From: Flavobacteriales bacterium
GTDB taxonomy: Bacteria > Bacteroidota > Bacteroidia > Flavobacteriales_D > Sanyastnellaceae
Length of the DNA: 64,000 nucleotides
Assembly: GCA_019694805.1 (NCBI GenBank)
Contig: JAIBBG010000004.1
Coordinates: forward strand, 62,001-126,000
Direction of reading: 5' to 3'
Part shown: in pieces, positions 1-64,000 of the stretch
How positions within the stretch are numbered: the stretch's first letter is position 1
Layout: every line of letters begins with the position of its first letter
Program-made: the position numbers and the translations under genes
The notes under the pieces: model-generated
Database searches by the model: none
The model's input: the letters and a program-made list of their open reading frames with translations, nothing else
What the model was told of the DNA's origin: nothing

Positions 1-857
1 GACTCCGACATCAAAGTCAGTTTCGATTGATGGTCACCGCTCACCGGGATACATGTTGGGTGAATTTGTGTGTAACAAGGATTACCGAAGGCGGCACCGC
101 GCTTATGGGCTCTCCAGGCAGCAGTCACATTGCTTCCCATGGCATTGGTAGAAAGGAAAAAGACATTTCCATATCCACCTGTACACAATACCACAGCATG
201 CGCAGAATGGCGTTCAATGGCACCTGTCACGAGATTTCGTGCGATGATACCCCTTGCCTTTCCATCGATGATGACCACATCCAACATTTCATGTCGGTTG
301 AGCATTTCCACATTTCCTTTACCAACTTGTCGTGAGAGTGCAGAATATGCGCCCAACAAAAGTTGTTGTCCTGTTTGACCTTTCGCGTAAAAAGTTCTGG
401 AAACCTGTGTACCTCCAAACGAGCGATTATCGAGCAATCCGCCGTAATCGCGCGCGAAAGGAACACCTTGCGCAACACATTGGTCGATGATGTTAGCGCT
501 CACTTCTGCAAGTCTGTAAACATTTGCCTCACGTGCGCGGTAGTCACCACCTTTGATGGTATCGTAGAAAAGACGGAAAGTTGAGTCCCCGTCGTTCATG
601 TAGTTTTTAGCTGCGTTGATACCGCCCTGAGCCGCAATACTGTGTGCGCGACGTGGCGAATCCTGAAAACAAAGTGCTTTGACTTTGTATCCCATTTCAG
701 CCAGAGATGCTGCCGCAGAGGCACCGGCAAGACCTGTTCCCACCACAATCACATCAATGCTGCGTTTGTTGGCAGGGTTTACGAGACGTGCTGTGTTTTT
801 GTATTTGGTCCACTTTTGATCCAGAGGACCATCAGGAATTTTTGCGTTGAGGTTCAT
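1..857 (-). CDS. sdhA: Succinate dehydrogenase / fumarate reductase flavoprotein subunit, partial
   Basis: This is the catalytic FAD subunit of complex II, which oxidises succinate to fumarate on the inner face of the cytoplasmic membrane. Only the N-terminal 285 residues lie in the window; the gene runs off the left edge. The start ATG at 857 gives a dinucleotide-binding GxGxxG at residues 40-45 (GTGLAG), the His of the RRAHS-AAQGG segment (about residue 72) that carries covalent FAD in this family, and a QIHPT motif near the cut end. It lies 30 bp downstream of sdhC on the same strand, the usual C-A-B order, so sdhB is expected beyond the edge. Identification of the family is secure. Whether it works mainly as dehydrogenase or fumarate reductase cannot be told from sequence. 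Confidence 0.95.
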
Positions 858-887
858 TCTTATATCGTTATGAGAATGGAAAATCTA

Positions 888-1580
888 TTATTGAATCCAG
901 CCTGTATAAAGTGCTACGGGCATTGCTGCGAAAATGCTAGGGATAATCACACTGAATGCATCACCCATGAATGCGATGGTCGACTTGTATTTGGTGTAAT
1001 TGAATCCAAGCGATTGGAAAGCACTGCGGAATCCATGCAACAAATGCCAGAATAAAGAGATACAACCTAAAACATACACTATCACTACCCACAGGTGTTT
1101 GAAGACGAATTTCATTTCTGAGAACAAATCTTCATAGCGATGACCGTCGAAGAAAATGTGTGAAGGTTCAACCGTAAGACCGGTAATGCGCGTCTTGAGC
1201 CAGAAATGATAAAGGTGAAGGATGAGAAACAACAAGATGAGGGTTCCCAAAAGTGCCATACTTCTGGAGTACCAAGTGCTGCTGGCGGATGCCTTTTCAT
1301 AAGCATATTTGACTGGTCTCGCACGACGATTCTGGAAATACAGCATCAATCCATCCACGATGTGGAGGATAAGCCCCAGAAATAACACAATCTCCATTGT
1401 GCGTATGATCAGGTTAGTGCCCATGAAATGAGCCCATTTATTGAAGGTCATTCCTCCGTCGTCAAAAAATATCATCGCATTGATGAGACAGTGAACAACC
1501 AGGAAAGTAATCAGAAAGATTCCGGTGAGAGCCATCCAGAATTTCTTCATCAGTGAACTGCCGAATAATCCTTTAGCCAT
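888..1580 (-). CDS. sdhC: Succinate dehydrogenase cytochrome b subunit, b558 family
   Basis: This 230-residue membrane protein anchors complex II and passes electrons from the SdhAB arm to quinone through heme b. It shows about five hydrophobic segments (near residues 13-33, 58-80, 105-125, 155-178 and 205-228) with His residues inside or beside several of them, as in the single-chain b558-type anchors of Bacteroidota and Bacillus, which replace the separate SdhC and SdhD of proteobacteria. The ATG at 1580 is followed by sdhA 30 bp downstream, so the two form an operon. An extended -7 promoter lies at 1606-1617. Length and topology are normal for the family. Confidence 0.93.
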   Translation of the reverse strand: MAKGLFGSSLMKKFWMALTGIFLITFLVVHCLINAMIFFDDGGMTFNKWAHFMGTNLIIRTMEIVLFLGLILHIVDGLMLYFQNRRARPVKYAYEKASASSTWYSRSMALLGTLILLFLILHLYHFWLKTRITGLTVEPSHIFFDGHRYEDLFSEMKFVFKHLWVVIVYVLGCISLFWHLLHGFRSAFQSLGFNYTKYKSTIAFMGDAFSVIIPSIFAAMPVALYTGWIQ

Positions 1581-1605
1581 AATTATTGAGAATGCTAAAA
1601 TTTGT

Positions 1606-1617
1606 GGCGCGAATGTA
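1606..1617 (-). promoter_or_regulatory. sdhCA promoter, extended -7 element
   Basis: On the minus strand this reads TACATTCGCGCC, one base from the Bacteroidota -7 consensus TAnnTTTG, followed by a GC-rich block. It lies 25 bp upstream of the sdhC start. No convincing TTG is seen at the -33 position. The same TAnnTTYGCGCC string precedes leuS, rpmH, tRNA-Leu and glyS. Confidence 0.5.
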
Positions 1618-1731
1618 TATCACAGCGCAGGTTTTCTGTCGATTGCTTTTCTAATTTAGGAGCAATCTTCATAACCATTCGGAAAACACTCTGTTAAGGC
1701 TAACGGTTCATAGAATTCGCTTATCCGGGGC

Positions 1732-1743
1732 TAAATTCGCGCC
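1732..1743 (+). promoter_or_regulatory. leuS promoter, extended -7 element
   Basis: TAAATTCGCGCC, a -7-like box with the GC-rich extension shared by four other promoters here. It ends 14 bp before the leuS ATG, so the 5' leader would be short. The -33 element is not clear. Confidence 0.5.
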
Positions 1744-1757
1744 AACATTTTGTATTT

Positions 1758-4724
1758 ATGGAGTATCAGTTTCGAGAAATAGAGCAAAAATGGCAGCGGG
1801 TTTGGCGGGAAAAGAAGACCTATCAGGTCAATGAAGATCCGGCCAAAAAAAAATACTACGCTTTGGATATGTTTCCATATCCCAGCGGCGCTGGCTTACA
1901 CGTTGGTCATCCGTTGGGTTACATCGCCAGCGATATCATTGCTCGGTATAAACGCCATCAGGGCTATAACGTATTGCACCCAATGGGCTACGACTCATTC
2001 GGACTACCGGCAGAACAATACGCCATTCAAACAGGTCAACATCCGGAGATTACCACGAATACGAATATTAATCGCTATCGCGAGCAACTCGACAAAATCG
2101 GTTTCGCCTATGATTGGGACCGCGAAGTCAGAACCAGTTCACCGGAATATTACCGATGGACTCAATGGATATTCGGCCTTATTTATGATTCTTGGTTCAA
2201 TCTCGATACTGGCAAAGCAGAAAAAATTTCCAGTCTCGTGGAAAAATTCGAAACCAATGGGAATTATAACGTGAATGCGGCAATAGATGACCAATGGTTC
2301 ACAGAACTTGATCTTTCAAAATTTCCATTTTTCAGCAAAGACTTTAGTGGGGCCTTCAGTGCTACGGATTGGAAAAGCATGACAGAGGAACAACAGCAGT
2401 TGCTCTTAATGCATTACCGATTGGCATATCTCGCGGATAGTTGGGTGAATTGGTGTCCTGCGTTAGGAACCGTACTTGCCAATGATGAAGTAAAGGACGG
2501 AAGAAGCGAACGTGGCGGACACCCGGTTGAACAAAAAAAGATGCGCCAATGGAGTATGCGGATTACTGCATATGCTCAAAGGTTGCTGGATGGACTTGAT
2601 ACCATCGACTGGCCAGAAAACATCAAAGAAGTTCAGCGCAATTGGATTGGCAGAAGCGAGGGAGCATCAGTTCGTTTCCGCGTAGATGGCCATGATGCGG
2701 ATATTGAAGTATTCACTACCAGACCAGACACCATTTTCGGAGTATCATTTATGACACTTGCTCCAGAACACGAATTGGTGCCGTTGATCACCACCGATGA
2801 ATACCGCGATGGAGTTGAAAAATACATGGCCTCAGCTCGGCTCAAAACTGAGCGAGATAGACAAAGTGATGCGAAAAACATCACCGGACAGTTCACCGGA
2901 GCACATGTGATACATCCTTTCACTGGCGAAAAAATTCCAGTATGGATAGGAGAATATGTATTGGCCGGATATGGAACCGGAGCAGTGATGGCGGTGCCGG
3001 CAGGCGATCAGCGCGATTGGGATTTTGCCCGAAAATTCGGATTATCTATCCCGCAAATTTTTGCGGACACTGATATCAGTGAAAAAGCAGAGTCTTCTAA
3101 AGATGCCCGTTTATGTAATTCACAAATGCTTGATGGTCTTTCATACCAAGAGGCAATGCCTAAAATTATCTCAGAGATTGAAAAACTTGGTATAGGTACA
3201 GGTAAGATCAATTACCGCATGCGCGATGCTGTATTTAGTCGCCAACGCTATTGGGGAGAACCATTTCCGGTATATTACAAAAATGAAATACCTTATCTCT
3301 GTGACGACGATGACTTGCCTGTAGTATTGCCTGAGGTAGACAAGTATCTTCCGACAGAAGATGGAGAGCCTCCATTAGCTAGAGCAAAAGATTGGTTCTA
3401 TGAATTCGAAACACAGCACTACCGCATGGAATACAACACCATGCCTGGCTGGGCAGGATCATCGTGGTATTTCCTGAGATACATGGATCCCCACAATGAA
3501 AAAGTATTTGCTGATCGCAATAAGGTGGATTACTGGAATCAGGTGGACTTGTATATGGGCGGAGCTGAACACGCAACCGGACACCTCCTGTACTCACGTT
3601 TTTGGACCAAAGTTTTGTTTGATCATGGATACATTGGATTCGATGAGCCATTCAAGAAAATGATCAATCAGGGGATGATATTGGGAAGAAGCAATACGAC
3701 ATACCGCTATTGCAACGGCTTTGCTGCAAAGGATCAACCGATTAATTGGGAACAAACGAACATCCTTCTAACAAAAGAGATAAGTGAAAGATTCTTTCAA
3801 TTAGGTCATGCCCCAACTCCTGAGGAATTCGATCAAATACTCGCACAACAACTTGGTGAATCCAAGGCCAAAGATATTAGGAAGGGAATAATGGGAGTGG
3901 ATAAGCGATACGTTGATATTTCATTAGTTGACAATGATGAATTAGATATTAAAGCATTCAAATCATCCCTATTTGGCAACGAAGATGACATCTTTATTTT
4001 GAATGAAAATAACAAGTATATATGCGGATATGAAGTAGAAAAAATGTCCAAGTCCAAATTCAACGTTCAAACACCAGATGAACTTGTAGAAAAATTCGGA
4101 GCCGATACACTTCGACTTTATGAAATGTTCTTGGGTCCTGTTGAACAAAGCAAACCATGGGACACCAAAGGAATCAACGGGGTTCACAATTTTCTCCGCA
4201 AATTCTGGAGGCTGGCGCATGACCGCGATAACCATTTCGCTGTTCAAGACATAGAACCCACTCCAGCAGAGTTGCGTGTGTTGCATACTGCCATTAAAAA
4301 AGTAACTGAAGATCTCAACCGTTATAGCTGGAATACTGTTGTCAGCACCATGATGATTTGTGTGAATGAATTGACAGAATTGAAATCATCCAATAAAAAA
4401 ATCCTGTCGGACCTTGTGGTTTTGCTTTCGCCATATGCACCGCACTTCGCGGAAGAGTTATGGGAAAAACTTGGACACACATCTTCCGTTGTTGATGCTT
4501 TATGGCCAGCATTCGATGAAAAACACCTGGTAGTGGACTCGTTTGACTATCCTGTTTCATTCAATGGCAAGACAAGATTCAATATCGAGCTCGGCATATC
4601 ACTATCTCAAGACGAAGTAACCCAAGCTGTTCTCAATCACGAATTGACTGCAAAATATTTGGAAGGCAAACAACCGAAAAAAGTCATTGTGGTTCCGAAG
4701 AGAATAGTGAACGTAGTGGTTTAG
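1758..4724 (+). CDS. leuS: Leucyl-tRNA synthetase
   Basis: This class I synthetase charges tRNA-Leu with leucine and edits mischarged tRNA. The HIGH-type signature is HVGH at residues 48-51 and the KMSKS loop is at about 762-766. The CP1 editing domain, with its conserved TTRPDT and YGTGA-type motifs, occupies roughly residues 300-480. At 988 residues it is longer than the roughly 860 of E. coli. The extra length lies in two places: an insertion near residues 150-210 (a lysine- and asparagine-rich stretch ahead of the WFTELDLSKFPFF segment) and an enlarged leucine-specific region of about 120 residues just before KMSKS. Both look like lineage-typical Bacteroidota insertions. It stands alone, with its promoter box at 1732-1743. 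Confidence 0.98.
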   Translation: MEYQFREIEQKWQRVWREKKTYQVNEDPAKKKYYALDMFPYPSGAGLHVGHPLGYIASDIIARYKRHQGYNVLHPMGYDSFGLPAEQYAIQTGQHPEITTNTNINRYREQLDKIGFAYDWDREVRTSSPEYYRWTQWIFGLIYDSWFNLDTGKAEKISSLVEKFETNGNYNVNAAIDDQWFTELDLSKFPFFSKDFSGAFSATDWKSMTEEQQQLLLMHYRLAYLADSWVNWCPALGTVLANDEVKDGRSERGGHPVEQKKMRQWSMRITAYAQRLLDGLDTIDWPENIKEVQRNWIGRSEGASVRFRVDGHDADIEVFTTRPDTIFGVSFMTLAPEHELVPLITTDEYRDGVEKYMASARLKTERDRQSDAKNITGQFTGAHVIHPFTGEKIPVWIGEYVLAGYGTGAVMAVPAGDQRDWDFARKFGLSIPQIFADTDISEKAESSKDARLCNSQMLDGLSYQEAMPKIISEIEKLGIGTGKINYRMRDAVFSRQRYWGEPFPVYYKNEIPYLCDDDDLPVVLPEVDKYLPTEDGEPPLARAKDWFYEFETQHYRMEYNTMPGWAGSSWYFLRYMDPHNEKVFADRNKVDYWNQVDLYMGGAEHATGHLLYSRFWTKVLFDHGYIGFDEPFKKMINQGMILGRSNTTYRYCNGFAAKDQPINWEQTNILLTKEISERFFQLGHAPTPEEFDQILAQQLGESKAKDIRKGIMGVDKRYVDISLVDNDELDIKAFKSSLFGNEDDIFILNENNKYICGYEVEKMSKSKFNVQTPDELVEKFGADTLRLYEMFLGPVEQSKPWDTKGINGVHNFLRKFWRLAHDRDNHFAVQDIEPTPAELRVLHTAIKKVTEDLNRYSWNTVVSTMMICVNELTELKSSNKKILSDLVVLLSPYAPHFAEELWEKLGHTSSVVDALWPAFDEKHLVVDSFDYPVSFNGKTRFNIELGISLSQDEVTQAVLNHELTAKYLEGKQPKKVIVVPKRIVNVVV

Positions 4725-4796
4725 TAGGGTTATCATTGTTGATCTTGTAGTTCATTCGCTTGGCTGGATGCGGGTTGGGACTTATCCATTTAACCA

Positions 4797-5627
4797 ATGA
4801 AGCCTTTACATATTTGTCATGGTCTTTGTTTATTGTTTTGGGCAGTGACAATAAAATCACAAGACGTTGGGCCAAAAATTTTCGTCGGCTTGGGTTATAG
4901 CATCGGAGCAACGAGAATTATTGAATCAACCGGCTCATCAAGTTCGAGCAGCACAAAATCCCTACCGACCAAAAGCCAATCAATTCTGGCAGAATGGTTC
5001 AACAATACAGAGCTCGTTTCGCTTGGAATAAAAATAACCAGATGTGATGTTGGAGTAAAGTATTCAATTCATGCCATTACATTTGAAGATTACGATGGTT
5101 ATAGCGGATATTATAGCATAAGAAAGAATGGCTATCAAGGAAGCTATGCAGACCAGTCGTCACGATTGGGAATTTCCGGCACAATAAAAATTGGTCTTTT
5201 TCGGAAAGAAATCGATCCTTTGTTGAAACTATACACCGGTTTGTCTTTCGGAACAGAACATGTTTATAAGAGGACCATTGAACGCAATTATTTCTACAAC
5301 TATTCCAGCGGGTCGGGAATATCTGCGGGTCCGGCACCAGATTATGACCCATACTCATACAGTTATTTCAACAAAAAAGATGAAACAACTTTTACAGAAA
5401 AGTACCAAAGGTCCATTCCAAAAAATGAAACATACCTTGAACTCTTCATTGCTCCAAGGCTTCAATTGAGTACAAGATTTCGAATTGCCCTTGAGATTTC
5501 CAGAAAATATTACTTCCGTTCTGTTTTAAGCGATATACCAAGTGAGTTCCTTACCAAACACAATTATCTTTCATTACTTGTAAGCTATCAAATTTCAGAA
5601 CCTGTTAGAACAAAAGTTCCTGAATGA
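4797..5627 (+). CDS. Exported protein of unknown function, probable outer membrane beta-barrel
   Basis: I do not recognise a named family. The 276-residue product begins with a signal peptide (hydrophobic residues 5-20, likely cleavage after the SQ near residue 22). The rest is rich in alternating polar and aromatic residues, with many Tyr, Ser and Gly, short predicted strands (IFVGLGYSIG, LKLYTGLSFG, LFIAPRLQLSTRFRIALEIS) and a final strand near LSLLVSYQIS. This resembles the small outer membrane barrels common in Bacteroidota. A low-complexity serine run (residues 45-55) probably forms an extracellular loop. It follows leuS by 72 bp on the same strand and faces the convergent cytochrome-like lipoprotein gene. 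Function is unknown. Confidence 0.65.
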   Translation: MKPLHICHGLCLLFWAVTIKSQDVGPKIFVGLGYSIGATRIIESTGSSSSSSTKSLPTKSQSILAEWFNNTELVSLGIKITRCDVGVKYSIHAITFEDYDGYSGYYSIRKNGYQGSYADQSSRLGISGTIKIGLFRKEIDPLLKLYTGLSFGTEHVYKRTIERNYFYNYSSGSGISAGPAPDYDPYSYSYFNKKDETTFTEKYQRSIPKNETYLELFIAPRLQLSTRFRIALEISRKYYFRSVLSDIPSEFLTKHNYLSLLVSYQISEPVRTKVPE

Positions 5628-5643
5628 CAACATAAAGACAAAC

Positions 5644-6111
5644 TCATTCTATAGTAATCACATCTTCTGTTTTTCCATGACAACTGCTACAACCTCCTGA
5701 GTGAAATGCCTGATGCATATCCTCATATTCACCGGTTGCTAAATCGACCACCACTGGAAAACAGGTTCCATTGAAGTTGACAATTTTTTCCGTGTAAAAA
5801 TTCCCGAGCGCATCTACATCAAGTGTGTAATAAAGTGTGCCACTTCGGTTTTGTTGACTCCACAACTCAATTTTAGCATCAGTCTTTGGGCCAGACTTAT
5901 CCGGCAGATAAACTGATCCTGCAATATTCCACCAACCTCCTTCTCGAACCGCTTCACTGCCATTATCATGGTGGCAGTTCATGCAATCTTCGCCAAAGTG
6001 ATGACTTTCGGAACTGCCAGCAGTGCTTTCATTGCCATTGCGCTGCAACTCGTCATAATGAGAGCATTGAAACATCATGAGCGGAATGAACAACCACAAG
6101 TACTTTTTCAT
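5644..6111 (-). CDS. Lipoprotein with two CxxCH heme-binding motifs
   Basis: The 155-residue product starts at ATG 6111 (an upstream GTG at 6117 is less likely). A short signal peptide ends in a lipobox-like segment, LMMFQC, so the mature protein should be lipid-anchored at Cys16. Two c-type heme motifs are visible: CMNCH at about residues 43-47 and CSSCH near the C-terminus. Both are followed or preceded by His residues (SHHFGED before the first, HQAFHSGG before the second) that could serve as axial ligands. Between them is a beta-rich stretch with a carboxypeptidase-regulatory-like feel (GSVYLPD ... LDALGNFYT). A diheme periplasmic or surface electron carrier is the likely role. The redox partner is not in the window. 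Confidence 0.7.
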   Translation of the reverse strand: MKKYLWLFIPLMMFQCSHYDELQRNGNESTAGSSESHHFGEDCMNCHHDNGSEAVREGGWWNIAGSVYLPDKSGPKTDAKIELWSQQNRSGTLYYTLDVDALGNFYTEKIVNFNGTCFPVVVDLATGEYEDMHQAFHSGGCSSCHGKTEDVITIE

Positions 6112-6172
6112 AAGCACAAATTACAACCACATCAAAATAAACACCTCTACATGACGAGGTAATCTTTATCAC

Positions 6173-6511
6173 CTATCCAAAATAAAATACCATCCCTGTG
6201 AACAAGAGACCGATACCTATGGTAGTCAAACCATACAATGCTACGGCCGTATCACAACCATTTTTTGACAAGATATAAGCCACCAAAAATGCTAGTACCA
6301 GAACGACTGATCCAATTCCGGCCAACACCAAGCCTTGCGAACGTTTCCTTTTCATGCGCATGGCCCTGACTGTTTTCACCACCTCATCCGCCACTTCTTG
6401 GGGAATTTCTCGTTTTATGAGTCGTGACATGATTTCGTCGGTGGTGTGACCACCCGCATAGAGTTGCCAGACTTCATGTGCAAGACCGTCCGGAATGTGG
6501 TGTTGATTCAT
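6173..6511 (-). CDS. Small membrane protein with two transmembrane segments
   Basis: The ATG at 6511 (MNQHHIPDG) gives a 112-residue protein, preferred over a longer upstream extension because the extra 14 residues look like non-coding sequence. The N-terminal 50 residues are soluble and predicted helical, with a repeated EVxxLYxxGxTxxEI type motif reminiscent of short helix-turn regions. Then follow a basic stretch (RMKRKRS) and two hydrophobic segments, about residues 58-77 and 86-108, joined by a short loop. The basic stretch suggests that the N-terminal part is cytoplasmic. I know no function for it. It is divergent from the kinase gene that begins about 100 bp away. Confidence 0.6.
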   Translation of the reverse strand: MNQHHIPDGLAHEVWQLYAGGHTTDEIMSRLIKREIPQEVADEVVKTVRAMRMKRKRSQGLVLAGIGSVVLVLAFLVAYILSKNGCDTAVALYGLTTIGIGLLFTGMVFYFG

Positions 6512-6613
6512 ATAATCAGTCGTTTGGGTTTTTACGAAGAAAACAAAAAGCACACTGATACAGGCTGATTTAAGTCAGCGATCTGGGTTCAGATATCTAT
6601 ATCAAAATGAATC

Positions 6614-8122
6614 TTGGCAAACTACCCATGTTGGTCGCATTTTTGTGCACTACGATCCAATTTCATTTCCAACGTGTTTAAAGCGTCACTCCGAAAAAAA
6701 ATCTACCTTTCCATGCTTGCCATGATAGCACTGTCTTTCATGGCCATGTTTGTAGTGACCATCGCTGATCATTACGAGCAGAATGATGCCGCGAATGAGC
6801 AGCGATTTGTGGAGATGGAAAAATCGATCAAAGCCTCCATGGATTACTTTCTGATGCAGCATGGAGGGCATATCAGCGGAGACTCTTTGGTTCAAACGTT
6901 TTCAGACAAGGTGTGTGAACTCAGTGATGTCCACGATGTATTCATTGCACTTTTTGACTTAAGAGGAAGGTACTTACTATCTTCCAATTTCACACAGATG
7001 GATTCATTGGCCATTCCTGAGCAAGTGAACTATTCCATACTTAAGCAACTCTCCACTGGAAATACCAGAGCCGTATTTGATAAGGATTTCAAATCTGATC
7101 AATACACTCTGGCCTATTGGTATTTCTATGATGAAAACAAAAAGCCCATTCTGATCACCAACGTTGTTTACGAAAAATCATATGACAAAATCAGTGCGTT
7201 GCGGAAATTCCTTCGTGAAATTAGTCAGGTTTACATCATTGTATTTCTCATCGCGGCATTCGTAGCATTCTTGCTTTCAAGGTCCATTACACGATCGCTC
7301 CAAACGATCACCAAACGGATACGGAACGTACAACTGGGCAAACACAACGAGCCGATAGAATGGCGTGGCAGAGATGAGATAGGAGCTTTGGTATTAGAAT
7401 ACAATCGCATGCTTGCTGAATTGGAAGCAAGTGCTTCAGCATTAGCACAAAGTGAGCGCGAAAGTGCATGGCGTGAGATGGCGCAGCAAGTTGCGCATGA
7501 AATCAAAAACCCACTCACTCCAATGAAGTTGCGTATGCAGCAACTTCTTAAATCATGGGAAAATAAAGATGAAAACTTTGATACCCGTATCAAGAAGTTC
7601 AGCGATAGTATGATTGAACAAATTGATACCTTAACACGCATTGCGAATGAATTCTCTCATTTTGCCAAAATGCCCAAACCCGAACTTCAGGACATTAATC
7701 TGGTAAAACTCACCAACAGTGTAGTTGAATTGTATCGTGAAAAAGAAGGTGTTGACGTCCAGTTCAGATGTGTGATGGTGCAAAACGAAATCGTACGATT
7801 GGATAAAGACCAAACAGTGCGGGTGTTGAATAATTTGATTACAAACGCCATTCAGGCAATACCCTCCGACCGAAGAGGATCCATAGATGTATTACTTCGC
7901 AGTGTAAAAGAAGGGATCATGATTCGAGTTTCAGACAATGGTTGTGGAATTGATGAGTCTCAAAAACAGAAAATTTTTGTGCCCAGTTTTACTACGAAAA
8001 GCACTGGAACAGGTCTCGGTTTAGCCATGGTCAAAAACATCGTCATACAAAGTGGAGGTCGCGTATTTTTCTGGAGTAAAAAAGATCATGGCGCTTCATT
8101 TTACATCGTATTTCCCCAATAA
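6614..8122 (+). CDS. NtrY-like membrane sensor histidine kinase
   Basis: The product has two transmembrane helices, at about residues 33-53 and 205-227, flanking a 150-residue periplasmic sensor domain. These are followed by a HAMP linker (about 228-280), a HisKA domain with the phosphoacceptor His near 295 in VAHEIKNPLTPMKL, and a HATPase domain with N (NNLITNAIQA), G1 (DNGCGI) and G2 (GTGLGLAM) boxes. The HEIKNPLTPMK sequence is typical of the NtrY branch. The start is uncertain: the listed TTG (6614) gives an odd leader, and GTG 6674 or ATG 6713 are plausible, GTG 6674 giving a natural RKK-then-TM start. No response regulator is adjacent. The DUF4910 gene begins 5 bp downstream, so the two are probably co-transcribed. 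Confidence 0.88.
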   Translation: MANYPCWSHFCALRSNFISNVFKASLRKKIYLSMLAMIALSFMAMFVVTIADHYEQNDAANEQRFVEMEKSIKASMDYFLMQHGGHISGDSLVQTFSDKVCELSDVHDVFIALFDLRGRYLLSSNFTQMDSLAIPEQVNYSILKQLSTGNTRAVFDKDFKSDQYTLAYWYFYDENKKPILITNVVYEKSYDKISALRKFLREISQVYIIVFLIAAFVAFLLSRSITRSLQTITKRIRNVQLGKHNEPIEWRGRDEIGALVLEYNRMLAELEASASALAQSERESAWREMAQQVAHEIKNPLTPMKLRMQQLLKSWENKDENFDTRIKKFSDSMIEQIDTLTRIANEFSHFAKMPKPELQDINLVKLTNSVVELYREKEGVDVQFRCVMVQNEIVRLDKDQTVRVLNNLITNAIQAIPSDRRGSIDVLLRSVKEGIMIRVSDNGCGIDESQKQKIFVPSFTTKSTGTGLGLAMVKNIVIQSGGRVFFWSKKDHGASFYIVFPQ

Positions 8123-8127
8123 AATTT

Positions 8128-9396
8128 ATGAAAGAAGAACTCGAAAAATACTTTGATCGACTTTGGCCAATATGCAGAAGCATCACAGGCAATGGACTTC
8201 GCGAATCCCTGAAAATTTTGGAGGAAATCATTCCATTACAATGGTCAGAAGTTCCAACAGGTAAGAGTGTTTTCGATTGGACAATTCCCAAAGAATGGAA
8301 TATTCGCGAAGCTTGGATCATCACTCCTGATGGTAGAAAAATTGCAGACTTTTCGATCAACAATCTTCATGTCGTTAATTATTCCGTTCCCATTCAAGGT
8401 GAATTTACTTGGGAAGAACTCAACAAACACATCCATACCATTCCCGAAATACCCAATGCCATTCCCTATATCACCAGTTATTATCGCGAAAATTGGGGCT
8501 TTTGTCTTGCCCATCAAGAATGGATATCCTTGCCAAAAGAAGGCAAATACAAAGTTTTGATAGATAGCACACTCGAAGAAGGAAACCTCACATATGCGCA
8601 ATGCGTGTTGAAAGGAAACACAGATCGTGAGATATTCTTCAGCACCTATTTGTGTCATCCGAGTATGGCTAACAACGAACTCAGTGGTCCGCTCGCTACC
8701 GCATTTTTATACCGGATGATCGCGTCCATACCGAACCGCAAATACACCTATCGATTTTTGTTTGCACCGGAAACCGTTGGAGTCATTGCATTCCTGGCAG
8801 AATATGGTGAATACCTCAAGCACCATATTGATGCTGGATATGTGTTGACTTGTTGCGGTGATCCTGGTGCTTTTACCTATAAAAGATCCAAACACCGAAA
8901 CAGCAAAGCAGATATCGTAGCTGAGCATGTGCTCCGACATTCTCAAAAGAAACATTCTGTCATCGAGTTTGCGGTTGGTGGAAGCGATGAGCGTCAATAT
9001 TGTTCACCGGGTTTCAATATGCCAGTCGGCTCCTTGATGAGAACAATGTATCAGCGATACCAAGAATATCACACATCGCTGGACAATAAAGACTTTATTT
9101 CATTCGCTGCATTGGAAGAAACGGTGATGATGTATTTCAATATGGTTCGAGTATTTGAAATGAATGATCAATACGTAAATGTGATTTCACATGGTGAACC
9201 GCAACTTGGTAAACGAGGACTCTATCCTTCCAGTATCAATCCAGTATTCAATCGGGAAGAAACACACAGGCTTCTGCATTTCCTCAGTTTTGCAGATGGA
9301 GAAAAAGACCTCGTAGAAATTGCAGAATGGAGAAATGAAAGCGCTCTACTTTACGAAAACATCATTCAAGATTGTAGAAAAGCCGGACTGATCTGA
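8128..9396 (+). CDS. DUF4910 aminopeptidase-like domain protein
   Basis: The 422-residue protein resembles the DUF2172/DUF4910 family: an N-terminal helical segment (DRLWPICRSITGNGLRESL), an M28-aminopeptidase-like core with the LCHPSMANNELSGP and FAPETVGVIAFL motifs and GGSDERQYCSPG, and a C-terminal winged-helix-like tail (about 350-422). Members are repeatedly found inside polysaccharide and flagellar-glycan gene clusters, and some are annotated as polysaccharide biosynthesis proteins, but their substrate is not established as far as I know. The core keeps His and acidic residues expected for zinc binding. It follows the sensor kinase by 5 bp and precedes a putative polysaccharide transferase, which supports a surface glycan role. 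Confidence 0.82.
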   Translation: MKEELEKYFDRLWPICRSITGNGLRESLKILEEIIPLQWSEVPTGKSVFDWTIPKEWNIREAWIITPDGRKIADFSINNLHVVNYSVPIQGEFTWEELNKHIHTIPEIPNAIPYITSYYRENWGFCLAHQEWISLPKEGKYKVLIDSTLEEGNLTYAQCVLKGNTDREIFFSTYLCHPSMANNELSGPLATAFLYRMIASIPNRKYTYRFLFAPETVGVIAFLAEYGEYLKHHIDAGYVLTCCGDPGAFTYKRSKHRNSKADIVAEHVLRHSQKKHSVIEFAVGGSDERQYCSPGFNMPVGSLMRTMYQRYQEYHTSLDNKDFISFAALEETVMMYFNMVRVFEMNDQYVNVISHGEPQLGKRGLYPSSINPVFNREETHRLLHFLSFADGEKDLVEIAEWRNESALLYENIIQDCRKAGLI

Positions 9397-9406
9397 TCTC
9401 AGTTAA

Positions 9407-9430
9407 ATACTCATTAAATGAGTATCTTTG
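9407..9430 (+). promoter_or_regulatory. Palindromic promoter/operator upstream of the 9460 gene
   Basis: Positions 9407-9425 form a perfect inverted repeat of two 9-base arms (ATACTCATT and AATGAGTAT) around one central A. The right arm runs into TATCTTTG at 9423-9430, which matches the Bacteroidota -7 consensus TAnnTTTG exactly. The ATG lies 29 bp downstream at 9460. A protein bound to the palindrome would cover the -7 box and its upstream spacer, so repression is the simplest reading. There is no T-run after it, which argues against a terminator for the gene upstream. Confidence 0.6.
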
Positions 9431-9459
9431 CTCACCCGAAGATTTGAAACCGACCCTGT

Positions 9460-10839
9460 ATGGAGCTTGTTCCTTTTTCCATCATCAATCAATATCACAA
9501 AGAACGGTTGATTCACTCAACGCGTTATTCAGGAAAAAACTTCTCCTTTCTGAAGGTGTTTCAACACGGTCTATCGTTTTCTCTCACGAAACAAAAACAG
9601 AAGCTGATCAAGAACTACCTCGGTTCTCCTTTTGCTGTACAGATGTTCATTTACTTCCTGAAAAGCAAAAGAGGCACGCCGATGGCGTTTCCGAAACTCA
9701 GAGAAAATGTTATTCTTGATCCGGGTCGTGTGGTAAAGGGCAATGACGGAACCTGGCACTCCATTTATTTCGACAAGATATCGAAAGTGATTGGCCGTGA
9801 AAACCTCACCATCATTAGCATGAAAGAGAATGGTGGAATTCCATTTGATGTCGAGTTTTCATCCTTTCAGGGCGCACTACCCGTGCCCGATGACCATGAA
9901 AAAAAGATGTTGAGGGAGATTCTTTTCGCATTAGACTCAGCCAAAAACAGTAAGCAGTTCACCAGCGATGAAATGTCGCAGATCCGTTCTGCCATGCACA
10001 TTTTTTTTGAGGATTTCCGCCTCTATTACAACATCTTCAAAAATCAATCTGTAAAAAATCTTCTTTTCATTTGTCACTATCACAATGAAGGATTGATAGC
10101 CGCATTGAAGATCCTTAAAATTCAATGCATCGAAGTACAACATGGATTGATCGCCAGCAATGACCTTTACTATGTCTATCACGAGCAGTTTGCTCCGGTC
10201 ATATCGAAAGCCTTTTTTCCCGACAAAATTCTGGTCTATGGCCCTTACTGGAAACGAATACTGGAAATGGGTTGTGAATTTCGCTCCTATCAGATCAACG
10301 TGGCAGGAGATTATTTATACAGACTCTCTTCGGATCAAACGAATAAACCCGCGAAAGAAAATATCGTTCTCGTTTGCGCTCAAAAGAATCTTCATGAGGA
10401 TTACGTTTCATACGGCAAACAACTCGCATTGCACCTCAAGAAACATCCAGATTGGCGTGGCATCATGAAACTCCATCCGTTGGAACGAAACAAACAAGCC
10501 TATGAAGAACTCAAGTCATATGGTATCGAAATCGTAGATATTGAAACTCCTCTTGATGTTGTGTTGAGTAGATCAAAAATTCAGATCAGCATTTATTCAA
10601 CTACGTTTTACGATGCATTTGGCTTCGATGTCATCAATTTCTCTTTGCAGGATTTTGGTACCATGAGCGATTACGCTTCTGATATGATTAGCGAAGGCGT
10701 TGCAGCTCCTATCAATGCAGATGAAGACCCCATTGCCAAATTTCTTCAAATGAAAAATGCTGAATACAGACAATTGCCGCGCGAAGACGTCTATGCGCCA
10801 TTTAATGAAGAAGTTCTTCATCAGGTCCTCCAAGCTTAA
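9460..10839 (+). CDS. Putative GT-B-fold transferase of polysaccharide biosynthesis
   Basis: I cannot place this 459-residue cytoplasmic protein in a named family with certainty. The C-terminal half has features of GT-B capsule and polyol-phosphate transferases: an EVQHGLIA segment near residue 227, a KLHPLE motif near 340 (compare the KxHP of KpsC/KpsS and CDP-glycerol transferases), and a late SxxSTTFYDAFGFD segment in the position of the nucleotide-binding region. The N-terminal half carries no motif I recognise. It stands 63 bp after the DUF4910 gene but has its own palindrome-containing promoter (9407-9430). A role in surface glycan assembly is inferred from these motifs and from the nearby glycosyltransferases. 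Confidence 0.6.
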   Translation: MELVPFSIINQYHKERLIHSTRYSGKNFSFLKVFQHGLSFSLTKQKQKLIKNYLGSPFAVQMFIYFLKSKRGTPMAFPKLRENVILDPGRVVKGNDGTWHSIYFDKISKVIGRENLTIISMKENGGIPFDVEFSSFQGALPVPDDHEKKMLREILFALDSAKNSKQFTSDEMSQIRSAMHIFFEDFRLYYNIFKNQSVKNLLFICHYHNEGLIAALKILKIQCIEVQHGLIASNDLYYVYHEQFAPVISKAFFPDKILVYGPYWKRILEMGCEFRSYQINVAGDYLYRLSSDQTNKPAKENIVLVCAQKNLHEDYVSYGKQLALHLKKHPDWRGIMKLHPLERNKQAYEELKSYGIEIVDIETPLDVVLSRSKIQISIYSTTFYDAFGFDVINFSLQDFGTMSDYASDMISEGVAAPINADEDPIAKFLQMKNAEYRQLPREDVYAPFNEEVLHQVLQA

Positions 10840-10880
10840 GCACCCATTTCGCTGTTAAATGCGTCTTGTGGAAATACGGC

Positions 10881-10912
10881 GCAATTGTGACATATTGTTC
10901 GTTCACAATTGC
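10881..10912. promoter_or_regulatory. Perfect 10-bp inverted repeat upstream of T9SS gene
   Basis: The arms GCAATTGTGA (10881-10890) and TCACAATTGC (10903-10912) are exact reverse complements separated by 12 bases. The TGTGA/TCACA cores are reminiscent of CRP/FNR-family half-sites, although the spacer is longer than the 6 bases of a CRP site. The right arm abuts a -7 box, so it is placed like an operator. Confidence 0.5.
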
Positions 10913-10920
10913 TACATTTG
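10913..10920 (+). promoter_or_regulatory. -7 box for the T9SS gene at 10940
   Basis: TACATTTG matches TAnnTTTG and begins directly after the inverted repeat. It sits 19 bp upstream of the ATG at 10940, which supports that start over an in-frame codon at 10859. No TTG lies at an ideal -33 distance, so the promoter may need an activator. Confidence 0.5.
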
Positions 10921-10939
10921 TGTGTATAACGACTTGACG

Positions 10940-12775
10940 ATGAAACGACTTCTACTTCTAATCATACTGATCGCAAATGCATTGATTATTGGTGCTCAAA
11001 ATGAAGATCACACGGGAGCCATATCACTTACCCCAATTGCCATGCGTGATTTTACATCTCTTGCTGCCTCGGGTTGTGAATCAACCGTTCGCAATCTGGG
11101 AAGTACCACTTCTCCACAACCAGTGCAGGGAGCTTGGACCATGGCCAACGACGTTTGGTTTCAATTCACAGCAGTAGCAGAAGTAGCCAAAATCAAAGTT
11201 TGCAGCCCCACAACGTTTGATGCTGCCATTGAAGTTTGGAATAACGCCGCGACAACGGCATTGGCATCAGCCAATGTTGCAGGCTCTGGTGGTAAAGAAT
11301 ATTTGTGTGTAACAGGACTTACCTCTGGCACGATCTATAAAGTACGTGTTGGTCGAGTGAGTGGAACTGGCGCGGGTACTTTCAATATTTCCTACGAGCA
11401 TTTAGGTGTTGAAGTGCGTCCAGGGTACTTTCCCGATCCTCCTGGAGCAGCTACTTGCTATGATTTCACAACGACCATACAGCGTTCATTGATCACGTAT
11501 CCAGTTGGTGCAACAAGATGGACCTTTATCGATGAAAGCGGAACCGTCTTTGGCCCATTTACGCTTACCTATGCCATTACACTGCAGCAATGCCCTGGAA
11601 TTTGTGAAGGCCACACTTATCAGGTTTATTGTGAAGTACAGGCCACTGATGCCGAATGCGGCACATTGTGGTGGGGCAAAAGCACGCCTCGATCCATTGT
11701 AACCTGCAGCACTACTTGCCCAACCATTACCATCAGCTCTGGTGGAACTTGCGGCAGCACCTATTGCGACATCTTTGAGGTGGATTTTCAGGCAAGTTAT
11801 CTTGGTTCAGGATTCGAATACCAATTCCGATTTGTTACTGACAACGGCAATACCGATTTCTGTTCCGCATGGAGCACAACTCCGATATTCGAAGCAAGCA
11901 GCTTCGCCGCCAATGCAAATCCATTTCGCTATAGCAAAATTTATGAGGTGTACGTGAGGGCGCGCAAATGTGCCAGTGAACCGGCCTGGTGCGGACCTTG
12001 CGTGGTTTCCACGTGTTCGATGCCATACGTGAGTGTGACACCTTCGATGTGCTGTAAGTGGAGGAATAAATCCAGCGGAGGACAAATCACCTGTGAAGCA
12101 ATTCCAGGTATGGACAATTATCGTTTCCGCTTCACTCCAATTAGCATCAATCCATGCTTGCCGAATCCATTTACACCGCAAGGACCTGCCATCAATTCTC
12201 CAACCAGTGGAGGCTGGGGCGGATCGTCGACCAATCCGGCAAGTTTGCCACTTACCCTTGGCACCGTTTACAGCGTGCAGGTACAGGCGAGAAAAAACAG
12301 CACGGTCATCACTCAATGCGACGGCACGACAAAAACGATTCCCGGACAGCAATCCGATTGGGGCCCACCTTGTTTGATTGGATTCCGAAGTTCATCAAGT
12401 CCAGCTGTTGGTACACCACTTGGTTGCTACTGCACCCCTTCAGCATTTGTGATGGAAGATGAAATGTTCATGGATGAATTGTTGCGCGATGAAATCATCT
12501 ATTTTGAAGAACCAACACCACCACAATTGGTCACCACGGTGTATGAAGGAGGATTTGTAATCAATACGGTTGCTGCAGGGCTTGCTGGAGATGGTGTACT
12601 GACGTTGTACAACCTCAGTGGTCAGGCCGTTTTGACTCAAAAGCTCAATGGCATGGAATATTCCGATTATCTCGAAATTGCTGTAAACAAAGAGTTTCCT
12701 ACTGGTGTTTACGTTGTTTCAGTCATCGGAGAGAACACGATGATTTCTGATAAGGTTTATATCGATCAGGAATAA
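10940..12775 (+). CDS. Secreted protein with T9SS type A sorting domain, cysteine-rich
   Basis: ATG 10940 gives a 611-residue product with a clear signal peptide (MKRLLLLIILIANALIIGAQ). The N-terminal module, about residues 25-155, resembles the bacterial pre-peptidase C-terminal (PPC) beta-sandwich, with the ANDVWFQFTA and VTGLTSGTIYKVRVG segments. Residues about 160-500 contain repeated fibronectin-like units rich in cysteine (CPTIT, SMPYVSVTPSMC and similar), each ending in a YQVYC/YEVYVRAR/YSVQVQAR strand, so three or so tandem domains. The last 70 residues form a sorting domain (LYNLSGQAVL ... PTGVYVVSVIG) that directs export across the outer membrane and surface anchoring. No catalytic motif is seen; an adhesin or structural role is inferred. 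It carries its own promoter with an inverted repeat. Confidence 0.8.
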   Translation: MKRLLLLIILIANALIIGAQNEDHTGAISLTPIAMRDFTSLAASGCESTVRNLGSTTSPQPVQGAWTMANDVWFQFTAVAEVAKIKVCSPTTFDAAIEVWNNAATTALASANVAGSGGKEYLCVTGLTSGTIYKVRVGRVSGTGAGTFNISYEHLGVEVRPGYFPDPPGAATCYDFTTTIQRSLITYPVGATRWTFIDESGTVFGPFTLTYAITLQQCPGICEGHTYQVYCEVQATDAECGTLWWGKSTPRSIVTCSTTCPTITISSGGTCGSTYCDIFEVDFQASYLGSGFEYQFRFVTDNGNTDFCSAWSTTPIFEASSFAANANPFRYSKIYEVYVRARKCASEPAWCGPCVVSTCSMPYVSVTPSMCCKWRNKSSGGQITCEAIPGMDNYRFRFTPISINPCLPNPFTPQGPAINSPTSGGWGGSSTNPASLPLTLGTVYSVQVQARKNSTVITQCDGTTKTIPGQQSDWGPPCLIGFRSSSSPAVGTPLGCYCTPSAFVMEDEMFMDELLRDEIIYFEEPTPPQLVTTVYEGGFVINTVAAGLAGDGVLTLYNLSGQAVLTQKLNGMEYSDYLEIAVNKEFPTGVYVVSVIGENTMISDKVYIDQE

Positions 12776-12784
12776 ATCGATTCC

Positions 12785-13390
12785 TCAAAATTCCAGCATC
12801 AATTGCTCAGGCAATAGGGTAAAAGACTTGCGATGATGTTCGCAAGATCCAACTTTGCGAATAGCATCGCGATGCGCCTTTGTTGGATAGCCTTTGTTTC
12901 CATTCCAACCATAATCGGGAAATGATGAATGCAAACCCATCATGAGTTCATCACGGTGAGTTTTTGCCAATACTGAAGCTGCAGCTATCGATTTGAAAAT
13001 ACCATCACCCTTGATGATACAATGATGTTTGATTTCATGGTACTTATTAAATCTGTTACCATCGATGAGTAATGCTTCAGGAGTTACGGTCAGTTGATCG
13101 ATAGCTCGATGCATGGCTAAAAATGAAGCATTCAGAATATTGATTTCATCGATTTCTTCCACGCTCACAACACCTACAGCCCAGGTAATGGCTTTTTCCC
13201 GAATGATCAACCGCAACTCGTCCCGATGCTTTTCAGTCATCTTCTTCGAATCATCCAATAACGGATGACGGAAACTCGTAGGCAGAATCACTGCTGCAGC
13301 AACAACAGGTCCGGCAAGACATCCCCTTCCTGCTTCATCACAGCCTGCTTCAATAATGCCTTTTGTATGGTAAGATTTCAGATAACTCAT
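12785..13390 (-). CDS. rnhB: Ribonuclease HII
   Basis: RNase HII cuts RNA in RNA-DNA hybrids and removes single ribonucleotides misincorporated in DNA. The 201-residue protein shows the family opening [18 protein letters not shown], with the catalytic Asp18-Glu19 pair, a second acidic site in LLIDGN (about residue 111) and the later [11 protein letters not shown] segment in which the final catalytic Asp sits. Length is normal. Its ATG overlaps the stop of the upstream glycosyltransferase gene by four bases (13387-13390), so the two are translationally coupled even though their functions are unrelated. Confidence 0.96.
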
Positions 13391-14514
13391 CTGTTCATGC
13401 AGTTCATCATACTATGCCACAACAAATTCGCAGAATTGTCCCAAGAAAAGGACTTCGCCCGCTCCAAACCCCGCGCAATCACTTCACTTCGCAACGTCTC
13501 ATTGCTCACCACCTCGATCATGGCCTGCGTAATTTCTTGCACAGAAAACGGATCAACAGCAATTCCGGCATTTCCGGCGACTTCGGGTAATGCCGTGGTG
13601 TTCGCAAAAATCACAGGAGTACCGCTCTGCATGGCTTCAACGACAGGTATACCAAATCCTTCATAATAGCTCACATAAAGAGATGCTGCCGCAGATGCAG
13701 TAAGCAAGGCCAATTCATCCTGTTCCATTCTACCGGTGAATATCACATCTTCTTTGTGCTTCATGGCGGCATATACCACATCGAGCTCAGGAAAGTCCCA
13801 GAATTTTCGGCCTACAATGACCAACTTAAATCTATCTGCATAGCGCTCACGGAAATCATCAAACGCCTGTAGCACGCGTTGAAGGTTCTTTCTGGGATGT
13901 ATAGAGCTTACAAAAATGAAATAGGGTAAACCTTGGGCATATTTGATTCTGGTATCGGATTGTTGTTGTGCCGAAACTGGTTGGTACGCTATACCAGCCG
14001 CATTGTGCACCACATCAATTTTTCCGGAAGAAATACCGTAGGATTGTATCAAATCAGACTTCGTAAAGTCACTCACAGCGACCAACCTGTCCGCCATCAT
14101 TGCCGTGACGGGCGTACGGGTTCGCCAAAATCGACTCGCGGATGGGGATAAGTCATTTGGGTAATGCACAAAATTGAGATCATGCATAACGACCAATTGA
14201 GGCACAGATAACCGCTGAGAGCCAATCATATCGGGCGAAACAAACAACTCAGCGCCACATTTTTTGACTGCCCATGGTATGGCGTAATCAAACCAAAGAC
14301 GAAATAGCAGGGGGTGCCTGGCCTGAGGGCGGATGACGTGCGGAACCACATTGTCCGAGAAGATGAATTCCGGGTCGAATGGCCTATCAAAGAAAAAGTG
14401 AAATTCGTGTTCCGGATGATTTCTGGTGATCCTGGAGAAATTTTCGTAGGTATACCATCCAATGCCGTCGAGCCTTCCTTTCAGCAGCAAACGCGTATTG
14501 ACGGCAATTTTCAT
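13387..14514 (-). CDS. Glycosyltransferase family 4 protein
   Basis: This is a 375-residue retaining GT-B glycosyltransferase of the GT4 class. Visible family features are the N-terminal [10 protein letters not shown] loop, the central [18 protein letters not shown] segment that begins the C-terminal domain, and the ExxGxxxxEAM-type nucleotide-sugar motif ([19 protein letters not shown]) near residues 275-300. There is no signal peptide, so it works in the cytoplasm on a lipid-linked or nucleotide-sugar substrate that cannot be read from the sequence. It overlaps rnhB downstream by four bases. It is oriented opposite to the glycosyltransferase operon beginning at 14921, with rpmH between. Confidence 0.9.
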
Positions 14515-14544
14515 CGGATACAGGAAATTTTGGCGAAAAATAAA

Positions 14545-14569
14545 GCCGCTCCGGAATTCCCGGAGCGGC
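14545..14569 (-). terminator. rpmH rho-independent terminator
   Basis: A perfect 10-bp stem (GCCGCTCCGG / CCGGAGCGGC) around a 5-base loop. Read on the minus strand it is followed by TTTATTTTT. It lies 26 bp after the rpmH stop and just upstream of the start of the next minus-strand gene (14514), so it insulates rpmH from the glycosyltransferase gene. Confidence 0.85.
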
Positions 14570-14595
14570 CGATATCGTTGAGAATACTCACCAGA

Positions 14596-14769
14596 TTACA
14601 GACGTACGATGCCTTTGTGGCGTCTTTCGTCTGAAGTAGTCAGTTTCTTGCGGCCTTTTGCACGACGTGAAGCAAGCACAGCACGACCTTTCGCAGTTGA
14701 CATACGCTTACGGAATCCATGCTTATTTCTGCGCTTGGTATTTGATGGCTGATAAGTACGTTTGCTCAT
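14596..14769 (-). CDS. rpmH: 50S ribosomal protein L34
   Basis: This 57-residue, very basic protein is a component of the large ribosomal subunit. It starts [10 protein letters not shown], continues with the family signature [13 protein letters not shown], and has the conserved [12 protein letters not shown] segment. The C-terminus is longer than the usual 44-46 residues by about ten ([11 protein letters not shown]), as in other Bacteroidota L34 proteins. In many bacteria rpmH sits beside rnpA and dnaA; here it is a single-gene unit between its own promoter (14805-14840) and terminator (14545-14569). Confidence 0.97.
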
Positions 14770-14804
14770 AACTCTTTGGTTTTAAACATTTACCCTTGAA
14801 AAGG

Positions 14805-14840
14805 GGCGCAAATATAGCACGACTTTTCTTAATTTTTCAA
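14805..14840 (-). promoter_or_regulatory. rpmH promoter (-33 TTG, -7 TATATTTG, GC-rich discriminator)
   Basis: On the minus strand a TTG at 14840-14838 is followed after 21 bases by TATATTTG (14816-14809), a perfect match to TAnnTTTG, and then directly by CGCC. The spacing fits the Bacteroidota sigma-A consensus. The element ends about 35 bp before the rpmH ATG. Confidence 0.75.
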
Positions 14841-14920
14841 CTTCTGAAAAAAAACATGTGAGTAAATTCGCCAAAATACGCGAGACCCTTCAAAAAGAGT
14901 GAGTATCGCAAAACCTGACT

Positions 14921-16060
14921 ATGCAATCCGATCCGGCAGATCCAATCAAGCAGACCAATATTAAGGAATCAAGTATCCGCATACTGCACATCACACCATG
15001 GTATCCTTCACCGGACGACCCCGTGCGGGGAATTTTCATTCAACGACATATCGAAAGCCTCGAAAAATATTGCGAACAAAAAGTATGGCACATCGAAATA
15101 GGCGCCCACATACAGGAAGAATTCGAAATGGAACAGGCGCATTTTCTGCGCATACGTAAAAAGCCAACCATCAATGCTTGGTGGTTTATTGAACAGCAAT
15201 ATGCCCGCCTCATCAGAAAACTTTGCATGGAACAAAAAGTCGCAGAACAGTTTACCCATGTGAACTTCTATATCGCATATCCTTCACTCGTGAGATACAA
15301 TGTGTTCAGTAAATATCTGCCAAAACACGTGTTCATCACTGAACATTGGAGCGCATTTCATTTCAACTTTGGAATTGGCAGAATACATCCCAGGATTGCA
15401 CGGGTATTTCATCACAATCTTCCCATAATTTCCGTTTCAAAAAGTCTGGCAGATGATCTGGTGCGGTATTCTGGGAGGGAGCAAAAAATTCAAATTGTTC
15501 CAAATGCAGTCGACACCAAACAATTTTATCCTACCGAACATCAGAGAACCAAAAGTTTTTTCATGGTCGCATTTTGGAAATGGCCTAAACATCCTCTTTG
15601 GCCTCTGGAAGCATTGATTAAATTGAGGGAAAAGGGTATCAAGAAGGAGATCAGAATTGGCGGATATGGTTTACAAGAAAATGAACTCAGGAATTTTGTT
15701 CAATTGAACAAATTGGAAGATCAAGTGATTTTTCTTGGAAAACTCACACCAGATGAAGTGGCAAGAGAAATGCAAACCGCTGCAGCATTTCTTGTCCCAA
15801 CGGAATACGAAACCTTTTCTGTGGTAGTTGCTGAAGCACATTGTTGTGGCTGTCCTGTCATTGCGAGCAGAGCCGGCGCCTTACCGGAACTCATCACAGA
15901 AGAAAATGGAATTCTGGTGGATTCTGATTGGCCGCTGGCGTTAGAGCAATTTGATCAAAGAACTTTTAATCATGATGAAATAGCGAAAAAGGCCGCAATG
16001 CGTTATTCGAAAGAAAGTGTTGGCAAATTGTACTTTGAAACCATCAGCGAAAAAATTTGA
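14921..16060 (+). CDS. Glycosyltransferase family 4 protein (first gene of the GT operon)
   Basis: The 379-residue product has the GT4 layout: an N-terminal Rossmann domain opening ILHITPWYPSPDDPVRGIFIQRH, in which the PxxxGxFxxxH pattern is typical of polysaccharide GT4 enzymes, then a C-terminal domain with VPNAVDTKQF (about 190) and the donor-binding segment EYETFSVVVAEAHCCGCPVIAS near 305-325. It is cytoplasmic, and sugar and acceptor are not predictable. It is the first of four glycosyltransferase genes (14921-19201) joined by four-base overlaps, evidently one operon for a surface glycan. The next gene begins inside its stop codon context (TTGA at 16057-16060). Confidence 0.9.
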   Translation: MQSDPADPIKQTNIKESSIRILHITPWYPSPDDPVRGIFIQRHIESLEKYCEQKVWHIEIGAHIQEEFEMEQAHFLRIRKKPTINAWWFIEQQYARLIRKLCMEQKVAEQFTHVNFYIAYPSLVRYNVFSKYLPKHVFITEHWSAFHFNFGIGRIHPRIARVFHHNLPIISVSKSLADDLVRYSGREQKIQIVPNAVDTKQFYPTEHQRTKSFFMVAFWKWPKHPLWPLEALIKLREKGIKKEIRIGGYGLQENELRNFVQLNKLEDQVIFLGKLTPDEVAREMQTAAAFLVPTEYETFSVVVAEAHCCGCPVIASRAGALPELITEENGILVDSDWPLALEQFDQRTFNHDEIAKKAAMRYSKESVGKLYFETISEKI

Positions 16061-17163
16061 AATTTCTAACACATAAAAAGATACTCATCATCAGTCCCGA
16101 AGGATGGGGAAAATCGAAGGTGTCGAAACATCATTACGCCATTGTTGCTGGGGAGTTCGGGAACCACGTTTGGTTCCTCCTTCCCGGTATTCAACCAAGC
16201 ACATTTGACGAACCATTGCCCCATCACATCACACTGGTGCCAGATAGATATCAATTCACCGGTTTGAGATGGCTTCCTTCATTCCTGCGTAAAAAAGTGG
16301 TGAAAAAGAAAATAGACAAGCTGCAGTTTGATTTGAATACGACCTTTGATGTGGTATGGAATTTCGACAATTCCCGCTTTTATGATTTGGATTGTTTCGA
16401 TGTTCCTTTAACCATTCACCATTGCATGGATTACCACTACAACTTTCAGCTTGCCAAAGCAAGTCGAACGGCGGATATATGTTTTGGGGTAACAGATGGC
16501 ATTGTAAGCAATTTGAAAAAATACAACCCTCATTCATACTTCATCCACCACGGTTATCGCGCAGTGGAAAAATCTTCTTTCGTTTTGCCAACATCAAATT
16601 CCTCGTTACGTGCAGTGTTCGTAGGAAATTTCATGCGAAAAGACATTGCATGGTCATGGCTTCTAGATGCGGTAAAAACATTGTCACATATACACTTCTA
16701 TTTCATTGGCAATTGTGGATTGAGCAACCTAAGTCAACACATTGATCCCGAAATTGAGCACCAAATCCAAACATTATCGCTATTCAAAAACGTCACGTTC
16801 ACCGGTGAATTGAATGAAAAAGACTCATGGACCGCCATGTGCGAAGCAGACATTCTTTTCGCTGCTTTTCGGGCCGACCTTCATCCGGAGATCTTTGCGA
16901 ATCTTCACAAGATCATGCCATATCTCGCTACTGGCAAACCAATTGTCATCAATCGTATCTTGCAATATGAATCCAATCCCGATTTACTATTGATGGCCCA
17001 TGACTCAAGTGAATTTGTTTCAAAATTCAAATTACTTTCCAACAAACCAGATGAATATTTCGGCGAAAAAATCAGCGAAAAACGCATTGCTTTTGCAAAA
17101 GCCAACACATATGAAAAACAATTCGAACGCATCGATCAGTTGATTTGTCAGCATATTCAATGA
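16057..17163 (+). CDS. Glycosyltransferase, GT4-like
   Basis: The 368-residue protein starts at a TTG that overlaps the preceding TGA (16057-16060), so translation is coupled. Its fold looks like GT-B: an opening ILIISPEGWGKSKVSKHHYAI strand-loop region, a middle AVFVGNFMRKDIAWSWLLDAV segment that starts the second domain, and a late MPYLATGKPIVIN segment in the donor-binding position. The usual E-x7-E motif is weak, with ADLHPEIFANLHKIMPYLATG in its place, so it is a divergent member, similar to the polysaccharide GTs that act on less common sugars. Specificity is unknown. Confidence 0.8.
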   Translation: MKFLTHKKILIISPEGWGKSKVSKHHYAIVAGEFGNHVWFLLPGIQPSTFDEPLPHHITLVPDRYQFTGLRWLPSFLRKKVVKKKIDKLQFDLNTTFDVVWNFDNSRFYDLDCFDVPLTIHHCMDYHYNFQLAKASRTADICFGVTDGIVSNLKKYNPHSYFIHHGYRAVEKSSFVLPTSNSSLRAVFVGNFMRKDIAWSWLLDAVKTLSHIHFYFIGNCGLSNLSQHIDPEIEHQIQTLSLFKNVTFTGELNEKDSWTAMCEADILFAAFRADLHPEIFANLHKIMPYLATGKPIVINRILQYESNPDLLLMAHDSSEFVSKFKLLSNKPDEYFGEKISEKRIAFAKANTYEKQFERIDQLICQHIQ

Positions 17164-17972
17164 ACTCCAAAGTAAGTGTCATCATGCCCGCTTTGAATGT
17201 AGAAGACTACATTGGAGAAGCTATTGATTCGATGCTTTTACAAGAATTTGAGAATTGGGAGCTTATTATCATTGACAACGGCAGTGTTGACCAAACCGTG
17301 CAAATCATTCGTACATTTAAAGATGAAAGAATAATTCTCATTCATGAAAGCAACAAAGGCATCAGTGTAGCGCGCAATGCAGGTCTGCGTATTGCTTCCG
17401 GAGAATTTCTTTGTTTTCTGGATGCCGATGATCGTTTGCCTAAAAATAGTCTCAGTACACGCGTTCAATTTCTGCAACAAAATCCTACAATTTCATTTTG
17501 CGATGGACTGGTTACAACATCCGACGAAAGTTATACCATGATTCTTGGGCACTACAAGCCCTCCATTCAAGGAGATGTTCATCAAGAAATGGCGCTCTTT
17601 CAACCCAAGTGTTTTGCAGGCGTGACGTGGATGATACGCCGTTCTACGCTTGGTTCTTTAACCTTTTCGATAGATTGGCAGGTCATGGAAGATCGCATAT
17701 TCTTTTTTCAGCTTTCAGAAAAAGGACATTATGGATTTGTAGATCATCTCATCTACGAAATTCGGAGAAGGAGAAACTCCAGCATGAGTGCGACAGCTCT
17801 CATGGAAAAACACTACCTTCGTTTTATTCGCGAAATTCAACAACAGGTTTTGCCTAAAGCAGTTCAACAAAAAGAAATTCGGCTTTTCCATTCCATTTTT
17901 TTCAAAACCTACTTCAAAGAATTACGTTTGATTTCGGCTTTGCGACATTTCATATCCCTGATGAAGAATTGA
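17160..17972 (+). CDS. Glycosyltransferase family 2 protein
   Basis: The ATG at 17160 overlaps the previous stop as ATGA and is preferred to an in-frame TTG at 17145. The 270-residue protein is a GT-A inverting transferase: VSVIMPALNVEDYIGEAIDSML at the N-terminus, IIIDNGSVDQT (donor-binding Asp), GISVARNAGLRIASGEFLCFLDADD with the DxD metal motif near residue 85, and a C-terminal region with a cluster of basic residues. No transmembrane helix is seen. It is third in the operon and probably adds one sugar to a lipid-linked intermediate. Confidence 0.92.
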   Translation: MNSKVSVIMPALNVEDYIGEAIDSMLLQEFENWELIIIDNGSVDQTVQIIRTFKDERIILIHESNKGISVARNAGLRIASGEFLCFLDADDRLPKNSLSTRVQFLQQNPTISFCDGLVTTSDESYTMILGHYKPSIQGDVHQEMALFQPKCFAGVTWMIRRSTLGSLTFSIDWQVMEDRIFFFQLSEKGHYGFVDHLIYEIRRRRNSSMSATALMEKHYLRFIREIQQQVLPKAVQQKEIRLFHSIFFKTYFKELRLISALRHFISLMKN

Positions 17973-19201
17973 CATTGAATCATCATCAAAAACATATAGC
18001 CATTCTTGTTTATTACAGCCTTAAAGATCCTCTTTGTGAGGGACTGATGCTATCATATCTCAAAGCACTCAAAGACAATTACACAGTATTTCATCTCATC
18101 ACATATGAGCAAAAAAAGTATGAGTTGTCCTTGGATGAGATTCGTGAATTAAAGATTCAGTTGCTCAACGAATTCAATATCGTGTGGTATCCCATGCGAT
18201 ACACAACGGGGAGGTTTTTTTTGATCAAAAAAGCTACTTCAGCCCTTAGCGGAATCAACCTTATTAGAAAGATCAATCAGAAAAACCCATTGAAGTTGAT
18301 TTGTGGAATGGCAACATTGGCGGGAACATTTGCCTTTATGGCTTCGCGATTATTGAAGATCAAATACTGTCAGTTCACATATGAGCCACATTCTTTGATC
18401 ATGATGGAAAGCGGCAAAATGAGTGCGACCTCCATTCGTTTCAAAATAGCACGTTACTTCGAAAGTAAAATTGGACTCCAATCAGAATACGTCGCATGCA
18501 CGACCAGGCATATGGTGGATGATTTACGCAAACTCGGCGCAAGAGGTAAATTGTATCGCATTCCAACGAGTGTGGATGAAGAGGTAAACCGATTCAGTGA
18601 AAGTGCAAGAGCGAGGATAAGAAAAGAACTTGGACTCACCAGCGAACCCTTGCTGATATATCCGGGAAAATTCGGTGGCATGTACAGACAGCGAGAAACG
18701 ATTTCATTGCTTTCTGAGTGGCTCAAACTTTATCCAACAGGTCATGTACTCATCATCACCGATTTTGATTTGAAGCAAATTCAAGCCTGGTTTAGAGAGA
18801 TCGGAACAGATGAACATAAGGTTCATATTCGAGGCACCGTACCATTGAAATTGATTCCAGAATATTTGAGTGCTTCCGATCTTGGATTGATAGCTTACGA
18901 AAATTTCGATTCCAGAAAATATTGTTCACCTGTAAAAACGGGAGAGTTTCTGATGTGTGGAATTCCTTATTTGGTTCAAGTCGGAACATCTGAAGACGAT
19001 GAAATAGCCGAGAAATACGGTGTTGGAGCAGTGATGCCGACTTTTGATGCAAGCGGCTTACTTTCATGCAAACCACAAATGGATCAACTTCTTGGTGAAG
19101 ACAAGATCACCCAACGCAATCGGTGTCGTTTAGCAGGAGAGAATTATCGTGGAAAAAGAAATGCATTACAATCGATGCGTGAGATTTTCAATACCTGTTG
19201 A
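17969..19201 (+). CDS. Glycosyltransferase family 4 protein (last gene of the GT operon)
   Basis: The 410-residue product starts with TTG in a TTGA overlap with the previous gene. It has the GT-B layout: IAILVYYSLKDPLCEGLMLSYL at the N-terminus, an acceptor domain with a MASRLLKIKYCQFTYEPHS segment, a LLIYPGKFGGMYRQRETISLL start of the C-terminal domain (about residue 227), and KTGEFLMCGIPYLVQVG in place of the donor-binding EAMxxGxPV motif. The early PHSLIMMESG segment is typical of GT4 enzymes of capsule and exopolysaccharide loci. It ends the operon; the next gene is convergent, 11 bp away. Confidence 0.87.
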   Translation: MTLNHHQKHIAILVYYSLKDPLCEGLMLSYLKALKDNYTVFHLITYEQKKYELSLDEIRELKIQLLNEFNIVWYPMRYTTGRFFLIKKATSALSGINLIRKINQKNPLKLICGMATLAGTFAFMASRLLKIKYCQFTYEPHSLIMMESGKMSATSIRFKIARYFESKIGLQSEYVACTTRHMVDDLRKLGARGKLYRIPTSVDEEVNRFSESARARIRKELGLTSEPLLIYPGKFGGMYRQRETISLLSEWLKLYPTGHVLIITDFDLKQIQAWFREIGTDEHKVHIRGTVPLKLIPEYLSASDLGLIAYENFDSRKYCSPVKTGEFLMCGIPYLVQVGTSEDDEIAEKYGVGAVMPTFDASGLLSCKPQMDQLLGEDKITQRNRCRLAGENYRGKRNALQSMREIFNTC

Positions 19202-19212
19202 ATAGGTAATCA

Positions 19213-19683
19213 TCACAACCCAAAATCTTCCTTTTTGATATTCTCTTTAAACTCTACGGGGACGGTTTTAGAAACCATCAGCGCCTTACCGCGGATATAT
19301 CCTTTTCCCTCAAGGGTAAACTCAGATTTAAAAAGCAAGGTGAAAAAGTCGCCGGCTATCACCTGAATGTTATCCGAAGATGCGATGCACTTTAATTTGA
19401 TGGTTGATTGAGCCATCTTAGGTATCACGGTCTTTTCTATAACCTCTACTTCACCAAGTGGTTTGCCCTCGAAAATCAGATCCACGTGAGTTTCCGTGAG
19501 TGTAATTTTATAGTTGTTCGGGTTTTCGACGGTCAGGTAGATTTCACACTCAGCGCCCTTTTCATCAAAGGACAAGACTTGAACATCAAGCACTTCTTTA
19601 ACCTCAACTTCCTTGTATACCCTACAGGAATCAAGGGAGAAAGCAATGATCGCCAATAGCAGCAACTTCTTCATCAAATTCAT
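19213..19683 (-). CDS. LEA type 2 (WHy-domain-like) lipoprotein
   Basis: Starting from ATG 19683 (a second ATG at 19674 is also possible), the 156-residue product has a short signal peptide ending in the lipobox LDSC, so it should be lipid-anchored at Cys20 or so. The mature part resembles LEA14/WHy immunoglobulin-like domains: CEIYLTVENPNNYKITLTETHVDLIFEGKPLGEVE, then a strand with PKMAQSTIKLKC. The NPNxY motif is characteristic. Such lipoproteins are common in Bacteroidota. Roles in desiccation or envelope stress are proposed for the domain but unproven here. A longer ORF upstream of the ATG overlaps the dipeptidase gene and is not used. Confidence 0.75.
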   Translation of the reverse strand: MNLMKKLLLLAIIAFSLDSCRVYKEVEVKEVLDVQVLSFDEKGAECEIYLTVENPNNYKITLTETHVDLIFEGKPLGEVEVIEKTVIPKMAQSTIKLKCIASSDNIQVIAGDFFTLLFKSEFTLEGKGYIRGKALMVSKTVPVEFKENIKKEDFGL

Positions 19684-19720
19684 TTTCGACGAGTAGATAC
19701 AAAGACCCGGCCGTTTCAGA

Positions 19721-21112
19721 TTACTTCGAATAGTAATGATGGAAATATGGAATGGTTTCAATCCCTTTGAAGTAGTTGAATACACCATAGTGCTCATTCG
19801 GTGAATGAAGTGCATCACTATCTAAACCAAATCCCATCAAAACTGTTTTTACCTGAAGTTCCTTTTCGAAAAGCGCAACGATTGGAATCGAACCACCGCC
19901 ACGAGTAGGAATCGGTTTCTTGCCATATGTCTTCAGCATAGCTTCACTCGCTGCAAGATAAGCTTTGGAATCTGTAGGAGTTACCACGGGTTCACCTCCA
20001 TGATGAGGTCGCACCTCTACTTTCACGCCTTTAGGAGCGATGGATTCGAAATGCTTCTTAAACAATTCCGTGATTTTATCACTGCTTTGATGTGGAACCA
20101 ATCGCATGGAAATTTTTGCAAATGCTTTGGATGGCAACACTGTTTTCGATCCTTCGCCGATATATCCACCCCAAATACCATTGCAATCGAGCGTAGGTCG
20201 AATACCTGTTCTTTCAATAGTAGTATATCCAGTTTCACCCCAAACATCATTGATGTCAAGATCCCTTTTATAAGCTTCGATATCGAATGGTGCTTTGTTC
20301 AATTCCGCACGCTCTGCTTCATTCAATTCTTGAACAGCGTCATAAAAACCTGGGATGGTGATGTGATTGTTTTCATCATGCATGGAAGCAATCATCTTAG
20401 CCAAAATGTTGATTGGATTGCAAACCGCTCCACCGTAAACACCACTATGTAGGTCGCGATTTGGTCCAGTTACTTCTACTTCTACATAACTCAGACCACG
20501 AAGTCCACAATCGATGGATGGTGTATCATTGGCAATGATTGAAGTATCGCTAATCAGAATGACGTCACATTTTAGGCGGTCGCGATTTGCTTTAACGAAA
20601 GGTCCGAGGTTGCTACTTCCGCACTCTTCTTCACCTTCAATCATGAATTTAATATTGCAAGGAAGAGAATCGGTCTTCATCATGGCTTCAAACGCCTTGA
20701 CATGCGAAAACATTTGTCCCTTGTCGTCACAAGACCCGCGTGCGAAAATGGCGCCGTCGGGATGAATATCTGTTTTACGGATAGTCGGTTCAAAAGGAGG
20801 CGTGTGCCACAATTCCAGTGGATCTGCGGGTTGCACATCGTAGTGACCATAGACCAAAACGGTTGGCTTTGAAGGATCAAATATTTTATCGCCGTACACA
20901 ATGGGGTGACCGTTTGTCTGGCATACCTCAACGTGATCCGCACCTGCTCTACGGAGATGATCGGCCACAGATTCTGCACATTTTGCAACATCATCTTTGA
21001 ATTTAAGGTCGGCGCTTACACTTGGTATTCGCAGCAGTTCAAAGAGTTCGTCGAGGAATCGTTGTTTGTTATCGTTGATGTATTGAATTGCCTTTTCCAT
21101 AAAATGAGTCAT
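19721..21112 (-). CDS. M20 family dipeptidase
   Basis: This 463-residue zinc peptidase belongs to the M20 family, carnosinase/CNDP-like branch. It shows the first metal ligand in VLVYGHYDVQPADP (about residues 85-98), the bridging Asp in ARGSCDDKGQ, the catalytic base pair EGEEECGS near 160, a third ligand in the DTSIIANDTPS region, and the final metal His in GLDSDALHSPNEHYG near the C-terminus. It has no signal peptide and should cleave dipeptides in the cytoplasm. The start at 21112 is 7 bases after a candidate -7 box (TATCTTCG, 21131-21124), so ATG 21100 may be used instead. It is divergent from proline dehydrogenase, which fits a shared role in peptide and amino acid use. Confidence 0.93.
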   Translation of the reverse strand: MTHFMEKAIQYINDNKQRFLDELFELLRIPSVSADLKFKDDVAKCAESVADHLRRAGADHVEVCQTNGHPIVYGDKIFDPSKPTVLVYGHYDVQPADPLELWHTPPFEPTIRKTDIHPDGAIFARGSCDDKGQMFSHVKAFEAMMKTDSLPCNIKFMIEGEEECGSSNLGPFVKANRDRLKCDVILISDTSIIANDTPSIDCGLRGLSYVEVEVTGPNRDLHSGVYGGAVCNPINILAKMIASMHDENNHITIPGFYDAVQELNEAERAELNKAPFDIEAYKRDLDINDVWGETGYTTIERTGIRPTLDCNGIWGGYIGEGSKTVLPSKAFAKISMRLVPHQSSDKITELFKKHFESIAPKGVKVEVRPHHGGEPVVTPTDSKAYLAASEAMLKTYGKKPIPTRGGGSIPIVALFEKELQVKTVLMGFGLDSDALHSPNEHYGVFNYFKGIETIPYFHHYYSK

Positions 21113-21174
21113 TAATTGGGTCGCGAAGATATTCTCCGGCAGGTATAAACATCTATTTTATATGATTGAAATAC

Positions 21175-22416
21175 ATGAGTGGAATCAGGAAAATGAATTT
21201 TTGGATATCACCGAACCTTCGCCAAATTCGCGGCCTGATGGAACCACAACCAGGCATTTCATTTGAGAACACCGAAATCGCTTTCGGTTACAAGAGCAAT
21301 TCAGAGTTGCGTAAATCCTATTATTTGTTCAGATTGATTGGAAATCCGGGCTTTGTAAGCTTCGGCAAGTTTGCCACCAACCTGGCGATCAAATTGCATA
21401 TTCCCATTGGATGGGCAATCAAAGGGAATATTTTCAAGCAATTCTGTGGAGGCGAGAACATTCCTGAATGTGCCAGAGCCACAAAAATTCTGGACCAATT
21501 TCACATTGGTACCATACTGGACTATTCGGTTGAAGGCAAAGAAAGCGAGACAGATTTTGATCACACCCGAGACGAAACCCTTCAGACACTAAAGACAGCA
21601 AAGGGTAACCCACACATTCCATTTTCTGTATTTAAAGTTACAGGACTGGCTCGTTTCGAACTATTAGAAAAAGTAAATGCCAGGGAGAAGCTTACCGACG
21701 CTGAAGCAGCAGAGTGGCAGAGAGTAAGAGGTCGAGTGGATGACATCTGTGCACTTGCCCATGAAACAGGCACCCCACTCTTCATTGATGCTGAAGACAG
21801 CTGGATTCAGGATGCCATTGATCACCTCACCGATGAGATGATGGAAAAATACAATCGTGAGAAAGCGATCGTTTACAATACTGTGCAGATGTATCGCCAT
21901 GACCGGCTCGAATTTGTAAAAGCATCACACCGCAAAGCGTTGGAAAAAGGATTTTTCCTTGGATTAAAGATTGTTCGTGGTGCTTACATGGAAAAAGAAC
22001 GTGCAAGAGCCCAAGCCATGAACTACCCTGATCCCATTCAACCGGATAAAGCCAGTTGTGATAAAGACTTTGATGCTGCGGTGGATTATTGTGTGGATCA
22101 CTTCGACCGCATTTCAATCTGTGCAGGCACCCACAATGAGAACAGCAGTATGCGTCTTGCCAAGATGATGGACGATAGAAAAATTGCCCGCAATGACAAG
22201 CGCATCTATTTTGCACAACTCTTTGGGATGAGTGATCACATCAGTTTCAATCTGGCCAATGCCGGGTATAATGTGGCCAAATACGTACCATATGGTCCTA
22301 TCAAGGAAGTTGTTCCATATCTCATTCGCAGGGCACAGGAAAACACTTCTGTAAAAGGCCAGACAGGTCGCGAATTAAGCCTTATCCTGAAGGAGATGAA
22401 GCGCAGAGGGAAATAA
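21175..22416 (+). CDS. Proline dehydrogenase
   Basis: This FAD enzyme oxidises proline to pyrroline-5-carboxylate and delivers the electrons to the respiratory chain. The 413-residue protein is the monofunctional form, without the aldehyde dehydrogenase domain of PutA. Motifs include the LFIDAEDSWIQDAID barrel strand, FLGLKIVRGAYMEKERARA (the proline/FAD-binding arginine strand), CAGTHNENSS, and a late YGPIKEVVPYLIRRAQENTS. Starts at 21175, 21193 or 21238 are all possible; the last (MEPQPGISFENTEIAF) agrees best with the usual beginning of the family. It is divergent from the dipeptidase gene. Confidence 0.93.
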   Translation: MSGIRKMNFWISPNLRQIRGLMEPQPGISFENTEIAFGYKSNSELRKSYYLFRLIGNPGFVSFGKFATNLAIKLHIPIGWAIKGNIFKQFCGGENIPECARATKILDQFHIGTILDYSVEGKESETDFDHTRDETLQTLKTAKGNPHIPFSVFKVTGLARFELLEKVNAREKLTDAEAAEWQRVRGRVDDICALAHETGTPLFIDAEDSWIQDAIDHLTDEMMEKYNREKAIVYNTVQMYRHDRLEFVKASHRKALEKGFFLGLKIVRGAYMEKERARAQAMNYPDPIQPDKASCDKDFDAAVDYCVDHFDRISICAGTHNENSSMRLAKMMDDRKIARNDKRIYFAQLFGMSDHISFNLANAGYNVAKYVPYGPIKEVVPYLIRRAQENTSVKGQTGRELSLILKEMKRRGK

Positions 22417-22815
22417 TCAACTGAATATTTTAGCCCCGCTTTTCCAAAGCATTTGACCTGCTATATAGAGTAGCAACAGTCCAAAAATGAACTTGACTTT
22501 GTGCTCTGGAAGTTTAAGCGCATACTTAGACCCAAAATAGCTCCCTACCACAAAGCCAGCTGCAATAATAAATGCGTAGTTAAACTGTATGTGTCCCGCC
22601 TTATAGTAGTTCATCACGCCGAGGACACCAACCGGCAACATCAGCACTGCCAGTGAGATACCTTGCCCCTGCATTTGAGTCATCCCCAATAGATAAACCA
22701 TAGCGGGAACAATGATGATACCGCCACCAACACCAACAAAACCGCTCAGTGCACCGGCAAGTAACCCTACCAGCAAAAGCAGCAACAATTGAGCTATAGA
22801 AAGTTCCATTTTCAT
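22417..22815 (-). CDS. TauE/SafE (TSUP) family membrane protein, half-length
   Basis: ATG 22815 gives 132 residues with four hydrophobic segments: about residues 5-25, 33-52, 70-90 and 108-125. The LLAGALSGFVGVGGGIIIVPAMVYLLG segment is the conserved glycine-rich signature of the TSUP/TauE-SafE family, which exports sulfite, sulfoacetate and related organic anions. Full-length members have two such halves in about 250 residues. This is a single half and must work as a dimer, as in other Bacteroidota small TSUP proteins. The stop codon directly abuts the end of the convergent proline dehydrogenase gene, with no gap. Substrate unknown. Confidence 0.85.
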   Translation of the reverse strand: MKMELSIAQLLLLLLVGLLAGALSGFVGVGGGIIIVPAMVYLLGMTQMQGQGISLAVLMLPVGVLGVMNYYKAGHIQFNYAFIIAAGFVVGSYFGSKYALKLPEHKVKFIFGLLLLYIAGQMLWKSGAKIFS

Positions 22816-22949
22816 AAGAATTGTGTTCACGAAGGTAGAATTTTCAGGAGAAACAGCCCACACTTCTGAAAATATTCAACACTGTACGCTTTATCACCTT
22901 GCCTTTTAATTCATCCTATTACATTTACGGCCATAATAAAAAAGAGCAT

Positions 22950-23324
22950 ATGAACTTCCCAGCAGAATTAAAGTACACCAAAGACCACGAATGGGTTAGC
23001 ATTAACGGTGACATCGCAACCATCGGTATCACAGAATTCGCACAGAGCGAACTCGGAGACATTGTGTTTGTAGAAATCGAAACGCAAGGACAAACATTGG
23101 GTGCACATGAGATTTTCGGCACCGTTGAAGCCGTAAAAACTGTTAGCGATCTTTTCATGCCTATCGCTGGAGAAGTTATTGAGGTAAATGCTGGTCTTGC
23201 TGATGATCCGGCTTCGGTGAACACCGATCCTTATGGTGCTGGTTGGATGATTAAAGTAAAAATTACTCCCGGTGCCGATATGAGTCAATTGCTGGATGCT
23301 GCAGCATACCAGTCTTTGCTGTAA
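22950..23324 (+). CDS. gcvH: Glycine cleavage system H protein
   Basis: GcvH carries the aminomethyl group between the P, T and L proteins on a lipoyl arm, turning glycine into CO2, ammonia and methylene-THF. The 124-residue protein starts at ATG 22950 (MNFPAELKYTKDHEW), matching the family N-terminus. The lipoylated Lys is residue 63, in the segment GTVEAVKTVSD. Later residues (PYGAGWMIKVK) complete the barrel fold. A candidate -7 element, TACATTTA, lies at 22920-22927. The other gcv genes are not in the window, as is common in Bacteroidota, where gcvH stands alone. It is followed 29 bp later by a VanZ-like gene. Confidence 0.97.
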   Translation: MNFPAELKYTKDHEWVSINGDIATIGITEFAQSELGDIVFVEIETQGQTLGAHEIFGTVEAVKTVSDLFMPIAGEVIEVNAGLADDPASVNTDPYGAGWMIKVKITPGADMSQLLDAAAYQSLL

Positions 23325-23353
23325 CAAAAACCGCATTAAATATTGATATCCTC

Positions 23354-23779
23354 TTGAAAAAAGGATTCATGATGATATGGGCAATAGCCGCTCCAATTCT
23401 TTGGGCGGCTATTGTTTTTTTACTTCACGTAGTAAAAATCCCACAAGAACAATCCTCACGCTGGAACGTTCCACACGCCGATAAAGTGGTGCACTTCACC
23501 ATGTTCGGCATACTCTCATTTTTATGCTGGCGATCCTGGATGTTTTTGAAAGAAAAAAGGAATCACCTACAATGGATGGTGGTCTTCATCATCTCGGTTT
23601 CTTATGGGGCTTTGCTGGAGTGGATTCAATCAGTATCGGGTACAGAACGTGATAGTGATTTCTTCGATTGGCTGGCTGATTTATCTGGCACTGCAATTGG
23701 CCTTTGGCTTGCATCCACCCAATTATTATCAATCCTCTTCGGTCATCAATTTCGGGAAACGTCGAAGGATTTTCGATAG
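23354..23779 (+). CDS. VanZ-like family membrane protein
   Basis: The 141-residue protein starts at TTG 23354 or at ATG 23369. It has four hydrophobic helices (about residues 8-25, 48-62, 74-93 and 111-127). The VPHADKVVHFTMFGILSFLCW segment, with its K(V/L)xHFxxF motif, and the later GALLEWIQSVSGTERDSDFFDWLADLSGTAIG are the family signatures. The domain is named after the teicoplanin-resistance protein VanZ, but most members in Bacteroidota have no known function and resistance should not be assumed. It often follows gcvH in this phylum, as here. Its last 51 bases overlap the convergent kinase gene. Confidence 0.88.
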   Translation: MKKGFMMIWAIAAPILWAAIVFLLHVVKIPQEQSSRWNVPHADKVVHFTMFGILSFLCWRSWMFLKEKRNHLQWMVVFIISVSYGALLEWIQSVSGTERDSDFFDWLADLSGTAIGLWLASTQLLSILFGHQFRETSKDFR

Positions 23780-24271
23780 GATATTTTTCATTCGCTCTTC
23801 TCCGGTACCACGCACCACCTCTACGGTGCGTCCATCTTTGGTCAACTCTTGATAATAGATATCATACAACCGTTCTCTGTCATCCGGATTCTCTCGCAGC
23901 GGGTCTTCAACCCAGGGTAAATCCGGCAAACACAATAGATAGAGATCGAAATCGTAAGTATGCTTCATTTCGATGATTTCCTGGTTGTGATCGCCGTACT
24001 TTTCATTCCACCATATGTCGAGCACATAAAAATCAGTGTCGACAATCAGAGCATCGATGTCCGATTTGAAAGCTTTGGTGAGATATGCACTGGTCTTGCG
24101 GGCGATATTCAAAATATCATCCTTGTCATATTCATAAGCTGAACCCTTTTCACCAAGATATTGTCGAGCATATTCTGTCACCACCCGTGAATCGAACAGC
24201 TGTTCTCCGAGCCATTTAGCCAGGGTTGACTTGCCACAACACTCGGGTCCTGTAATTGCAATTCTTACCAC
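23729..24271 (-). CDS. NadR-type nicotinamide riboside kinase-like P-loop protein
   Basis: The 180-residue protein opens with a P-loop, GPECCGKST (residues 8-16), and continues with EYARQYLGEKG, DxxDxFY-type acidic motifs (LIVDTDFYVLDIWW) and LCLPDLPWVEDPLRENPDDRE, all typical of the AAA_28/ribosylnicotinamide kinase domain that is the C-terminal part of NadR. The adenylyltransferase and DNA-binding domains of full NadR are absent. With PnuC next door (7-bp overlap at 24265-24271), the predicted job is to phosphorylate imported nicotinamide riboside, trapping it for NAD synthesis. The 3' end overlaps the VanZ-like gene convergently. Confidence 0.88.
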   Translation of the reverse strand: MVRIAITGPECCGKSTLAKWLGEQLFDSRVVTEYARQYLGEKGSAYEYDKDDILNIARKTSAYLTKAFKSDIDALIVDTDFYVLDIWWNEKYGDHNQEIIEMKHTYDFDLYLLCLPDLPWVEDPLRENPDDRERLYDIYYQELTKDGRTVEVVRGTGEERMKNILSKILRRFPKLMTEED

Positions 24272-24807
24272 GCGTAAAACATTTTAAGTGCAAAATAACC
24301 ATCTATAGACATCAACAGATACAGCATAAACATAGCGGCGCCGATAAAAAGTCTGCGCCGAACATAGATGATGACTGACAGAGAGTTGATCATGATAAAG
24401 TATAACCAGTTTTCATGCACGTAGTTCACCATGAGCCAGGTTCCAGTAATGCCGAAAGTGGTTACTACGCTATCTGCAAAAGGTAGTTTCGCATCGGTCC
24501 GCTTTTTTAAGATATAACCCGCGACCATGGCGATAAGGATTGAAGAAAACAAATAAGGAAGATGTTGTTGAACGGACCAATGCACAATAATCCATTCTCC
24601 GCTACCGGCAAACCATCCATAAATCGCAAAACCGATATAAAAAAGTTGCAGGACAGGCTCTGCGTAAAGTTTATTCCTGAAACACAGAATCGCAAGCAAA
24701 AGCGGTCCAAGGACACCGAAGAAATAACACCAAATGCTTCCATTGAGGTACAAAATCGTGTACAACAAGTTGAAGGCAACAGCTAATATTTCAAGAAGAC
24801 GATTCAT
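24265..24807 (-). CDS. pnuC: Nicotinamide riboside transporter PnuC
   Basis: The 180-residue membrane protein has about seven hydrophobic helices. It contains the PnuC features NLLYTILYLNGSIWCYFFGVLGPLLLAILCF and LFYIGFAIYGWFAG, where the WxxWxxG-like region lines the nucleoside site. PnuC is a facilitated-diffusion channel; phosphorylation by a cytoplasmic kinase traps the substrate. The gene for such a kinase overlaps it downstream, which points to nicotinamide riboside as substrate, not thiamine (thiamine-type homologs sit beside thiamine genes and TPP riboswitches, and none is seen here). A terminator of tig lies just upstream. Confidence 0.9.
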   Translation of the reverse strand: MNRLLEILAVAFNLLYTILYLNGSIWCYFFGVLGPLLLAILCFRNKLYAEPVLQLFYIGFAIYGWFAGSGEWIIVHWSVQQHLPYLFSSILIAMVAGYILKKRTDAKLPFADSVVTTFGITGTWLMVNYVHENWLYFIMINSLSVIIYVRRRLFIGAAMFMLYLLMSIDGYFALKMFYAW

Positions 24808-24824
24808 TTCATCTGGACAAAAAT

Positions 24825-24848
24825 AAAGGCCTCAATCATGAGGCCTTT
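24825..24848 (-). terminator. tig terminator
   Basis: A perfect 10-bp stem AAAGGCCTCA / TGAGGCCTTT with a 4-base loop, followed on the minus strand by TTTATTTTTG. It lies 18 bp after the trigger factor stop and just before the pnuC start. The stem is symmetrical, but the T-run on the minus strand makes tig its user. Confidence 0.85.
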
Positions 24849-24866
24849 ACTATATCAAAACTGAAA

Positions 24867-26219
24867 TTATTGATGTTGCACTTTATGTACGAATTCCTCA
24901 TAAGGCAATTCGGTCACATTCAAAGAACAATTCTGTTTCACCAAATCAACGATTTTTTCTTCATAAAGAAAATCATAAACGTTTTTAGCTTCTTCCTTAT
25001 TGGCAAGAGATTTTTTGGCGAACTCGGTCAGCATTTCGTCCTCCATAGGCAAACCATATTGCGCATAACGTGATGCCAAGATCTGTTTCACGTGATTGAG
25101 GGCGTCGTCAGGAGAAACACGAATTTCATATTGACGAATAATTTTGCCTTCAATCAATTCCCAGCGCAACTGTGCTGCATAATAAGGATAGTCGTGCTCA
25201 ACCATTTCAGGCGTTACTGGCTTTTCATTGGTGAGTGCGATGTATTTCTTCAGGAATGAATCCGGCAATTGGGGATCAATCATTTCTGTATATTTCCTCG
25301 CAAACTCGCGTTTGAAGAGATAGTCTGAATCGCGCGAAAACATTTTTTCCAAATCAGCTTTAACGCGTTCGCGTAGTTCAGACTCGCTTTTGATTTCATC
25401 AGGGCCAAACAATTTATCAAACAACTCCTGATTCACTTCATGTGGATCGATGCGTTTCAATTCGACAACTGTTAGTCTGAATTGGCTTTCCAAATGATGA
25501 ACCGCATCATGAGAGATATTCAGCATCTGTGCGAGGTCCTCATGATTGGTTGATAGCATGTGTGGATCCACCGTGATCTGATCTTCCTTTTTCAACCCGA
25601 TGAGTTTGTTCTTCGTAGTTTCATCCTTGATAAACTCAACGCTCACCGTGCTTTGGTGCTGAATCCCGCCAACTTTCACATCTCCGTTGGTATCGAGTTC
25701 TTCAAACTTAGCGATGATCATATCTTCACCAGCGCTCATTTCTGGCTCGCTCATTTTGCCGTAACGACGCGCGAGATCCTTCACTTGTCTATCGATGAGT
25801 GTATCATCAACTTTCACTTTGAAATAATCAAATGTGAGGGCATTGTTCAGATCAATATTGATTTGTGGTGCAAGTCCGAGGTGGTATCGAAATTTAAAAT
25901 CACCAGGATTATCCCAATTGCCCACTTCATCATTTTCACCCGTTGGAATTGGGCTACCCAAAATTTCGATTTTGTTTTCTGAAATGTATTTGTAAAGATT
26001 ATCCTGAATAACCTGATTGATTTCTTCCGCCAGGATACTCTTACCGAAACGCTGCTTCACCAAACTTGCTGGTACGTGACCTGGACGAAATCCGGGAATT
26101 TGAGCTGACTTTCTGTATTTTTTGATGGCGTTTTCAACCCTTTCGGAATAATCCGCTGGAGCAATGCTGATGCTCAATTCAGCATTCAGTGCATCCAGAT
26201 CGTTGCGTTCAATATTCAT
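24867..26219 (-). CDS. tig: Trigger factor (ribosome-associated chaperone)
   Basis: Trigger factor docks on the ribosome at the polypeptide exit and shields nascent chains. The 450-residue length is normal. The N-terminal ribosome-binding domain holds PGFRPGHVPASLVKQRFGKSI (about residues 41-61), close to the GFRxGKxP signature of the family. The middle peptidyl-prolyl isomerase region is strongly divergent, as is usual in Bacteroidota, and the C-terminal helical arms end with CSLNVTELPYEEFVHKVQ. The gene lies 74 bp downstream of tRNA-Leu on the same strand; a 7-bp hairpin (26251-26268) separates them. Confidence 0.95.
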   Translation of the reverse strand: MNIERNDLDALNAELSISIAPADYSERVENAIKKYRKSAQIPGFRPGHVPASLVKQRFGKSILAEEINQVIQDNLYKYISENKIEILGSPIPTGENDEVGNWDNPGDFKFRYHLGLAPQINIDLNNALTFDYFKVKVDDTLIDRQVKDLARRYGKMSEPEMSAGEDMIIAKFEELDTNGDVKVGGIQHQSTVSVEFIKDETTKNKLIGLKKEDQITVDPHMLSTNHEDLAQMLNISHDAVHHLESQFRLTVVELKRIDPHEVNQELFDKLFGPDEIKSESELRERVKADLEKMFSRDSDYLFKREFARKYTEMIDPQLPDSFLKKYIALTNEKPVTPEMVEHDYPYYAAQLRWELIEGKIIRQYEIRVSPDDALNHVKQILASRYAQYGLPMEDEMLTEFAKKSLANKEEAKNVYDFLYEEKIVDLVKQNCSLNVTELPYEEFVHKVQHQ

Positions 26220-26250
26220 GTTTTAAGAATAAAAAATCGCCCGGTTTTCG

Positions 26251-26268
26251 ATTCTGAAAAATCAGAAT
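26251..26268 (-). terminator. Possible weak terminator after tRNA-Leu
   Basis: ATTCTGA (26251-26257) and TCAGAAT (26262-26268) form a 7-bp stem with a 4-base A/T loop between tRNA-Leu and tig. The stem is A/T-rich and no clear T-run follows, so it may attenuate instead of terminate transcription from the tRNA promoter into tig. Confidence 0.3.
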
Positions 26269-26293
26269 GTTTCCCCGAACGATGACAGATTAG

Positions 26294-26375
26294 TGCGGGC
26301 GGAGGGACTCGAACCCCCATGCCTCGCGGCGCCAGATCCTAAGTCTGGTATGTCTACCAATTTCACCACGCCCGC
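26294..26375 (-). tRNA. tRNA-Leu (anticodon UAG)
   Basis: The minus strand folds as an 82-base class II tRNA. The acceptor stem GCGGGCG/CGCCCGC is perfect, the discriminator base is A, the D arm holds GGTGAAATTGGTAGAC, the anticodon stem is CCAGA/TCTGG with loop CTTAGGA (anticodon TAG), a variable arm follows, and the T arm has GGTTCGAGTCC. The 3' CCA is not encoded. It reads CUA and, by wobble, other CUN codons. Confidence 0.96.
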
Positions 26376-26393
26376 ATCCCTTTTCAGAAAGGG

Positions 26394-26405
26394 GGCGCAA
26401 ATATA
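26394..26405 (-). promoter_or_regulatory. tRNA-Leu promoter, extended -7 element
   Basis: On the minus strand TATATTTGCGCC, a perfect TAnnTTTG box plus GC-rich discriminator, identical over 12 bases to the rpmH promoter. It ends 18 bases before the tRNA 5' end. The -33 element is weak. Confidence 0.6.
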
Positions 26406-26506
26406 ATACGAAGAACCGGGAGAAGCATCGAAATTCCCTGATTTTCACATAACATAAATTTTCCTGCGGATTTACTACTTTGCAGCCGATCAAATGAAAT
26501 GGATAT

Positions 26507-27337
26507 ATGTGCCTGCGGTACTTGTTGTGTAGGATGATTGTTGGCTTCTTGGCTGTTTTGGCGACGAAGCCCGGCTTGGCTCAAAATGCGCCAGGTGCCC
26601 GCGCTTCTGGAATGGGAGGCGCGTATCTGGTGATGCATGACGTCTGGAGTGCCGTGCACAATCAAGCCGGTATTGTATACAGTGAATCTCCACAGGCTGG
26701 GGTATTTTATGAAAATCGCTTCGGAATGAAAGAACTGAGTGATAAGGGAATCGTAGCTTCCGTACCATTCAGAAAAAGTGCATTTGCGATTTCATACAGG
26801 TCTTTCGGATATTCCGGATACAGTCTTTCGCGCGCCGGTCTGGCCTATGCCATGAAGCTCAGTGATAAGTTTTCCGCGGGCATTCAGTTGAATTACCTTT
26901 CCACAAGACTCGGAGAAAATTATGGAACAAACTCGGGGTTGAGCGCTGAAGCCGGGTTTCTCTACAAAATGAATGAGAAGATTTCATTGGCTGCTCATCT
27001 TTACAATCCGAACAGAACAAAACTGAGCGATTACAATGACGAAAGAATTCCTTCCAAAATGAGGTTTGGTGCCGGATATCGGTTCTCCGAAAAAGTAATC
27101 CTTACGGGCGAAGTACAAAAACCTTCAGACAGCAAAGCGACGGTGAGGGCGGGTATCGAATATGTACCCGTTAAAAATCTTTCATTGCGCGCCGGATTTG
27201 CATCAGACCCATCGCAGTACGCTTTTGGATTCGGATACAGAATCAATGCATTTCAGATTGATGCTGCGACAGGATACCATCTTGTACTCGGGTTCACTCC
27301 TCAAATTTCACTCACCTTTCTGGGTAAAGATGTATGA
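26507..27337 (+). CDS. PorV/FadL-like outer membrane protein family
   Basis: The 276-residue protein begins with a signal peptide ending near LAQ (ATG 26507 or 26534). Directly after it comes NAPGARASGMGGAYLVMHDVWSAVHNQAGIVY, which closely follows the ARA-GMGGA-AxxDDxxAxxxNPAG pattern of the PorV/PorQ/UPF0164 group of FadL-like barrels. The remaining sequence is a series of beta strands (FAISYRSFGYSGYSLSRAGLAY, FSAGIQLNYLSTRL, KMRFGAGYRFSEKVILTGEV) ending in LGFTPQISLTFLGKDV. In T9SS, PorV shuttles cargo to the sortase, but many paralogs have no known partner. It overlaps the next gene as ATGA (27334-27337), so the two are likely to work together. Confidence 0.8.
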   Translation: MCLRYLLCRMIVGFLAVLATKPGLAQNAPGARASGMGGAYLVMHDVWSAVHNQAGIVYSESPQAGVFYENRFGMKELSDKGIVASVPFRKSAFAISYRSFGYSGYSLSRAGLAYAMKLSDKFSAGIQLNYLSTRLGENYGTNSGLSAEAGFLYKMNEKISLAAHLYNPNRTKLSDYNDERIPSKMRFGAGYRFSEKVILTGEVQKPSDSKATVRAGIEYVPVKNLSLRAGFASDPSQYAFGFGYRINAFQIDAATGYHLVLGFTPQISLTFLGKDV

Positions 27338-29424
27338 TGAGTTGCCGTTGGTTTCATAGTCGCACCATGATCCATGCAACGTTGTATGCCGTGTTGTGTT
27401 TGATGTCAATTACAGCAGTGGCACAAAACGAAGAGCTCAAAAACGGAATCATTGAGCAGCGAATAGAAGATATTGCTGGAACACTCGACGAAGGAACAGA
27501 ACTTGATTACACCAATCTCTTCGAAGTATTATCTTATTATTTCGAACATCCGCTCAATCTGAATAGTGCGAATGCGGAAGAATTGCGTGAATTGTATTTG
27601 CTTACTGATGTTCAAATCACCAGTCTGCAGCGACATTTGGAAAACTTTGGTTCTCTCCGCAGCATATACGAATTGCAGGCTATAGAGAATTTTGATTTAG
27701 AGACGATCAGAAACATCTCCTATTTCGTAACGGTAAAGCCAACACTCAGCTTCAAAGATTTTTCTTTCAAAACATTTTCCAAGGAACTGCGACATGATAT
27801 GTTTCTGAGGTACAAGCGTACCCTGGAAGAACAGGCAGGCTATATACCTGATGCAGAAACAGGCAAGCCAGCATTTGTAGGCTCACCTGACTATATGTAT
27901 TTGCGATACACGGCACAATACAGAAAAAACTTCCGTGCAGGCTTCACCCTTGAAAAAGATCCGGGAGAATCACTGCAAGACGGTCCTGACTTCAGAAGTT
28001 TTCATGTCATGTATGCAGGGAATACGTGGCTCAGAAAAGTGGTGGTAGGTGATTTTCAAGCCTTGTTTGGACAAGGCATAACATTCTGGAATGGATTGGC
28101 CTTTGGTAAATCTCCTTTCGTACTGAACATCAAAAAAAACCCTTTGGGTTTAAGACAATATTCTTCCGTTCAGGAAGGCAATTTTTTACGCGGAGCGGGC
28201 GCCACCATAGGCTTTGGAAAATTCGAGCTCACATCATTTTATTCCAACAAAAAGATCGATGCCGGTGTTTCTCTGGTGGCAGATTCCACTTTCAGCGATG
28301 ATGAGGTCATTACATCAATTCCACTGGGTGGACTACATAGAACCGATGGGGAAATCAACCAAAGGAATCGATTACAAGAAACCATCTACGGAGGTAATCT
28401 CAAGTATACCCGTGGGTCATTTTCGGCAGGATTCACGGCAGTAAGGACGGAGTTCAACTTTCCATCTGCATGGGATGGAGACCTATATCAACGTTTTGAT
28501 TTCACGGGATATGACAACCTCACAGCCGGCTTGGATTACCAGGCAGTGATCAGAAACACCAATTTCTTTGGAGAAATTTCCAGAAGCCAGAATGGCGGTG
28601 TGTCTTGGATGAATGGACTTGTAGCATCATTACACCAAAACTTGGCACTGAGTGCGGTTTACCGCGATTATGATCGGGATTACCAAAATCTCAGGACCAA
28701 TGCTTTTGGTGAAAACAACACTTCAGCAAGCAATGAACAAGGCCTGTTTGTAGGATTTCAGGCGGCATTAACGAGTAAAATCACCTTGAATGCTTACACA
28801 GATTTGGTGAAATTTCCATGGCTGGCCTATAGGGTAGATGCGCCTTCTGACATGTCAGATTATCTCGCTCAACTCAATTACAAACCTGACAAAAAACACT
28901 CATTCTATCTGAGATATAGGAGAAAAACAAAAGAGCAAAACTCCTCTGACGAAGACTTACTCATTACATATCCTGTTAATACACTACAGGAGAATTGGCG
29001 AATTCATGGTGTTTATCAAGTACATCCAAACCTCCAATTGAAGACAAGGGCAGAATGGGTCACTTTTAAGAAAGAAAACAACAAGGAAAGCGGCTTTTTG
29101 ATATACCAGGACTTGGTTTTCAAGAAAGTAGGCTCCAAGATGTCATTCACAGGAAGGTATGCCCTTTTTGACACCCAAAGTTGGAATAGTAAGCTATATG
29201 CCTTCGAAACGGATGTCCTTTATGCATTTAGCATACTCCCATACGCCTATAAGGGATCCCGCTTATATGGCATGATTAAGTGGGACGTCAAGAGAGGAAT
29301 TGACCTATGGATCCGTTATGGCACTTGGATTTTCACTGACCGTAATCAGATATCAAGCGGCAACACGGCCATTGCTGGGAACACCAAATCGGATGTACAC
29401 ATCCAGCTTCGGATACAATTTTGA
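27334..29424 (+). CDS. Outer-membrane protein with N-terminal helix-hairpin-helix (ComEA-like) domain
   Basis: The 696-residue protein has a signal peptide (about residues 11-31 if started at 27334; ATG 27367 is also possible). Residues about 85-135 hold a helix-hairpin-helix pair, LNSANAEELRELYLL and FGSLRSIYELQAIENFDLETI, which matches the ComEA-type pattern (LNxAxxEEL ... G.F.S..DL). The remainder, about residues 150-696, is rich in beta strands with aromatic girdles (RNTNFFGEISRSQN, HSFYLRYRRKTKEQN) and ends in KSDVHIQLRIQF, a typical C-terminal barrel strand. Overlap with the PorV-like gene indicates coupled expression. Secreted HHH domains bind DNA in competence systems; a role in DNA uptake is only an inference. 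Confidence 0.75.
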   Translation: MMSCRWFHSRTMIHATLYAVLCLMSITAVAQNEELKNGIIEQRIEDIAGTLDEGTELDYTNLFEVLSYYFEHPLNLNSANAEELRELYLLTDVQITSLQRHLENFGSLRSIYELQAIENFDLETIRNISYFVTVKPTLSFKDFSFKTFSKELRHDMFLRYKRTLEEQAGYIPDAETGKPAFVGSPDYMYLRYTAQYRKNFRAGFTLEKDPGESLQDGPDFRSFHVMYAGNTWLRKVVVGDFQALFGQGITFWNGLAFGKSPFVLNIKKNPLGLRQYSSVQEGNFLRGAGATIGFGKFELTSFYSNKKIDAGVSLVADSTFSDDEVITSIPLGGLHRTDGEINQRNRLQETIYGGNLKYTRGSFSAGFTAVRTEFNFPSAWDGDLYQRFDFTGYDNLTAGLDYQAVIRNTNFFGEISRSQNGGVSWMNGLVASLHQNLALSAVYRDYDRDYQNLRTNAFGENNTSASNEQGLFVGFQAALTSKITLNAYTDLVKFPWLAYRVDAPSDMSDYLAQLNYKPDKKHSFYLRYRRKTKEQNSSDEDLLITYPVNTLQENWRIHGVYQVHPNLQLKTRAEWVTFKKENNKESGFLIYQDLVFKKVGSKMSFTGRYALFDTQSWNSKLYAFETDVLYAFSILPYAYKGSRLYGMIKWDVKRGIDLWIRYGTWIFTDRNQISSGNTAIAGNTKSDVHIQLRIQF

Positions 29425-29544
29425 TTTTTTAATAGCCTGATATGCAGAAAAATTAAGGGATTCTAAGCGAAACTATTTACCTTTGTTTCTGTAAAAGAAA
29501 ATGGGGCAGGGTATTTGAAATGTTCCCTGTCAAATAAACATGAA

Positions 29545-29880
29545 ATGAAAAAACATTTACTCACACTTATTGCTGCCCTGTTGTTGTTCAGCTTTTCTGC
29601 TATATCGCAGGATCGTCTGACACATCCTATCAGTTCCGCACGAATTGTGGGTATTGATGGCAGAGCAGAATTGGTTTTCGATGAAGCCATTGCAGAATCA
29701 TTTACAGTAACCGTTCTTGATCTTACTGGCAAGTCTATCTTTGTGCAGCAACACAGTTCTACCGAAGGTGGATGTTCCTCAGTAGAAATTCCCGTAGAAA
29801 ATCTCAGAAAAGGTATCTACATGGTTCAAGTTGTTGGTGCCGATGGCAAAACCAAAACACTGAAATTACAACGCAACTAA
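29545..29880 (+). CDS. Minimal T9SS type A sorting domain protein
   Basis: ATG 29545 gives 111 residues: a signal peptide (MKKHLLTLIAALLLFSFSAIS, cleaved near residue 21) and then almost immediately a sorting domain, residues about 30-111 (RAELVFDEAIAESFTVTVLDLTGKSIFVQQ ... NLRKGIYMVQVVGADGKTKTLKLQRN). The usual passenger is missing, so the mature protein is little more than the export tag. There is no frameshift or truncated passenger upstream: the preceding 120 bp are non-coding. It has its own terminator (29903-29940). What it does is unknown. Confidence 0.78.
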   Translation: MKKHLLTLIAALLLFSFSAISQDRLTHPISSARIVGIDGRAELVFDEAIAESFTVTVLDLTGKSIFVQQHSSTEGGCSSVEIPVENLRKGIYMVQVVGADGKTKTLKLQRN

Positions 29881-29902
29881 ATTACCCTCAAGGTATACAT
29901 CG

Positions 29903-29940
29903 AACGGGTGAAGTCTTCGGATTTCACCCGTTTTTGTTTT
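29903..29940 (+). terminator. Terminator of the minimal T9SS gene
   Basis: A 10-bp stem AACGGGTGAA / TTCACCCGTT with a 10-base loop, followed by TTTGTTTT, 22 bp after the stop at 29880. Confidence 0.85.
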
Positions 29941-29963
29941 AGCTTTACTTGAAATAGATTGCC

Positions 29964-30713
29964 ATGCTGAGATGCACTATGCTTTTGGCCTTACTGTCTG
30001 CCATATTCCCCAACTCTGAAGCACAAGTGGTAGTTGGACAAGCGCCTCCCGGTATGGAAATCAATGACCTTGAATTCACAACAACCAATGATGGGACTTT
30101 AGCATACCTACACGCACTCATTCAGCTAAACACAGATTTGATTTCGGACCTATATCTCGCATTGCATTCCGGCAATCCATGCATTGATGGCGCCAGCGAG
30201 ATTACCATTCAGGTGATCAACTCCAATATTCAGATATTGCTTCAAAATGATGTTCCTGAACTGATGCAAGTGGGCGAAATCATACCAGATAATCTTTCCC
30301 TTAACCAAGAGTGGTCAGTGACCGAGAACATTCTATTGGCCACATATGGAGGATGGAATTTTCCATACGTGGGATCTTCCAACGTAGACCATAAGTATTT
30401 AATTTATCGCGATATTTCAACTGGAATCATTGGCTGGATAGAATTCTCCTATGCCATTACCGATTGTCCGGATGATCCAATAAATTTCATTTCCATTCAT
30501 CGATACCTGATTGATGCTGTAGCGACAAATTATTGTTCGGCGGATCTGAATTTCGATGGTTCAGTCGACCATGATGACCTTCTTCTTTTTTTAAATGAAT
30601 TTGGTTGTCAAACATCATGCAGTGCAGATATCAATCTGAACTCCGTTACGGATACAGCGGATTTGATGATCCTCATTTCAGAAATGAGTACGGACTGCTT
30701 TCATCCTGAATAG
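29964..30713 (+). CDS. Secreted protein with dockerin-like EF-hand repeats
   Basis: The 249-residue product has a signal peptide (MLRCTMLLALLSAIFPNSEA). Residues 25-185 are a beta-rich domain resembling a proprotein-convertase P-domain (MEINDLEFTTTNDGTLAYLHALIQL, ISDLYLALHSGNPC). The C-terminal 60 residues hold two calcium-binding-like loops, DLNFDGSVDHDDLLLFLNEF and DINLNSVTDTADLMILISEM, as in type I dockerins; the second lacks some acidic positions. There is no T9SS sorting domain, unusual for the neighbourhood, so it may stay periplasmic or use another route. No cohesin partner is seen in the window. The start at ATG 29964 follows the terminator of the preceding gene. Confidence 0.7.
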   Translation: MLRCTMLLALLSAIFPNSEAQVVVGQAPPGMEINDLEFTTTNDGTLAYLHALIQLNTDLISDLYLALHSGNPCIDGASEITIQVINSNIQILLQNDVPELMQVGEIIPDNLSLNQEWSVTENILLATYGGWNFPYVGSSNVDHKYLIYRDISTGIIGWIEFSYAITDCPDDPINFISIHRYLIDAVATNYCSADLNFDGSVDHDDLLLFLNEFGCQTSCSADINLNSVTDTADLMILISEMSTDCFHPE

Positions 30714-30828
30714 AGGCAGATTACCATGAACCCGATTCAAGAAGTAGGATTCAATAACAGCATTGAAAACCTTCGATGGCCATTGCTTTATGTCAGCTCT
30801 TGCTACATAGTTTGCGGTGAAGCATTTA

Positions 30829-31455
30829 TCATTTCAAATGCTTAATTTTCACAAGAGGGCTGAACAAATACTCATGTTTGGTCTTTTCTTCAAAACAGCG
30901 AATTCTGGTTCGAAGTTTTTCCCCTTTGATGAATACGCGATGATCCCTTCCATAAATAAATCTGGCATGTAGAGGAATGTCATCAAGTAACTTCACATCT
31001 GGATGACTGTTTTTATCATATCGAACGAGAACCTTTGAAAGATGCACATCAGTGCAAGTAGAAGCACCGGGATTCAGCAAATAGCCACTGATCGCTTTTG
31101 CTACATCTTCCGGAAATACATGCCGCCGAAGGAACGGGCCCAAGGTTTGTTTGAAATAGCTCTTCCATTCTTGTCCATGAGGTTTCACCCGATCGCGGTG
31201 ATTGTTGTAGCAAATCAGATGCGCCAATTCATGCATCAAGGTAATAAGAAAAGCGTATTTATTGAGATTGCCATTGACTGTCAAAACATGCCGACCATGT
31301 TTTGGATCAGGAGTAAAGTCGCCGAGTTTTGTTGCCCTTGGAGGCGTAATTTCCAAATGATGTGGATGCATTCTCAGCATTTCGCAAGCCAATTCCAAAG
31401 CGCCCTCAGGCAGAAATGGCTCAAGGGCGTTTTCCAGATCTGTGCTTTTCTTCAT
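30829..31455 (-). CDS. SprT-like zinc metalloprotease family protein
   Basis: The 208-residue protein holds the HELAH zinc motif at residues 75-79, within LITLMHELAHLICYNNH, and a downstream HGQEWKSYFKQ segment that follows the SprT family pattern (third ligand His plus W). The C-terminal third (DIPLHARFIYGRDHRVFIKGEKLRTRIRCFEEKTKHEYLFSP) corresponds to the small domain after the core; no zinc ribbon of four cysteines is seen. SprT-like proteins are cytoplasmic and related to Spartan, which clears DNA-protein crosslinks in eukaryotes, but the bacterial role is not established. The first 35 bases overlap the end of the small lipoprotein gene upstream. Confidence 0.85.
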   Translation of the reverse strand: MKKSTDLENALEPFLPEGALELACEMLRMHPHHLEITPPRATKLGDFTPDPKHGRHVLTVNGNLNKYAFLITLMHELAHLICYNNHRDRVKPHGQEWKSYFKQTLGPFLRRHVFPEDVAKAISGYLLNPGASTCTDVHLSKVLVRYDKNSHPDVKLLDDIPLHARFIYGRDHRVFIKGEKLRTRIRCFEEKTKHEYLFSPLVKIKHLK

Positions 31456-31603
31456 GATGGTTCAACTCGGCACCTAAGTTCATGGAATCTTCCCATTTTG
31501 GACAAGTGCGGCACTTTGGTTTCTTCTTGCCTGTTGTGCATGAGGACGCAGAGAGTAACACTGCAGCCACCAAAAAGATCAAAGCACCCATTCGCAATTT
31601 CAT
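31421..31603 (-). CDS. Small lipoprotein
   Basis: ATG 31603 gives 60 residues: a signal peptide with the hydrophobic stretch MGALIFLVAAVLLSASS and a lipobox cysteine directly after it, then a short lysine-rich linker and a CRTCPKW motif, ending in a His/Glu-rich tail (LNHHEEKHRSG). The two Cys of CxxC plus the His-rich tail could bind a metal. Many Bacteroidota have such tiny lipoproteins. The 3' end overlaps sprT-like by 35 bp, so the pair is probably co-transcribed. An upstream in-frame extension to 31639 is less likely, because it adds a basic stretch before the signal peptide. Confidence 0.55.
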   Translation of the reverse strand: MKLRMGALIFLVAAVLLSASSCTTGKKKPKCRTCPKWEDSMNLGAELNHHEEKHRSGKRP

Positions 31604-31655
31604 AGAAACTGATTTTATTCTTACAAATATATTTCGCAACCTTTACAGGTCAAAT

Positions 31656-31964
31656 ATGATTGACACACCAACACATATCATTTTACTCATTCTTTCCATC
31701 ATAGTTTGGCTATATGGTTCATTTCCATTGTTGAGGTATACCATTGAAATGTCAGAAGGAAAATTCAATGTACGGCTTATTCTTTGGCTGGTAATCATGA
31801 TTACGGCAATATTTTTCTGCAAACACGCTCTATTGTCGTTATCGGGTTGGCCAGAGGCCGGATCATGGTCGTCCCGATTATTTTTTGGTGGAATGTTGTT
31901 TCTGTCCATTCCGATTCCCTTTATTTGGGAGTATACCAAACAGCTTTTCCGCAAAAGGAAGTGA
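31656..31964 (+). CDS. Small membrane protein with three transmembrane segments
   Basis: ATG 31656 gives 102 residues, preferred over a longer in-frame stretch that overlaps the opposite-strand lipoprotein gene. Three hydrophobic helices are visible: residues 7-25, 41-62 and 73-92, with a Lys-Arg-rich C-terminus (LFRKRK) that should be cytoplasmic. No family is recognised. It is divergent from the small lipoprotein and lies 81 bp before mlaE on the same strand. Confidence 0.55.
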   Translation: MIDTPTHIILLILSIIVWLYGSFPLLRYTIEMSEGKFNVRLILWLVIMITAIFFCKHALLSLSGWPEAGSWSSRLFFGGMLFLSIPIPFIWEYTKQLFRKRK

Positions 31965-32045
31965 TGAAACCTTCAACACCGCGATGTGATCTAATTCCGG
32001 CAATTCATCATAAAATGCGGGTACCTGCGTTTATGTTTGCGACAG

Positions 32046-32789
32046 ATGACCTCGGTATATTTTCATATCGGACGATACTGGCTTCTGCTTGGAAATGTCT
32101 TTTCTAAACCGGAAAGGCGCAGTGTATACAGGAAACTGATCATTCAGGAGATTGATAAGATTGGGTTACAATCACTCGGGATTGTCGGCCTGCTTTCATT
32201 GTTCATGGGTGCAGTTGTGACACTTCAGACGGCAGCCAATATCGATAGTGGCTGGATACCACGATGGACGATTGGTTTCACTACAAGACAAACCATGATT
32301 CTGGAGTTTTCATCTACCATTGTTTGTCTTATTCTTTCCGGTAAGGTAGGAGGCAATATTTCATCTGAGATCGGAACCATGCGCATTACTGAGCAAATTG
32401 ATGCCATGGATATCATGGGAATCAATTCAGCAAGCTATTTGATTTTACCCAAGATCATCGCAGCGATGTTCATTTTTCCATTTCTCGTTATCATCTCCAT
32501 GTTTCTGGGTATTGCGGCTGGCGCGGGAGTTGGCACAACATCGGGAGTCATATCCATGACGGATTACGTCTATGGATTGCAATACTACTTCGATGGATTT
32601 CAGGTGAGTTACACATTAATCAAAACTGTCGTATTCGCGTTCATCATTACCAGTGTGAGTTCATATCATGGATTTTACACCTTCGGTGGGCCGAGGGAAG
32701 TGGGTGAAAGCAGCACACGCGCTGTGGTGTATAGCATGGTTTTGATTCTTATCGCGAACTATATTCTCACACAGATTTTGCTCCTGTGA
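32046..32789 (+). CDS. mlaE: MlaE-family ABC transporter permease
   Basis: The 247-residue membrane protein (ATG 32046; an in-frame TTG at 32037 is less likely) is the permease of an Mla-type transporter that moves phospholipids between the inner and outer membranes. It shows the family features: an amphipathic N-terminal helix, VTLQTAANIDSG, LSGKVGGNISSEIGTMRITEQIDAMDIMGINS (the EQI/LDA motif) and GPREVGESSTRAVV at the end, with about five membrane helices. It overlaps mlaF as GTGA. An MCE-domain gene (mlaD) does not follow, because the next gene is on the other strand. Confidence 0.9.
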   Translation: MTSVYFHIGRYWLLLGNVFSKPERRSVYRKLIIQEIDKIGLQSLGIVGLLSLFMGAVVTLQTAANIDSGWIPRWTIGFTTRQTMILEFSSTIVCLILSGKVGGNISSEIGTMRITEQIDAMDIMGINSASYLILPKIIAAMFIFPFLVIISMFLGIAAGAGVGTTSGVISMTDYVYGLQYYFDGFQVSYTLIKTVVFAFIITSVSSYHGFYTFGGPREVGESSTRAVVYSMVLILIANYILTQILLL

Positions 32790-33544
32790 TCGAAGTACGC
32801 AACATATCAAAAAGCTTTAATGGCCATGATGTACTTAAAAACATCAGTGTGTCATTTTATCCTGGCAAGGTGAATTTCATCATTGGCCGAAGCGGTTCGG
32901 GCAAATCAGTGCTGACCAAGTGTATTGTTGGATTGATGGAGGTGGATCGGGGTGAAATCATTTTTGATGATCGAAACTTTACCAAACTCGATCGTTGGGA
33001 TCGTAAGGATATCAGACAAGAAATGGGAATGCTCTTTCAAGGTTCAGCGTTGTTCAGTTCGATGACTGTAGAAGAGAATGTCATGTTTCCACTCCACATG
33101 TTCAGCAAGATGAACAAGGGCGAGATGATGGATCGTGTCAATTTTTGTCTCAAAAGAGTAAACCTTGAAGGAAAGAATCATTTGTATCCAAGTGAAATAT
33201 CAGGCGGAATGCAAAAACGTACCGGGATTGCACGTGCCATTGCCATGAATCCCAAATACCTGTTTTGTGATGAGCCCAATTCTGGACTTGATCCACAAAC
33301 TGCTATTGTCATAGATAATCTGATCAAAGAAATTACCTATGAATTTGGGTCGACCACGGTGGTGGTAAGTCATGACATGAATTCAGTCATTGAGATCGGC
33401 GATCACATCAATTTCATTTATCAGGGAGAGCTTTGGTGGAAAGGAGATAAACGCGCAATCCTTCATACAGAAAACACCGAACTCAACAACTTCGTATTCC
33501 CTTCTGAATTCATGAAGGAGATTCGTGAAAGCCTCAAGGGCTGA
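32786..33544 (+). CDS. mlaF: MlaF-family ABC transporter ATP-binding protein
   Basis: The 252-residue ATPase powers the MlaE permease. It has Walker A GRSGSGKS (34-41), a Q-loop in GMLFQGSALFSSMTVEENV, the signature ISGGMQKRTGIARA, Walker B LFCDEPNSGLD and the switch His in VVVSHDMNS. The sequence follows Mla-type ATPases, with the extended C-terminal segment ELNNFVFPSEFM. Translation starts at a GTG overlapping the mlaE stop (GTGA, 32786-32789). Confidence 0.93.
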   Translation: MIEVRNISKSFNGHDVLKNISVSFYPGKVNFIIGRSGSGKSVLTKCIVGLMEVDRGEIIFDDRNFTKLDRWDRKDIRQEMGMLFQGSALFSSMTVEENVMFPLHMFSKMNKGEMMDRVNFCLKRVNLEGKNHLYPSEISGGMQKRTGIARAIAMNPKYLFCDEPNSGLDPQTAIVIDNLIKEITYEFGSTTVVVSHDMNSVIEIGDHINFIYQGELWWKGDKRAILHTENTELNNFVFPSEFMKEIRESLKG

Positions 33545-33574
33545 CGAGATACTACACACTGCGGATAGATCCTG

Positions 33575-34864
33575 TTATCCGTTCATCACATCTTCAATTT
33601 CTTCCACTTCAATCGCGAAGTTCTTGAACAGATCATCATTTCCATTTGGTGTAATGACAATGTTGTTTTCGATACGAATTCCCAGGTTTTCCTCACGAAT
33701 GTAGATACCGGGTTCAACGGTAAAGACATTGCCCACTTCAACCGGTTTTGACCAATGGCCGACATCATGGACATCAAGTCCCAGAAAATGTGAAGTCCCG
33801 TGCATAAAGTACTTTTTGTAAGCCGGCCATTCTGGATTTTGATTTTTCACCTCATCCATCGTGATGAGCTGAAGATCGACAAGTTCCTTGGTCATCATTT
33901 CGCCTACTTGACGGTGATAGTCACCAAGTATTGCGCCTGGACGCAGCAATGATGTCGCGCCTTTCATCACACGCAATACCGCATTGTACACTTCACGTTG
34001 GCGGGCGCTGAATCTACCATTGACGGGAATACAGCGAGTCATATCAGCATTGTAATTTCCGTATTCCGCACCGACATCCATCAACAGCAAATCTCCATCT
34101 TGACAAGGCTTATCGTTATCAATATAATGCAACACACAAGCGCTGAAGCCTGAAGCAATGATGGGTGTATAAGCGAACCCACGCGAACCTCTTCTCAGAA
34201 ATTCATGCATGTACTCTGCTTCAATTTCATACTCCATCACACCGGGTTTTACAAATTTCATAACCCGATTAAATCCTTCATGGGTGATATCAATCGCTCG
34301 CTGTAGTTGAGCAATTTCTTCATTGTCTTTTACTGCGCGCAATTTGTGCATCAATGGCGCAGAACGCTCGATTTGAAAGTGTGGATATTTAGATCTAAAC
34401 CAAGAAGAAAATCTCATTTCTCTGGTTTCAACTTCAACGACGGCTCTTGTGTGTTCGTTGTTGTTCAGGTAAACACAACTGGCTTCAGGAAGTATGGTGT
34501 TGAGAATTTTTTCGAAATCACTGATCCAAAAAATGGTTTGAATTCCTGTTTGATCACGCGCACCCTGTTTTGTCAGTTTTGCACCTTCCCAAATCGCAAT
34601 GGTTTCGCTGGTTTCTTTTAGGAAAAGAACTTCGCGATATTGTTTGTTGAAACTATCAGGAAACAATACGAGTATCGTTTCCTCCTGATCGACACCTGAG
34701 AGGTAGAAAATATCAGATGCTTGTTTGAAAGGCATGTGACCATCTGCACTTGTCGGATAAATATCGTTGCTGCAGAAAATAGCGAGTCCGCCCTTTTGCA
34801 TTTCTGAAGTAAAACGATTTCGGTTTTGGGTATAGTGCTTCGATGAAAGTTGTTGATAGCGCAT
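33575..34864 (-). CDS. pepP: Xaa-Pro aminopeptidase (aminopeptidase P family)
   Basis: This M24 metallopeptidase removes N-terminal residues that precede proline. In its 429 residues there is an N-terminal AMP-N domain (1-140) and a C-terminal pita-bread domain with the dimetal ligands: Asp in LLMDVGAEYGNYNADMTR, His in HGTSHFLGLDVHDVG, Glu in FTVEPGIYI and Glu in GIRIENNIVI. It lacks a signal peptide and acts in the cytoplasm. Together with the M20 dipeptidase and proline dehydrogenase, it would let the cell use proline-containing peptides, although these genes are not clustered. Confidence 0.95.
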   Translation of the reverse strand: MRYQQLSSKHYTQNRNRFTSEMQKGGLAIFCSNDIYPTSADGHMPFKQASDIFYLSGVDQEETILVLFPDSFNKQYREVLFLKETSETIAIWEGAKLTKQGARDQTGIQTIFWISDFEKILNTILPEASCVYLNNNEHTRAVVEVETREMRFSSWFRSKYPHFQIERSAPLMHKLRAVKDNEEIAQLQRAIDITHEGFNRVMKFVKPGVMEYEIEAEYMHEFLRRGSRGFAYTPIIASGFSACVLHYIDNDKPCQDGDLLLMDVGAEYGNYNADMTRCIPVNGRFSARQREVYNAVLRVMKGATSLLRPGAILGDYHRQVGEMMTKELVDLQLITMDEVKNQNPEWPAYKKYFMHGTSHFLGLDVHDVGHWSKPVEVGNVFTVEPGIYIREENLGIRIENNIVITPNGNDDLFKNFAIEVEEIEDVMNG

Positions 34865-34900
34865 GACACAATGAATTATGACAATCTCAACGGATGTCTG

Positions 34901-35959
34901 TTATGAAAATTGAATAAAATTCCACTTCATCACCTCGTCTTCCGTGATGTTTTTCGCCGCCTTCTTGCCCAGAACTTGATGGATATCACGAGGTGAAATA
35001 CCGCTGGCTGGGCGTTTCCAAGTGAGATCAGACATCTCGATGACTTTTCCTTCAGGGATGTTTTTTGCAGCAACCAGACTTCTTCTTGCATTCGCGCGTG
35101 CGGGGGCTTCGCTTTCAAGAGCTTTCATTTCAAATGTCCCCAGCAATCCGAAAGTCCTATCCATGCGCTCTCTGAAGTGTTTCAAGTCATGCATATCCAT
35201 GGCGTGGTAATGGTCATTTCCAGGCAATGTTTTATCGTGTGTGAAGTGTTTCTCCAAGACCACTGCGCCCAAAAGAGTAGCCACTTCCAATGTATGCATA
35301 TCCTTAGGCAAGGTGTGATCACTGTATCCTGGAACAGCATCAGGAAAAAGGCGAATCATGTCTTTGATCATGCCAAGATTTGCATTCTCATCCATTGTAG
35401 GATAATTCAAAACGCAATGCATCAGACAAAGTTGATTGCCGTGTTTTTCAATCGTTTCTACCGCTTGCATGACTTCCCACTTATAAGCCGCGCCCGTAGA
35501 AAGAATAATTGGTTTCCCGAAAGAGCATTGGTATTCAATGAAGGGCAAGTTGGTAATATCACTGCTGCTTATTTTGAATACCGGCATCAGGTCATTGAGA
35601 AATGTCGCACTTTCAACATCGAAAGGAGTGCTCATGAATTCTATCCCTGCTTTTTCGCAATACCTCGCCAACTCCTCATACTCCTTTTTCCAGAATTTGT
35701 CGTATTTCTTGAAAAGCTCAAATTGAGATCGGGTAGGCTCTTTGGTTATATCCCAGTAATAGGGTGAATCCTTACTTGCAATGGTTTCTGCTTTGTAAGT
35801 TTGAAATTTGATGGCATCCGCGCCGCCTTTTGCAGCTTCATCGATAAGTCTTTTGGCAAGATCCATCGATCCTTCGTGATTCACTCCGGCCTCAGCAATA
35901 ACATAAGGTTTACTGAGCACACGTGGGTTGTATTGATTCAGGAAATCTGTCAGTTTCAT
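34901..35959 (-). CDS. NeuB-type nonulosonate (sialic/legionaminic/pseudaminic acid) synthase
   Basis: The 352-residue protein condenses phosphoenolpyruvate with an N-acyl-hexosamine to give a nine-carbon acid. The N-terminal TIM-barrel (about residues 17-270) has VIAEAGVNHEGSMDLAKRLI, GADAIKFQTYKAETI, KISSSDITNLPFI, PIILSTG and VPGYSDHT, all NeuB signatures. The C-terminal SAF domain (about 285-350) has RRSLVAAKNIPEGKVI. Which acid is made cannot be told. The partner genes, epimerase and CMP-transferase, are not in the window. It stands alone between pepP and an LRR gene and is likely to feed the surface glycan made by the glycosyltransferases elsewhere. Confidence 0.88.
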   Translation of the reverse strand: MKLTDFLNQYNPRVLSKPYVIAEAGVNHEGSMDLAKRLIDEAAKGGADAIKFQTYKAETIASKDSPYYWDITKEPTRSQFELFKKYDKFWKKEYEELARYCEKAGIEFMSTPFDVESATFLNDLMPVFKISSSDITNLPFIEYQCSFGKPIILSTGAAYKWEVMQAVETIEKHGNQLCLMHCVLNYPTMDENANLGMIKDMIRLFPDAVPGYSDHTLPKDMHTLEVATLLGAVVLEKHFTHDKTLPGNDHYHAMDMHDLKHFRERMDRTFGLLGTFEMKALESEAPARANARRSLVAAKNIPEGKVIEMSDLTWKRPASGISPRDIHQVLGKKAAKNITEDEVMKWNFIQFS

Positions 35960-36012
35960 GCGGGCTAAGCTAATATGGAAATCCAGTTAGACGTCGTGAA
36001 AATTCACAACGA

Positions 36013-36627
36013 TCAGTCATCGCCATCCTGACAGCTGCATGGTGGTGACATGATAATTTTCGCGTCCGGAATTGAATTGCGCAATCTTTCTTGAGTATCT
36101 CTGCTAATTTGGTTGTGCAGTAGATCAAGTACTTGTAGACTTTTCATATCAGATAATGCCTCCGGATAATAAGAGATAGGATTGTCCCACAAAGCCAGAA
36201 TTTCCAGTGCTGACAAGCTATCCATATCGTCCGGTAAGGATTCAATGATGTTATCTGCCAAATCCAATTTTTTGAGATGCTGCAATTTAGTGAGGGCTTT
36301 CGGAAATTTTTCGATTTCATTGTGTTGAACCTCCAGCCGTTGCAATAGCGTGAGTGCTGATATTTCCTCAGAAATGGATGAGAGTTTATTCTTATTTAAA
36401 ATCAATTCCTGAAGGTTCTTCAATTTCCATACTTCATCAGGAATATCTGTTAGCTTTTGTTTGCTCAGATCCAAGCGATACACTTGATCGGGCTGAACCA
36501 TGGCAGCTTGAATACTTTTGAAAACCGGCATTGAATCTAATTCCTGTGGGCTGAGCAATTGTGCCGAAGAGGTGAAGCCCAAAAAGATCAGGTTCAAAGC
36601 GACGAGTATTTTTAAGATTCCATTCAA
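36013..36627 (-). CDS. Exported leucine-rich repeat protein
   Basis: The 204-residue protein has a signal peptide (residues 1-22, ending near SSA) and about six LRR units of 23 residues, between about 50 and 190 (LRLDLSKQKLTDIP, LQELILNKNKLSSI, LQRLEVQHNEIEKF, LKKLDLADNIIESL, LEILALWDNPISYY, LQVLDLLHNQI). The pattern LxxLxLxxNxLxxxP is the ordinary bacterial LRR. A CSCQ cluster ends the protein. Such domains mediate protein contacts, and the partner is unknown. Its ATG overlaps the ribF stop by four bases (36624-36627), so it is co-translated with ribF, a functionally unrelated gene. Confidence 0.85.
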   Translation of the reverse strand: MNGILKILVALNLIFLGFTSSAQLLSPQELDSMPVFKSIQAAMVQPDQVYRLDLSKQKLTDIPDEVWKLKNLQELILNKNKLSSISEEISALTLLQRLEVQHNEIEKFPKALTKLQHLKKLDLADNIIESLPDDMDSLSALEILALWDNPISYYPEALSDMKSLQVLDLLHNQISRDTQERLRNSIPDAKIIMSPPCSCQDGDD

Positions 36628-37550
36628 AACAGTGCTTTTGCTTTTTCTACATCGAGTCCGATGTTTTGGATCAGTTCATCAATCGAGCCAAATTTCTTTT
36701 CTTCCCGAATAAAATCGATGAATGTAATGCGGATGTTTTCACCATAGATATCCTCATTGAAATCCAGCATGTAAACTTCGACAGAACGGATATTTTCCGA
36801 ATTGATTGTTGGTCTTACACCAATGCTAACGACGCCATTGTACTTTTTGCCCTTCACCAAGGTTTCCACAGCATAGATTCCGTTACCAGGCACCAGTTTA
36901 TAGGGATAGTTTACCTCCACATTGGCCGTTGGATAACCGAAAGTTCTTCCAATGCCATCACCGCGGATGATCTTTCCCTGCAAAGCGTATCGATAGCCCA
37001 GATATTCGTTTGCTTCCTTCACCCTACCATGCTCCAACGCTTGACGGATTTTGGTTGAGCTCACATTGTTACTATCGATTGTTTTAGCGGGAATTTCTTC
37101 CACATTGAATCCAAAGGTATCAGCGAGTTCGAGCATGGTGTCATGATCACCTTCCCTATTCCTACCGAATCGGTGATCGTAACCCACAGCAACCGTATGT
37201 ACGTGTAAACCGGCCACCAATAAATCACGGACATATTCGAATGGGCTCAATCTTGAGAATTCGGCAGAGAATGGATAAATCACCAAATGATTGACACCTG
37301 CTGATTCGAGTTTTTCTGCTTTTTCTTCGGGTGCATGAAGCAGCTTGATCTGATGGTCGTCTGGATGCAGGACCATTCTTGGGTGAGGGTAAAATGTGAG
37401 CAGCACTGTTTCCCCATCAATTTGCCTGGCAATCTCACTGATCCGTTCAATGATGGAAAGATGTCCCAAATGCACACCATCAAAGGTGCCGATGGTGACA
37501 ACCGGATTATTGATGTTTCTGACTGATTCGAAGCTTGTATGAATTTTCAC
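36624..37550 (-). CDS. ribF: Bifunctional riboflavin kinase / FAD synthetase
   Basis: RibF phosphorylates riboflavin to FMN and adenylates FMN to FAD. The 308-residue protein has the N-terminal adenylyltransferase domain with TIGTFDGVHLGHLSII (the GxFDGxHxGH motif, residues 22-36), VLLTFYPHPRMVLHPD, VGYDHRFGRNREGD and SSTKIRQAL (the ISSTxIR motif). The C-terminal kinase domain has GRTFGYPTANV, GNGIYAVET and VSIGVRPTIN. Length and motifs are normal. It is followed by the LRR gene with a 4-bp overlap, and preceded by the terminator of the T9SS gene at 37664. Confidence 0.97.
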   Translation of the reverse strand: MKIHTSFESVRNINNPVVTIGTFDGVHLGHLSIIERISEIARQIDGETVLLTFYPHPRMVLHPDDHQIKLLHAPEEKAEKLESAGVNHLVIYPFSAEFSRLSPFEYVRDLLVAGLHVHTVAVGYDHRFGRNREGDHDTMLELADTFGFNVEEIPAKTIDSNNVSSTKIRQALEHGRVKEANEYLGYRYALQGKIIRGDGIGRTFGYPTANVEVNYPYKLVPGNGIYAVETLVKGKKYNGVVSIGVRPTINSENIRSVEVYMLDFNEDIYGENIRITFIDFIREEKKFGSIDELIQNIGLDVEKAKALF

Positions 37551-37617
37551 ATCCTGAGATTACCTCGCAAAAATACATGCATCCCATCCGGAGTCATTGT
37601 ACGCTTTAGGACATAAA

Positions 37618-37642
37618 AAAAGGGGTCATGATGACCCCTTTT
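37618..37642 (-). terminator. Terminator of the T9SS gene at 37664-39673
   Basis: A perfect 11-bp palindromic stem, AAAAGGGGTCA / TGACCCCTTTT, with a 3-base loop. It lies 21 bp after the stop at 37664 and is followed on the minus strand by TTTT. It separates the T9SS gene from ribF. Confidence 0.85.
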
Positions 37643-37663
37643 CAAATCTATTTCGTCCAAGAA

Positions 37664-39673
37664 TTATTTGGTAACCTGCAATTGAGCTGGCACCAAGTGT
37701 TCACCGTCGATAACGAGGCGTACCACATATTGACCCACTGGATAGTTGGATACATCCAGCAAGTAATTGTTGGCACCGCTGAATTGGCCGATGTTTTTCC
37801 AATCAACCAATTTACCTGTAAGGTCGCGCACTTCATATGCGATGTAGTGTGAACCTTGAAGGTCGAAGTTCAGACTGGCCATATCACGAGCCGGATTAGG
37901 ATTAACTGTGAATTTATTCAGTCCGTTGTTATTGATTTCTTCAACACCAACACGCTCTGAAAGTACGAGTCTTACACCTGGGGTGTAGTCACAAACTGAA
38001 GTTAGACCGAAAAACCAGATGAAATCGCCATCCACTGTTTCAGCCCAAACACCTGTAGAGAAGTCTTCATCGAATTCACGATTGGCTTTGATAGAAAGAC
38101 GTTCAGTGGTTTCTGCAGTAGTTTGAATACCCACGAAATAACGGCTTCCACCTTCAAGTGTTGCGCCATCGTCAAAAGGCAGATAAATAGGATAGGTCTG
38201 AGAAGCAAAGTTTGGAGTCCATGATGGATCGATAGAGTATTCTGCACCGGCGATATAATTACCATCGGTGAGGTTATAATCGGTAGCTTGTTGAATGAGC
38301 AAAATTGTAATTGGGGTTCCTGTTGTGGCAGCGTTGCCGAATCTGATGGTTGCGCCATAAGCAGTAGAACCATCGTTGTATACTGTGAGGTAGTTACCAT
38401 AACCAGTTTCTGGGAATGGGTCAGCATTGGTGCCCGAACCAGACAGAGGTTCCATGGTAGTAGAAAGTGCCGTTGTTTCGTCATGTCCGAATTCATCTTC
38501 GGTGATATAGAACTTTCTCATGGCAGTGTTGTCGGCAGGAGTTTCCTCTTCTTCAAGAGTTCTTACCGTAGTTCTTGCGAAGTAAGTACCCGTTGCGGTT
38601 GGCTGCCATCCTGATGCGATATATACAGAATCGATCACATCGTTTGGAGTTGCCATGAGGCTATTTGGGAGCATTTCGACATCAAGAGAGTCGGCAGCCA
38701 ATACGTTCATGGCTTCATCAAGAATTTCAACTTTGATATTGGCCTGATGCGCAGCAGTACCAGCATTGGTATAAATTGTACCTACAATCATACCATCGGC
38801 ATCTGCAGGAATAGCTTGTTCAAGTGGAATAGCGCGGAACTGAAAATCGTTCTGGAGGTCACCATTTGTACAAGCTAAAACGCGAATATCATTTACAGCA
38901 GGATTGGTGAAAATGGTTACATCGTCCAAACCCCAATAGTAATGTGAGTGGTTGATGTTACCATCAGGCTGCCAGGCAAAACGGAATTGAACTGCACCTT
39001 GTCCGGCAGCAACAGCAGAAATATCAATGGTAGAAAGATATGGGTTATCTGAACCATCGTTGGCACCACCCAGAAAATCAGGAGCGACATCAAAGGCGAA
39101 CCAGTTGAGTCCTGCATCGTTTGTCACTTCGAGGAACATGGGTTTAGCATCGAAACAGCAAAAGCGGAAATAGTGCTCAAAAGTGAGAATTGCACTTTCT
39201 GCCGAAGAGAAATCCATAACAGGAGAAGTGAGGTAACCTGAAACCGCTTCTGCAGGATTTGCTGTTGAAATTTCACCGCCTTGGTAAAGGTCACAGTCAA
39301 AAATAATCCAACCGTTGGTTTTGGTTGTTGAGTTCAAAGCTGGGTCAGAACTGGAGTAAAATCCAGCAGGGCTATTGGCATCAGCAACCATCCAAATGGA
39401 GTTCCCACCAGAATCTTCTTTGGTCCAACCGCCGAAAGAGTTGTTTCCGTCGAAACCATTGGCAAAATCTTCAGAAAAGAGGATATCACGGTTTTGATTC
39501 AACATCTGATCTCGATTGGCTTGGCCATTTTCGAGAGACAGTCGGATTTCCGCTTCTGTTTGTTGGCGTGGCGTGAGCTTTCTGTTCACTGCCTTACCAG
39601 CATAGTGTTTGTTTTGGGCATTGGCAGCGAATGCAACAGCCAATACCGTCATCATGGTAAAAATTTTTTTCAT
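37664..39673 (-). CDS. Secreted T9SS type A protein, choice-of-anchor J domain
   Basis: The 669-residue protein has a signal peptide (MKKIFTMMTVLAVAFAANAQ) and an N-terminal region with a choice-of-anchor J / MAM-like beta-sandwich, about residues 65-260 (ILFSEDFANGFDGNNSFGGWTKED ... HSHYYWGLDDVTIF). A second beta-sandwich of unknown type (about 265-400) and a third (410-585) follow. The C-terminal sorting domain (about 595-669) holds FTVNPNPARDMASLNFDLQG and GQYVVRLVIDGE. No catalytic motif is seen. Surface anchoring is inferred. It has the same layout as the neighbour at 39801-41711 and probably arose by duplication. A TACTTTG -7-like box lies just upstream of the ATG. Confidence 0.83.
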   Translation of the reverse strand: MKKIFTMMTVLAVAFAANAQNKHYAGKAVNRKLTPRQQTEAEIRLSLENGQANRDQMLNQNRDILFSEDFANGFDGNNSFGGWTKEDSGGNSIWMVADANSPAGFYSSSDPALNSTTKTNGWIIFDCDLYQGGEISTANPAEAVSGYLTSPVMDFSSAESAILTFEHYFRFCCFDAKPMFLEVTNDAGLNWFAFDVAPDFLGGANDGSDNPYLSTIDISAVAAGQGAVQFRFAWQPDGNINHSHYYWGLDDVTIFTNPAVNDIRVLACTNGDLQNDFQFRAIPLEQAIPADADGMIVGTIYTNAGTAAHQANIKVEILDEAMNVLAADSLDVEMLPNSLMATPNDVIDSVYIASGWQPTATGTYFARTTVRTLEEEETPADNTAMRKFYITEDEFGHDETTALSTTMEPLSGSGTNADPFPETGYGNYLTVYNDGSTAYGATIRFGNAATTGTPITILLIQQATDYNLTDGNYIAGAEYSIDPSWTPNFASQTYPIYLPFDDGATLEGGSRYFVGIQTTAETTERLSIKANREFDEDFSTGVWAETVDGDFIWFFGLTSVCDYTPGVRLVLSERVGVEEINNNGLNKFTVNPNPARDMASLNFDLQGSHYIAYEVRDLTGKLVDWKNIGQFSGANNYLLDVSNYPVGQYVVRLVIDGEHLVPAQLQVTK

Positions 39674-39750
39674 TGTAGACCTTATAGATTGTATTCGAAG
39701 TGGCCAAAGTACAGTTAAACATCAAAATCACCTATCACGAATTCAATAAA

Positions 39751-39780
39751 AAAGGCCCCTTTAACAGGGGCCTTTTGTTT
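39751..39780 (-). terminator. Terminator of the T9SS gene at 39801-41711
   Basis: A 10-bp stem AAAGGCCCCT / AGGGGCCTTT around a 5-base loop, 25 bp after the stop at 39801. T-runs lie on both sides, so it may work in both directions. Confidence 0.85.
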
Positions 39781-39800
39781 TTTTAGGAAATCGGGGAAGA

Positions 39801-41711
39801 TTATTCCACGATCATCTTACGAGTGATATTGGTAGAACCAGCGTTGATGGTGTAAGAATAAACACCTGGAGCATAGTTCGATACATTCAATTGGTAGTTG
39901 TGTTTACCAATTGACTTGTTACCAAGTTGAACTTCTTCTACGAGGTGACCAGCGATATCGCGAACGCTAAGAACCACTTTAGAAGAGCCATTCAGGGTGT
40001 AGTTGATAGTAGTTACATCATTAGCTGGGTTTGGCATGTTCTGATCGAGTGAAGCATTGCCTTTCACTTCTTCTTTCACACCAACTGTGCAGCCTTCGTC
40101 ACACTGACCCATCAAACGGATCATTGGAACGCCTGAAGTAGCGCCATATGCATTCGCTGTATACAACCAAGATGTTACCCAAACGTTGCTACCAGATACA
40201 GGAACACGAACAGTGCCACTACCGCTGATTACAACGAGATAAACACCACCACCAGTGAGAGTAACTGGCTCAGCGAATGGAAGACAAGTAAAGTCATTAT
40301 CATTAACGCCATTGAGGTGTTCTTCATAAACAGTTACTTCATCAGTTTCTGAACCTTGAACGAATTCAAAGATTGGATCGCCGTTAGCGTCAAATCCGCC
40401 GAACTCGAGGATGAAACCAGTGATAGTACCGCCAACGTCAGAACCAGCACCGATTGCAAAACGAATAGCACTGAAAGTTTCGTCTTGGTAGATATCGAAT
40501 AAGTTACCGCCGTATTCACCGCTTTCGAGGAGCATGAATGCCTGAGCGCCATCAAGGTCACGAGCATAAGTACAGTCCGTGATTTCAAAGCTTGCAGAAG
40601 CAGCATTGTCAGTTACATCAGTTTCAGTTGAGTTGCTGGTTGTAGAAGCCATAATGGTATACTGACCGATAGCATCTGGGATGTAGTCAGAAACAACAGA
40701 AATGGTGTCTTTTGTAAGACTCACCAGAGGATCTGGAGAAAGAGTGCTCCAAGTACCTACTGAAGTAGCACCTTGCATAACTTCGATTTCAACGTTTACC
40801 TCATTGAGGTCGTAGAAACCAGTGTTGCTCACAACAGCTGTAGCATGCACTGGGCTAGACTGAGTCAATGGAATTTTGGTGTAGTCCCAGAAACCGAGAC
40901 CGAATGTATCCTGGTTCCAATCACCGAATACCACTTTATCCAAAGTGAGGCTATATTCTTCAAGGTCACCAACCACTACGTTGTCAACCGCAAAACCAGA
41001 AGCCCAAGAATCGCCATCAGACCAGTTGAAACGGATACGAACATCAGCGAAAGAAGCATAGTCGAACATGGTCAAAACGATGGTTTGCCAGTTGCCTTCC
41101 TCGATAGGGAGAACACCTGTATCTTCACCAGGGTAGTTGATTTGAGTCCAAGATCCGCCGCCGTCAACTGAAATAGTAACAGAAGCATCACCAGCACCGA
41201 AATTACCATCATGATAGATATCGAATGTAACAGCTGGGTAGAGTGCAGCGCTGAAATCCATTGGAGGAGTTTCAACATAAACTGCAGTCATCACGCAATC
41301 GCAAGGAGCACCGTCGTCGTTAGCACCAGCGAACTGGTTACCAGAGCCAACTTCAGTAACAGGCCAGTAACCACCAGAATTGGCAGTTGCGCTGTTGTGA
41401 ACCATGAAAGCTGGTCCGTTAAAGTCATCAGAAGTGTCATCGGTAGTACCGTTTGTTTTGAGGACATCCGGAGTAGACCATCCTGCAGGCAGAGAGCCAG
41501 GTAGAGTACCAGAAACAGACTGGAAATCCTCTTCAAGGATAATGTCACGCATGCCAACACCGCCAGAGGCAGCATCAACACGAGCAGCAGTCATAGGAGA
41601 AATGTTCTCTCTTGTCAGTTGGTGCTTCCCCTGATATCCATTAACAGATACCTGAGCGAGAAGACCCGTACCAACACACAACGAAAATGCAAGCAAGTAG
41701 ATTTTTTTCAT
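39801..41711 (-). CDS. Secreted T9SS type A protein, choice-of-anchor J-like, probably highly expressed
   Basis: The 636-residue protein has a signal peptide (MKKIYLLAFSLCVGTGLLAQ), a choice-of-anchor J-like domain (about residues 55-255, EEDFQSVSGTLPGSLPAGW ... WASGFAVDNVVVGD), a CARDB/Ig-like domain (about 290-380, VVSNTGFYDLNEVNVEIEV), a second sandwich (390-545), and a sorting domain (about 555-636, LDQNMPNPANDVTTINYTL ... APGVYSYTINAGS). By eye, codon choice is skewed toward GTT, GCT, ACT, TCT and CGT more than in neighbouring genes, which suggests strong expression. It has a strong -7 box at 41752-41759 and a good terminator. Same architecture as 37664-39673. Confidence 0.83.
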   Translation of the reverse strand: MKKIYLLAFSLCVGTGLLAQVSVNGYQGKHQLTRENISPMTAARVDAASGGVGMRDIILEEDFQSVSGTLPGSLPAGWSTPDVLKTNGTTDDTSDDFNGPAFMVHNSATANSGGYWPVTEVGSGNQFAGANDDGAPCDCVMTAVYVETPPMDFSAALYPAVTFDIYHDGNFGAGDASVTISVDGGGSWTQINYPGEDTGVLPIEEGNWQTIVLTMFDYASFADVRIRFNWSDGDSWASGFAVDNVVVGDLEEYSLTLDKVVFGDWNQDTFGLGFWDYTKIPLTQSSPVHATAVVSNTGFYDLNEVNVEIEVMQGATSVGTWSTLSPDPLVSLTKDTISVVSDYIPDAIGQYTIMASTTSNSTETDVTDNAASASFEITDCTYARDLDGAQAFMLLESGEYGGNLFDIYQDETFSAIRFAIGAGSDVGGTITGFILEFGGFDANGDPIFEFVQGSETDEVTVYEEHLNGVNDNDFTCLPFAEPVTLTGGGVYLVVISGSGTVRVPVSGSNVWVTSWLYTANAYGATSGVPMIRLMGQCDEGCTVGVKEEVKGNASLDQNMPNPANDVTTINYTLNGSSKVVLSVRDIAGHLVEEVQLGNKSIGKHNYQLNVSNYAPGVYSYTINAGSTNITRKMIVE

Positions 41712-41751
41712 TTGATTGATGATATTAAAAAGGTCAACAAAAATTGAGGGC

Positions 41752-41759
41752 CAAATATA
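41752..41759 (-). promoter_or_regulatory. -7 box of the T9SS gene at 41711
   Basis: TATATTTG on the minus strand, a perfect match to TAnnTTTG, followed by GCCC. It lies 40 bp upstream of the ATG. A TTG at 41787-41785 is 25 bases further up, somewhat long for a -33 element. Confidence 0.55.
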
Positions 41760-41839
41760 GAAATTCTTCCATTTAACCGTTATTCAACGGGGAGTATTCT
41801 TACGCGGCCTAGATAGGTACATAAAACATACAGGTTTCC

Positions 41840-41852
41840 CTACTCACGGTAG
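41840..41852. promoter_or_regulatory. Dyad CTAC-N5-GTAG upstream of the T9SS gene
   Basis: CTAC (41840-41843) and GTAG (41849-41852) form a small dyad about 130 bp upstream of the ATG at 41711 and 15 bp after the tatC stop. It could be a binding site of a helix-turn-helix regulator. With arms of only four bases it may be chance. Confidence 0.25.
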
Positions 41853-41866
41853 TGTTTTTAACGATT

Positions 41867-42670
41867 TCAGGAAAATTCCTGTTTCTTCTCGACTCTTCCA
41901 GCAATCCAGATACTGAGCTCATAAAGCAGAAGAATAGGCATAGCTACCAAGAGCTGGCTTGTAACGTCTGGTGGGGTGAGCACAGCGGCAATGATCAGAT
42001 TCACCACGAAAGCATGTTTTCGGTATTTTTTGAGAAATGCTGAAGAAACAAGACCAATTTTAGCGAGAAAGTACATCAGAATGGGCAATTGGAAGAGAAG
42101 TCCGGTGCCGAAAACAAGGGAGGTTGTTAGCTTCAGGTAGGACAAAACCGTGGCGTTGTTTTCTACATCTGCGAATTGGTAGTTACCCAGAAACTGGATG
42201 CTCAAAGGAGCCAGCACGAAATATCCGAATGCCACACCAAAGAAGAAAAGTAAGGAGACAAAAAACACAATACCATTGACGGCTGAAACTTCCCTCTCTT
42301 TAAGTCCAGGTTTGATGAACCCCCATATCTGCCAGAAGATGAAAGGAAAAGCGATGATTAAACCTCCGACCAAACAAACAAGAATATCTGCGTTCATGTT
42401 ACCACTCATGGTGGTACTTTGAAGTGTGAAGTTCGGTGGAGATAAACACAATTGATCTTCTAAACCCAATTGGTGGGACCAGGCGCAAAACGCGCGGTAA
42501 GTGATAAAATCCGCTTTGCGCGGACCCATGATTACATCATTGATGACAAAATCATGAAAGAAAACGATCACAATGACACCAACAATAACAGCGAGTACAG
42601 CACGCACCAATCTCCTGCGTAATTCCTCAAGGTGTTCGAGGAAAGACATATCCTTTTTTGCTTCTGCCAT
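41867..42670 (-). CDS. tatC: Sec-independent protein translocase TatC
   Basis: TatC is the receptor and core of the twin-arginine translocase, which exports folded proteins. The 267-residue protein starts MAEAKKDMSFLEHLEELRRRLVRAV, in which the FLEHLxELRxR motif is the family signature. It has six hydrophobic helices, the FQIWGFIKPGLKEREVSAVN cytoplasmic loop, and ends in a charged tail. It lies 7 bp downstream of kdsD on the same strand. tatA and tatB are not in the window. Confidence 0.96.
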   Translation of the reverse strand: MAEAKKDMSFLEHLEELRRRLVRAVLAVIVGVIVIVFFHDFVINDVIMGPRKADFITYRAFCAWSHQLGLEDQLCLSPPNFTLQSTTMSGNMNADILVCLVGGLIIAFPFIFWQIWGFIKPGLKEREVSAVNGIVFFVSLLFFFGVAFGYFVLAPLSIQFLGNYQFADVENNATVLSYLKLTTSLVFGTGLLFQLPILMYFLAKIGLVSSAFLKKYRKHAFVVNLIIAAVLTPPDVTSQLLVAMPILLLYELSIWIAGRVEKKQEFS

Positions 42671-42677
42671 ATACTGC

Positions 42678-43646
42678 TTAGAATATTCCCTCCTTCAGGA
42701 TATCATGAAGATGAACAATGCCTTTGTATTTATTCGACTTCGTGACAATGAGTGACGTGATGTTGTTGCTTTCCATCATGTGGAAGGCTTCGACAGCAAG
42801 CTCTCCTCCGTCGATCACTTTGGGCTGCCTACTCATGATATCCTTGGCCTTCAATTTGGTAAAATCTGTTTTGCGCTGCAGCATTCTCCGCAAATCACCA
42901 TCTGTGATCACACCAACAAGGTTCGATTTATCCATGACAGCAGTGGCTCCAAGTCTTTTCGAAGAAATTTCAAGAATCACTTCTTCGATAGATGCTGTCG
43001 CTTTTACTGCGGGAGCAGCGTTGTTGCCGAGAAGGTCGGAAACCTTCACATATAACTTTTTACCCAATGCACCACCAGGATGGTATTTCGCGAAATCTTT
43101 AGCAGAAAAGCCACGGCATTCCATGAGTGCAACCGCAAGAGCATCACCCATAGCCAATTGAAGCGTGGTGCTTGTTGTTGGAGCGAGATTATTTGGGCAC
43201 GCCTCTTTTTCAACCGGAGTATGCAGAACAATATGGCTTTGTTTCGCAAGGAAAGAGTTTTCGTTGCTTACCATACCAATGAGTACGTTACCCATGCTCT
43301 TCAACAGAGGCACAAGCACTTTGATCTCAGGTGAATCGCCACTTTTCGAAATACAAATGACAATATCATCCTTCTGTACATTACCCAAATCGCCATGTAT
43401 GGCATCTGCAGCGTGCATAAATACCGCGGGCTGACCCGTACTGATAAATGTTGCAACGAGCTTTTGCGCAATATTTCCACTTTTGCCAATACCGGTCAGG
43501 ATAAGTCTTCCTTTCGATTTCAGCAGGAGCTTGACGACATCTTCAAACTCACGCCCAATGATATCTGCAAGATGTTCAATAGCGTTAGATTCGAGCAAGA
43601 GTGTTTTTCTTGCTGAATCAAGTATTCCATTTTTTTTCGACGTCAT
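42678..43646 (-). CDS. kdsD: Arabinose-5-phosphate isomerase (KpsF/GutQ family)
   Basis: This isomerase converts ribulose-5-phosphate to arabinose-5-phosphate, the first step of KDO synthesis for LPS. ATG 43646 (MTSKKNGILDSA) gives a 322-residue protein. Residues about 35-175 form a SIS domain (LILTGIGKSGNIAQKLVATFISTGQPAVFMHAAD, DIVICISKSGDSPE, PTSTTLQLAMGDALAVALM). Two CBS domains follow (about 205-320), with VGVITDGDLRRMLQ and SLIVTKSNKYKGIVHLHDI. It precedes tatC by 7 bp. The order KdsD-TatC in one unit links two envelope functions. Confidence 0.93.
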   Translation of the reverse strand: MTSKKNGILDSARKTLLLESNAIEHLADIIGREFEDVVKLLLKSKGRLILTGIGKSGNIAQKLVATFISTGQPAVFMHAADAIHGDLGNVQKDDIVICISKSGDSPEIKVLVPLLKSMGNVLIGMVSNENSFLAKQSHIVLHTPVEKEACPNNLAPTTSTTLQLAMGDALAVALMECRGFSAKDFAKYHPGGALGKKLYVKVSDLLGNNAAPAVKATASIEEVILEISSKRLGATAVMDKSNLVGVITDGDLRRMLQRKTDFTKLKAKDIMSRQPKVIDGGELAVEAFHMMESNNITSLIVTKSNKYKGIVHLHDILKEGIF

Positions 43647-44187
43647 TGCAGATAATTGAAGCCGCAAAGATGCATCCGGGCTGACAACTAACAAGTCTTT
43701 TTCAGCACCAAGGTGACATATTCAGAAATAGAAAATTCCATTTCGTTTAAATGAAAGAGATTTTCATAGTTGTCGCATACAAAAAAACAAACACATGAGG
43801 TGTAAATACATGCAAGACGAAGATAAAACACCATTCAAAGCACTAGGCATATTACGCTCAAACCCTTATCAAACGGGCAATACCGAGCAATCTCCTTTGT
43901 CATATTGAAATTTGAAAAAAGATTTTCAGAAAGCAGGATGTGTTATTACATTCGCGTTCCCTTTTTTGAAGGAGCAATGGCTTCATCATGAAAATGGAAA
44001 GTAGTTTTACTTAAACGTTTTGGTATAAGGAAGAAATTTACCTACTTTAGAAACCACTTAGGAATACTGATGCTACCCTGTATCAGCGGCAAAGCGAAAG
44101 CCACCGTGAAATGACCCGGAGAAGTCCGGTGAATAACTTCGGTTTCCTGTTGGTTGGTTTTTATGAACGTTACCAAATAGTATTCAA
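43647..44187. other. Intergenic region between kdsD and recQ (541 bp)
   Basis: No convincing gene is seen. On the minus strand an open frame of 60 codons (44224-44042) has a plausible amino acid composition but no start signal, and it overlaps recQ. On the plus strand a short ORF of 32 codons starts near 43810. A -7-like TACTTTAG lies at 44043-44050. The recQ leader holds a small hairpin, CCGGA (44116-44120) with TCCGG (44125-44129), inside a possible outer pairing of ACCG (44103-44106) with CGGT (44140-44143). Confidence 0.4.
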
Positions 44188-46383
44188 ATGCAGACAGTAG
44201 TTGGGCTTTCCCCAAAGGAAGCATTGAAGCAGTTTTTCGGCTTCAGTAAATTTAAAGGACTTCAGGAAGATGTGATCAACGCGGTACTCGATGGCCATGA
44301 CACATTTGTGATCATGCCTACCGGCGGTGGTAAATCATTATGCTATCAATTGCCAGCATTGATGCTGGAAGGAACAGCCATTGTCGTATCACCACTCATT
44401 GCATTGATGAAGAATCAGGTAGACGCTATGCGTGGTTTCAGTGAAACCGATGGCATAGCTCACTTCATTAATTCCTCACTGAATAAAACAGAAATTACTC
44501 AGGTAAAGAGTGACATCATGAGTGGTAAGTGCAAACTACTTTATGTTGCACCTGAATCTTTGAATAAGGATGAAAATGTAGAATTTTTCCGTGGCGTTAA
44601 GATCTCATTCGTCGCCATTGATGAGGCACACTGTATATCGGAATGGGGACATGATTTTCGTCCTGAGTATCGCCGTCTTCGCCCAATCATTGAGCAGATT
44701 GCGGATTGTCCGATTATGGCACTAACAGCCACTGCCACACCTAAAGTACAGCAGGATATTCAAAAGAACTTGGGAATGCTTGACGCAAAGGTTTTCAAAG
44801 CGTCATTTAACCGTGCGAATCTTTACTACGAAATCCGCCCAAAAGCGAATGTTGGAAAACAAATCATCCAATACATCAAAGCAAATAGCGGAAAGAGTGG
44901 TATCATTTATTGCTTGAGCAGAAAAAAGACAGAAGAGATTGCAGAGCTTCTGCAGGTGAATGGTATCAAAGCACTTCCATACCACGCCGGTATGGATGGT
45001 GGACAACGCAGTAAGGTTCAGGATAAGTTTTTGATGCAGGATGTTGATGTCATATGTGCAACCATTGCATTCGGAATGGGCATTGACAAACCAGACGTTC
45101 GTTTCGTTATTCACCATGATATTCCGAAAAGCCTTGAATCATATTATCAGGAGACAGGACGCGCAGGTCGTGATGGCGGTGAAGGAGTTTGTATTGCTTT
45201 CTATTCACCAAAAGATATCGAGAAACTCGAAAAATTCCTACAGGGTAAACCTGTAGCTGAGCAAGAAGTTGGCATGCTGTTGTTGCAAGAAGTTATTGCA
45301 TATGCAGAAACTTCTATGAGTCGTAGACAGTATTTGCTGCACTACTTTGGAGAGGAATGGGATCCTGTCAATGGCGAAGGCGCTGGCATGGACGACAATT
45401 CAAGAAATCCAAAAGAAAAATTCGATGGCAGTGAATACGTGCAAATGATTCTTGAATGTATTGCAGAATTTAAGGAACTGCACAAAGCCGGATTCATTTG
45501 CAAAGTCATTGCAGGCATTAAAACATCCGAGGTCACTACTTATAAAGGCCATTTGAGTAAATACTTTGGTGAGGGCAAAGAATTTGATGAAAAATTCTGG
45601 AATGCCATTGTTCGTCAGATGTATGTGCGCGGACTTGTGACCAAAGAAATTGAGACTTACGGCACATTGAAAATTAGTGAAGAAGGAAAGTCGTTTATGA
45701 AAAAACCACAGCCATTTATGGTTGTGAAAGAAGAAGAAATTGGCGAAACAGATGATGACGATTTGATCATTCCTAAGCAAGGTGGTGGTGCCGTGGATGA
45801 AGCGCTATTTGCCATGCTCAAAGATCTCCGCCAGCGTTTAGCCAAAGAGAAAAAGATTCCTCCTTATGTGATTGTGCAAGATCCTGCGATGGAAGAAATG
45901 TGCACTCAATATCCGATCACACTGGATGAGATTGCACAAATCGGAGGTGTTGGAAAAGGGAAGGCTCAAAAATTCGGACAGCCATTCATTGATCTCATCA
46001 AACACTATGTTGACGAAAATGAAATAGAGCGTCCGGTTGATTTCGTTGTGAAGTCAGCAGGAAACAAGAGTCTTCAAAAGGTTCAGATCATTCAAAATAT
46101 CGACAAGCGCATTCCACTTCCTGATATTGCGAAAGGATTAGGAAAGAGTATGGATGAGTTGTTGACCGAACTTGAGACCATTGTTTCTTCGGGCACTAAA
46201 CTCAACATTCAGTACTTCATCGATGAAGAGTTTGATGAAGACCAGCAAGAAGAAATCATGGAGTATTTCATGCAATCAGAGACGGATGAAATCCGGGCTG
46301 CAGAAGAATATTTCGACGGTGATTATGAAGAAGAGCCGCTGCGACTCATGCGCATTAAGTTCATGAGTGAAGTAGGTAACTAA
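44188..46383 (+). CDS. recQ: ATP-dependent DNA helicase RecQ
   Basis: RecQ unwinds DNA 3' to 5' during recombination and fork repair. The 731-residue protein has Walker A MPTGGGKS (about 43-50), DEAH at 145-148, a TATATPKVQ motif and the motif VI segment QETGRAGRDG near 325. The RQC winged-helix region spans about residues 380-500 and an HRDC domain about 530-605 (FAMLKDLRQRLAKEKKIPPYVI), with an extra C-terminal segment (about 630-731) ending in acidic repeats. The zinc-binding cysteines of E. coli RecQ are missing: SMSRRQYLLHYFGEEW is followed by VNGEGAGMDDNSRNP where the CxxC-x2-C would be. I believe this is common in Bacteroidota, but it is worth checking. Confidence 0.97.
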   Translation: MQTVVGLSPKEALKQFFGFSKFKGLQEDVINAVLDGHDTFVIMPTGGGKSLCYQLPALMLEGTAIVVSPLIALMKNQVDAMRGFSETDGIAHFINSSLNKTEITQVKSDIMSGKCKLLYVAPESLNKDENVEFFRGVKISFVAIDEAHCISEWGHDFRPEYRRLRPIIEQIADCPIMALTATATPKVQQDIQKNLGMLDAKVFKASFNRANLYYEIRPKANVGKQIIQYIKANSGKSGIIYCLSRKKTEEIAELLQVNGIKALPYHAGMDGGQRSKVQDKFLMQDVDVICATIAFGMGIDKPDVRFVIHHDIPKSLESYYQETGRAGRDGGEGVCIAFYSPKDIEKLEKFLQGKPVAEQEVGMLLLQEVIAYAETSMSRRQYLLHYFGEEWDPVNGEGAGMDDNSRNPKEKFDGSEYVQMILECIAEFKELHKAGFICKVIAGIKTSEVTTYKGHLSKYFGEGKEFDEKFWNAIVRQMYVRGLVTKEIETYGTLKISEEGKSFMKKPQPFMVVKEEEIGETDDDDLIIPKQGGGAVDEALFAMLKDLRQRLAKEKKIPPYVIVQDPAMEEMCTQYPITLDEIAQIGGVGKGKAQKFGQPFIDLIKHYVDENEIERPVDFVVKSAGNKSLQKVQIIQNIDKRIPLPDIAKGLGKSMDELLTELETIVSSGTKLNIQYFIDEEFDEDQQEEIMEYFMQSETDEIRAAEEYFDGDYEEEPLRLMRIKFMSEVGN

Positions 46384-46403
46384 TAAGAATAGCATCACGA
46401 TAT

Positions 46404-46428
46404 AGGGCCGCATCATGCGGCCCTTTTT
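46404..46428 (+). terminator. recQ terminator
   Basis: A perfect 9-bp stem AGGGCCGCA / TGCGGCCCT with a 3-base loop, followed by TTTTT, 20 bp after the recQ stop. Confidence 0.88.
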
Positions 46429-46543
46429 ATGTGCTGAACCGTTGTTGTCAAAAGGAGAATCACTGTTAGCGTTCGATCAAGGATGCTCATAAAAAAGTCG
46501 CGATTGAGCATGGACATACTCGATCCTACGATGGTCAACAGGA

Positions 46544-47488
46544 CTAATCAATATTGATTTTCTTAGAAACAGTACCGTAGTCTGTAACGATCTTCATGAA
46601 ATAACAACCGCTTTCCTCCAAATCAAAAGAGAAGAATCGAGCTTGTGGTTTCTCTGAAGTGACGAGCTGTCCAAGCGCATCAAAAACTACAACTTGTTCG
46701 ATCGATTCAGAGGCCAATACATTCACCCTTCCATCAGAAGGATTTGGAAATACTTTCACATGCGTGGAATTGTTTTCACTGACAGAAATTGGTCCAAGGC
46801 TCCATGTATATACCTGCCCATCTTCAGGCAGTGAACTGATGTTTCCGGTAAAGTTAGCTGCAGATGGTGCTGGATTAGATGAAGGCAGATCCAATGTTTG
46901 ATAATCCGTACTCGAATTGAAGATTCCTATTGTAGCAGAAAGCGAAGGTTGGTTATGAGGTCCATAACAGAATTGAATGGTGCCCGAAGTTTCGTATAGT
47001 TTTATCTGAAAATTAAGGGTATCATTTGTCGCTCCGGACAAACCACCATAAAGCCCAAACTCTACCCATTCGAAAACAAATACCCTATTTGGCTCAGAGC
47101 CTAAAGTAGCATAGTAAGCATGTCGTCCTGTTCCATCAAGATCATCCCAAAAAGGACAAAGCAAACCAGTACCGAAAGTGAGTAGCTGCACTGAATTAAG
47201 ATTGTTTGACGCAGACGGAGCACCTGTTGAGGGAAGCACATTGGGTAGCGAGACATATCCATTCGACGATGCATAAAGTTGAACATAATTTGTACCGCAA
47301 TAGCCGAATGTAAAGCCAATAGGTATTCCTGTATCAAATAAATCATCACCGTTCACCGACGCTTCGGTTCCAATCTCCTGAATGCTGTTGTAAGCTTCAG
47401 TAGAAGCGTTAAAACCATACGAAGCCGCCGTTTGTGAATATGTTTGAATTGCCCCGACGAGGAGGAAGCACGTGATCATTCTTTTCAT
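46544..47488 (-). CDS. Secreted T9SS type A protein of the LytTR regulon (small member)
   Basis: The 314-residue product has a signal peptide (MKRMITCFLLVGAIQTYSQ). Residues 20-230 form a beta-sandwich domain (YGFNASTEAYNSIQE ... GIPIGFTFGYCGTNYVQLYASSNGYVSL ... CPFWDDLDGTGRHAYYATLG ... GTIQFCYGPHNQPSLSATIGIFNS). The same domain type is recognisable at the N-terminus of the large neighbours at 53459 and 57415, by the shared pattern: early YxF, then F.F.G..Y..L..S.NG.., then a long strand with I.FQ..L.... A sorting domain (about 240-314) with VKVFPNPSDGRVNVLA ends it. A tandem operator (47540-47571) lies 51 bp upstream of the ATG. Confidence 0.83.
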   Translation of the reverse strand: MKRMITCFLLVGAIQTYSQTAASYGFNASTEAYNSIQEIGTEASVNGDDLFDTGIPIGFTFGYCGTNYVQLYASSNGYVSLPNVLPSTGAPSASNNLNSVQLLTFGTGLLCPFWDDLDGTGRHAYYATLGSEPNRVFVFEWVEFGLYGGLSGATNDTLNFQIKLYETSGTIQFCYGPHNQPSLSATIGIFNSSTDYQTLDLPSSNPAPSAANFTGNISSLPEDGQVYTWSLGPISVSENNSTHVKVFPNPSDGRVNVLASESIEQVVVFDALGQLVTSEKPQARFFSFDLEESGCYFMKIVTDYGTVSKKINID

Positions 47489-47539
47489 AACGCTAATTTA
47501 TCCGCAATATGAATTCCTGGTTCTACTACACGTGATAGA

Positions 47540-47571
47540 ATGAGTAACTGTATGTTTTTCTTGAGAATTCG
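47540..47571 (-). promoter_or_regulatory. Tandem LytTR-type operator, T9SS gene at 47488
   Basis: On the minus strand CGAATTCTCAA (47571-47561) and CAGTTACTCAT (47550-47540) start exactly 21 bp apart. The second repeat ends 33 bp before the core of a -7-like box TCATATTG (47510-47503). The ATG is at 47488. See the matching sites at 49543, 53349 and 57329. Confidence 0.7.
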
Positions 47572-47815
47572 GACAGTATGCATTGATTTATTCCGATTGT
47601 GAATGACAAGACATCACTACTCACAGACCTTCAAAATCTCTTCATCCTAAGAAACATTGGCATTCACTCCACAATCATTTTAAGCGTGATTTGTCTTCCA
47701 TTGTGAAGAAGTACGGTTATCACGTGAAAGCCTTCTACAATAACTGCTTTGTACAATTTGTCCACCTTTGAATTCGCATCTTTGATTTTACTCGCCTAAA
47801 ACACCAAGTAAAAAA
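47572..47815. other. Intergenic region between the T9SS gene and the glyS terminator
   Basis: Upstream of the LytTR-type site at 47540-47571 I see no gene, RNA or repeat here. The whole gene-free stretch 47489-47869 holds only that promoter region and the glyS terminator. Confidence 0.5.
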
Positions 47816-47846
47816 AATCCGAAAAATCGCCATGACTTTTCGGATT
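47810..47846 (-). terminator. glyS terminator
   Basis: A 10-bp stem AATCCGAAAA / TTTTCGGATT with an 11-base loop, followed on the minus strand by a run of T. It lies about 24 bp after the glyS stop. Confidence 0.8.
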
Positions 47847-47869
47847 CTAAAAATGAGAAGAAGCTTTTG

Positions 47870-49414
47870 TTATATCAACTTCTCCAATAGTTTATTCATG
47901 CTCACGCGATCTTCAACAATTTGACGAACCTGATCAATACTCACACGATCCTGTTTCATGCTATCACGTTCACGAATAGTAACGCAATTGTCGTTCAGTG
48001 TATCATGATCTATAGTGATGCAATAAGGAGTACCAATCGCATCCTGTCTGCGATAACGACGACCGATGGCATCTTTCGCATCATATTGAAGATTGAAATA
48101 CAATTTCAATTTGTCTACGATCTCGCGTGCCTTCTCTGGAAGTCCATCCTTATTCAACAACGGTAGCACCGCAACTTTGATTGGTGCGAGAGCTGGTGGA
48201 ATGCGCAGAACAACACGTTCAGAACCATCTTCCAATGTTTCCTCATTGTATGCATAAGTAAGAGTCGCTAAGAACATGCGATCAAGACCAATGGAAGTTT
48301 CTATGACATAAGGCACATAAGATTCACCACTTTCGGTTTCGTGATAGCGCAATTTTTTACCCGAGAACTTTTCGTGATTTCCCAAGTCGAAATCTGTACG
48401 GGAGTGAATTCCTTCGAGTTCCTTAAAACCCATAGGGAAGTTGAACTCAATGTCACAAGCAGCGTTGGCATAATGTGCAAGCTTTAAGTGATCATGGAAT
48501 TTGTAATTCTCTTCACCCATACCCAATGACTTATGCCATTTGATGCGCGCATCTTTCCAGTAATTATACCACTCACCGTCAGTCCCTGGCTTGATGAAAA
48601 ATTGCATTTCCATTTGTTCAAACTCACGCATACGGAAGATGAACTGACGAGCAATGATTTCATTTCTGAATGCTTTACCGATTTGAGCAATTCCAAACGG
48701 AATTTTCATACGACCACTTTTCTGCACATTCAGGAAATTCACGAAAATCCCCTGAGCAGTTTCCGGACGCAAATAGATTGTCGCTGCGTCGCCGGCCACA
48801 GAGCCCAACTCCGTAGAGAACATCAAATTGAATTGGCGTACTTCTGTCCAATTGCGCGATCCTGTTTCCGGATCAGCGATTTCCAGGTCTTCGATGAGTT
48901 GTTTTAAAGCAACGAGGTCCGATGCTTCGAGTGCAGCTTTCATTCGCTGTTCTACACTGTTGATCTTTTCCTGATTACGAAGTACATTCGGATTGGTTGA
49001 TCGGAATTGTTCTTCATTGAAAGCATCACCGAATTTATTCTTCGCCTTTTCAACTTCTTTATCGTTTTTCGCTTCCAATTTTTTGATGTAATCCTCAAGG
49101 AGTACATCTGCGCGATATCGCTTTTTTGAGTCCTTGTTATCGATGAGTGGATCGTTGAATGCGTCCACGTGACCGCTCGCCTTCCATGTGGTAGGATGCA
49201 TGAAGATAGCAGCATCGATACCTACAATATTTTCGTGCAGTCGCGTCATGGCCTTCCACCAATATTCTTTGATATTGTTTTTCAGTTCAGAGCCATATTG
49301 ACCGTAGTCGTATGTGGCGCTAAGTCCATCGTAAATTTCACTTGATGGAAAAACATAACCATACTCCTTACAGTGGGAGATGATCTTTTTGAGTTTGTCG
49401 TCTGAGTTTTGCAT
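47870..49414 (-). CDS. glyS: Glycyl-tRNA synthetase (single-chain, eukaryote-like type)
   Basis: This class II synthetase charges tRNA-Gly. It is the alpha2 type, not the alpha2-beta2 type of E. coli. The 514-residue product (ATG 49414, MQNSDDKLKKII) shows KEYGYVFPSSEIYDGLSATYDYGQYGSEL at the N-terminus, class II motif 2 (FRNEIIARQFIFRMREFEQMEMQFF) and motif 3 (ETSIGLDRMFLATL), then the anticodon-binding domain (LAPIKVAVLPLL). An upstream in-frame ATG at 49435 would put the start before the -7 box TAAATTCGCGCC (49430-49419), so 49414 is preferred; this leaves a very short leader. Confidence 0.96.
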   Translation of the reverse strand: MQNSDDKLKKIISHCKEYGYVFPSSEIYDGLSATYDYGQYGSELKNNIKEYWWKAMTRLHENIVGIDAAIFMHPTTWKASGHVDAFNDPLIDNKDSKKRYRADVLLEDYIKKLEAKNDKEVEKAKNKFGDAFNEEQFRSTNPNVLRNQEKINSVEQRMKAALEASDLVALKQLIEDLEIADPETGSRNWTEVRQFNLMFSTELGSVAGDAATIYLRPETAQGIFVNFLNVQKSGRMKIPFGIAQIGKAFRNEIIARQFIFRMREFEQMEMQFFIKPGTDGEWYNYWKDARIKWHKSLGMGEENYKFHDHLKLAHYANAACDIEFNFPMGFKELEGIHSRTDFDLGNHEKFSGKKLRYHETESGESYVPYVIETSIGLDRMFLATLTYAYNEETLEDGSERVVLRIPPALAPIKVAVLPLLNKDGLPEKAREIVDKLKLYFNLQYDAKDAIGRRYRRQDAIGTPYCITIDHDTLNDNCVTIRERDSMKQDRVSIDQVRQIVEDRVSMNKLLEKLI

Positions 49415-49418
49415 TGCG

Positions 49419-49430
49419 GGCGCGAATTTA
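49419..49430 (-). promoter_or_regulatory. glyS promoter, extended -7 element
   Basis: On the minus strand TAAATTCGCGCC, identical over 12 bases to the leuS element. It ends only 4 bases before ATG 49414, so the transcript would be nearly leaderless. Confidence 0.5.
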
Positions 49431-49542
49431 GTCATCAATTCCCGCTTATTAAATACTGGAATTCAATCCGCTACACCACACTCATGATCAAACCAAGAAA
49501 GAACCAGAACAATCAACCCGACATATTTGCGGTGATTTCGTC

Positions 49543-49574
49543 CAAATTCTCATTAAACACCGACGAATTCTCAA
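49543..49574 (+). promoter_or_regulatory. Tandem LytTR-type operator, regulator gene
   Basis: CAAATTCTCAT (49543-49553) and CGAATTCTCAA (49564-49574) start exactly 21 bp apart. The second ends 34 bp before the TTTG of a -7-like box TTCATTTG (49605-49612). The regulator ATG is at 49649, so the regulator would control its own operon. Confidence 0.7.
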
Positions 49575-49648
49575 AAAAGACGACGTCTTTCCAAATGAGA
49601 CGAGTTCATTTGTGAAGGAGCAGCGCTAATTTGCCGCAAGATTAGAAT

Positions 49649-50428
49649 ATGGTTCAATGTTTAATCATTGATGATGAAAAAAATGCCCGCGAGAATTTGG
49701 AAAATCTCGTGAGTCGACATTGTCCTGAATTGAGGGTTGTATCCATGGCCACCTCAGGGTTAGAAGGCATTCAAAAAATCAAAGAACTAAAACCAGATGC
49801 CATTTTCTTAGACGTTCACATGAACGATATTGATGGCTTTACACTGCTGAGTCGGTTGGAAGAACCCAAACCAATGGTGGTATTTGTTACTGCCTATGAG
49901 AAATATGCCTTGCGTGCGATTAAGGCGAGTGCGATAGACTACATACTCAAACCTGTGAGTATTCGTGAACTACAGAACGCTTCTCAGAAACTCGAACAGC
50001 TGCATAAACTCAAGCATGAAAACCCCGCCTTTGAACGTGATTATAGTGATGCACTCAAATTGATGATTCAAAGTTCACACGATGAGAATCCGGAACGAAT
50101 AGCATTGCCGGATCATTCTGGATACCGATTTGAAAACATGCGTGATATCGTACGTATGGAAAGTGATAGCAACTACACAACGATTTTTCTTAAGAACCAT
50201 GAGAAAGTAGTAGTGAGCAAACCGATGAAACACTTTGAAGATTTTTTAGATGAGAACACATTTATACGGATTCACAACTCACACATCATCAATATTCTTT
50301 TCCTTAAAAGTTATCTCCGTGATGAAGGTGGTATGGCGGAATTGATCGATGGCACAAGGCTTCAAATTGCTAAAAGGAGACTTCCTTTATTTTTGGATAC
50401 CATCAAAAATCGATTTATCAAACCTTGA
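49649..50428 (+). CDS. LytTR family response regulator
   Basis: The 259-residue protein has a receiver domain (residues 1-120) with Asp55 as phosphoacceptor in DAIFLDVHMND, acidic residues Asp8-Asp9, a Thr/Lys switch in VFVTAYEKYALRAIKASAIDYILKP, and a LytTR DNA-binding domain (about 155-255) with MRDIVRMESDSNYTTIFL, VVSKPMKHFEDFL, FIRIHNSHIINILFLKSY and LQIAKRRLPLFL. LytTR domains bind two direct repeats of about 9 bp. Such repeats are found upstream of this gene and of three T9SS genes nearby. It overlaps the kinase gene as TTGA (50425-50428), so the pair is a two-component system. Confidence 0.93.
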   Translation: MVQCLIIDDEKNARENLENLVSRHCPELRVVSMATSGLEGIQKIKELKPDAIFLDVHMNDIDGFTLLSRLEEPKPMVVFVTAYEKYALRAIKASAIDYILKPVSIRELQNASQKLEQLHKLKHENPAFERDYSDALKLMIQSSHDENPERIALPDHSGYRFENMRDIVRMESDSNYTTIFLKNHEKVVVSKPMKHFEDFLDENTFIRIHNSHIINILFLKSYLRDEGGMAELIDGTRLQIAKRRLPLFLDTIKNRFIKP

Positions 50429-53316
50429 GGTGTTTCGTTTACATCGTAACCGTTTGCTGCTGTCTGTGCGGCGCACTGCATGCATCTGCACAAATTACAT
50501 CCCGCGTTCCATTTCGACATTACGACACACAACAAGGACTACCCTCAACACAGGTTCAAGGCATTTTCGAAGATAGTCGCGGATACATATGGACCATTAC
50601 TGATCGTGGTGCGGCACGTTACGACGGATATACATTCAGGACATACACAACTAAACATGGGTTCTCTAGTAACAATATTTTACTCATCAATGAAGATCAT
50701 CATGGCCGCATGTGGTTCATGTGTAACAACGGAGAATATTGCTATTTAGATGGTGACACCATTCGACCATATGCGGGTAATTCAAAGATCAAAAACCTAT
50801 TGCGGGATAAGTTACCCGGCCCATTTTATTTCGATGAACAAGACACATTGTGGATTACAACTTTTTCCGGTATTCAACTTTTTAAATGTTTTGGTGATAG
50901 TGTGAGTGAGTTTAAACCTGCTGTTTCTGGATCACAAACACCCACCTACTACCTGCGCCGTGTTGGGGAAAAACTCATTACTCTTCAAGTTGGTGAAATC
51001 ACACACGATAACAAAATTTCAACCACGGATAATATTTCCTATTTGTTGGATGTTGCAGGTGAATGTAAGCTGGCGTGCAGTGTGCAGGTAGCTGAAAATC
51101 GCTGGGCTGTTGCTGGTCCTGGGGGTTTTGTTGTCTTTGATGAAGCAGGCAATCTTAAAGCCTATTTCGAATCATCGCCTTATATTTTCTCCACCCTTGA
51201 ACATGATCGAAGCGGAAACCTATGGCTGACTAATAGCAATGGAGCATTTCGCTTGAAAAATTACAACAACGGACCAGGAGATGCCGATGTTTTTTTTGAA
51301 GGTCATTTTATTACTTCGGTACTCCAAGATCATTTGGGAAATTATTGGTTTGGAGATCGTGACAACGGGTTATTTTTTGTGCCATCATTGGATATTGAAG
51401 TTTTTTCTACAGGTACTTCTGGTAAACAAGATAAAATCATTTCTGTAAAGGAACACAAAGGCAAATTATATTACAGTGACGCATCAGGGCAAATTTATTT
51501 GGTGCAAGAGAAGCGTGCCATCAAGCTCACTGAAAATCCGGTACCGAGCGGCGTATCGCTGGACTTCACTTCAACACAAAACGACAAATTCATCACTGGA
51601 AATAAACCCTTTTTACTTGATCCGAAAAAAGGAACCTACAAGCTCCTTGATGATCAGGCGGTGATCCGAAAGAGTTTGTTACTTCATCATGGCGACTGTG
51701 TTTTCGGTTTATCAGATGGCATTGCCTTTTTGGATGTAAATGAAAAATGGCAACGGGTTGAAAAAACACAATTTGGAGAAAGATGCAATAGCTTGTTTGA
51801 AGATACGGCGGGTATTCTCTGGATAGGCACTAACACTGGTCTCTACAAATATGATGGTACGGCTTTTCAGGCCATTGACCCGGTAAATGAAAAAAAACCT
51901 CGTGTAGCTGATATCTGCGAATGGAATGGCTACTTGGTTTGCTGCACGAGAGCTTCAGGGCTCATTTTCTATAAAGACGGCAAAACATTTTCAATCAAAG
52001 AAACTGATGGATTACTTTCTGATATGACAGATTGTGTTGTAACCGACGGAAATTCGTTGTGGGTTGGAACTGCTTCGGGTATACAACACATCATCGTACG
52101 TGATCTGGAAAAAACAGAGATAGCCACATTTGTCATCAACGATCAAAAAGGTCTTCCATCCAATGAAGTGAATGACATCTTATATTACGAAGGAAAACTT
52201 CTGGTTGCCACCAATGATGGATATTGTGTGATTGACCCAGAATCTGAGGCATTACGCGGAAGAACCACTCAGACCTTCATCACCGACCTTATGGTAAATG
52301 GAATCGTGCAATCCGCTCATGACAGCGTATTCCATTGGAATGAAAACAACATACGCATACACTTCCAGAGTTTGTATTTCCGCACAGCGGAAAAAACAAC
52401 CTATCGGTATAAGCTGTTGGGTTTCTTTGACTATTGGATAGAAACCAATATGCCGAGTGCTGATTTCCCGGTTTTACCGGCAGGTAGATACGACTTTATT
52501 GTACAAGCAAGGAATGAAGATGGAATTTGGGGTGAAGGCGCATCCACGACTTTTATCATACTGCCGCATTATTCTCAAACATGGTGGTTTCGAACTGTTC
52601 TGGCCATGATATTGATAATATCCATCTACTTGATTTTTTATTTTGTTTATCAGAACAAAAAAGCCAAGTTGGTGAATAGGGCAAAGATGAGTGAGCTACG
52701 GCAACAAGCATTGAATGCGAATATGAATCCGCACTTTATCTTCAATGCGTTGGGAAGCATACAACATTTCATCAATGGAGGAAAGTCGATTGAAGCGAAT
52801 GAGTATTTAGCTGATTTTTCGCGTCTCATTCGGATGAATTTAGAGACCAATCAAGAATCCCTTGTTTCCCTGGATGAAGAATTGGAGCGCTTGAGTTTGT
52901 ATCTAAAACTAGAACACCTACGGTTTACTGATAAGTTGGAATACGAAATCATCAAAAAAGACAACTTGAACACCTTTGATCTTGAAATTCCTCCGATGCT
53001 TTTGCAACCATATGTTGAAAATGCCCTATTACATGGCATTCTGCCGTCGGGTCGCCCAGGAAAACTCACGATAAGTATTTATGCAAAAGACTCGGACTAT
53101 TATTGTATAGATATCACTGACAATGGCATTGGTTTAACCGCTTCAATCAAAACTGTTCCTGAAGGGCATAAATCACTCGCTTTAAAAATGAACCAGGAGC
53201 GTTTGGCAATACTCGAGGCACAAACAGGATTGCGACATCGTGCTGAGATTACGGACCTCAGCATGGCTGGTAATTCTGAATCGGGAACCCGTGTTTCTAT
53301 TATTCTTCCTGTTTAA
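50425..53316 (+). CDS. Sensor histidine kinase, beta-propeller plus Y_Y_Y plus LytS-type kinase
   Basis: The 963-residue protein starts at TTG 50425, overlapping the regulator stop. It has a signal peptide (1-23), a periplasmic region of about 600 residues with repeated propeller motifs (GIFEDSRGYIWTITDRGAARYDG, GLFEDTAGILWIGTNTGLYKYDG type), a Y_Y_Y domain (about 650-715), one membrane helix (about 722-745) and a LytS-type kinase domain (PF06580) with NPHFIFNALGSIQHF (His about 770), LxRxxLxxN-type helices and a HATPase end (DITDNGIGL, GTRVSIILPV). The large propeller is likely to bind an extracellular ligand, perhaps a glycan, as in other Bacteroidota sensors; the ligand is unknown. It pairs with the LytTR regulator. 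Confidence 0.92.
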   Translation: MRCFVYIVTVCCCLCGALHASAQITSRVPFRHYDTQQGLPSTQVQGIFEDSRGYIWTITDRGAARYDGYTFRTYTTKHGFSSNNILLINEDHHGRMWFMCNNGEYCYLDGDTIRPYAGNSKIKNLLRDKLPGPFYFDEQDTLWITTFSGIQLFKCFGDSVSEFKPAVSGSQTPTYYLRRVGEKLITLQVGEITHDNKISTTDNISYLLDVAGECKLACSVQVAENRWAVAGPGGFVVFDEAGNLKAYFESSPYIFSTLEHDRSGNLWLTNSNGAFRLKNYNNGPGDADVFFEGHFITSVLQDHLGNYWFGDRDNGLFFVPSLDIEVFSTGTSGKQDKIISVKEHKGKLYYSDASGQIYLVQEKRAIKLTENPVPSGVSLDFTSTQNDKFITGNKPFLLDPKKGTYKLLDDQAVIRKSLLLHHGDCVFGLSDGIAFLDVNEKWQRVEKTQFGERCNSLFEDTAGILWIGTNTGLYKYDGTAFQAIDPVNEKKPRVADICEWNGYLVCCTRASGLIFYKDGKTFSIKETDGLLSDMTDCVVTDGNSLWVGTASGIQHIIVRDLEKTEIATFVINDQKGLPSNEVNDILYYEGKLLVATNDGYCVIDPESEALRGRTTQTFITDLMVNGIVQSAHDSVFHWNENNIRIHFQSLYFRTAEKTTYRYKLLGFFDYWIETNMPSADFPVLPAGRYDFIVQARNEDGIWGEGASTTFIILPHYSQTWWFRTVLAMILIISIYLIFYFVYQNKKAKLVNRAKMSELRQQALNANMNPHFIFNALGSIQHFINGGKSIEANEYLADFSRLIRMNLETNQESLVSLDEELERLSLYLKLEHLRFTDKLEYEIIKKDNLNTFDLEIPPMLLQPYVENALLHGILPSGRPGKLTISIYAKDSDYYCIDITDNGIGLTASIKTVPEGHKSLALKMNQERLAILEAQTGLRHRAEITDLSMAGNSESGTRVSIILPV

Positions 53317-53348
53317 CGCTCGAATCAAGGTAAAACCCTGTTTAGGTG

Positions 53349-53380
53349 CGAATTCTAAAAAAATCACCCCGAATTCTCAA
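53349..53380 (+). promoter_or_regulatory. Tandem LytTR-type operator, large T9SS gene at 53459
   Basis: CGAATTCTAAA (53349-53359) and CGAATTCTCAA (53370-53380) start exactly 21 bp apart. The second ends 33 bp before TTTG in a TATTTG -7-like box (53412-53417). The ATG at 53459 follows. The site lies 33 bp after the kinase stop. Confidence 0.72.
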
Positions 53381-53458
53381 TTGGCACTTACCAGAACGAT
53401 CTCAACGCTCATATTTGTTGAACCTTTTACTACCAAGTATTTAAACACATCCAAGCAG

Positions 53459-56400
53459 ATGAAAAAAATTTTACAAATCACACTTACAGTTTTGGTCACC
53501 ATGTTTGCTCATGTTCTACAGGCCCAAACACCACTGGAATACACTTATACAGGCGCAGGTTTAACCGCATATCTGCCGCTGTCCAATGCCACAACTTTGA
53601 TCAGCGGAGTCTTCGATGATCAAAATTTTACCAATATCACCATACCAGCTATCACATTTGGAGGTATTCAACAAACTGAAATTACCATTAGTGCCAATGG
53701 GTGGGTTGCATTCGGGAATGCAAATACTGTTACATATAACTCACCACTTGTGGCAACGATGAATGGCACATCTGGGTTGATTGTTCCTTTTGGTCGTGAT
53801 TTGCAAAATGCTTCAAGTGCATCATCGTTGAGATATCAAATTGATGGACAGGTTACGACCATAGAATGGCTTGAGATCAAAAGATTTGGCTCTACCAACG
53901 AGAACATCAGTTTTCAATTGGTATTGGACGGAGCCGAGAACATCATCAGAACGAACTATCTTTTCACCACGGTTGCATCAACGAATGGTCACCCCCAAGT
54001 GGGAATGCGCACTGGAGGTGGTATTCCAGCAACAGGAATGTACGACGCAAGAAAAGTAGCTACTGGTGGATCATGGCTCAATTCTACCTCAGCCAATTCC
54101 GCGCAAGATTTTTGTGTACTCACATCAGATGAGCCCAATGGCTATCCCAATGAAATGTTTATGGAATGGAATGGTGGAGCTGGTGGTTGTATGGATATTT
54201 CTGCCTGCAACTATGATGTGAACGCGGAGTTTGACAATGGATCATGCGACTATTGTAGTTGCAATACTTGTGGTTGTACTCAAGAAGGTTCATGTAACTT
54301 CAATCCCAATGCAAACTATGATGATGGTTCATGTTATACTTCCGTAGAAGTGGCTATCATGGGCGACGAAACTCCGTGTGTTGGTTTAGAATCTGTTCTT
54401 ATTGCAGTTATTGCTAATGGCAGTGGGCCATATGCCATCATGTGGAATGATGGCAGCACAGCAAGTACGACAACGTTTACTCCACAAAACACCGAAACAG
54501 TTACTTATACCCTCAATGTTGAAGATGCGAATGGTTGTATGGGTTCGGCATCCATTACAATGACTGGCTTTGAGTGCATATGGGGATGTCTTGATCCTCT
54601 CGCATGTAACTACAACGCTCAAGCCAATCAAGATGATTTTTGTGATTACAGCTGCATAGGCTGCACAGATCCTGATGCCATGAATTACAGTGAAACCGCC
54701 ACCATAGACAATGGCGGATGTTATTACGAAGGAATTGGAAACACATGCGCGAACCCGATTGCGTTGGATTGTACAGTAGGGTATTATGAAAACATGACCG
54801 TTGGAGTAGCTAACGACAATGCCACATCTGGAGCAACACTTTGCGGTGGTGTTTCTAACGGCGGACAACGTTGGTATGTTTATACAGCCGCGTTCTCAAG
54901 CGAAATCACAGTAAGCACGATCAATTCATCGACCAATTTCGACACCTATCTCAAAGTATTTACAGGCACTTGTGGTGATTTGACTTGTGTTATTCAAAAT
55001 GATGATGTACCAGGTACAGGATTTCAGTCACAGGTTGTCTTCAATGCCGAGGAAGGCACAACTTACCTGATTCGAGTTGGAGGTTACGCTATTTCCAATG
55101 GTAGTTTCGGCTTAACATTCGAATGTGGTGGTGGATGCCTTGACCCGGAAGCATGTAACTATGACGTTGATGCCCCATTCGATGATGGATCATGCACATA
55201 CGGCGCCGATTGCTACGGTTGCACTGATGAGCTCGCTGTTAACTATGATCCTATCGCAGTTTATAACCAAGGCTGTCAATACAATCCGGATATTTTGGTA
55301 TTCCATGACATGAATGGCGATGGTGTACACAATTTTGGAGAGCCGGGTTTATCCAATTGGCCAATAGATATTCCGGCCATGAATACAACGATATATACTG
55401 ATGCAACCGGACATATTTCAGTCAATCTTCCAGCATCATCTTTCCAAATTAACCTGATCAACAACACCTCAAATTGGATCAGCTCAACAATAGATCAGGC
55501 ATTCATAGATATTCCTACGAATATGTCTGTTGAATTCGGTCTCATTCCGGCAACTGGCGAAACTTTCTTTGTTGCTGGTCCATACGATGGGTTCTGGGAA
55601 ATCATTCATTGTACGAATGGATATGAGGCTGGTGTAACGATCAACAATACAGGCAGCGCACCGTTGAATGGCACATTGACCATGACATGCAATTCTGACT
55701 TTACACCAGAAGAAGATGCGTATGGTACTGTACCGCCTGATCAAGTTGCCGCTGGATTTGCACAATGGAACATCGTCGATTATCTTGCCGGTAGTAATAA
55801 TCTATTCTCCATGCACATTGATGGTCCTGGCGTTGAAAACATAGGAACGACTGAGTATTTCAATTTCAATCTCGTACTTGTTGACGCTGATGGAAATGAG
55901 ATTTACAATGAATCTTGGCAAACAACACCAATGATCGCGTGTTCATACGATCCCAATGATCTCACTGCAACTCCAGAAGGGCTTTATGAGCCGCACTTCA
56001 TTCTTCCTGGGCAACGTATTCAATACCGTGTAAGATTCCAGAATACAGGGAACCTATATGCAGAAGACATTACCATCATGGATCAATTAGATATCAATGT
56101 ATTTGATATTTCTACATTCCAGCCGCTTTATTCTTCTGCCAGCATGGTTGCATGTCTGCATGATGATGGTATGGTTGATTTCATTTTCAACGATATCTAT
56201 TTACCAGATTCTACAAGCGACGAAGAGGGATCGCATGGTTTTGTCGTATATCAAGTTGAAGCTCGTGAAGACTTGACCCCCAATACTGTTCTCACCAATC
56301 AGGCATCGATTTTCTTCGAACAAAACCCTGCCATCATCACCAATGAGGTATATCATACCATTTTCGACTGTAACTCATTCAGTGGAATTACCGGTGATGT

Positions 56401-57259
56401 AATGGCGTGTGAAGGCGAAGACATGAGCTTGGATGCTACGCAAGATTATGTAGAGACATACACATGGTTTGTGGACAATGTTATGAGCACTGAGCCCAGT
56501 GTGACACTTGCCGGTCTCACTGCTGGAGATCATTTGGTAAATGTCACTACTGCGAATCCCCTTTGTGAAGCAACACACGAAGTCATTGTAACAGTAAACA
56601 CGAACCCTTCTATTGATGCTGGTGGTTCGGCGGAGATATGCGAAGGTGAGTCCGTGACGCTCATGGCAATCTCAGATGCTGAGGTTACCTGGTCCAATGG
56701 TTCATCAAATGGAACTGAGATTTTCCCTTCAAGTTCCACCATTCTCACGGCCACAGCTACGAACGAATTTGGATGTCAGTCAGAAGACCATCTCGAGATA
56801 GAGGTGTTCGATCTTCCTTCTGCATTGATTAGTCAGGAAGGAAATATCTTGACGGCAGTTGATGGTGCATCATGGCAATGGTTCTATGACAACAATCCAG
56901 TAAATGGAGCCACTTCTCAAAGCTTTACAACCATTGGCGATGGCCAATACTATTGTGTCATTACAAGTGCTAATGGTTGTGACGTGAACAGTGAAACACT
57001 CAACGTGACTCATGTTGGAAGTGTTGAAAATGCGGTGATCCGGGTTTATCCTAATCCAGTGCAGGACAAAACGCAAGTCACTCTGCCAGCGGGTGTATAT
57101 CATTTGATCATCACTGATGCCTTGGGCCAATTGGTGCTCTCTCGAGACAATTGCAGTGGTGTCATTGTTCTAGATCGGAATAATTTCAGTGCCGGCGCTT
57201 ATATGCTGAGTATTTATGGTGAGAACGTATTCGAAAACATCAAATTGATCATGGAATAA
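53459..57259 (+). CDS. Large secreted T9SS type A protein with DDGSC repeats (regulon member)
   Basis: The 1266-residue product (ATG 53459; the upstream in-frame extension belongs to the leader) has a signal peptide (MKKILQITLTVLVTMFAHVLQAQ). Approximate layout: N-terminal beta-sandwich 25-240, cysteine-rich ACNY...DDGSC repeats 243-285, an Ig-like domain 290-370, more repeats 376-425, a PPC-like domain 427-555 (RWYVYTA ... GTTYLIRVGGY), repeats 558-605, an SdrD-B-like unit (DMNGDGVHNFGEPG) 610-720, a further domain, DUF7619-type (CSYDPNDLTATPEG ... NPAIITNEVYHTIFDC) 827-970, Ig-like domains to about 1185, and a sorting domain 1195-1266. No enzyme motif is seen, so an adhesin or matrix protein is likely. 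It is a paralog of the next gene. Confidence 0.82.
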   Translation: MKKILQITLTVLVTMFAHVLQAQTPLEYTYTGAGLTAYLPLSNATTLISGVFDDQNFTNITIPAITFGGIQQTEITISANGWVAFGNANTVTYNSPLVATMNGTSGLIVPFGRDLQNASSASSLRYQIDGQVTTIEWLEIKRFGSTNENISFQLVLDGAENIIRTNYLFTTVASTNGHPQVGMRTGGGIPATGMYDARKVATGGSWLNSTSANSAQDFCVLTSDEPNGYPNEMFMEWNGGAGGCMDISACNYDVNAEFDNGSCDYCSCNTCGCTQEGSCNFNPNANYDDGSCYTSVEVAIMGDETPCVGLESVLIAVIANGSGPYAIMWNDGSTASTTTFTPQNTETVTYTLNVEDANGCMGSASITMTGFECIWGCLDPLACNYNAQANQDDFCDYSCIGCTDPDAMNYSETATIDNGGCYYEGIGNTCANPIALDCTVGYYENMTVGVANDNATSGATLCGGVSNGGQRWYVYTAAFSSEITVSTINSSTNFDTYLKVFTGTCGDLTCVIQNDDVPGTGFQSQVVFNAEEGTTYLIRVGGYAISNGSFGLTFECGGGCLDPEACNYDVDAPFDDGSCTYGADCYGCTDELAVNYDPIAVYNQGCQYNPDILVFHDMNGDGVHNFGEPGLSNWPIDIPAMNTTIYTDATGHISVNLPASSFQINLINNTSNWISSTIDQAFIDIPTNMSVEFGLIPATGETFFVAGPYDGFWEIIHCTNGYEAGVTINNTGSAPLNGTLTMTCNSDFTPEEDAYGTVPPDQVAAGFAQWNIVDYLAGSNNLFSMHIDGPGVENIGTTEYFNFNLVLVDADGNEIYNESWQTTPMIACSYDPNDLTATPEGLYEPHFILPGQRIQYRVRFQNTGNLYAEDITIMDQLDINVFDISTFQPLYSSASMVACLHDDGMVDFIFNDIYLPDSTSDEEGSHGFVVYQVEAREDLTPNTVLTNQASIFFEQNPAIITNEVYHTIFDCNSFSGITGDVMACEGEDMSLDATQDYVETYTWFVDNVMSTEPSVTLAGLTAGDHLVNVTTANPLCEATHEVIVTVNTNPSIDAGGSAEICEGESVTLMAISDAEVTWSNGSSNGTEIFPSSSTILTATATNEFGCQSEDHLEIEVFDLPSALISQEGNILTAVDGASWQWFYDNNPVNGATSQSFTTIGDGQYYCVITSANGCDVNSETLNVTHVGSVENAVIRVYPNPVQDKTQVTLPAGVYHLIITDALGQLVLSRDNCSGVIVLDRNNFSAGAYMLSIYGENVFENIKLIME

Positions 57260-57282
57260 AAATATTGCTGATCAAAAAAAAC

Positions 57283-57315
57283 AAACCCGTCGGAAGGATC
57301 CGGCGGGTTTTTTTT
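57283..57315 (+). terminator. Terminator of the large T9SS gene
   Basis: An 11-bp stem AAACCCGTCGG / CCGGCGGGTTT (one G-T pair) with a 6-base loop, followed by a T-run to 57315, 23 bp after the stop. The next LytTR-type site starts 14 bp later. Confidence 0.88.
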
Positions 57316-57328
57316 ACCCCAAAAGTTT

Positions 57329-57360
57329 CGAATTCTCAATAAAAAAGCACGATTACTCAA
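57329..57360 (+). promoter_or_regulatory. Tandem LytTR-type operator, giant T9SS gene at 57415
   Basis: CGAATTCTCAA (57329-57339) and CGATTACTCAA (57350-57360) start exactly 21 bp apart. The second ends 32 bp before TTTA in a TACATTTA -7-like box (57389-57396). The ATG is at 57415. Confidence 0.72.
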
Positions 57361-57414
57361 AATCAGCGATGAAAATGATGTTTCAATTTACATTTATAGT
57401 TAGAATTTAGTGTC

Positions 57415-60400
57415 ATGGCTTGCCTCATACCAAATAGAATACTACCACTCGTCGGATGGCTTCTCATCGCGACATTATTCGGAAATGCCCAGGGGGTTTC
57501 ATCCTACAGTTTTCAACTCACGAATGAAACGTATACGCCCATTTCAAGCCCTCTCAATTTTCAAAGCGGAGTTGATCTCAATACGAACGGCATTTCAGCC
57601 AATATTCCACTCAACGGCACCTTTTATTTTAATGGAGCCCATTATCAATCTCTTCATATTTCCAACAATGGCTTCATTGTACTTGGAGACCAACCTCCAG
57701 CAGCAAGCAATGTCACGCCACTTACTCAAACAAGTGTTTCAGGGGTTATCACCAATGGATATGAAGCAGCAATCAGTGCATTTGGTTGTAATCTCGTTAT
57801 GTCCAACATGCCGGGAAGTGCCCCATCGATTGACTATACCAATATCAATGACGAATTTGTTGTTCAATTTACCGATCTGGCGCGTTTTGGCCAAGGAAGC
57901 ACTGAAAAAATCAGTTTTCAAATTCGGCTAAATTTAAGTACCTACGAAATCCAATATGTTTATGGTGATTGCCTTGCAGGCTCATCAACTTCCACACAAC
58001 CACAAGTTGGCTTAAGAGGCTGTAGTTATCGCGACTATCAAACATTGAGTGGCAATCTTGCCAATGCCTGGAGTAATCCGAATATAAATCTTGCCACCGG
58101 CGGAACTGCCCCTCCACTTACCTTGAGATATAGTTCTTCGAATCCATCATCATCACCAAGCTCGGGACTCACTTATACTTTTGTTCCACCTTCGCAGTTG
58201 GCTGAACCAGTTTATGCTGCCATTCCGTTTTATGAAAATTTCGAAGCTACACCATGGTTAGATGGTTTGGCGCCACAGCAACTGCCATCCATGGCAAGTG
58301 TAAGAACTTGGCCAGTGTATGGTGATCGTTCATTCAGAATACAAGGCACCACTGCGGCCAGCGTTGTATCAGGATGGTCATCCACAAATGGAGTTTATCA
58401 GGATCAGCCTTCCCAATCAGCATGTTTCAATTCATACGATGTAACAAGCGGAACAAGAGGATACATGGATTTTTACGTAGATCTTTCTTCAGGCAATCAA
58501 ACACTTTCTTTCGACTATATCAATGCTTCAGGAATTGACTATCTCGAAGTTTTTTTATCTGCAGATGGTGGAGAAACATTTGGAAGCTCTCTTGCGACCT
58601 ATGGCGTTGTGGCCAACTGGACCAATCACATGGTGGATTTAGGGACACCACTATCCAACTCTTGTGTTGTGCGCATTCAATGCGTGGGTGATTTTGGAAC
58701 CTCCTATTCCAATATCGGAATCGATAATGTGGTTATCGGCGAACCATGCATTGGACAACCCAACGCGGGTACAGCGGCCACCATATTGGCTGATTCAAAT
58801 TGCCCGGGCTCAGATATCACTTTATCTCTGGGAGGTGGATACAGCACGAATGGTGTTATGTTTCAATGGCATGAATCCACTACTGGTGAAATCAATTCTT
58901 TCACTGCTATTGAAAATTCATCTTCTCCGGTATTCAACACCATTGCTGCAGCAGGGCAACATTATTACATAGGTATTGTAACGTGTGCATCAAGCGGATT
59001 AGCAGATTCTACAGAAGTTCTTAGCATCATGATTGACCCTATAGAAGTACCCGTCATTACACCTTCCGTCAATAGTTTGTGTGCGGGTGAGACCGTTCAA
59101 GTGTCAGCAAGCAATACCGACATGAGCAACATGACTTATACCTGGTCAGTAAGCAGCGGTGATGCAACAATAACCACCACAAGCTCAAATACTGCAGACA
59201 TTCTATTGCTTCAACCTTCTACTATTCAAGTGATCGCAACAAACAACATAAACGGATGTGAAAGCACCTCGACTTCTTTGATTGATGTCGTACAAACACC
59301 AATACCTACGGTGTTATTCGATTCCGAAATCTGCATGAATCAATCAACGACCATCATAAACACATCAGAAGCGTTTACCTGTATTCCATACACAAGCATT
59401 CAGGCACCACCAGATGCAAATGTGCTGATCGAGAATGGCGTATTGAATGTACCACTCACCATTGGCCTTACAGATGATGGCATTTGGAGCTCCATACCAC
59501 TCGGCTTTGAATTCAATTATTTTGGAGAAGTCCGCACTGAATGTGCTGTAGCCACCAACGGTAATCTGCAGTTCTATGACAACACCAACACACTAAGCTC
59601 TGTATTTACTCTCCCAGCATCTTTACCAAGTATGCTTGCACCCAATAACTTTATTGGAATTTGTTTAACTGATTTAAATCCTGGTATTGGCGGCAGCATC
59701 AAATACTGGACGCTGGGCGAGGCCCCAAACAGAATCTTTGTACTCGAATATCGGGATATACCATTTTACACGAACGTACAAACCTATTTCACTGGTCAGT
59801 GTCATATTTACGAGTCTGGTGGTTTCGAAATTCACATTGGAGAAATCTCCAACACCACACAACTTGTTTCCATTGCTTGCGAAAACCAGCAAGGTACCCA
59901 AGGAGATATTGCAGACAATTGCTTGACCGGTGAAATGGACTACTGGTTATCTCGTTCTGGTGGCTTGCCTCCACTAACACCGCAAGCTTGGCGTTTTGAA
60001 ATGGGAAGTGCCGAATTAGGTTACACCTGGACGCCGCAAGAATATTTCGCAAGTAATTCCTCAGGTGTTGGGTTTGATGAGTTAAACACTATGGTATTTC
60101 AAGCTCCTGGTGTTTATGAAATTTCACTTCAATTTACGGATCTGCCTTCTGGTTGCACAACTACAGGATCATGGATGATCACTGTTGATGGATCATGTTA
60201 TTTGGGCTGCACTGATGTAGGCGCATGTAATTATAATCCCAGCGCAACAGAAGATGATGGCAGTTGTGACTTCTCATGTTTCGGATGCACTGATCCATTG
60301 GCGTGCAATTATGCTCCTTCAAGCACTGTAGACGATGGAACCTGTCTCTATGGCAATGGATGTAACGGATGCATGGACCCCTTGGCCGACAATTACAATC

Positions 60401-62400
60401 CACTCGTTTTGTTTGATGACGGTTCCTGTCAATATCATGGTAGCGTCATTGTTTTTCAAGATTTAAATGCCAATGGAATTAAGGACTCTGGTGAGCCCGG
60501 ATTGCCAAACTGGTCTGTCTTTTTCTCACAGCTATCCATTACCATGTTCAGCGACATGAATGGAGTTATTACTTTCGACCTTCTCAATGGATCGTATTAT
60601 GTAGACTTAAACTTAAATGTTGGTTGGTTCAATACGACCCCTACATCAGGTGTTGCCAACGTTCCTGGTACATTCTACTTCGGTGTTCAGGATGAGAACT
60701 TACTGAGTTATGATGTGAATCCGGGAATGACTTCTGTATTCTCATGCATTTCAGGAGTGAATCCGGGTGTTTGCATCTATAATTCAGGTGGAATCTCATT
60801 TACAGCCGACTTAAGTCTCACTTGTGATAACATTCTATTACCACAATTGCTCCCATCGCTCCCTTTGCAATCTCCCACATCAGTAGATTTCGGAACGGCC
60901 ACGTGGAGCGATATGGCCATACCCAGCGGAGGTTCATCAATCCTATTGTTCACAAGCATTGATTCGCCCGGTATTGAGTATTTAGGCAATACTTTCAGTT
61001 TTACTTTTAACCTAACACTCACAGATCCAGATGGCATTATTTTCTACGATGAAACCTGGACCATCACAAGAGACTTAACTTGTGCTTACGATCCTAATGA
61101 AATTTCTGCAGATCCCGTAGGTTATTATGATCCTCATTTCATCCATGCGGGACAAAGAATTTATTATCTCATCAAATATCAAAATACCGGAAACGCTCCT
61201 GCGCAGGATATTTTGATCATGGATCAACTTGATCCGGCTGTTTTCAATCTGAATACATTTCAACCGATTTCCTATTCATTTAATACAGTGGCTTGTCTTC
61301 ACGATGATGGTATTGTCGACTTTATCATGAATGACATCAACTTACCAGATTCAACCTGGGATGAACCCGGTTCACATGGTTATGTATTGTATCGTGTTGA
61401 TGCGAAAAGCGATTTGGTTCCAAATACCGTGCTTCCAAATCACGCCGCTATTTTCTTCGATCAAAATCCAGCTATTATCACCAATGAAGTATTCCACACC
61501 ATCTTTGATTGTTCGTCTTTTTCTGGAATACAAGGAGATCTCCACGCCTGTTTTGGTCAATCGATTTCTCTGGATGCATCGCAAGAATATGTTGAGTCTT
61601 ATCAATGGACAATTGACGAAAATATTTTCACCACACCTTCTATTGAAATTTCATCACTCGCTGCCGGAGAACATTCGGTTGGACTAATAACTGCAAATCC
61701 ACTTTGCGATAAATCACATGAGGCCACTATCACGATCAGCGAACTTCCGTTGATCAATGCTGGTGTTGATACCGCAATTTGTGCAGGAAACTCCCTTTTA
61801 TTGATGGCAACAAGTAACGCCAATATAGAATGGTCCAATGGCTTAGCAAACGGCAGCGAGTTTTTTCCATTGAATTCAGTAACGCTTACCGCTATGGCAA
61901 CAGATGAAGAAGGCTGTAGCACTGTAGATGAGCTCGATATCAATGTCATGGATCTACCAGCGACATCATTGACACAAAATGGCAATATGATTACTGCCGA
62001 TGATGGTATAGCGTGGCAGTGGTTCTACAATGGAGCCGCAATGCCCGACGGAGATTCACAAACCATCAATACGATAGGTGGTGGCACATACTACTGCATC
62101 ATTGAAGGAGAAGGAGGATGTGAATCCATCAGTGAAAGTATTTCCGTAGTAAATATTGAAGAGCAAACCTCTGCACAATTATTCATATATCCGAATCCAA
62201 TGATCCATGATGCAGTGATTATACTGCCGGGGGGCACATATCAAATCATCATGACCGATGTTGCGGGTCGAATAGTTCTTGATCAAAAAAACTGTTCGGG
62301 GGTGTTTCATTTGGAACGCAGCCGACTTTCATCAGGAGCATTCCACTTGACTGCAACCAACCAGAATTGCACATATACGAGCACGCTTATCGTTAATTAA
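57415..62400 (+). CDS. Giant secreted T9SS type A protein (regulon member)
   Basis: The 1661-residue protein has a signal peptide (about 1-26). Approximate layout: N-terminal beta-sandwich 27-265, a MAM/choice-of-anchor J-like domain 272-445, Ig-like domains 450-640, a second copy of the N-terminal sandwich type 640-870, a PKD-like stretch 880-925, three ACNY...DDGSC-type repeats 931-1008, an SdrD-B-like unit (DLNANGIKDSGEPG) from 1010, a DUF7619-type domain 1223-1365, Ig-like domains to about 1560, and a sorting domain about 1585-1661. From about residue 930 on it follows the protein at 53459 module by module, at roughly 60 percent identity in the best stretches by eye. Function is probably adhesion or matrix, inferred only. 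Confidence 0.82.
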   Translation: MACLIPNRILPLVGWLLIATLFGNAQGVSSYSFQLTNETYTPISSPLNFQSGVDLNTNGISANIPLNGTFYFNGAHYQSLHISNNGFIVLGDQPPAASNVTPLTQTSVSGVITNGYEAAISAFGCNLVMSNMPGSAPSIDYTNINDEFVVQFTDLARFGQGSTEKISFQIRLNLSTYEIQYVYGDCLAGSSTSTQPQVGLRGCSYRDYQTLSGNLANAWSNPNINLATGGTAPPLTLRYSSSNPSSSPSSGLTYTFVPPSQLAEPVYAAIPFYENFEATPWLDGLAPQQLPSMASVRTWPVYGDRSFRIQGTTAASVVSGWSSTNGVYQDQPSQSACFNSYDVTSGTRGYMDFYVDLSSGNQTLSFDYINASGIDYLEVFLSADGGETFGSSLATYGVVANWTNHMVDLGTPLSNSCVVRIQCVGDFGTSYSNIGIDNVVIGEPCIGQPNAGTAATILADSNCPGSDITLSLGGGYSTNGVMFQWHESTTGEINSFTAIENSSSPVFNTIAAAGQHYYIGIVTCASSGLADSTEVLSIMIDPIEVPVITPSVNSLCAGETVQVSASNTDMSNMTYTWSVSSGDATITTTSSNTADILLLQPSTIQVIATNNINGCESTSTSLIDVVQTPIPTVLFDSEICMNQSTTIINTSEAFTCIPYTSIQAPPDANVLIENGVLNVPLTIGLTDDGIWSSIPLGFEFNYFGEVRTECAVATNGNLQFYDNTNTLSSVFTLPASLPSMLAPNNFIGICLTDLNPGIGGSIKYWTLGEAPNRIFVLEYRDIPFYTNVQTYFTGQCHIYESGGFEIHIGEISNTTQLVSIACENQQGTQGDIADNCLTGEMDYWLSRSGGLPPLTPQAWRFEMGSAELGYTWTPQEYFASNSSGVGFDELNTMVFQAPGVYEISLQFTDLPSGCTTTGSWMITVDGSCYLGCTDVGACNYNPSATEDDGSCDFSCFGCTDPLACNYAPSSTVDDGTCLYGNGCNGCMDPLADNYNPLVLFDDGSCQYHGSVIVFQDLNANGIKDSGEPGLPNWSVFFSQLSITMFSDMNGVITFDLLNGSYYVDLNLNVGWFNTTPTSGVANVPGTFYFGVQDENLLSYDVNPGMTSVFSCISGVNPGVCIYNSGGISFTADLSLTCDNILLPQLLPSLPLQSPTSVDFGTATWSDMAIPSGGSSILLFTSIDSPGIEYLGNTFSFTFNLTLTDPDGIIFYDETWTITRDLTCAYDPNEISADPVGYYDPHFIHAGQRIYYLIKYQNTGNAPAQDILIMDQLDPAVFNLNTFQPISYSFNTVACLHDDGIVDFIMNDINLPDSTWDEPGSHGYVLYRVDAKSDLVPNTVLPNHAAIFFDQNPAIITNEVFHTIFDCSSFSGIQGDLHACFGQSISLDASQEYVESYQWTIDENIFTTPSIEISSLAAGEHSVGLITANPLCDKSHEATITISELPLINAGVDTAICAGNSLLLMATSNANIEWSNGLANGSEFFPLNSVTLTAMATDEEGCSTVDELDINVMDLPATSLTQNGNMITADDGIAWQWFYNGAAMPDGDSQTINTIGGGTYYCIIEGEGGCESISESISVVNIEEQTSAQLFIYPNPMIHDAVIILPGGTYQIIMTDVAGRIVLDQKNCSGVFHLERSRLSSGAFHLTATNQNCTYTSTLIVN

Positions 62401-62412
62401 GGAGGTTTAGAT

Positions 62413-62463
62413 TATGAAACCAACAAGTCGCCTTCCGAACGCGGAGGGCGTTCTTGTTTCATA
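62413..62463 (+). terminator. Long hairpin after the giant T9SS gene
   Basis: An inner 9-bp stem CGCCTTCCG (62429-62437) / CGGAGGGCG (62442-62450) with a 4-base loop sits inside an outer pairing of TATGAAAC (62413-62420) with GTTTCATA (62456-62463). It starts 12 bp after the stop. The T-run is weak, so it could also be an RNA-stabilising end structure. Confidence 0.65.
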
Positions 62464-62489
62464 GTCTACCACTTTTTCGGACTTCGTTT

Positions 62490-62497
62490 TACATTTG
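62490..62497 (+). promoter_or_regulatory. gpsA -7 box
   Basis: TACATTTG, a perfect TAnnTTTG match, only 6 bp before the ATG at 62504. A transcript from here would be nearly leaderless. Confidence 0.5.
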
Positions 62498-62503
62498 TCA
62501 TGT

Positions 62504-63505
62504 ATGAATAATGAAAAGCCTCGTATTGGCGTACTCGGTGGCGGATCATGGGCCACCGCTCAGGTAAAACTGCTTTGCAATAACACTGACAAGGTGAATT
62601 GGTGGATGCGCAGTAAAGAAGCCATTGATCACATCAAAAATTATGGACATAATCCACACTATATACAAAGCATTGAGTTCGACAAACAGAAACTGAATGT
62701 TACTGATGATTTGCAAGACGTCATTGACAATAGCGACTACATTGTTGTTGCTATTCCATCCGCATTTCTCCATGATACCATCGAACACTATAAGCCTAAG
62801 GGACTTGAGAACAAAGTGCTCTTTTCGGCCATTAAGGGTATCATCAATGAATACGATTCCATTCCAGCAAGGTATTTCCATAAACAACTTGGGGTGCCCT
62901 ATGAACAAATTGGATTGGTTTGCGGGCCTTGTCATGCCGAAGAGGTAGCACTTGAAAAATTATCTTATCTAACCATTGGCTGTCACGACATCGAGAAAGC
63001 CGAGGTGATGTCCAAACTTCTTGCATGCAGATATATCAAAACCACCACCACCGAAGATGTTTTTGGTACTGAATTGGCCGCCATTCTAAAAAATGTCTAT
63101 GCTGTAGCATCTGGCATTTGTCATGGTCTCGGATATGGAGACAACTTTCAGGCGGTATTAATCAGCAGCGCCATTCGTGAAATTGAACGTTTCCTTGATT
63201 CGGTACATGAGATTCACCGTGATGTAAAAAGCAGTGCATATCTCGGAGACCTTTTGGTAACTGCGTATTCCCCATATTCACGAAACAGAACATTTGGAAC
63301 GATGGTCGGTAAAGGATACAGTGTCAAATGGGCAACGATTGAAATGAATATGGTAGCGGAAGGATATTATGCTGCCCGAGGGATTCATGAGATCAATAAA
63401 CACTTCAAAGCGGATATTCCTATTGCTGATGCAGTCTATCGGATTCTCTATGAAAAAATATCGCCCATGATGGAAATGAGAATTTTGACCGACAAACTCT
63501 CCTGA
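62504..63505 (+). CDS. gpsA: Glycerol-3-phosphate dehydrogenase (NAD(P)+)
   Basis: GpsA reduces dihydroxyacetone phosphate to sn-glycerol-3-phosphate for phospholipid synthesis. The 333-residue protein starts at ATG 62504 with IGVLGGGSWATAQVKLL (GxGxxG-like NAD fold at about 10-15). VVAIPSAFLHDTI, LFSAIKGI, GPCHAEEVA, the catalytic Lys in the ELAAILKNVYAVASGICHGLGYGDN segment, and YSRNRTFG (substrate Arg) follow. The order and length are normal. It is preceded by the -7 box at 62490-62497. Confidence 0.95.
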   Translation: MNNEKPRIGVLGGGSWATAQVKLLCNNTDKVNWWMRSKEAIDHIKNYGHNPHYIQSIEFDKQKLNVTDDLQDVIDNSDYIVVAIPSAFLHDTIEHYKPKGLENKVLFSAIKGIINEYDSIPARYFHKQLGVPYEQIGLVCGPCHAEEVALEKLSYLTIGCHDIEKAEVMSKLLACRYIKTTTTEDVFGTELAAILKNVYAVASGICHGLGYGDNFQAVLISSAIREIERFLDSVHEIHRDVKSSAYLGDLLVTAYSPYSRNRTFGTMVGKGYSVKWATIEMNMVAEGYYAARGIHEINKHFKADIPIADAVYRILYEKISPMMEMRILTDKLS

Positions 63506-63557
63506 CCTTTCATTCGATTTCTGGGGGTTATCTTCGCATAACCAATACAATACCGGA

Positions 63558-64000
63558 GTGTATATTCAAACGTTCAACTTTGGCAAGGTTCCCATTGAAA
63601 TGTGGGAATACCCTGTGATGTTAGCACTTCTGGTTATCGCATTTCTTTTAGCTAGAAGGACCAAGGCAAAAAAAATCAAAGAATTTCCGGAGTATAGATA
63701 CTATGTTCCTGGAATGCTGATCAAAATTGGTGGCGGTTTTCTTTTTGCGTGTATTTATATTTTCTATTACAAGCAAGGAGACACCACAAGTTATTATGAG
63801 TGTTCTATGGCCTTTACCCGATTGTTGCTTCATGATCCGGGAGATTTTCTCACCGTCCTTTTAGGTGGTGGCACGCAGGAGATGAAGAGTTTTTTTACGG
63901 AGGCCACTGGTGAACCATTGATGTATATGTTCGAAGAAAACTCCACGCGCTTCACCATCAAGATTCTTATTCCATTCGTTTTTCTGGCTGGTCAAAGCTA
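63558..64000 (+). CDS. Multi-pass membrane protein, partial
   Basis: The gene is cut by the window end. GTG 63558 or ATG 63600 opens a frame that stays open to 64000 (at least 147 codons from the GTG). Hydrophobic segments are visible near residues 19-33 (PVMLALLVIAFLLA), 53-70 (GMLIKIGGGFLFACIYIFYY) and at the cut end (KILIPFVFLAG), with a loop containing FTRLLLHDPGDF and GGGTQEMKSFFTEATGEPL between. No family is recognised; the pattern resembles large polymerase-like or glycan-processing membrane proteins. It starts 52 bp after gpsA on the same strand. Confidence 0.6.
   Translation, partial: MYIQTFNFGKVPIEMWEYPVMLALLVIAFLLARRTKAKKIKEFPEYRYYVPGMLIKIGGGFLFACIYIFYYKQGDTTSYYECSMAFTRLLLHDPGDFLTVLLGGGTQEMKSFFTEATGEPLMYMFEENSTRFTIKILIPFVFLAGQS

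Follow-up and report, generated by a model that had tools for sequence, protein, structure and literature searches.

A LytS/LytTR pair with a BT4663-like propeller sensor, encoded in the window (the whole 64,000-nucleotide stretch of a Flavobacteriales bacterium genome that was analyzed), probably binds paired LytTR-type boxes and activates both its own operon and neighboring genes for type IX secretion system (T9SS) surface proteins. The sensor type is common; the specific boxes at the pair and at T9SS genes open its probable control to direct testing. As matching paired tags precede the pair and the surface-protein genes alike, the pair probably controls surface display. Features are collected in Table 1.

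Table 1. Features of the kinase–regulator locus. Positions refer to the window; the pattern for the −7-like elements was picked after the sequences had been seen.
Feature	Position	Strand	Basis or remark
P0007, small T9SS protein	46544..47488	-	domain profiles, sequence comparison
Weaker box upstream of P0007, CGAATTCTCAA-N10-CAGTTACTCAT	47540..47571	-	one half exact, other 6/11
LytTR-type box upstream of regulator gene, CAAATTCTCAT-N10-CGAATTCTCAA	49543..49574	+	
−7-like element TTCATTTG	49605..49612	+	62 bases from start of regulator's box
P0001, LytTR response regulator, 259 aa	49649..50428	+	Response_reg and LytTR domains; motifs
P0002, LytS-type sensor kinase, 963 aa	50425..53316	+	domain profiles, AlphaFold2 model, Foldseek
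LytTR-type box upstream of P0003, CGAATTCTAAA-N10-CGAATTCTCAA	53349..53380	+	
−7-like element CATATTTG	53410..53417	+	61 bases from start of P0003 box
P0003, T9SS surface protein, Cys-rich repeats, DUF7619, sorting domain	53456..57259	+	domain profiles; mechanical ORF opens at 53240, likely start ATG 53456
Terminator-like hairpin and T tail between P0003 and P0004	57283..57310	+	pattern match, 12 pairs
LytTR-type box upstream of P0004, CGAATTCTCAA-N10-CGATTACTCAA	57329..57360	+	
−7-like element TACATTTA	57389..57396	+	60 bases from start of P0004 box
P0004, T9SS surface protein with DUF7619, P0003 paralogue	57415..62400	+	domain profiles

Domain architecture of the kinase and its regulator

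P0002 is a single open frame with a TTG start, and its first 4 bases are shared with the regulator gene, which ends there. It comprises, in order, a signal-peptide-like N-terminal helix, two beta-propellers (Reg_prop, E 1.3e-19), Y_Y_Y (residues 654–712, 5e-12), one membrane helix, His_kinase (PF06580, residues 760–838, 3.3e-19), and an ATPase domain, for which the HATPase_c match fell below the cut-off (22.2 versus 26.4 bits) with the N and G boxes nevertheless present. The motifs MNPHFIFN (from residue 767, placing the histidine at 770), PYVENALLHG, and DNGIG were found, so that P0002 exhibits the PF06580 domain, ATPase domain, and retained phospho-accepting histidine by which LytS/LytTR kinases are recognized. 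An AlphaFold2 model (pLDDT 81.8) gave as its top Foldseek match 4a2l (BT4663; E 1.8e-39), an entry titled for heparin and heparan sulphate sensing, and the closest solved folds were BT4663 and BT3049, both sensors of hybrid systems. The modeled sensor part combines Y_Y_Y with a periplasmic double propeller like that of BT4663; sequence identity to BT4663 is 18%, a level uninformative on ligand. The PorZ equivalog score, 36.4 bits, is far below the cut-off of 260.

P0001 exhibits the receiver plus LytTR domain composition that defines LytS/LytTR regulators (Response_reg 2.1e-22 and LytTR 1.5e-11, both above cut-off), together with the motifs IIDDE, FLDVHM, and ILKP. It scores below the cut-off of the BtsR model (126.7 versus 246 bits) and is not PorX (equivalog score 33.6 versus a cut-off of 300 bits). 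Domains, motifs, and fold thus agree with the sequence-only reading, which had called a LytS-type kinase with a propeller sensor and a separate LytTR regulator. The pair resembles the YpdA/YpdB and BtsS/BtsR systems of E. coli in its His_kinase and ATPase sensor, its receiver–LytTR regulator, and paired direct repeats of 21-bp period at promoters, but differs from them in having a large periplasmic double propeller as its sensor and T9SS surface proteins as its boxed neighbors. With the hybrid two-component systems (HTCS) of polysaccharide utilization loci (PULs; BT4663, BT3049), it shares the periplasmic double propeller plus Y_Y_Y fold. Unlike in those one-protein systems, kinase and regulator are separate genes (no receiver or DNA-binding domain was found in the 963 residues of P0002), the DNA-binding domain is LytTR, and neither SusC/SusD nor glycosidase genes were found near the pair.

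T9SS surface-protein neighbors and genome context

P0003, P0004, and P0007 each carry a C-terminal sorting domain above a curated cut-off, as is characteristic of T9SS type A cargo, and P0003 and P0004 also carry DUF7619, bearing out the earlier description of the neighbors as T9SS surface proteins. The sorting domains of P0003 and P0007 exceed both the PF18962 and TIGR04183 cut-offs, whereas that of P0004 falls below the Pfam cut-off (20.6 versus 27 bits) and above that of NCBIfam TIGR04183 (24.6 versus 23). P0004 is 45% identical to P0003 across 710 aligned positions, and the N-terminal part of P0007 weakly resembles that of P0004 (27%, E 2e-9). Since a terminator-like hairpin, of a pattern observed at 17 sites versus 10.0 in shuffles, separates P0003 from P0004, the latter probably needs its own promoter.

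Among the 38 window ORFs scanned, several of which match no family, SusC, SusD, and glycosidase families were not found, as the sequence-only reading had stated. That reading had treated the missing SusCD as a contrast to glycan-responsive systems; the absence is, however, expected here, because the genome yielded one SusD gene (by two SusD models, on another contig) and 150 or more sorting-domain loci across its 3.85 Mb, one per 26 kb or denser, a lower bound in that 150 were scored among 247 candidates. Missing SusCD as a sign of a non-nutrient signal was rejected as weak.

Paired boxes upstream of the pair and its neighbors

A direct repeat of the form CGAATTCTCAA-N10-CGAATTCTCAA, with a 21-bp period, lies upstream of the P0001, P0003, and P0004 genes. 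Three boxes in the window compare with 0.00 expected by chance (100 shuffles), and a search of the whole 3.85 Mb genome at up to three mismatches returned only three matches, all at this pair, with none for a reversed control. The "adjacent predicted targets" of the sequence-only reading, offered there without support, are now backed by these three repeats, and P0007, preceded by a weaker box, is a probable weaker target.

LytTR sites are described, in the accessible text of PMC4847170, as two repeats of 9 to 11 nt with a spacer of 11 to 13 nt, and in that of PMC6193735 as sitting just upstream of the −35 element. Compared with the former layout, the locus exhibits the paired direct repeats upstream of putative target promoters that are typical of LytS/LytTR systems. 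Of 16 promoters scanned, 7 have a −7-like element at a distance of 59 to 62 bases from where the box starts, the pattern having been chosen post hoc. The Bacteroidota −7 consensus is TAnnTTTG. A scan for E. coli-type promoters was uninformative (26 found versus 35.4 in shuffles).

The regulator's box recurs in genus-mates. It was found with no mismatch upstream of the orthologous regulator (69–71% identity) in G032, G033, and G034, with two mismatches upstream of the likely start of the orthologous regulator in G038, and as an identical 31-mer at a contig end in G037. In G032, G033, G034, and G037, this regulator-type box was the sole match at up to two mismatches; G033 has one further match, with three mismatches, inside a gene. 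The cargo gene beside P0005, which we take to be glyS (a name that goes beyond its Pfam domains), has no upstream box in G032, G034, or G037. In G035, a kinase fragment lies at a contig start, and neither box nor regulator was found in the assembly. In G031 (88% complete), kinase, regulator, and box were all not found, while glyS and its adjoining cargo gene are retained (the cargo 74% identical to that of G034), indicating that cargo presence is independent of the system.

Survey of related propeller-kinase loci

Related loci were examined in a survey set (1 of 80 dropped for want of a labeled kinase) and a held-out set (2 of 80 removed because they duplicated others at ≥90% identity); where a locus reaches a contig end, some of its neighbors are missing. 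A LytTR gene adjoins the kinase in 63/79 survey and 68/78 held-out loci. The separate partner, which the sequence-only reading had set against the hybrid proteins as a distinction of this locus, is therefore the usual arrangement among these relatives. That reading had also named, as the observation that would count against it, a position of most orthologous pairs beside SusCD or glycosidase genes. It was not borne out: a SusD profile, which recovered 26 of 26 left-out SusDs, found SusD in 0/79 survey and 0/78 held-out loci, and among 144 immediate neighbors no glycosidase or SusD family occurs in the 25 families listed per half, from which families with fewer members may be missing. Families listed in the second half include TonB Plug and Laminin_G_3 (2 members each), the latter of the concanavalin-like lectin/glucanase superfamily. 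T9SS cargo, by comparison, was enriched near the pair in both sets: it accounted for 32/274 genes within two genes of the pair versus 18/528 at four or more in the survey (p 8e-6), and for 40/292 versus 17/459 in the held-out loci (p 6.5e-7). This replicated enrichment suggests that surface display is a common output of such pairs.

Sharing of boxes between pair and cargo was a different matter. In tests that left out genes sharing an upstream region with the pair, shared boxes were detected at 7/31 nearby cargos versus 1/775 other genes with the discovery locus included, and at 3/24 versus 1/682 for survey loci alone (p 1.4e-4); a shared 21-bp box was found at 0/36 versus 2/665 in held-out loci. 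Among 527 tests with spacings other than 21 bp, a single match was obtained, for one nearby cargo with a spacing of 20 bp. Class-wide sharing of boxes was rejected for lack of replication in the held-out loci, and such wiring in a few Flavobacteriaceae beyond this family is a lead. Upstream of the pairs themselves, 21-bp repeats occurred in 7/60 survey loci, whereas other spacings averaged 1.04 and reached 3 at most; the excess was weak in held-out loci (4/68, against an average of 1.30 and at most 3; p 0.04).

Discussion

A mechanism may be envisaged that builds on the observed domains, fold, motifs, and boxes, the genome-wide uniqueness of the boxes, and their recurrence upstream of orthologous regulators. 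The periplasmic propellers would read a ligand or an envelope state, and the signal would then pass via Y_Y_Y and the single membrane helix to the kinase, where His770 may donate phosphate to the receiver aspartate of P0001. The LytTR domain is predicted from sequence to bind the direct repeat of 21-bp period that lies immediately before the promoter; P0001 would thereby activate, rather than repress, its own operon (autoregulation) as well as P0003, P0004, and probably P0007.

Propeller kinases are best known for glycan foraging, and hybrid two-component systems are linked to polysaccharide loci. The sequence-only interpretation finds partial support, in the boxed T9SS neighbors, the cargo enrichment, and the lack of SusD in related loci; an attachment cue or a matrix component, its candidate signals, may be what is sensed. 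The signal could also be a nutrient glycan, as in PUL hybrid systems, with the surface proteins binding or presenting that polymer. We regard this as somewhat unlikely, and it has to be entertained because the closest solved folds are those of the heparin sensor BT4663 and of BT3049, also a hybrid-system sensor; in one survey half, moreover, 2/71 neighbors carry a lectin/glucanase-superfamily domain and 2/71 a TonB Plug. The uninformative identity to BT4663, the lack of SusD in both sets of related loci, and the lack of glycosidase families in the scanned window ORFs and the listed neighbor families argue against it. Another explanation is that the kinase monitors T9SS cargo itself or its export, in a feedback loop on surface display. 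By analogy, the CTD protein PorA of Porphyromonas gingivalis has been proposed to pass a signal from the surface on to the PorXY-SigP pathway, a two-component system likewise tied to T9SS function, and here sensor and cargo adjoin with matching boxes; direct PorA–PorY interaction was, however, not detected in that work (PMC7712824, accessible text), and G031 retains the cargo where the kinase was not found. This feedback seems unlikely. The PorXY system differs in that it works together with a sigma factor on genes for T9SS components, whereas here boxes directly precede cargo genes.

The boxes might also be genuine LytTR sites bound mainly by a paralog, with P0001 having no control over cargo. 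An adjacent LytTR gene (by profile) accompanies 8 of the 12 propeller-kinase loci of the genome, so that 7 besides this pair might bind the box, and three genomes of other genera (G001, G003, and G046), in which the orthologous kinase was not found at E 1e-100, have similar boxes upstream of surface-protein genes near other LytTR regulators. All three strong genomic sites nevertheless lie at this pair, one of them in the regulator's own promoter, and pair and box are alike not found in G031, which makes a paralog improbable as the main binder. That the T9SS neighbors are present by mere chance in a cargo-rich genome, with its 150 or more sorting-domain loci, is more improbable still, given three boxes against a chance expectation of 0.00 and cargo commoner close to the pair than farther away in two gene sets.

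Control of adjoining surface proteins by the pair itself is consequently the reading we favor. A broader and doubtful extension is that propeller kinase/LytTR pairs form a large Bacteroidota class of dedicated surface-display switches, in which each pair would be autoregulated through its own 21-bp box, would drive one or a few adjoining T9SS proteins, and would have a sensor responsive to an attachment cue or, in a closed feedback loop, to the exported cargo. In the open-access literature, as far as its accessible text extends, no paper linking LytTR regulators to T9SS cargo promoters was found; in papers naming both LytTR and type IX secretion, the accessible passages mention LytTR only in gene lists, count tables, and one virulence remark. 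Should such a class exist, the glycan-foraging sensor fold would have been rewired to the cell surface in propeller kinase/LytTR pairs. A genome-unique box links one propeller-kinase pair to named surface proteins, making binding, regulon, and signal directly testable.

A propeller sensor kinase with a separate LytTR regulator

The sensor kinase P0002 is encoded by a single frame (963 amino acids), and the gene preceding it, P0001, encodes a receiver-LytTR regulator of 259 amino acids whose frame overlaps that of the kinase by four bases. Pfam domains of P0002 were Reg_prop, Y_Y_Y, and His_kinase, with HATPase_c below its cut-off, while P0001 contained Response_reg and LytTR. P0002 also carries MNPHFIFN and ATP-binding motifs, most positions of which are invariant across nine aligned relatives. 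An AlphaFold2 model of P0002 (53 sequences; mean pLDDT 81.8) was matched best in the PDB by the periplasmic domain of BT4663 (4a2l; E 1.8e-39, 18% identity), an entry whose title describes a heparin and heparan sulphate sensing hybrid two-component system. BT3049 was the next match, and PorZ scored much lower (E 6.7e-18). Frames, domains, motifs, and structural match bear out the sequence-only reading of a LytS-type propeller kinase with a separate LytTR regulator. The pair belongs to the LytS/LytTR kind with a sensor of the hybrid-system type; its likeness to BT4663 lies in the sensor fold, and it is not itself a hybrid system.

Among 114 family genomes searched, close kinase orthologues were found in six of the genus's seven other members and in G038, which belongs to another genus, at 46–49% identity in five full-length copies and 48 and 55% in two partial ones. 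Relatives beyond these reached 28–30% identity at best in 399 genomes of the order. Among the five full-length orthologues, identity to P0002 was 43–47% in the propeller region and 55–61% in the kinase part, a comparison that carries no information on the ligand. Related kinase loci were sampled in two sets. The survey set came from scanning genomes of named species and comprised the best 80 of at least 574 relatives, 79 of which had a labelled kinase; the held-out set drew 80 loci from genomes of the class that lack a species name and kept 78 once duplicates were removed. A LytTR gene was adjacent in 63/79 and 68/78 loci, respectively, and the two-piece arrangement at this locus is mostly not unusual.

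Positions of the kinase–regulator pair, nearby T9SS cargo genes, and direct-repeat boxes in the window
Feature	Position	Strand	Description or half-sites	Basis
P0001	49649-50428	+	LytTR response regulator	Pfam
P0002	50425-53316	+	propeller sensor kinase	Pfam, AlphaFold2 model
P0003	53456-57259	+	T9SS cargo	
P0004	57415-62400	+	T9SS cargo	
P0007	46544-47488	-	T9SS cargo	
Box, P0001	starts 49543		CAAATTCTCAT-N10-CGAATTCTCAA	upstream comparison
Box, P0003	starts 53349		CGAATTCTAAA-N10-CGAATTCTCAA	upstream comparison
Box, P0004	starts 57329		CGAATTCTCAA-N10-CGATTACTCAA	upstream comparison
Fourth, weaker box, P0007		other strand	one exact half	

Direct repeats upstream of the regulator and cargo genes

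Side-by-side comparison of upstream regions revealed a direct repeat (box), its period exactly 21 bp in each case, before the regulator gene and two cargo genes. LytTR sites are described in a passage of PMC4847170 as two repeats of 9–11 nt with 11–13 nt between them. The three boxes are the sole matches in the whole host genome at up to three mismatches; the pattern read backward, as a control, gave no match in that genome, and 100 shuffles of the window gave a chance expectation of 0.00. A -7-like element, its pattern picked after the sequences had been seen, starts 59–62 bases from the box start in 7 of 16 promoters scanned (four in the window and three regulator promoters of genus-mates). 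In autoregulated LytTR operons, according to a passage of PMC6193735, sites lie directly upstream of the -35 element. A terminator-like hairpin lies between P0003 and P0004, so that P0004 probably needs a promoter of its own; it is preceded by its own box. These two genes (53456-62400) form a tandem pair of paralogues, 45% identical across 710 aligned positions, and bear repeated Cys-rich units, GCxDxxACNY...DDGSC.

Across the 114 family genomes, the box pattern at up to three mismatches was listed at 50 places in 33 genomes (20 of them with at most two mismatches) versus 13 for the reversed control, a count given irrespective of mismatch number. Zero-mismatch boxes lie upstream of the orthologous regulator in the genus-mates G032, G033, and G034; G037 carries an identical 31-mer at the end of a contig. 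In these four genomes the regulator-type box is the only match at up to two mismatches (G033 has an additional three-mismatch match within a gene), and box control of cargo is thus best supported in the host genome. G038 has a two-mismatch box before the regulator's likely start and a weak box before a downstream cargo gene, and G036 has a zero-mismatch box ahead of a frame of at least 3046 amino acids with a signal-like N-terminal segment. Kinase, regulator (E 1e-50), and box were all not found in genus-mate G031 (88% complete), which keeps glyS (P0005) and adjoining cargo without the pair; over 1464 amino acids, this cargo shares 74% identity with its G034 counterpart. The G035 assembly yielded a kinase fragment, with no box or regulator found. 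In the 20 stretches examined around box places, a same-strand frame with a signal-like start began no more than 350 bp after the box in L178, L180, L183, L184, L187, L192, L194, and L196; the remaining boxes were within genes, at contig ends, or without such a gene. In G046, the boxed gene has a LytTR regulator nearby, and the kinase frame belonging to that regulator is short, at 370 amino acids.

Several further boxes were observed. In G036, boxes with 2 and 3 mismatches (L188 2484; L189 6089) lie in reversed orientation upstream of T9SS genes; box direction may be irrelevant, or these may be chance matches. In G027 (L182 3242-4423), a zero-mismatch box persists next to a 366-residue remnant that the kinase profile matches; on the box strand, no gene start follows it. 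Large boxed frames in L183, L184, and L192 (G046, G082) end in a dockerin-like tail, e.g., DINSDGTVNAGDLLEFLGAFG, possibly another surface-sorting signal; they gave no match to the sorting-domain profiles built here.

Gene neighborhoods of related pairs

T9SS cargo, called by a sorting-domain profile built in this analysis, was enriched beside pairs in tests that count genes as independent: 32/274 genes at a distance of up to two genes from the pair versus 18/528 at four or more in the survey set (p 8e-6), 40/292 versus 17/459 in the held-out set (p 6.5e-7), and 11/45 near versus 7/88 far at 12 host-genome loci with a propeller kinase (p 0.01). By Pfam, 18 of 144 immediate survey neighbours carried Por_Secre_tail; neither a glycosidase nor a SusD family was among the 25 families listed per half, which leave rarer families unlisted. 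TonB Plug had two members, as did a concanavalin-like domain of the lectin/glucanase superfamily. The G034 cargo adjoining the pair shares 51% identity with P0003 over 1032 amino acids, but lies on the pair's opposite side. Downstream of the kinase, three genus-mates (L013, L014, L015) have genes judged by eye to resemble P-loop ATPases, of one kind in L013 and L015 and another in L014, possibly marking an insertion hot spot.

The sequence-only reading had distinguished this locus from sensors beside SusCD genes. With a profile that recovered 26/26 left-out SusDs, SusD was found in 0/79 survey stretches (up to 10 kb per side) and 0/78 held-out loci. The absence of SusCD beside the pair itself weighs little, because in the host genome, which is 3.85 Mb long and 99% complete, two SusD models both detect a single gene, the same one, versus at least 150 sorting-domain loci scored among 247 candidates.

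A box common to pairs and nearby cargos across the class was also considered. A first test gave 7/31 cargos versus 1/775 other genes, and survey loci alone 3/24 versus 1/682; this early signal was not repeated in held-out loci (0/36 versus 2/665), and generality is not claimed. Half-sites seem to differ between lineages, so the held-out test may lack power. In the host genome, a paralogous propeller kinase/LytTR pair (L023, G000:C69:1-19000) has its own 21-bp repeat between 6704 and 6917, CCGAACATCAA/CCGAAGATCAA as read on the other strand, and a T9SS cargo gene downstream. A different half-site, approximately TTYAGAAA, with a 21-bp period is common to pair and neighbour gene in L061, L065, L067, and L073 (Kordia, Polaribacter, Kordia zhangzhouensis, and Algicola); the neighbour is T9SS cargo in the first three, and in L073 its frame is interrupted by a run of N. 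No held-out case shared such a half-site with cargo.

Discussion

From the boxes, domains, and conservation observed here, we infer that the propellers most likely sense a ligand or envelope state, upon which P0002 would phosphorylate P0001. The regulator would then bind the boxes, most likely raising expression of the pair's operon and of the surface proteins encoded beside it. A glycan is a possible signal, as suggested by the likeness of the sensor to BT4663. Alternatively, the exported cargo itself might provide a feedback signal, for which PorA and PorXY, as described in part of PMC7712824, offer a loose precedent. The proposed control of surface proteins through P0002 and P0001 would constitute a new and compact wiring, open to direct test, from a hybrid-type propeller sensor to T9SS surface proteins.
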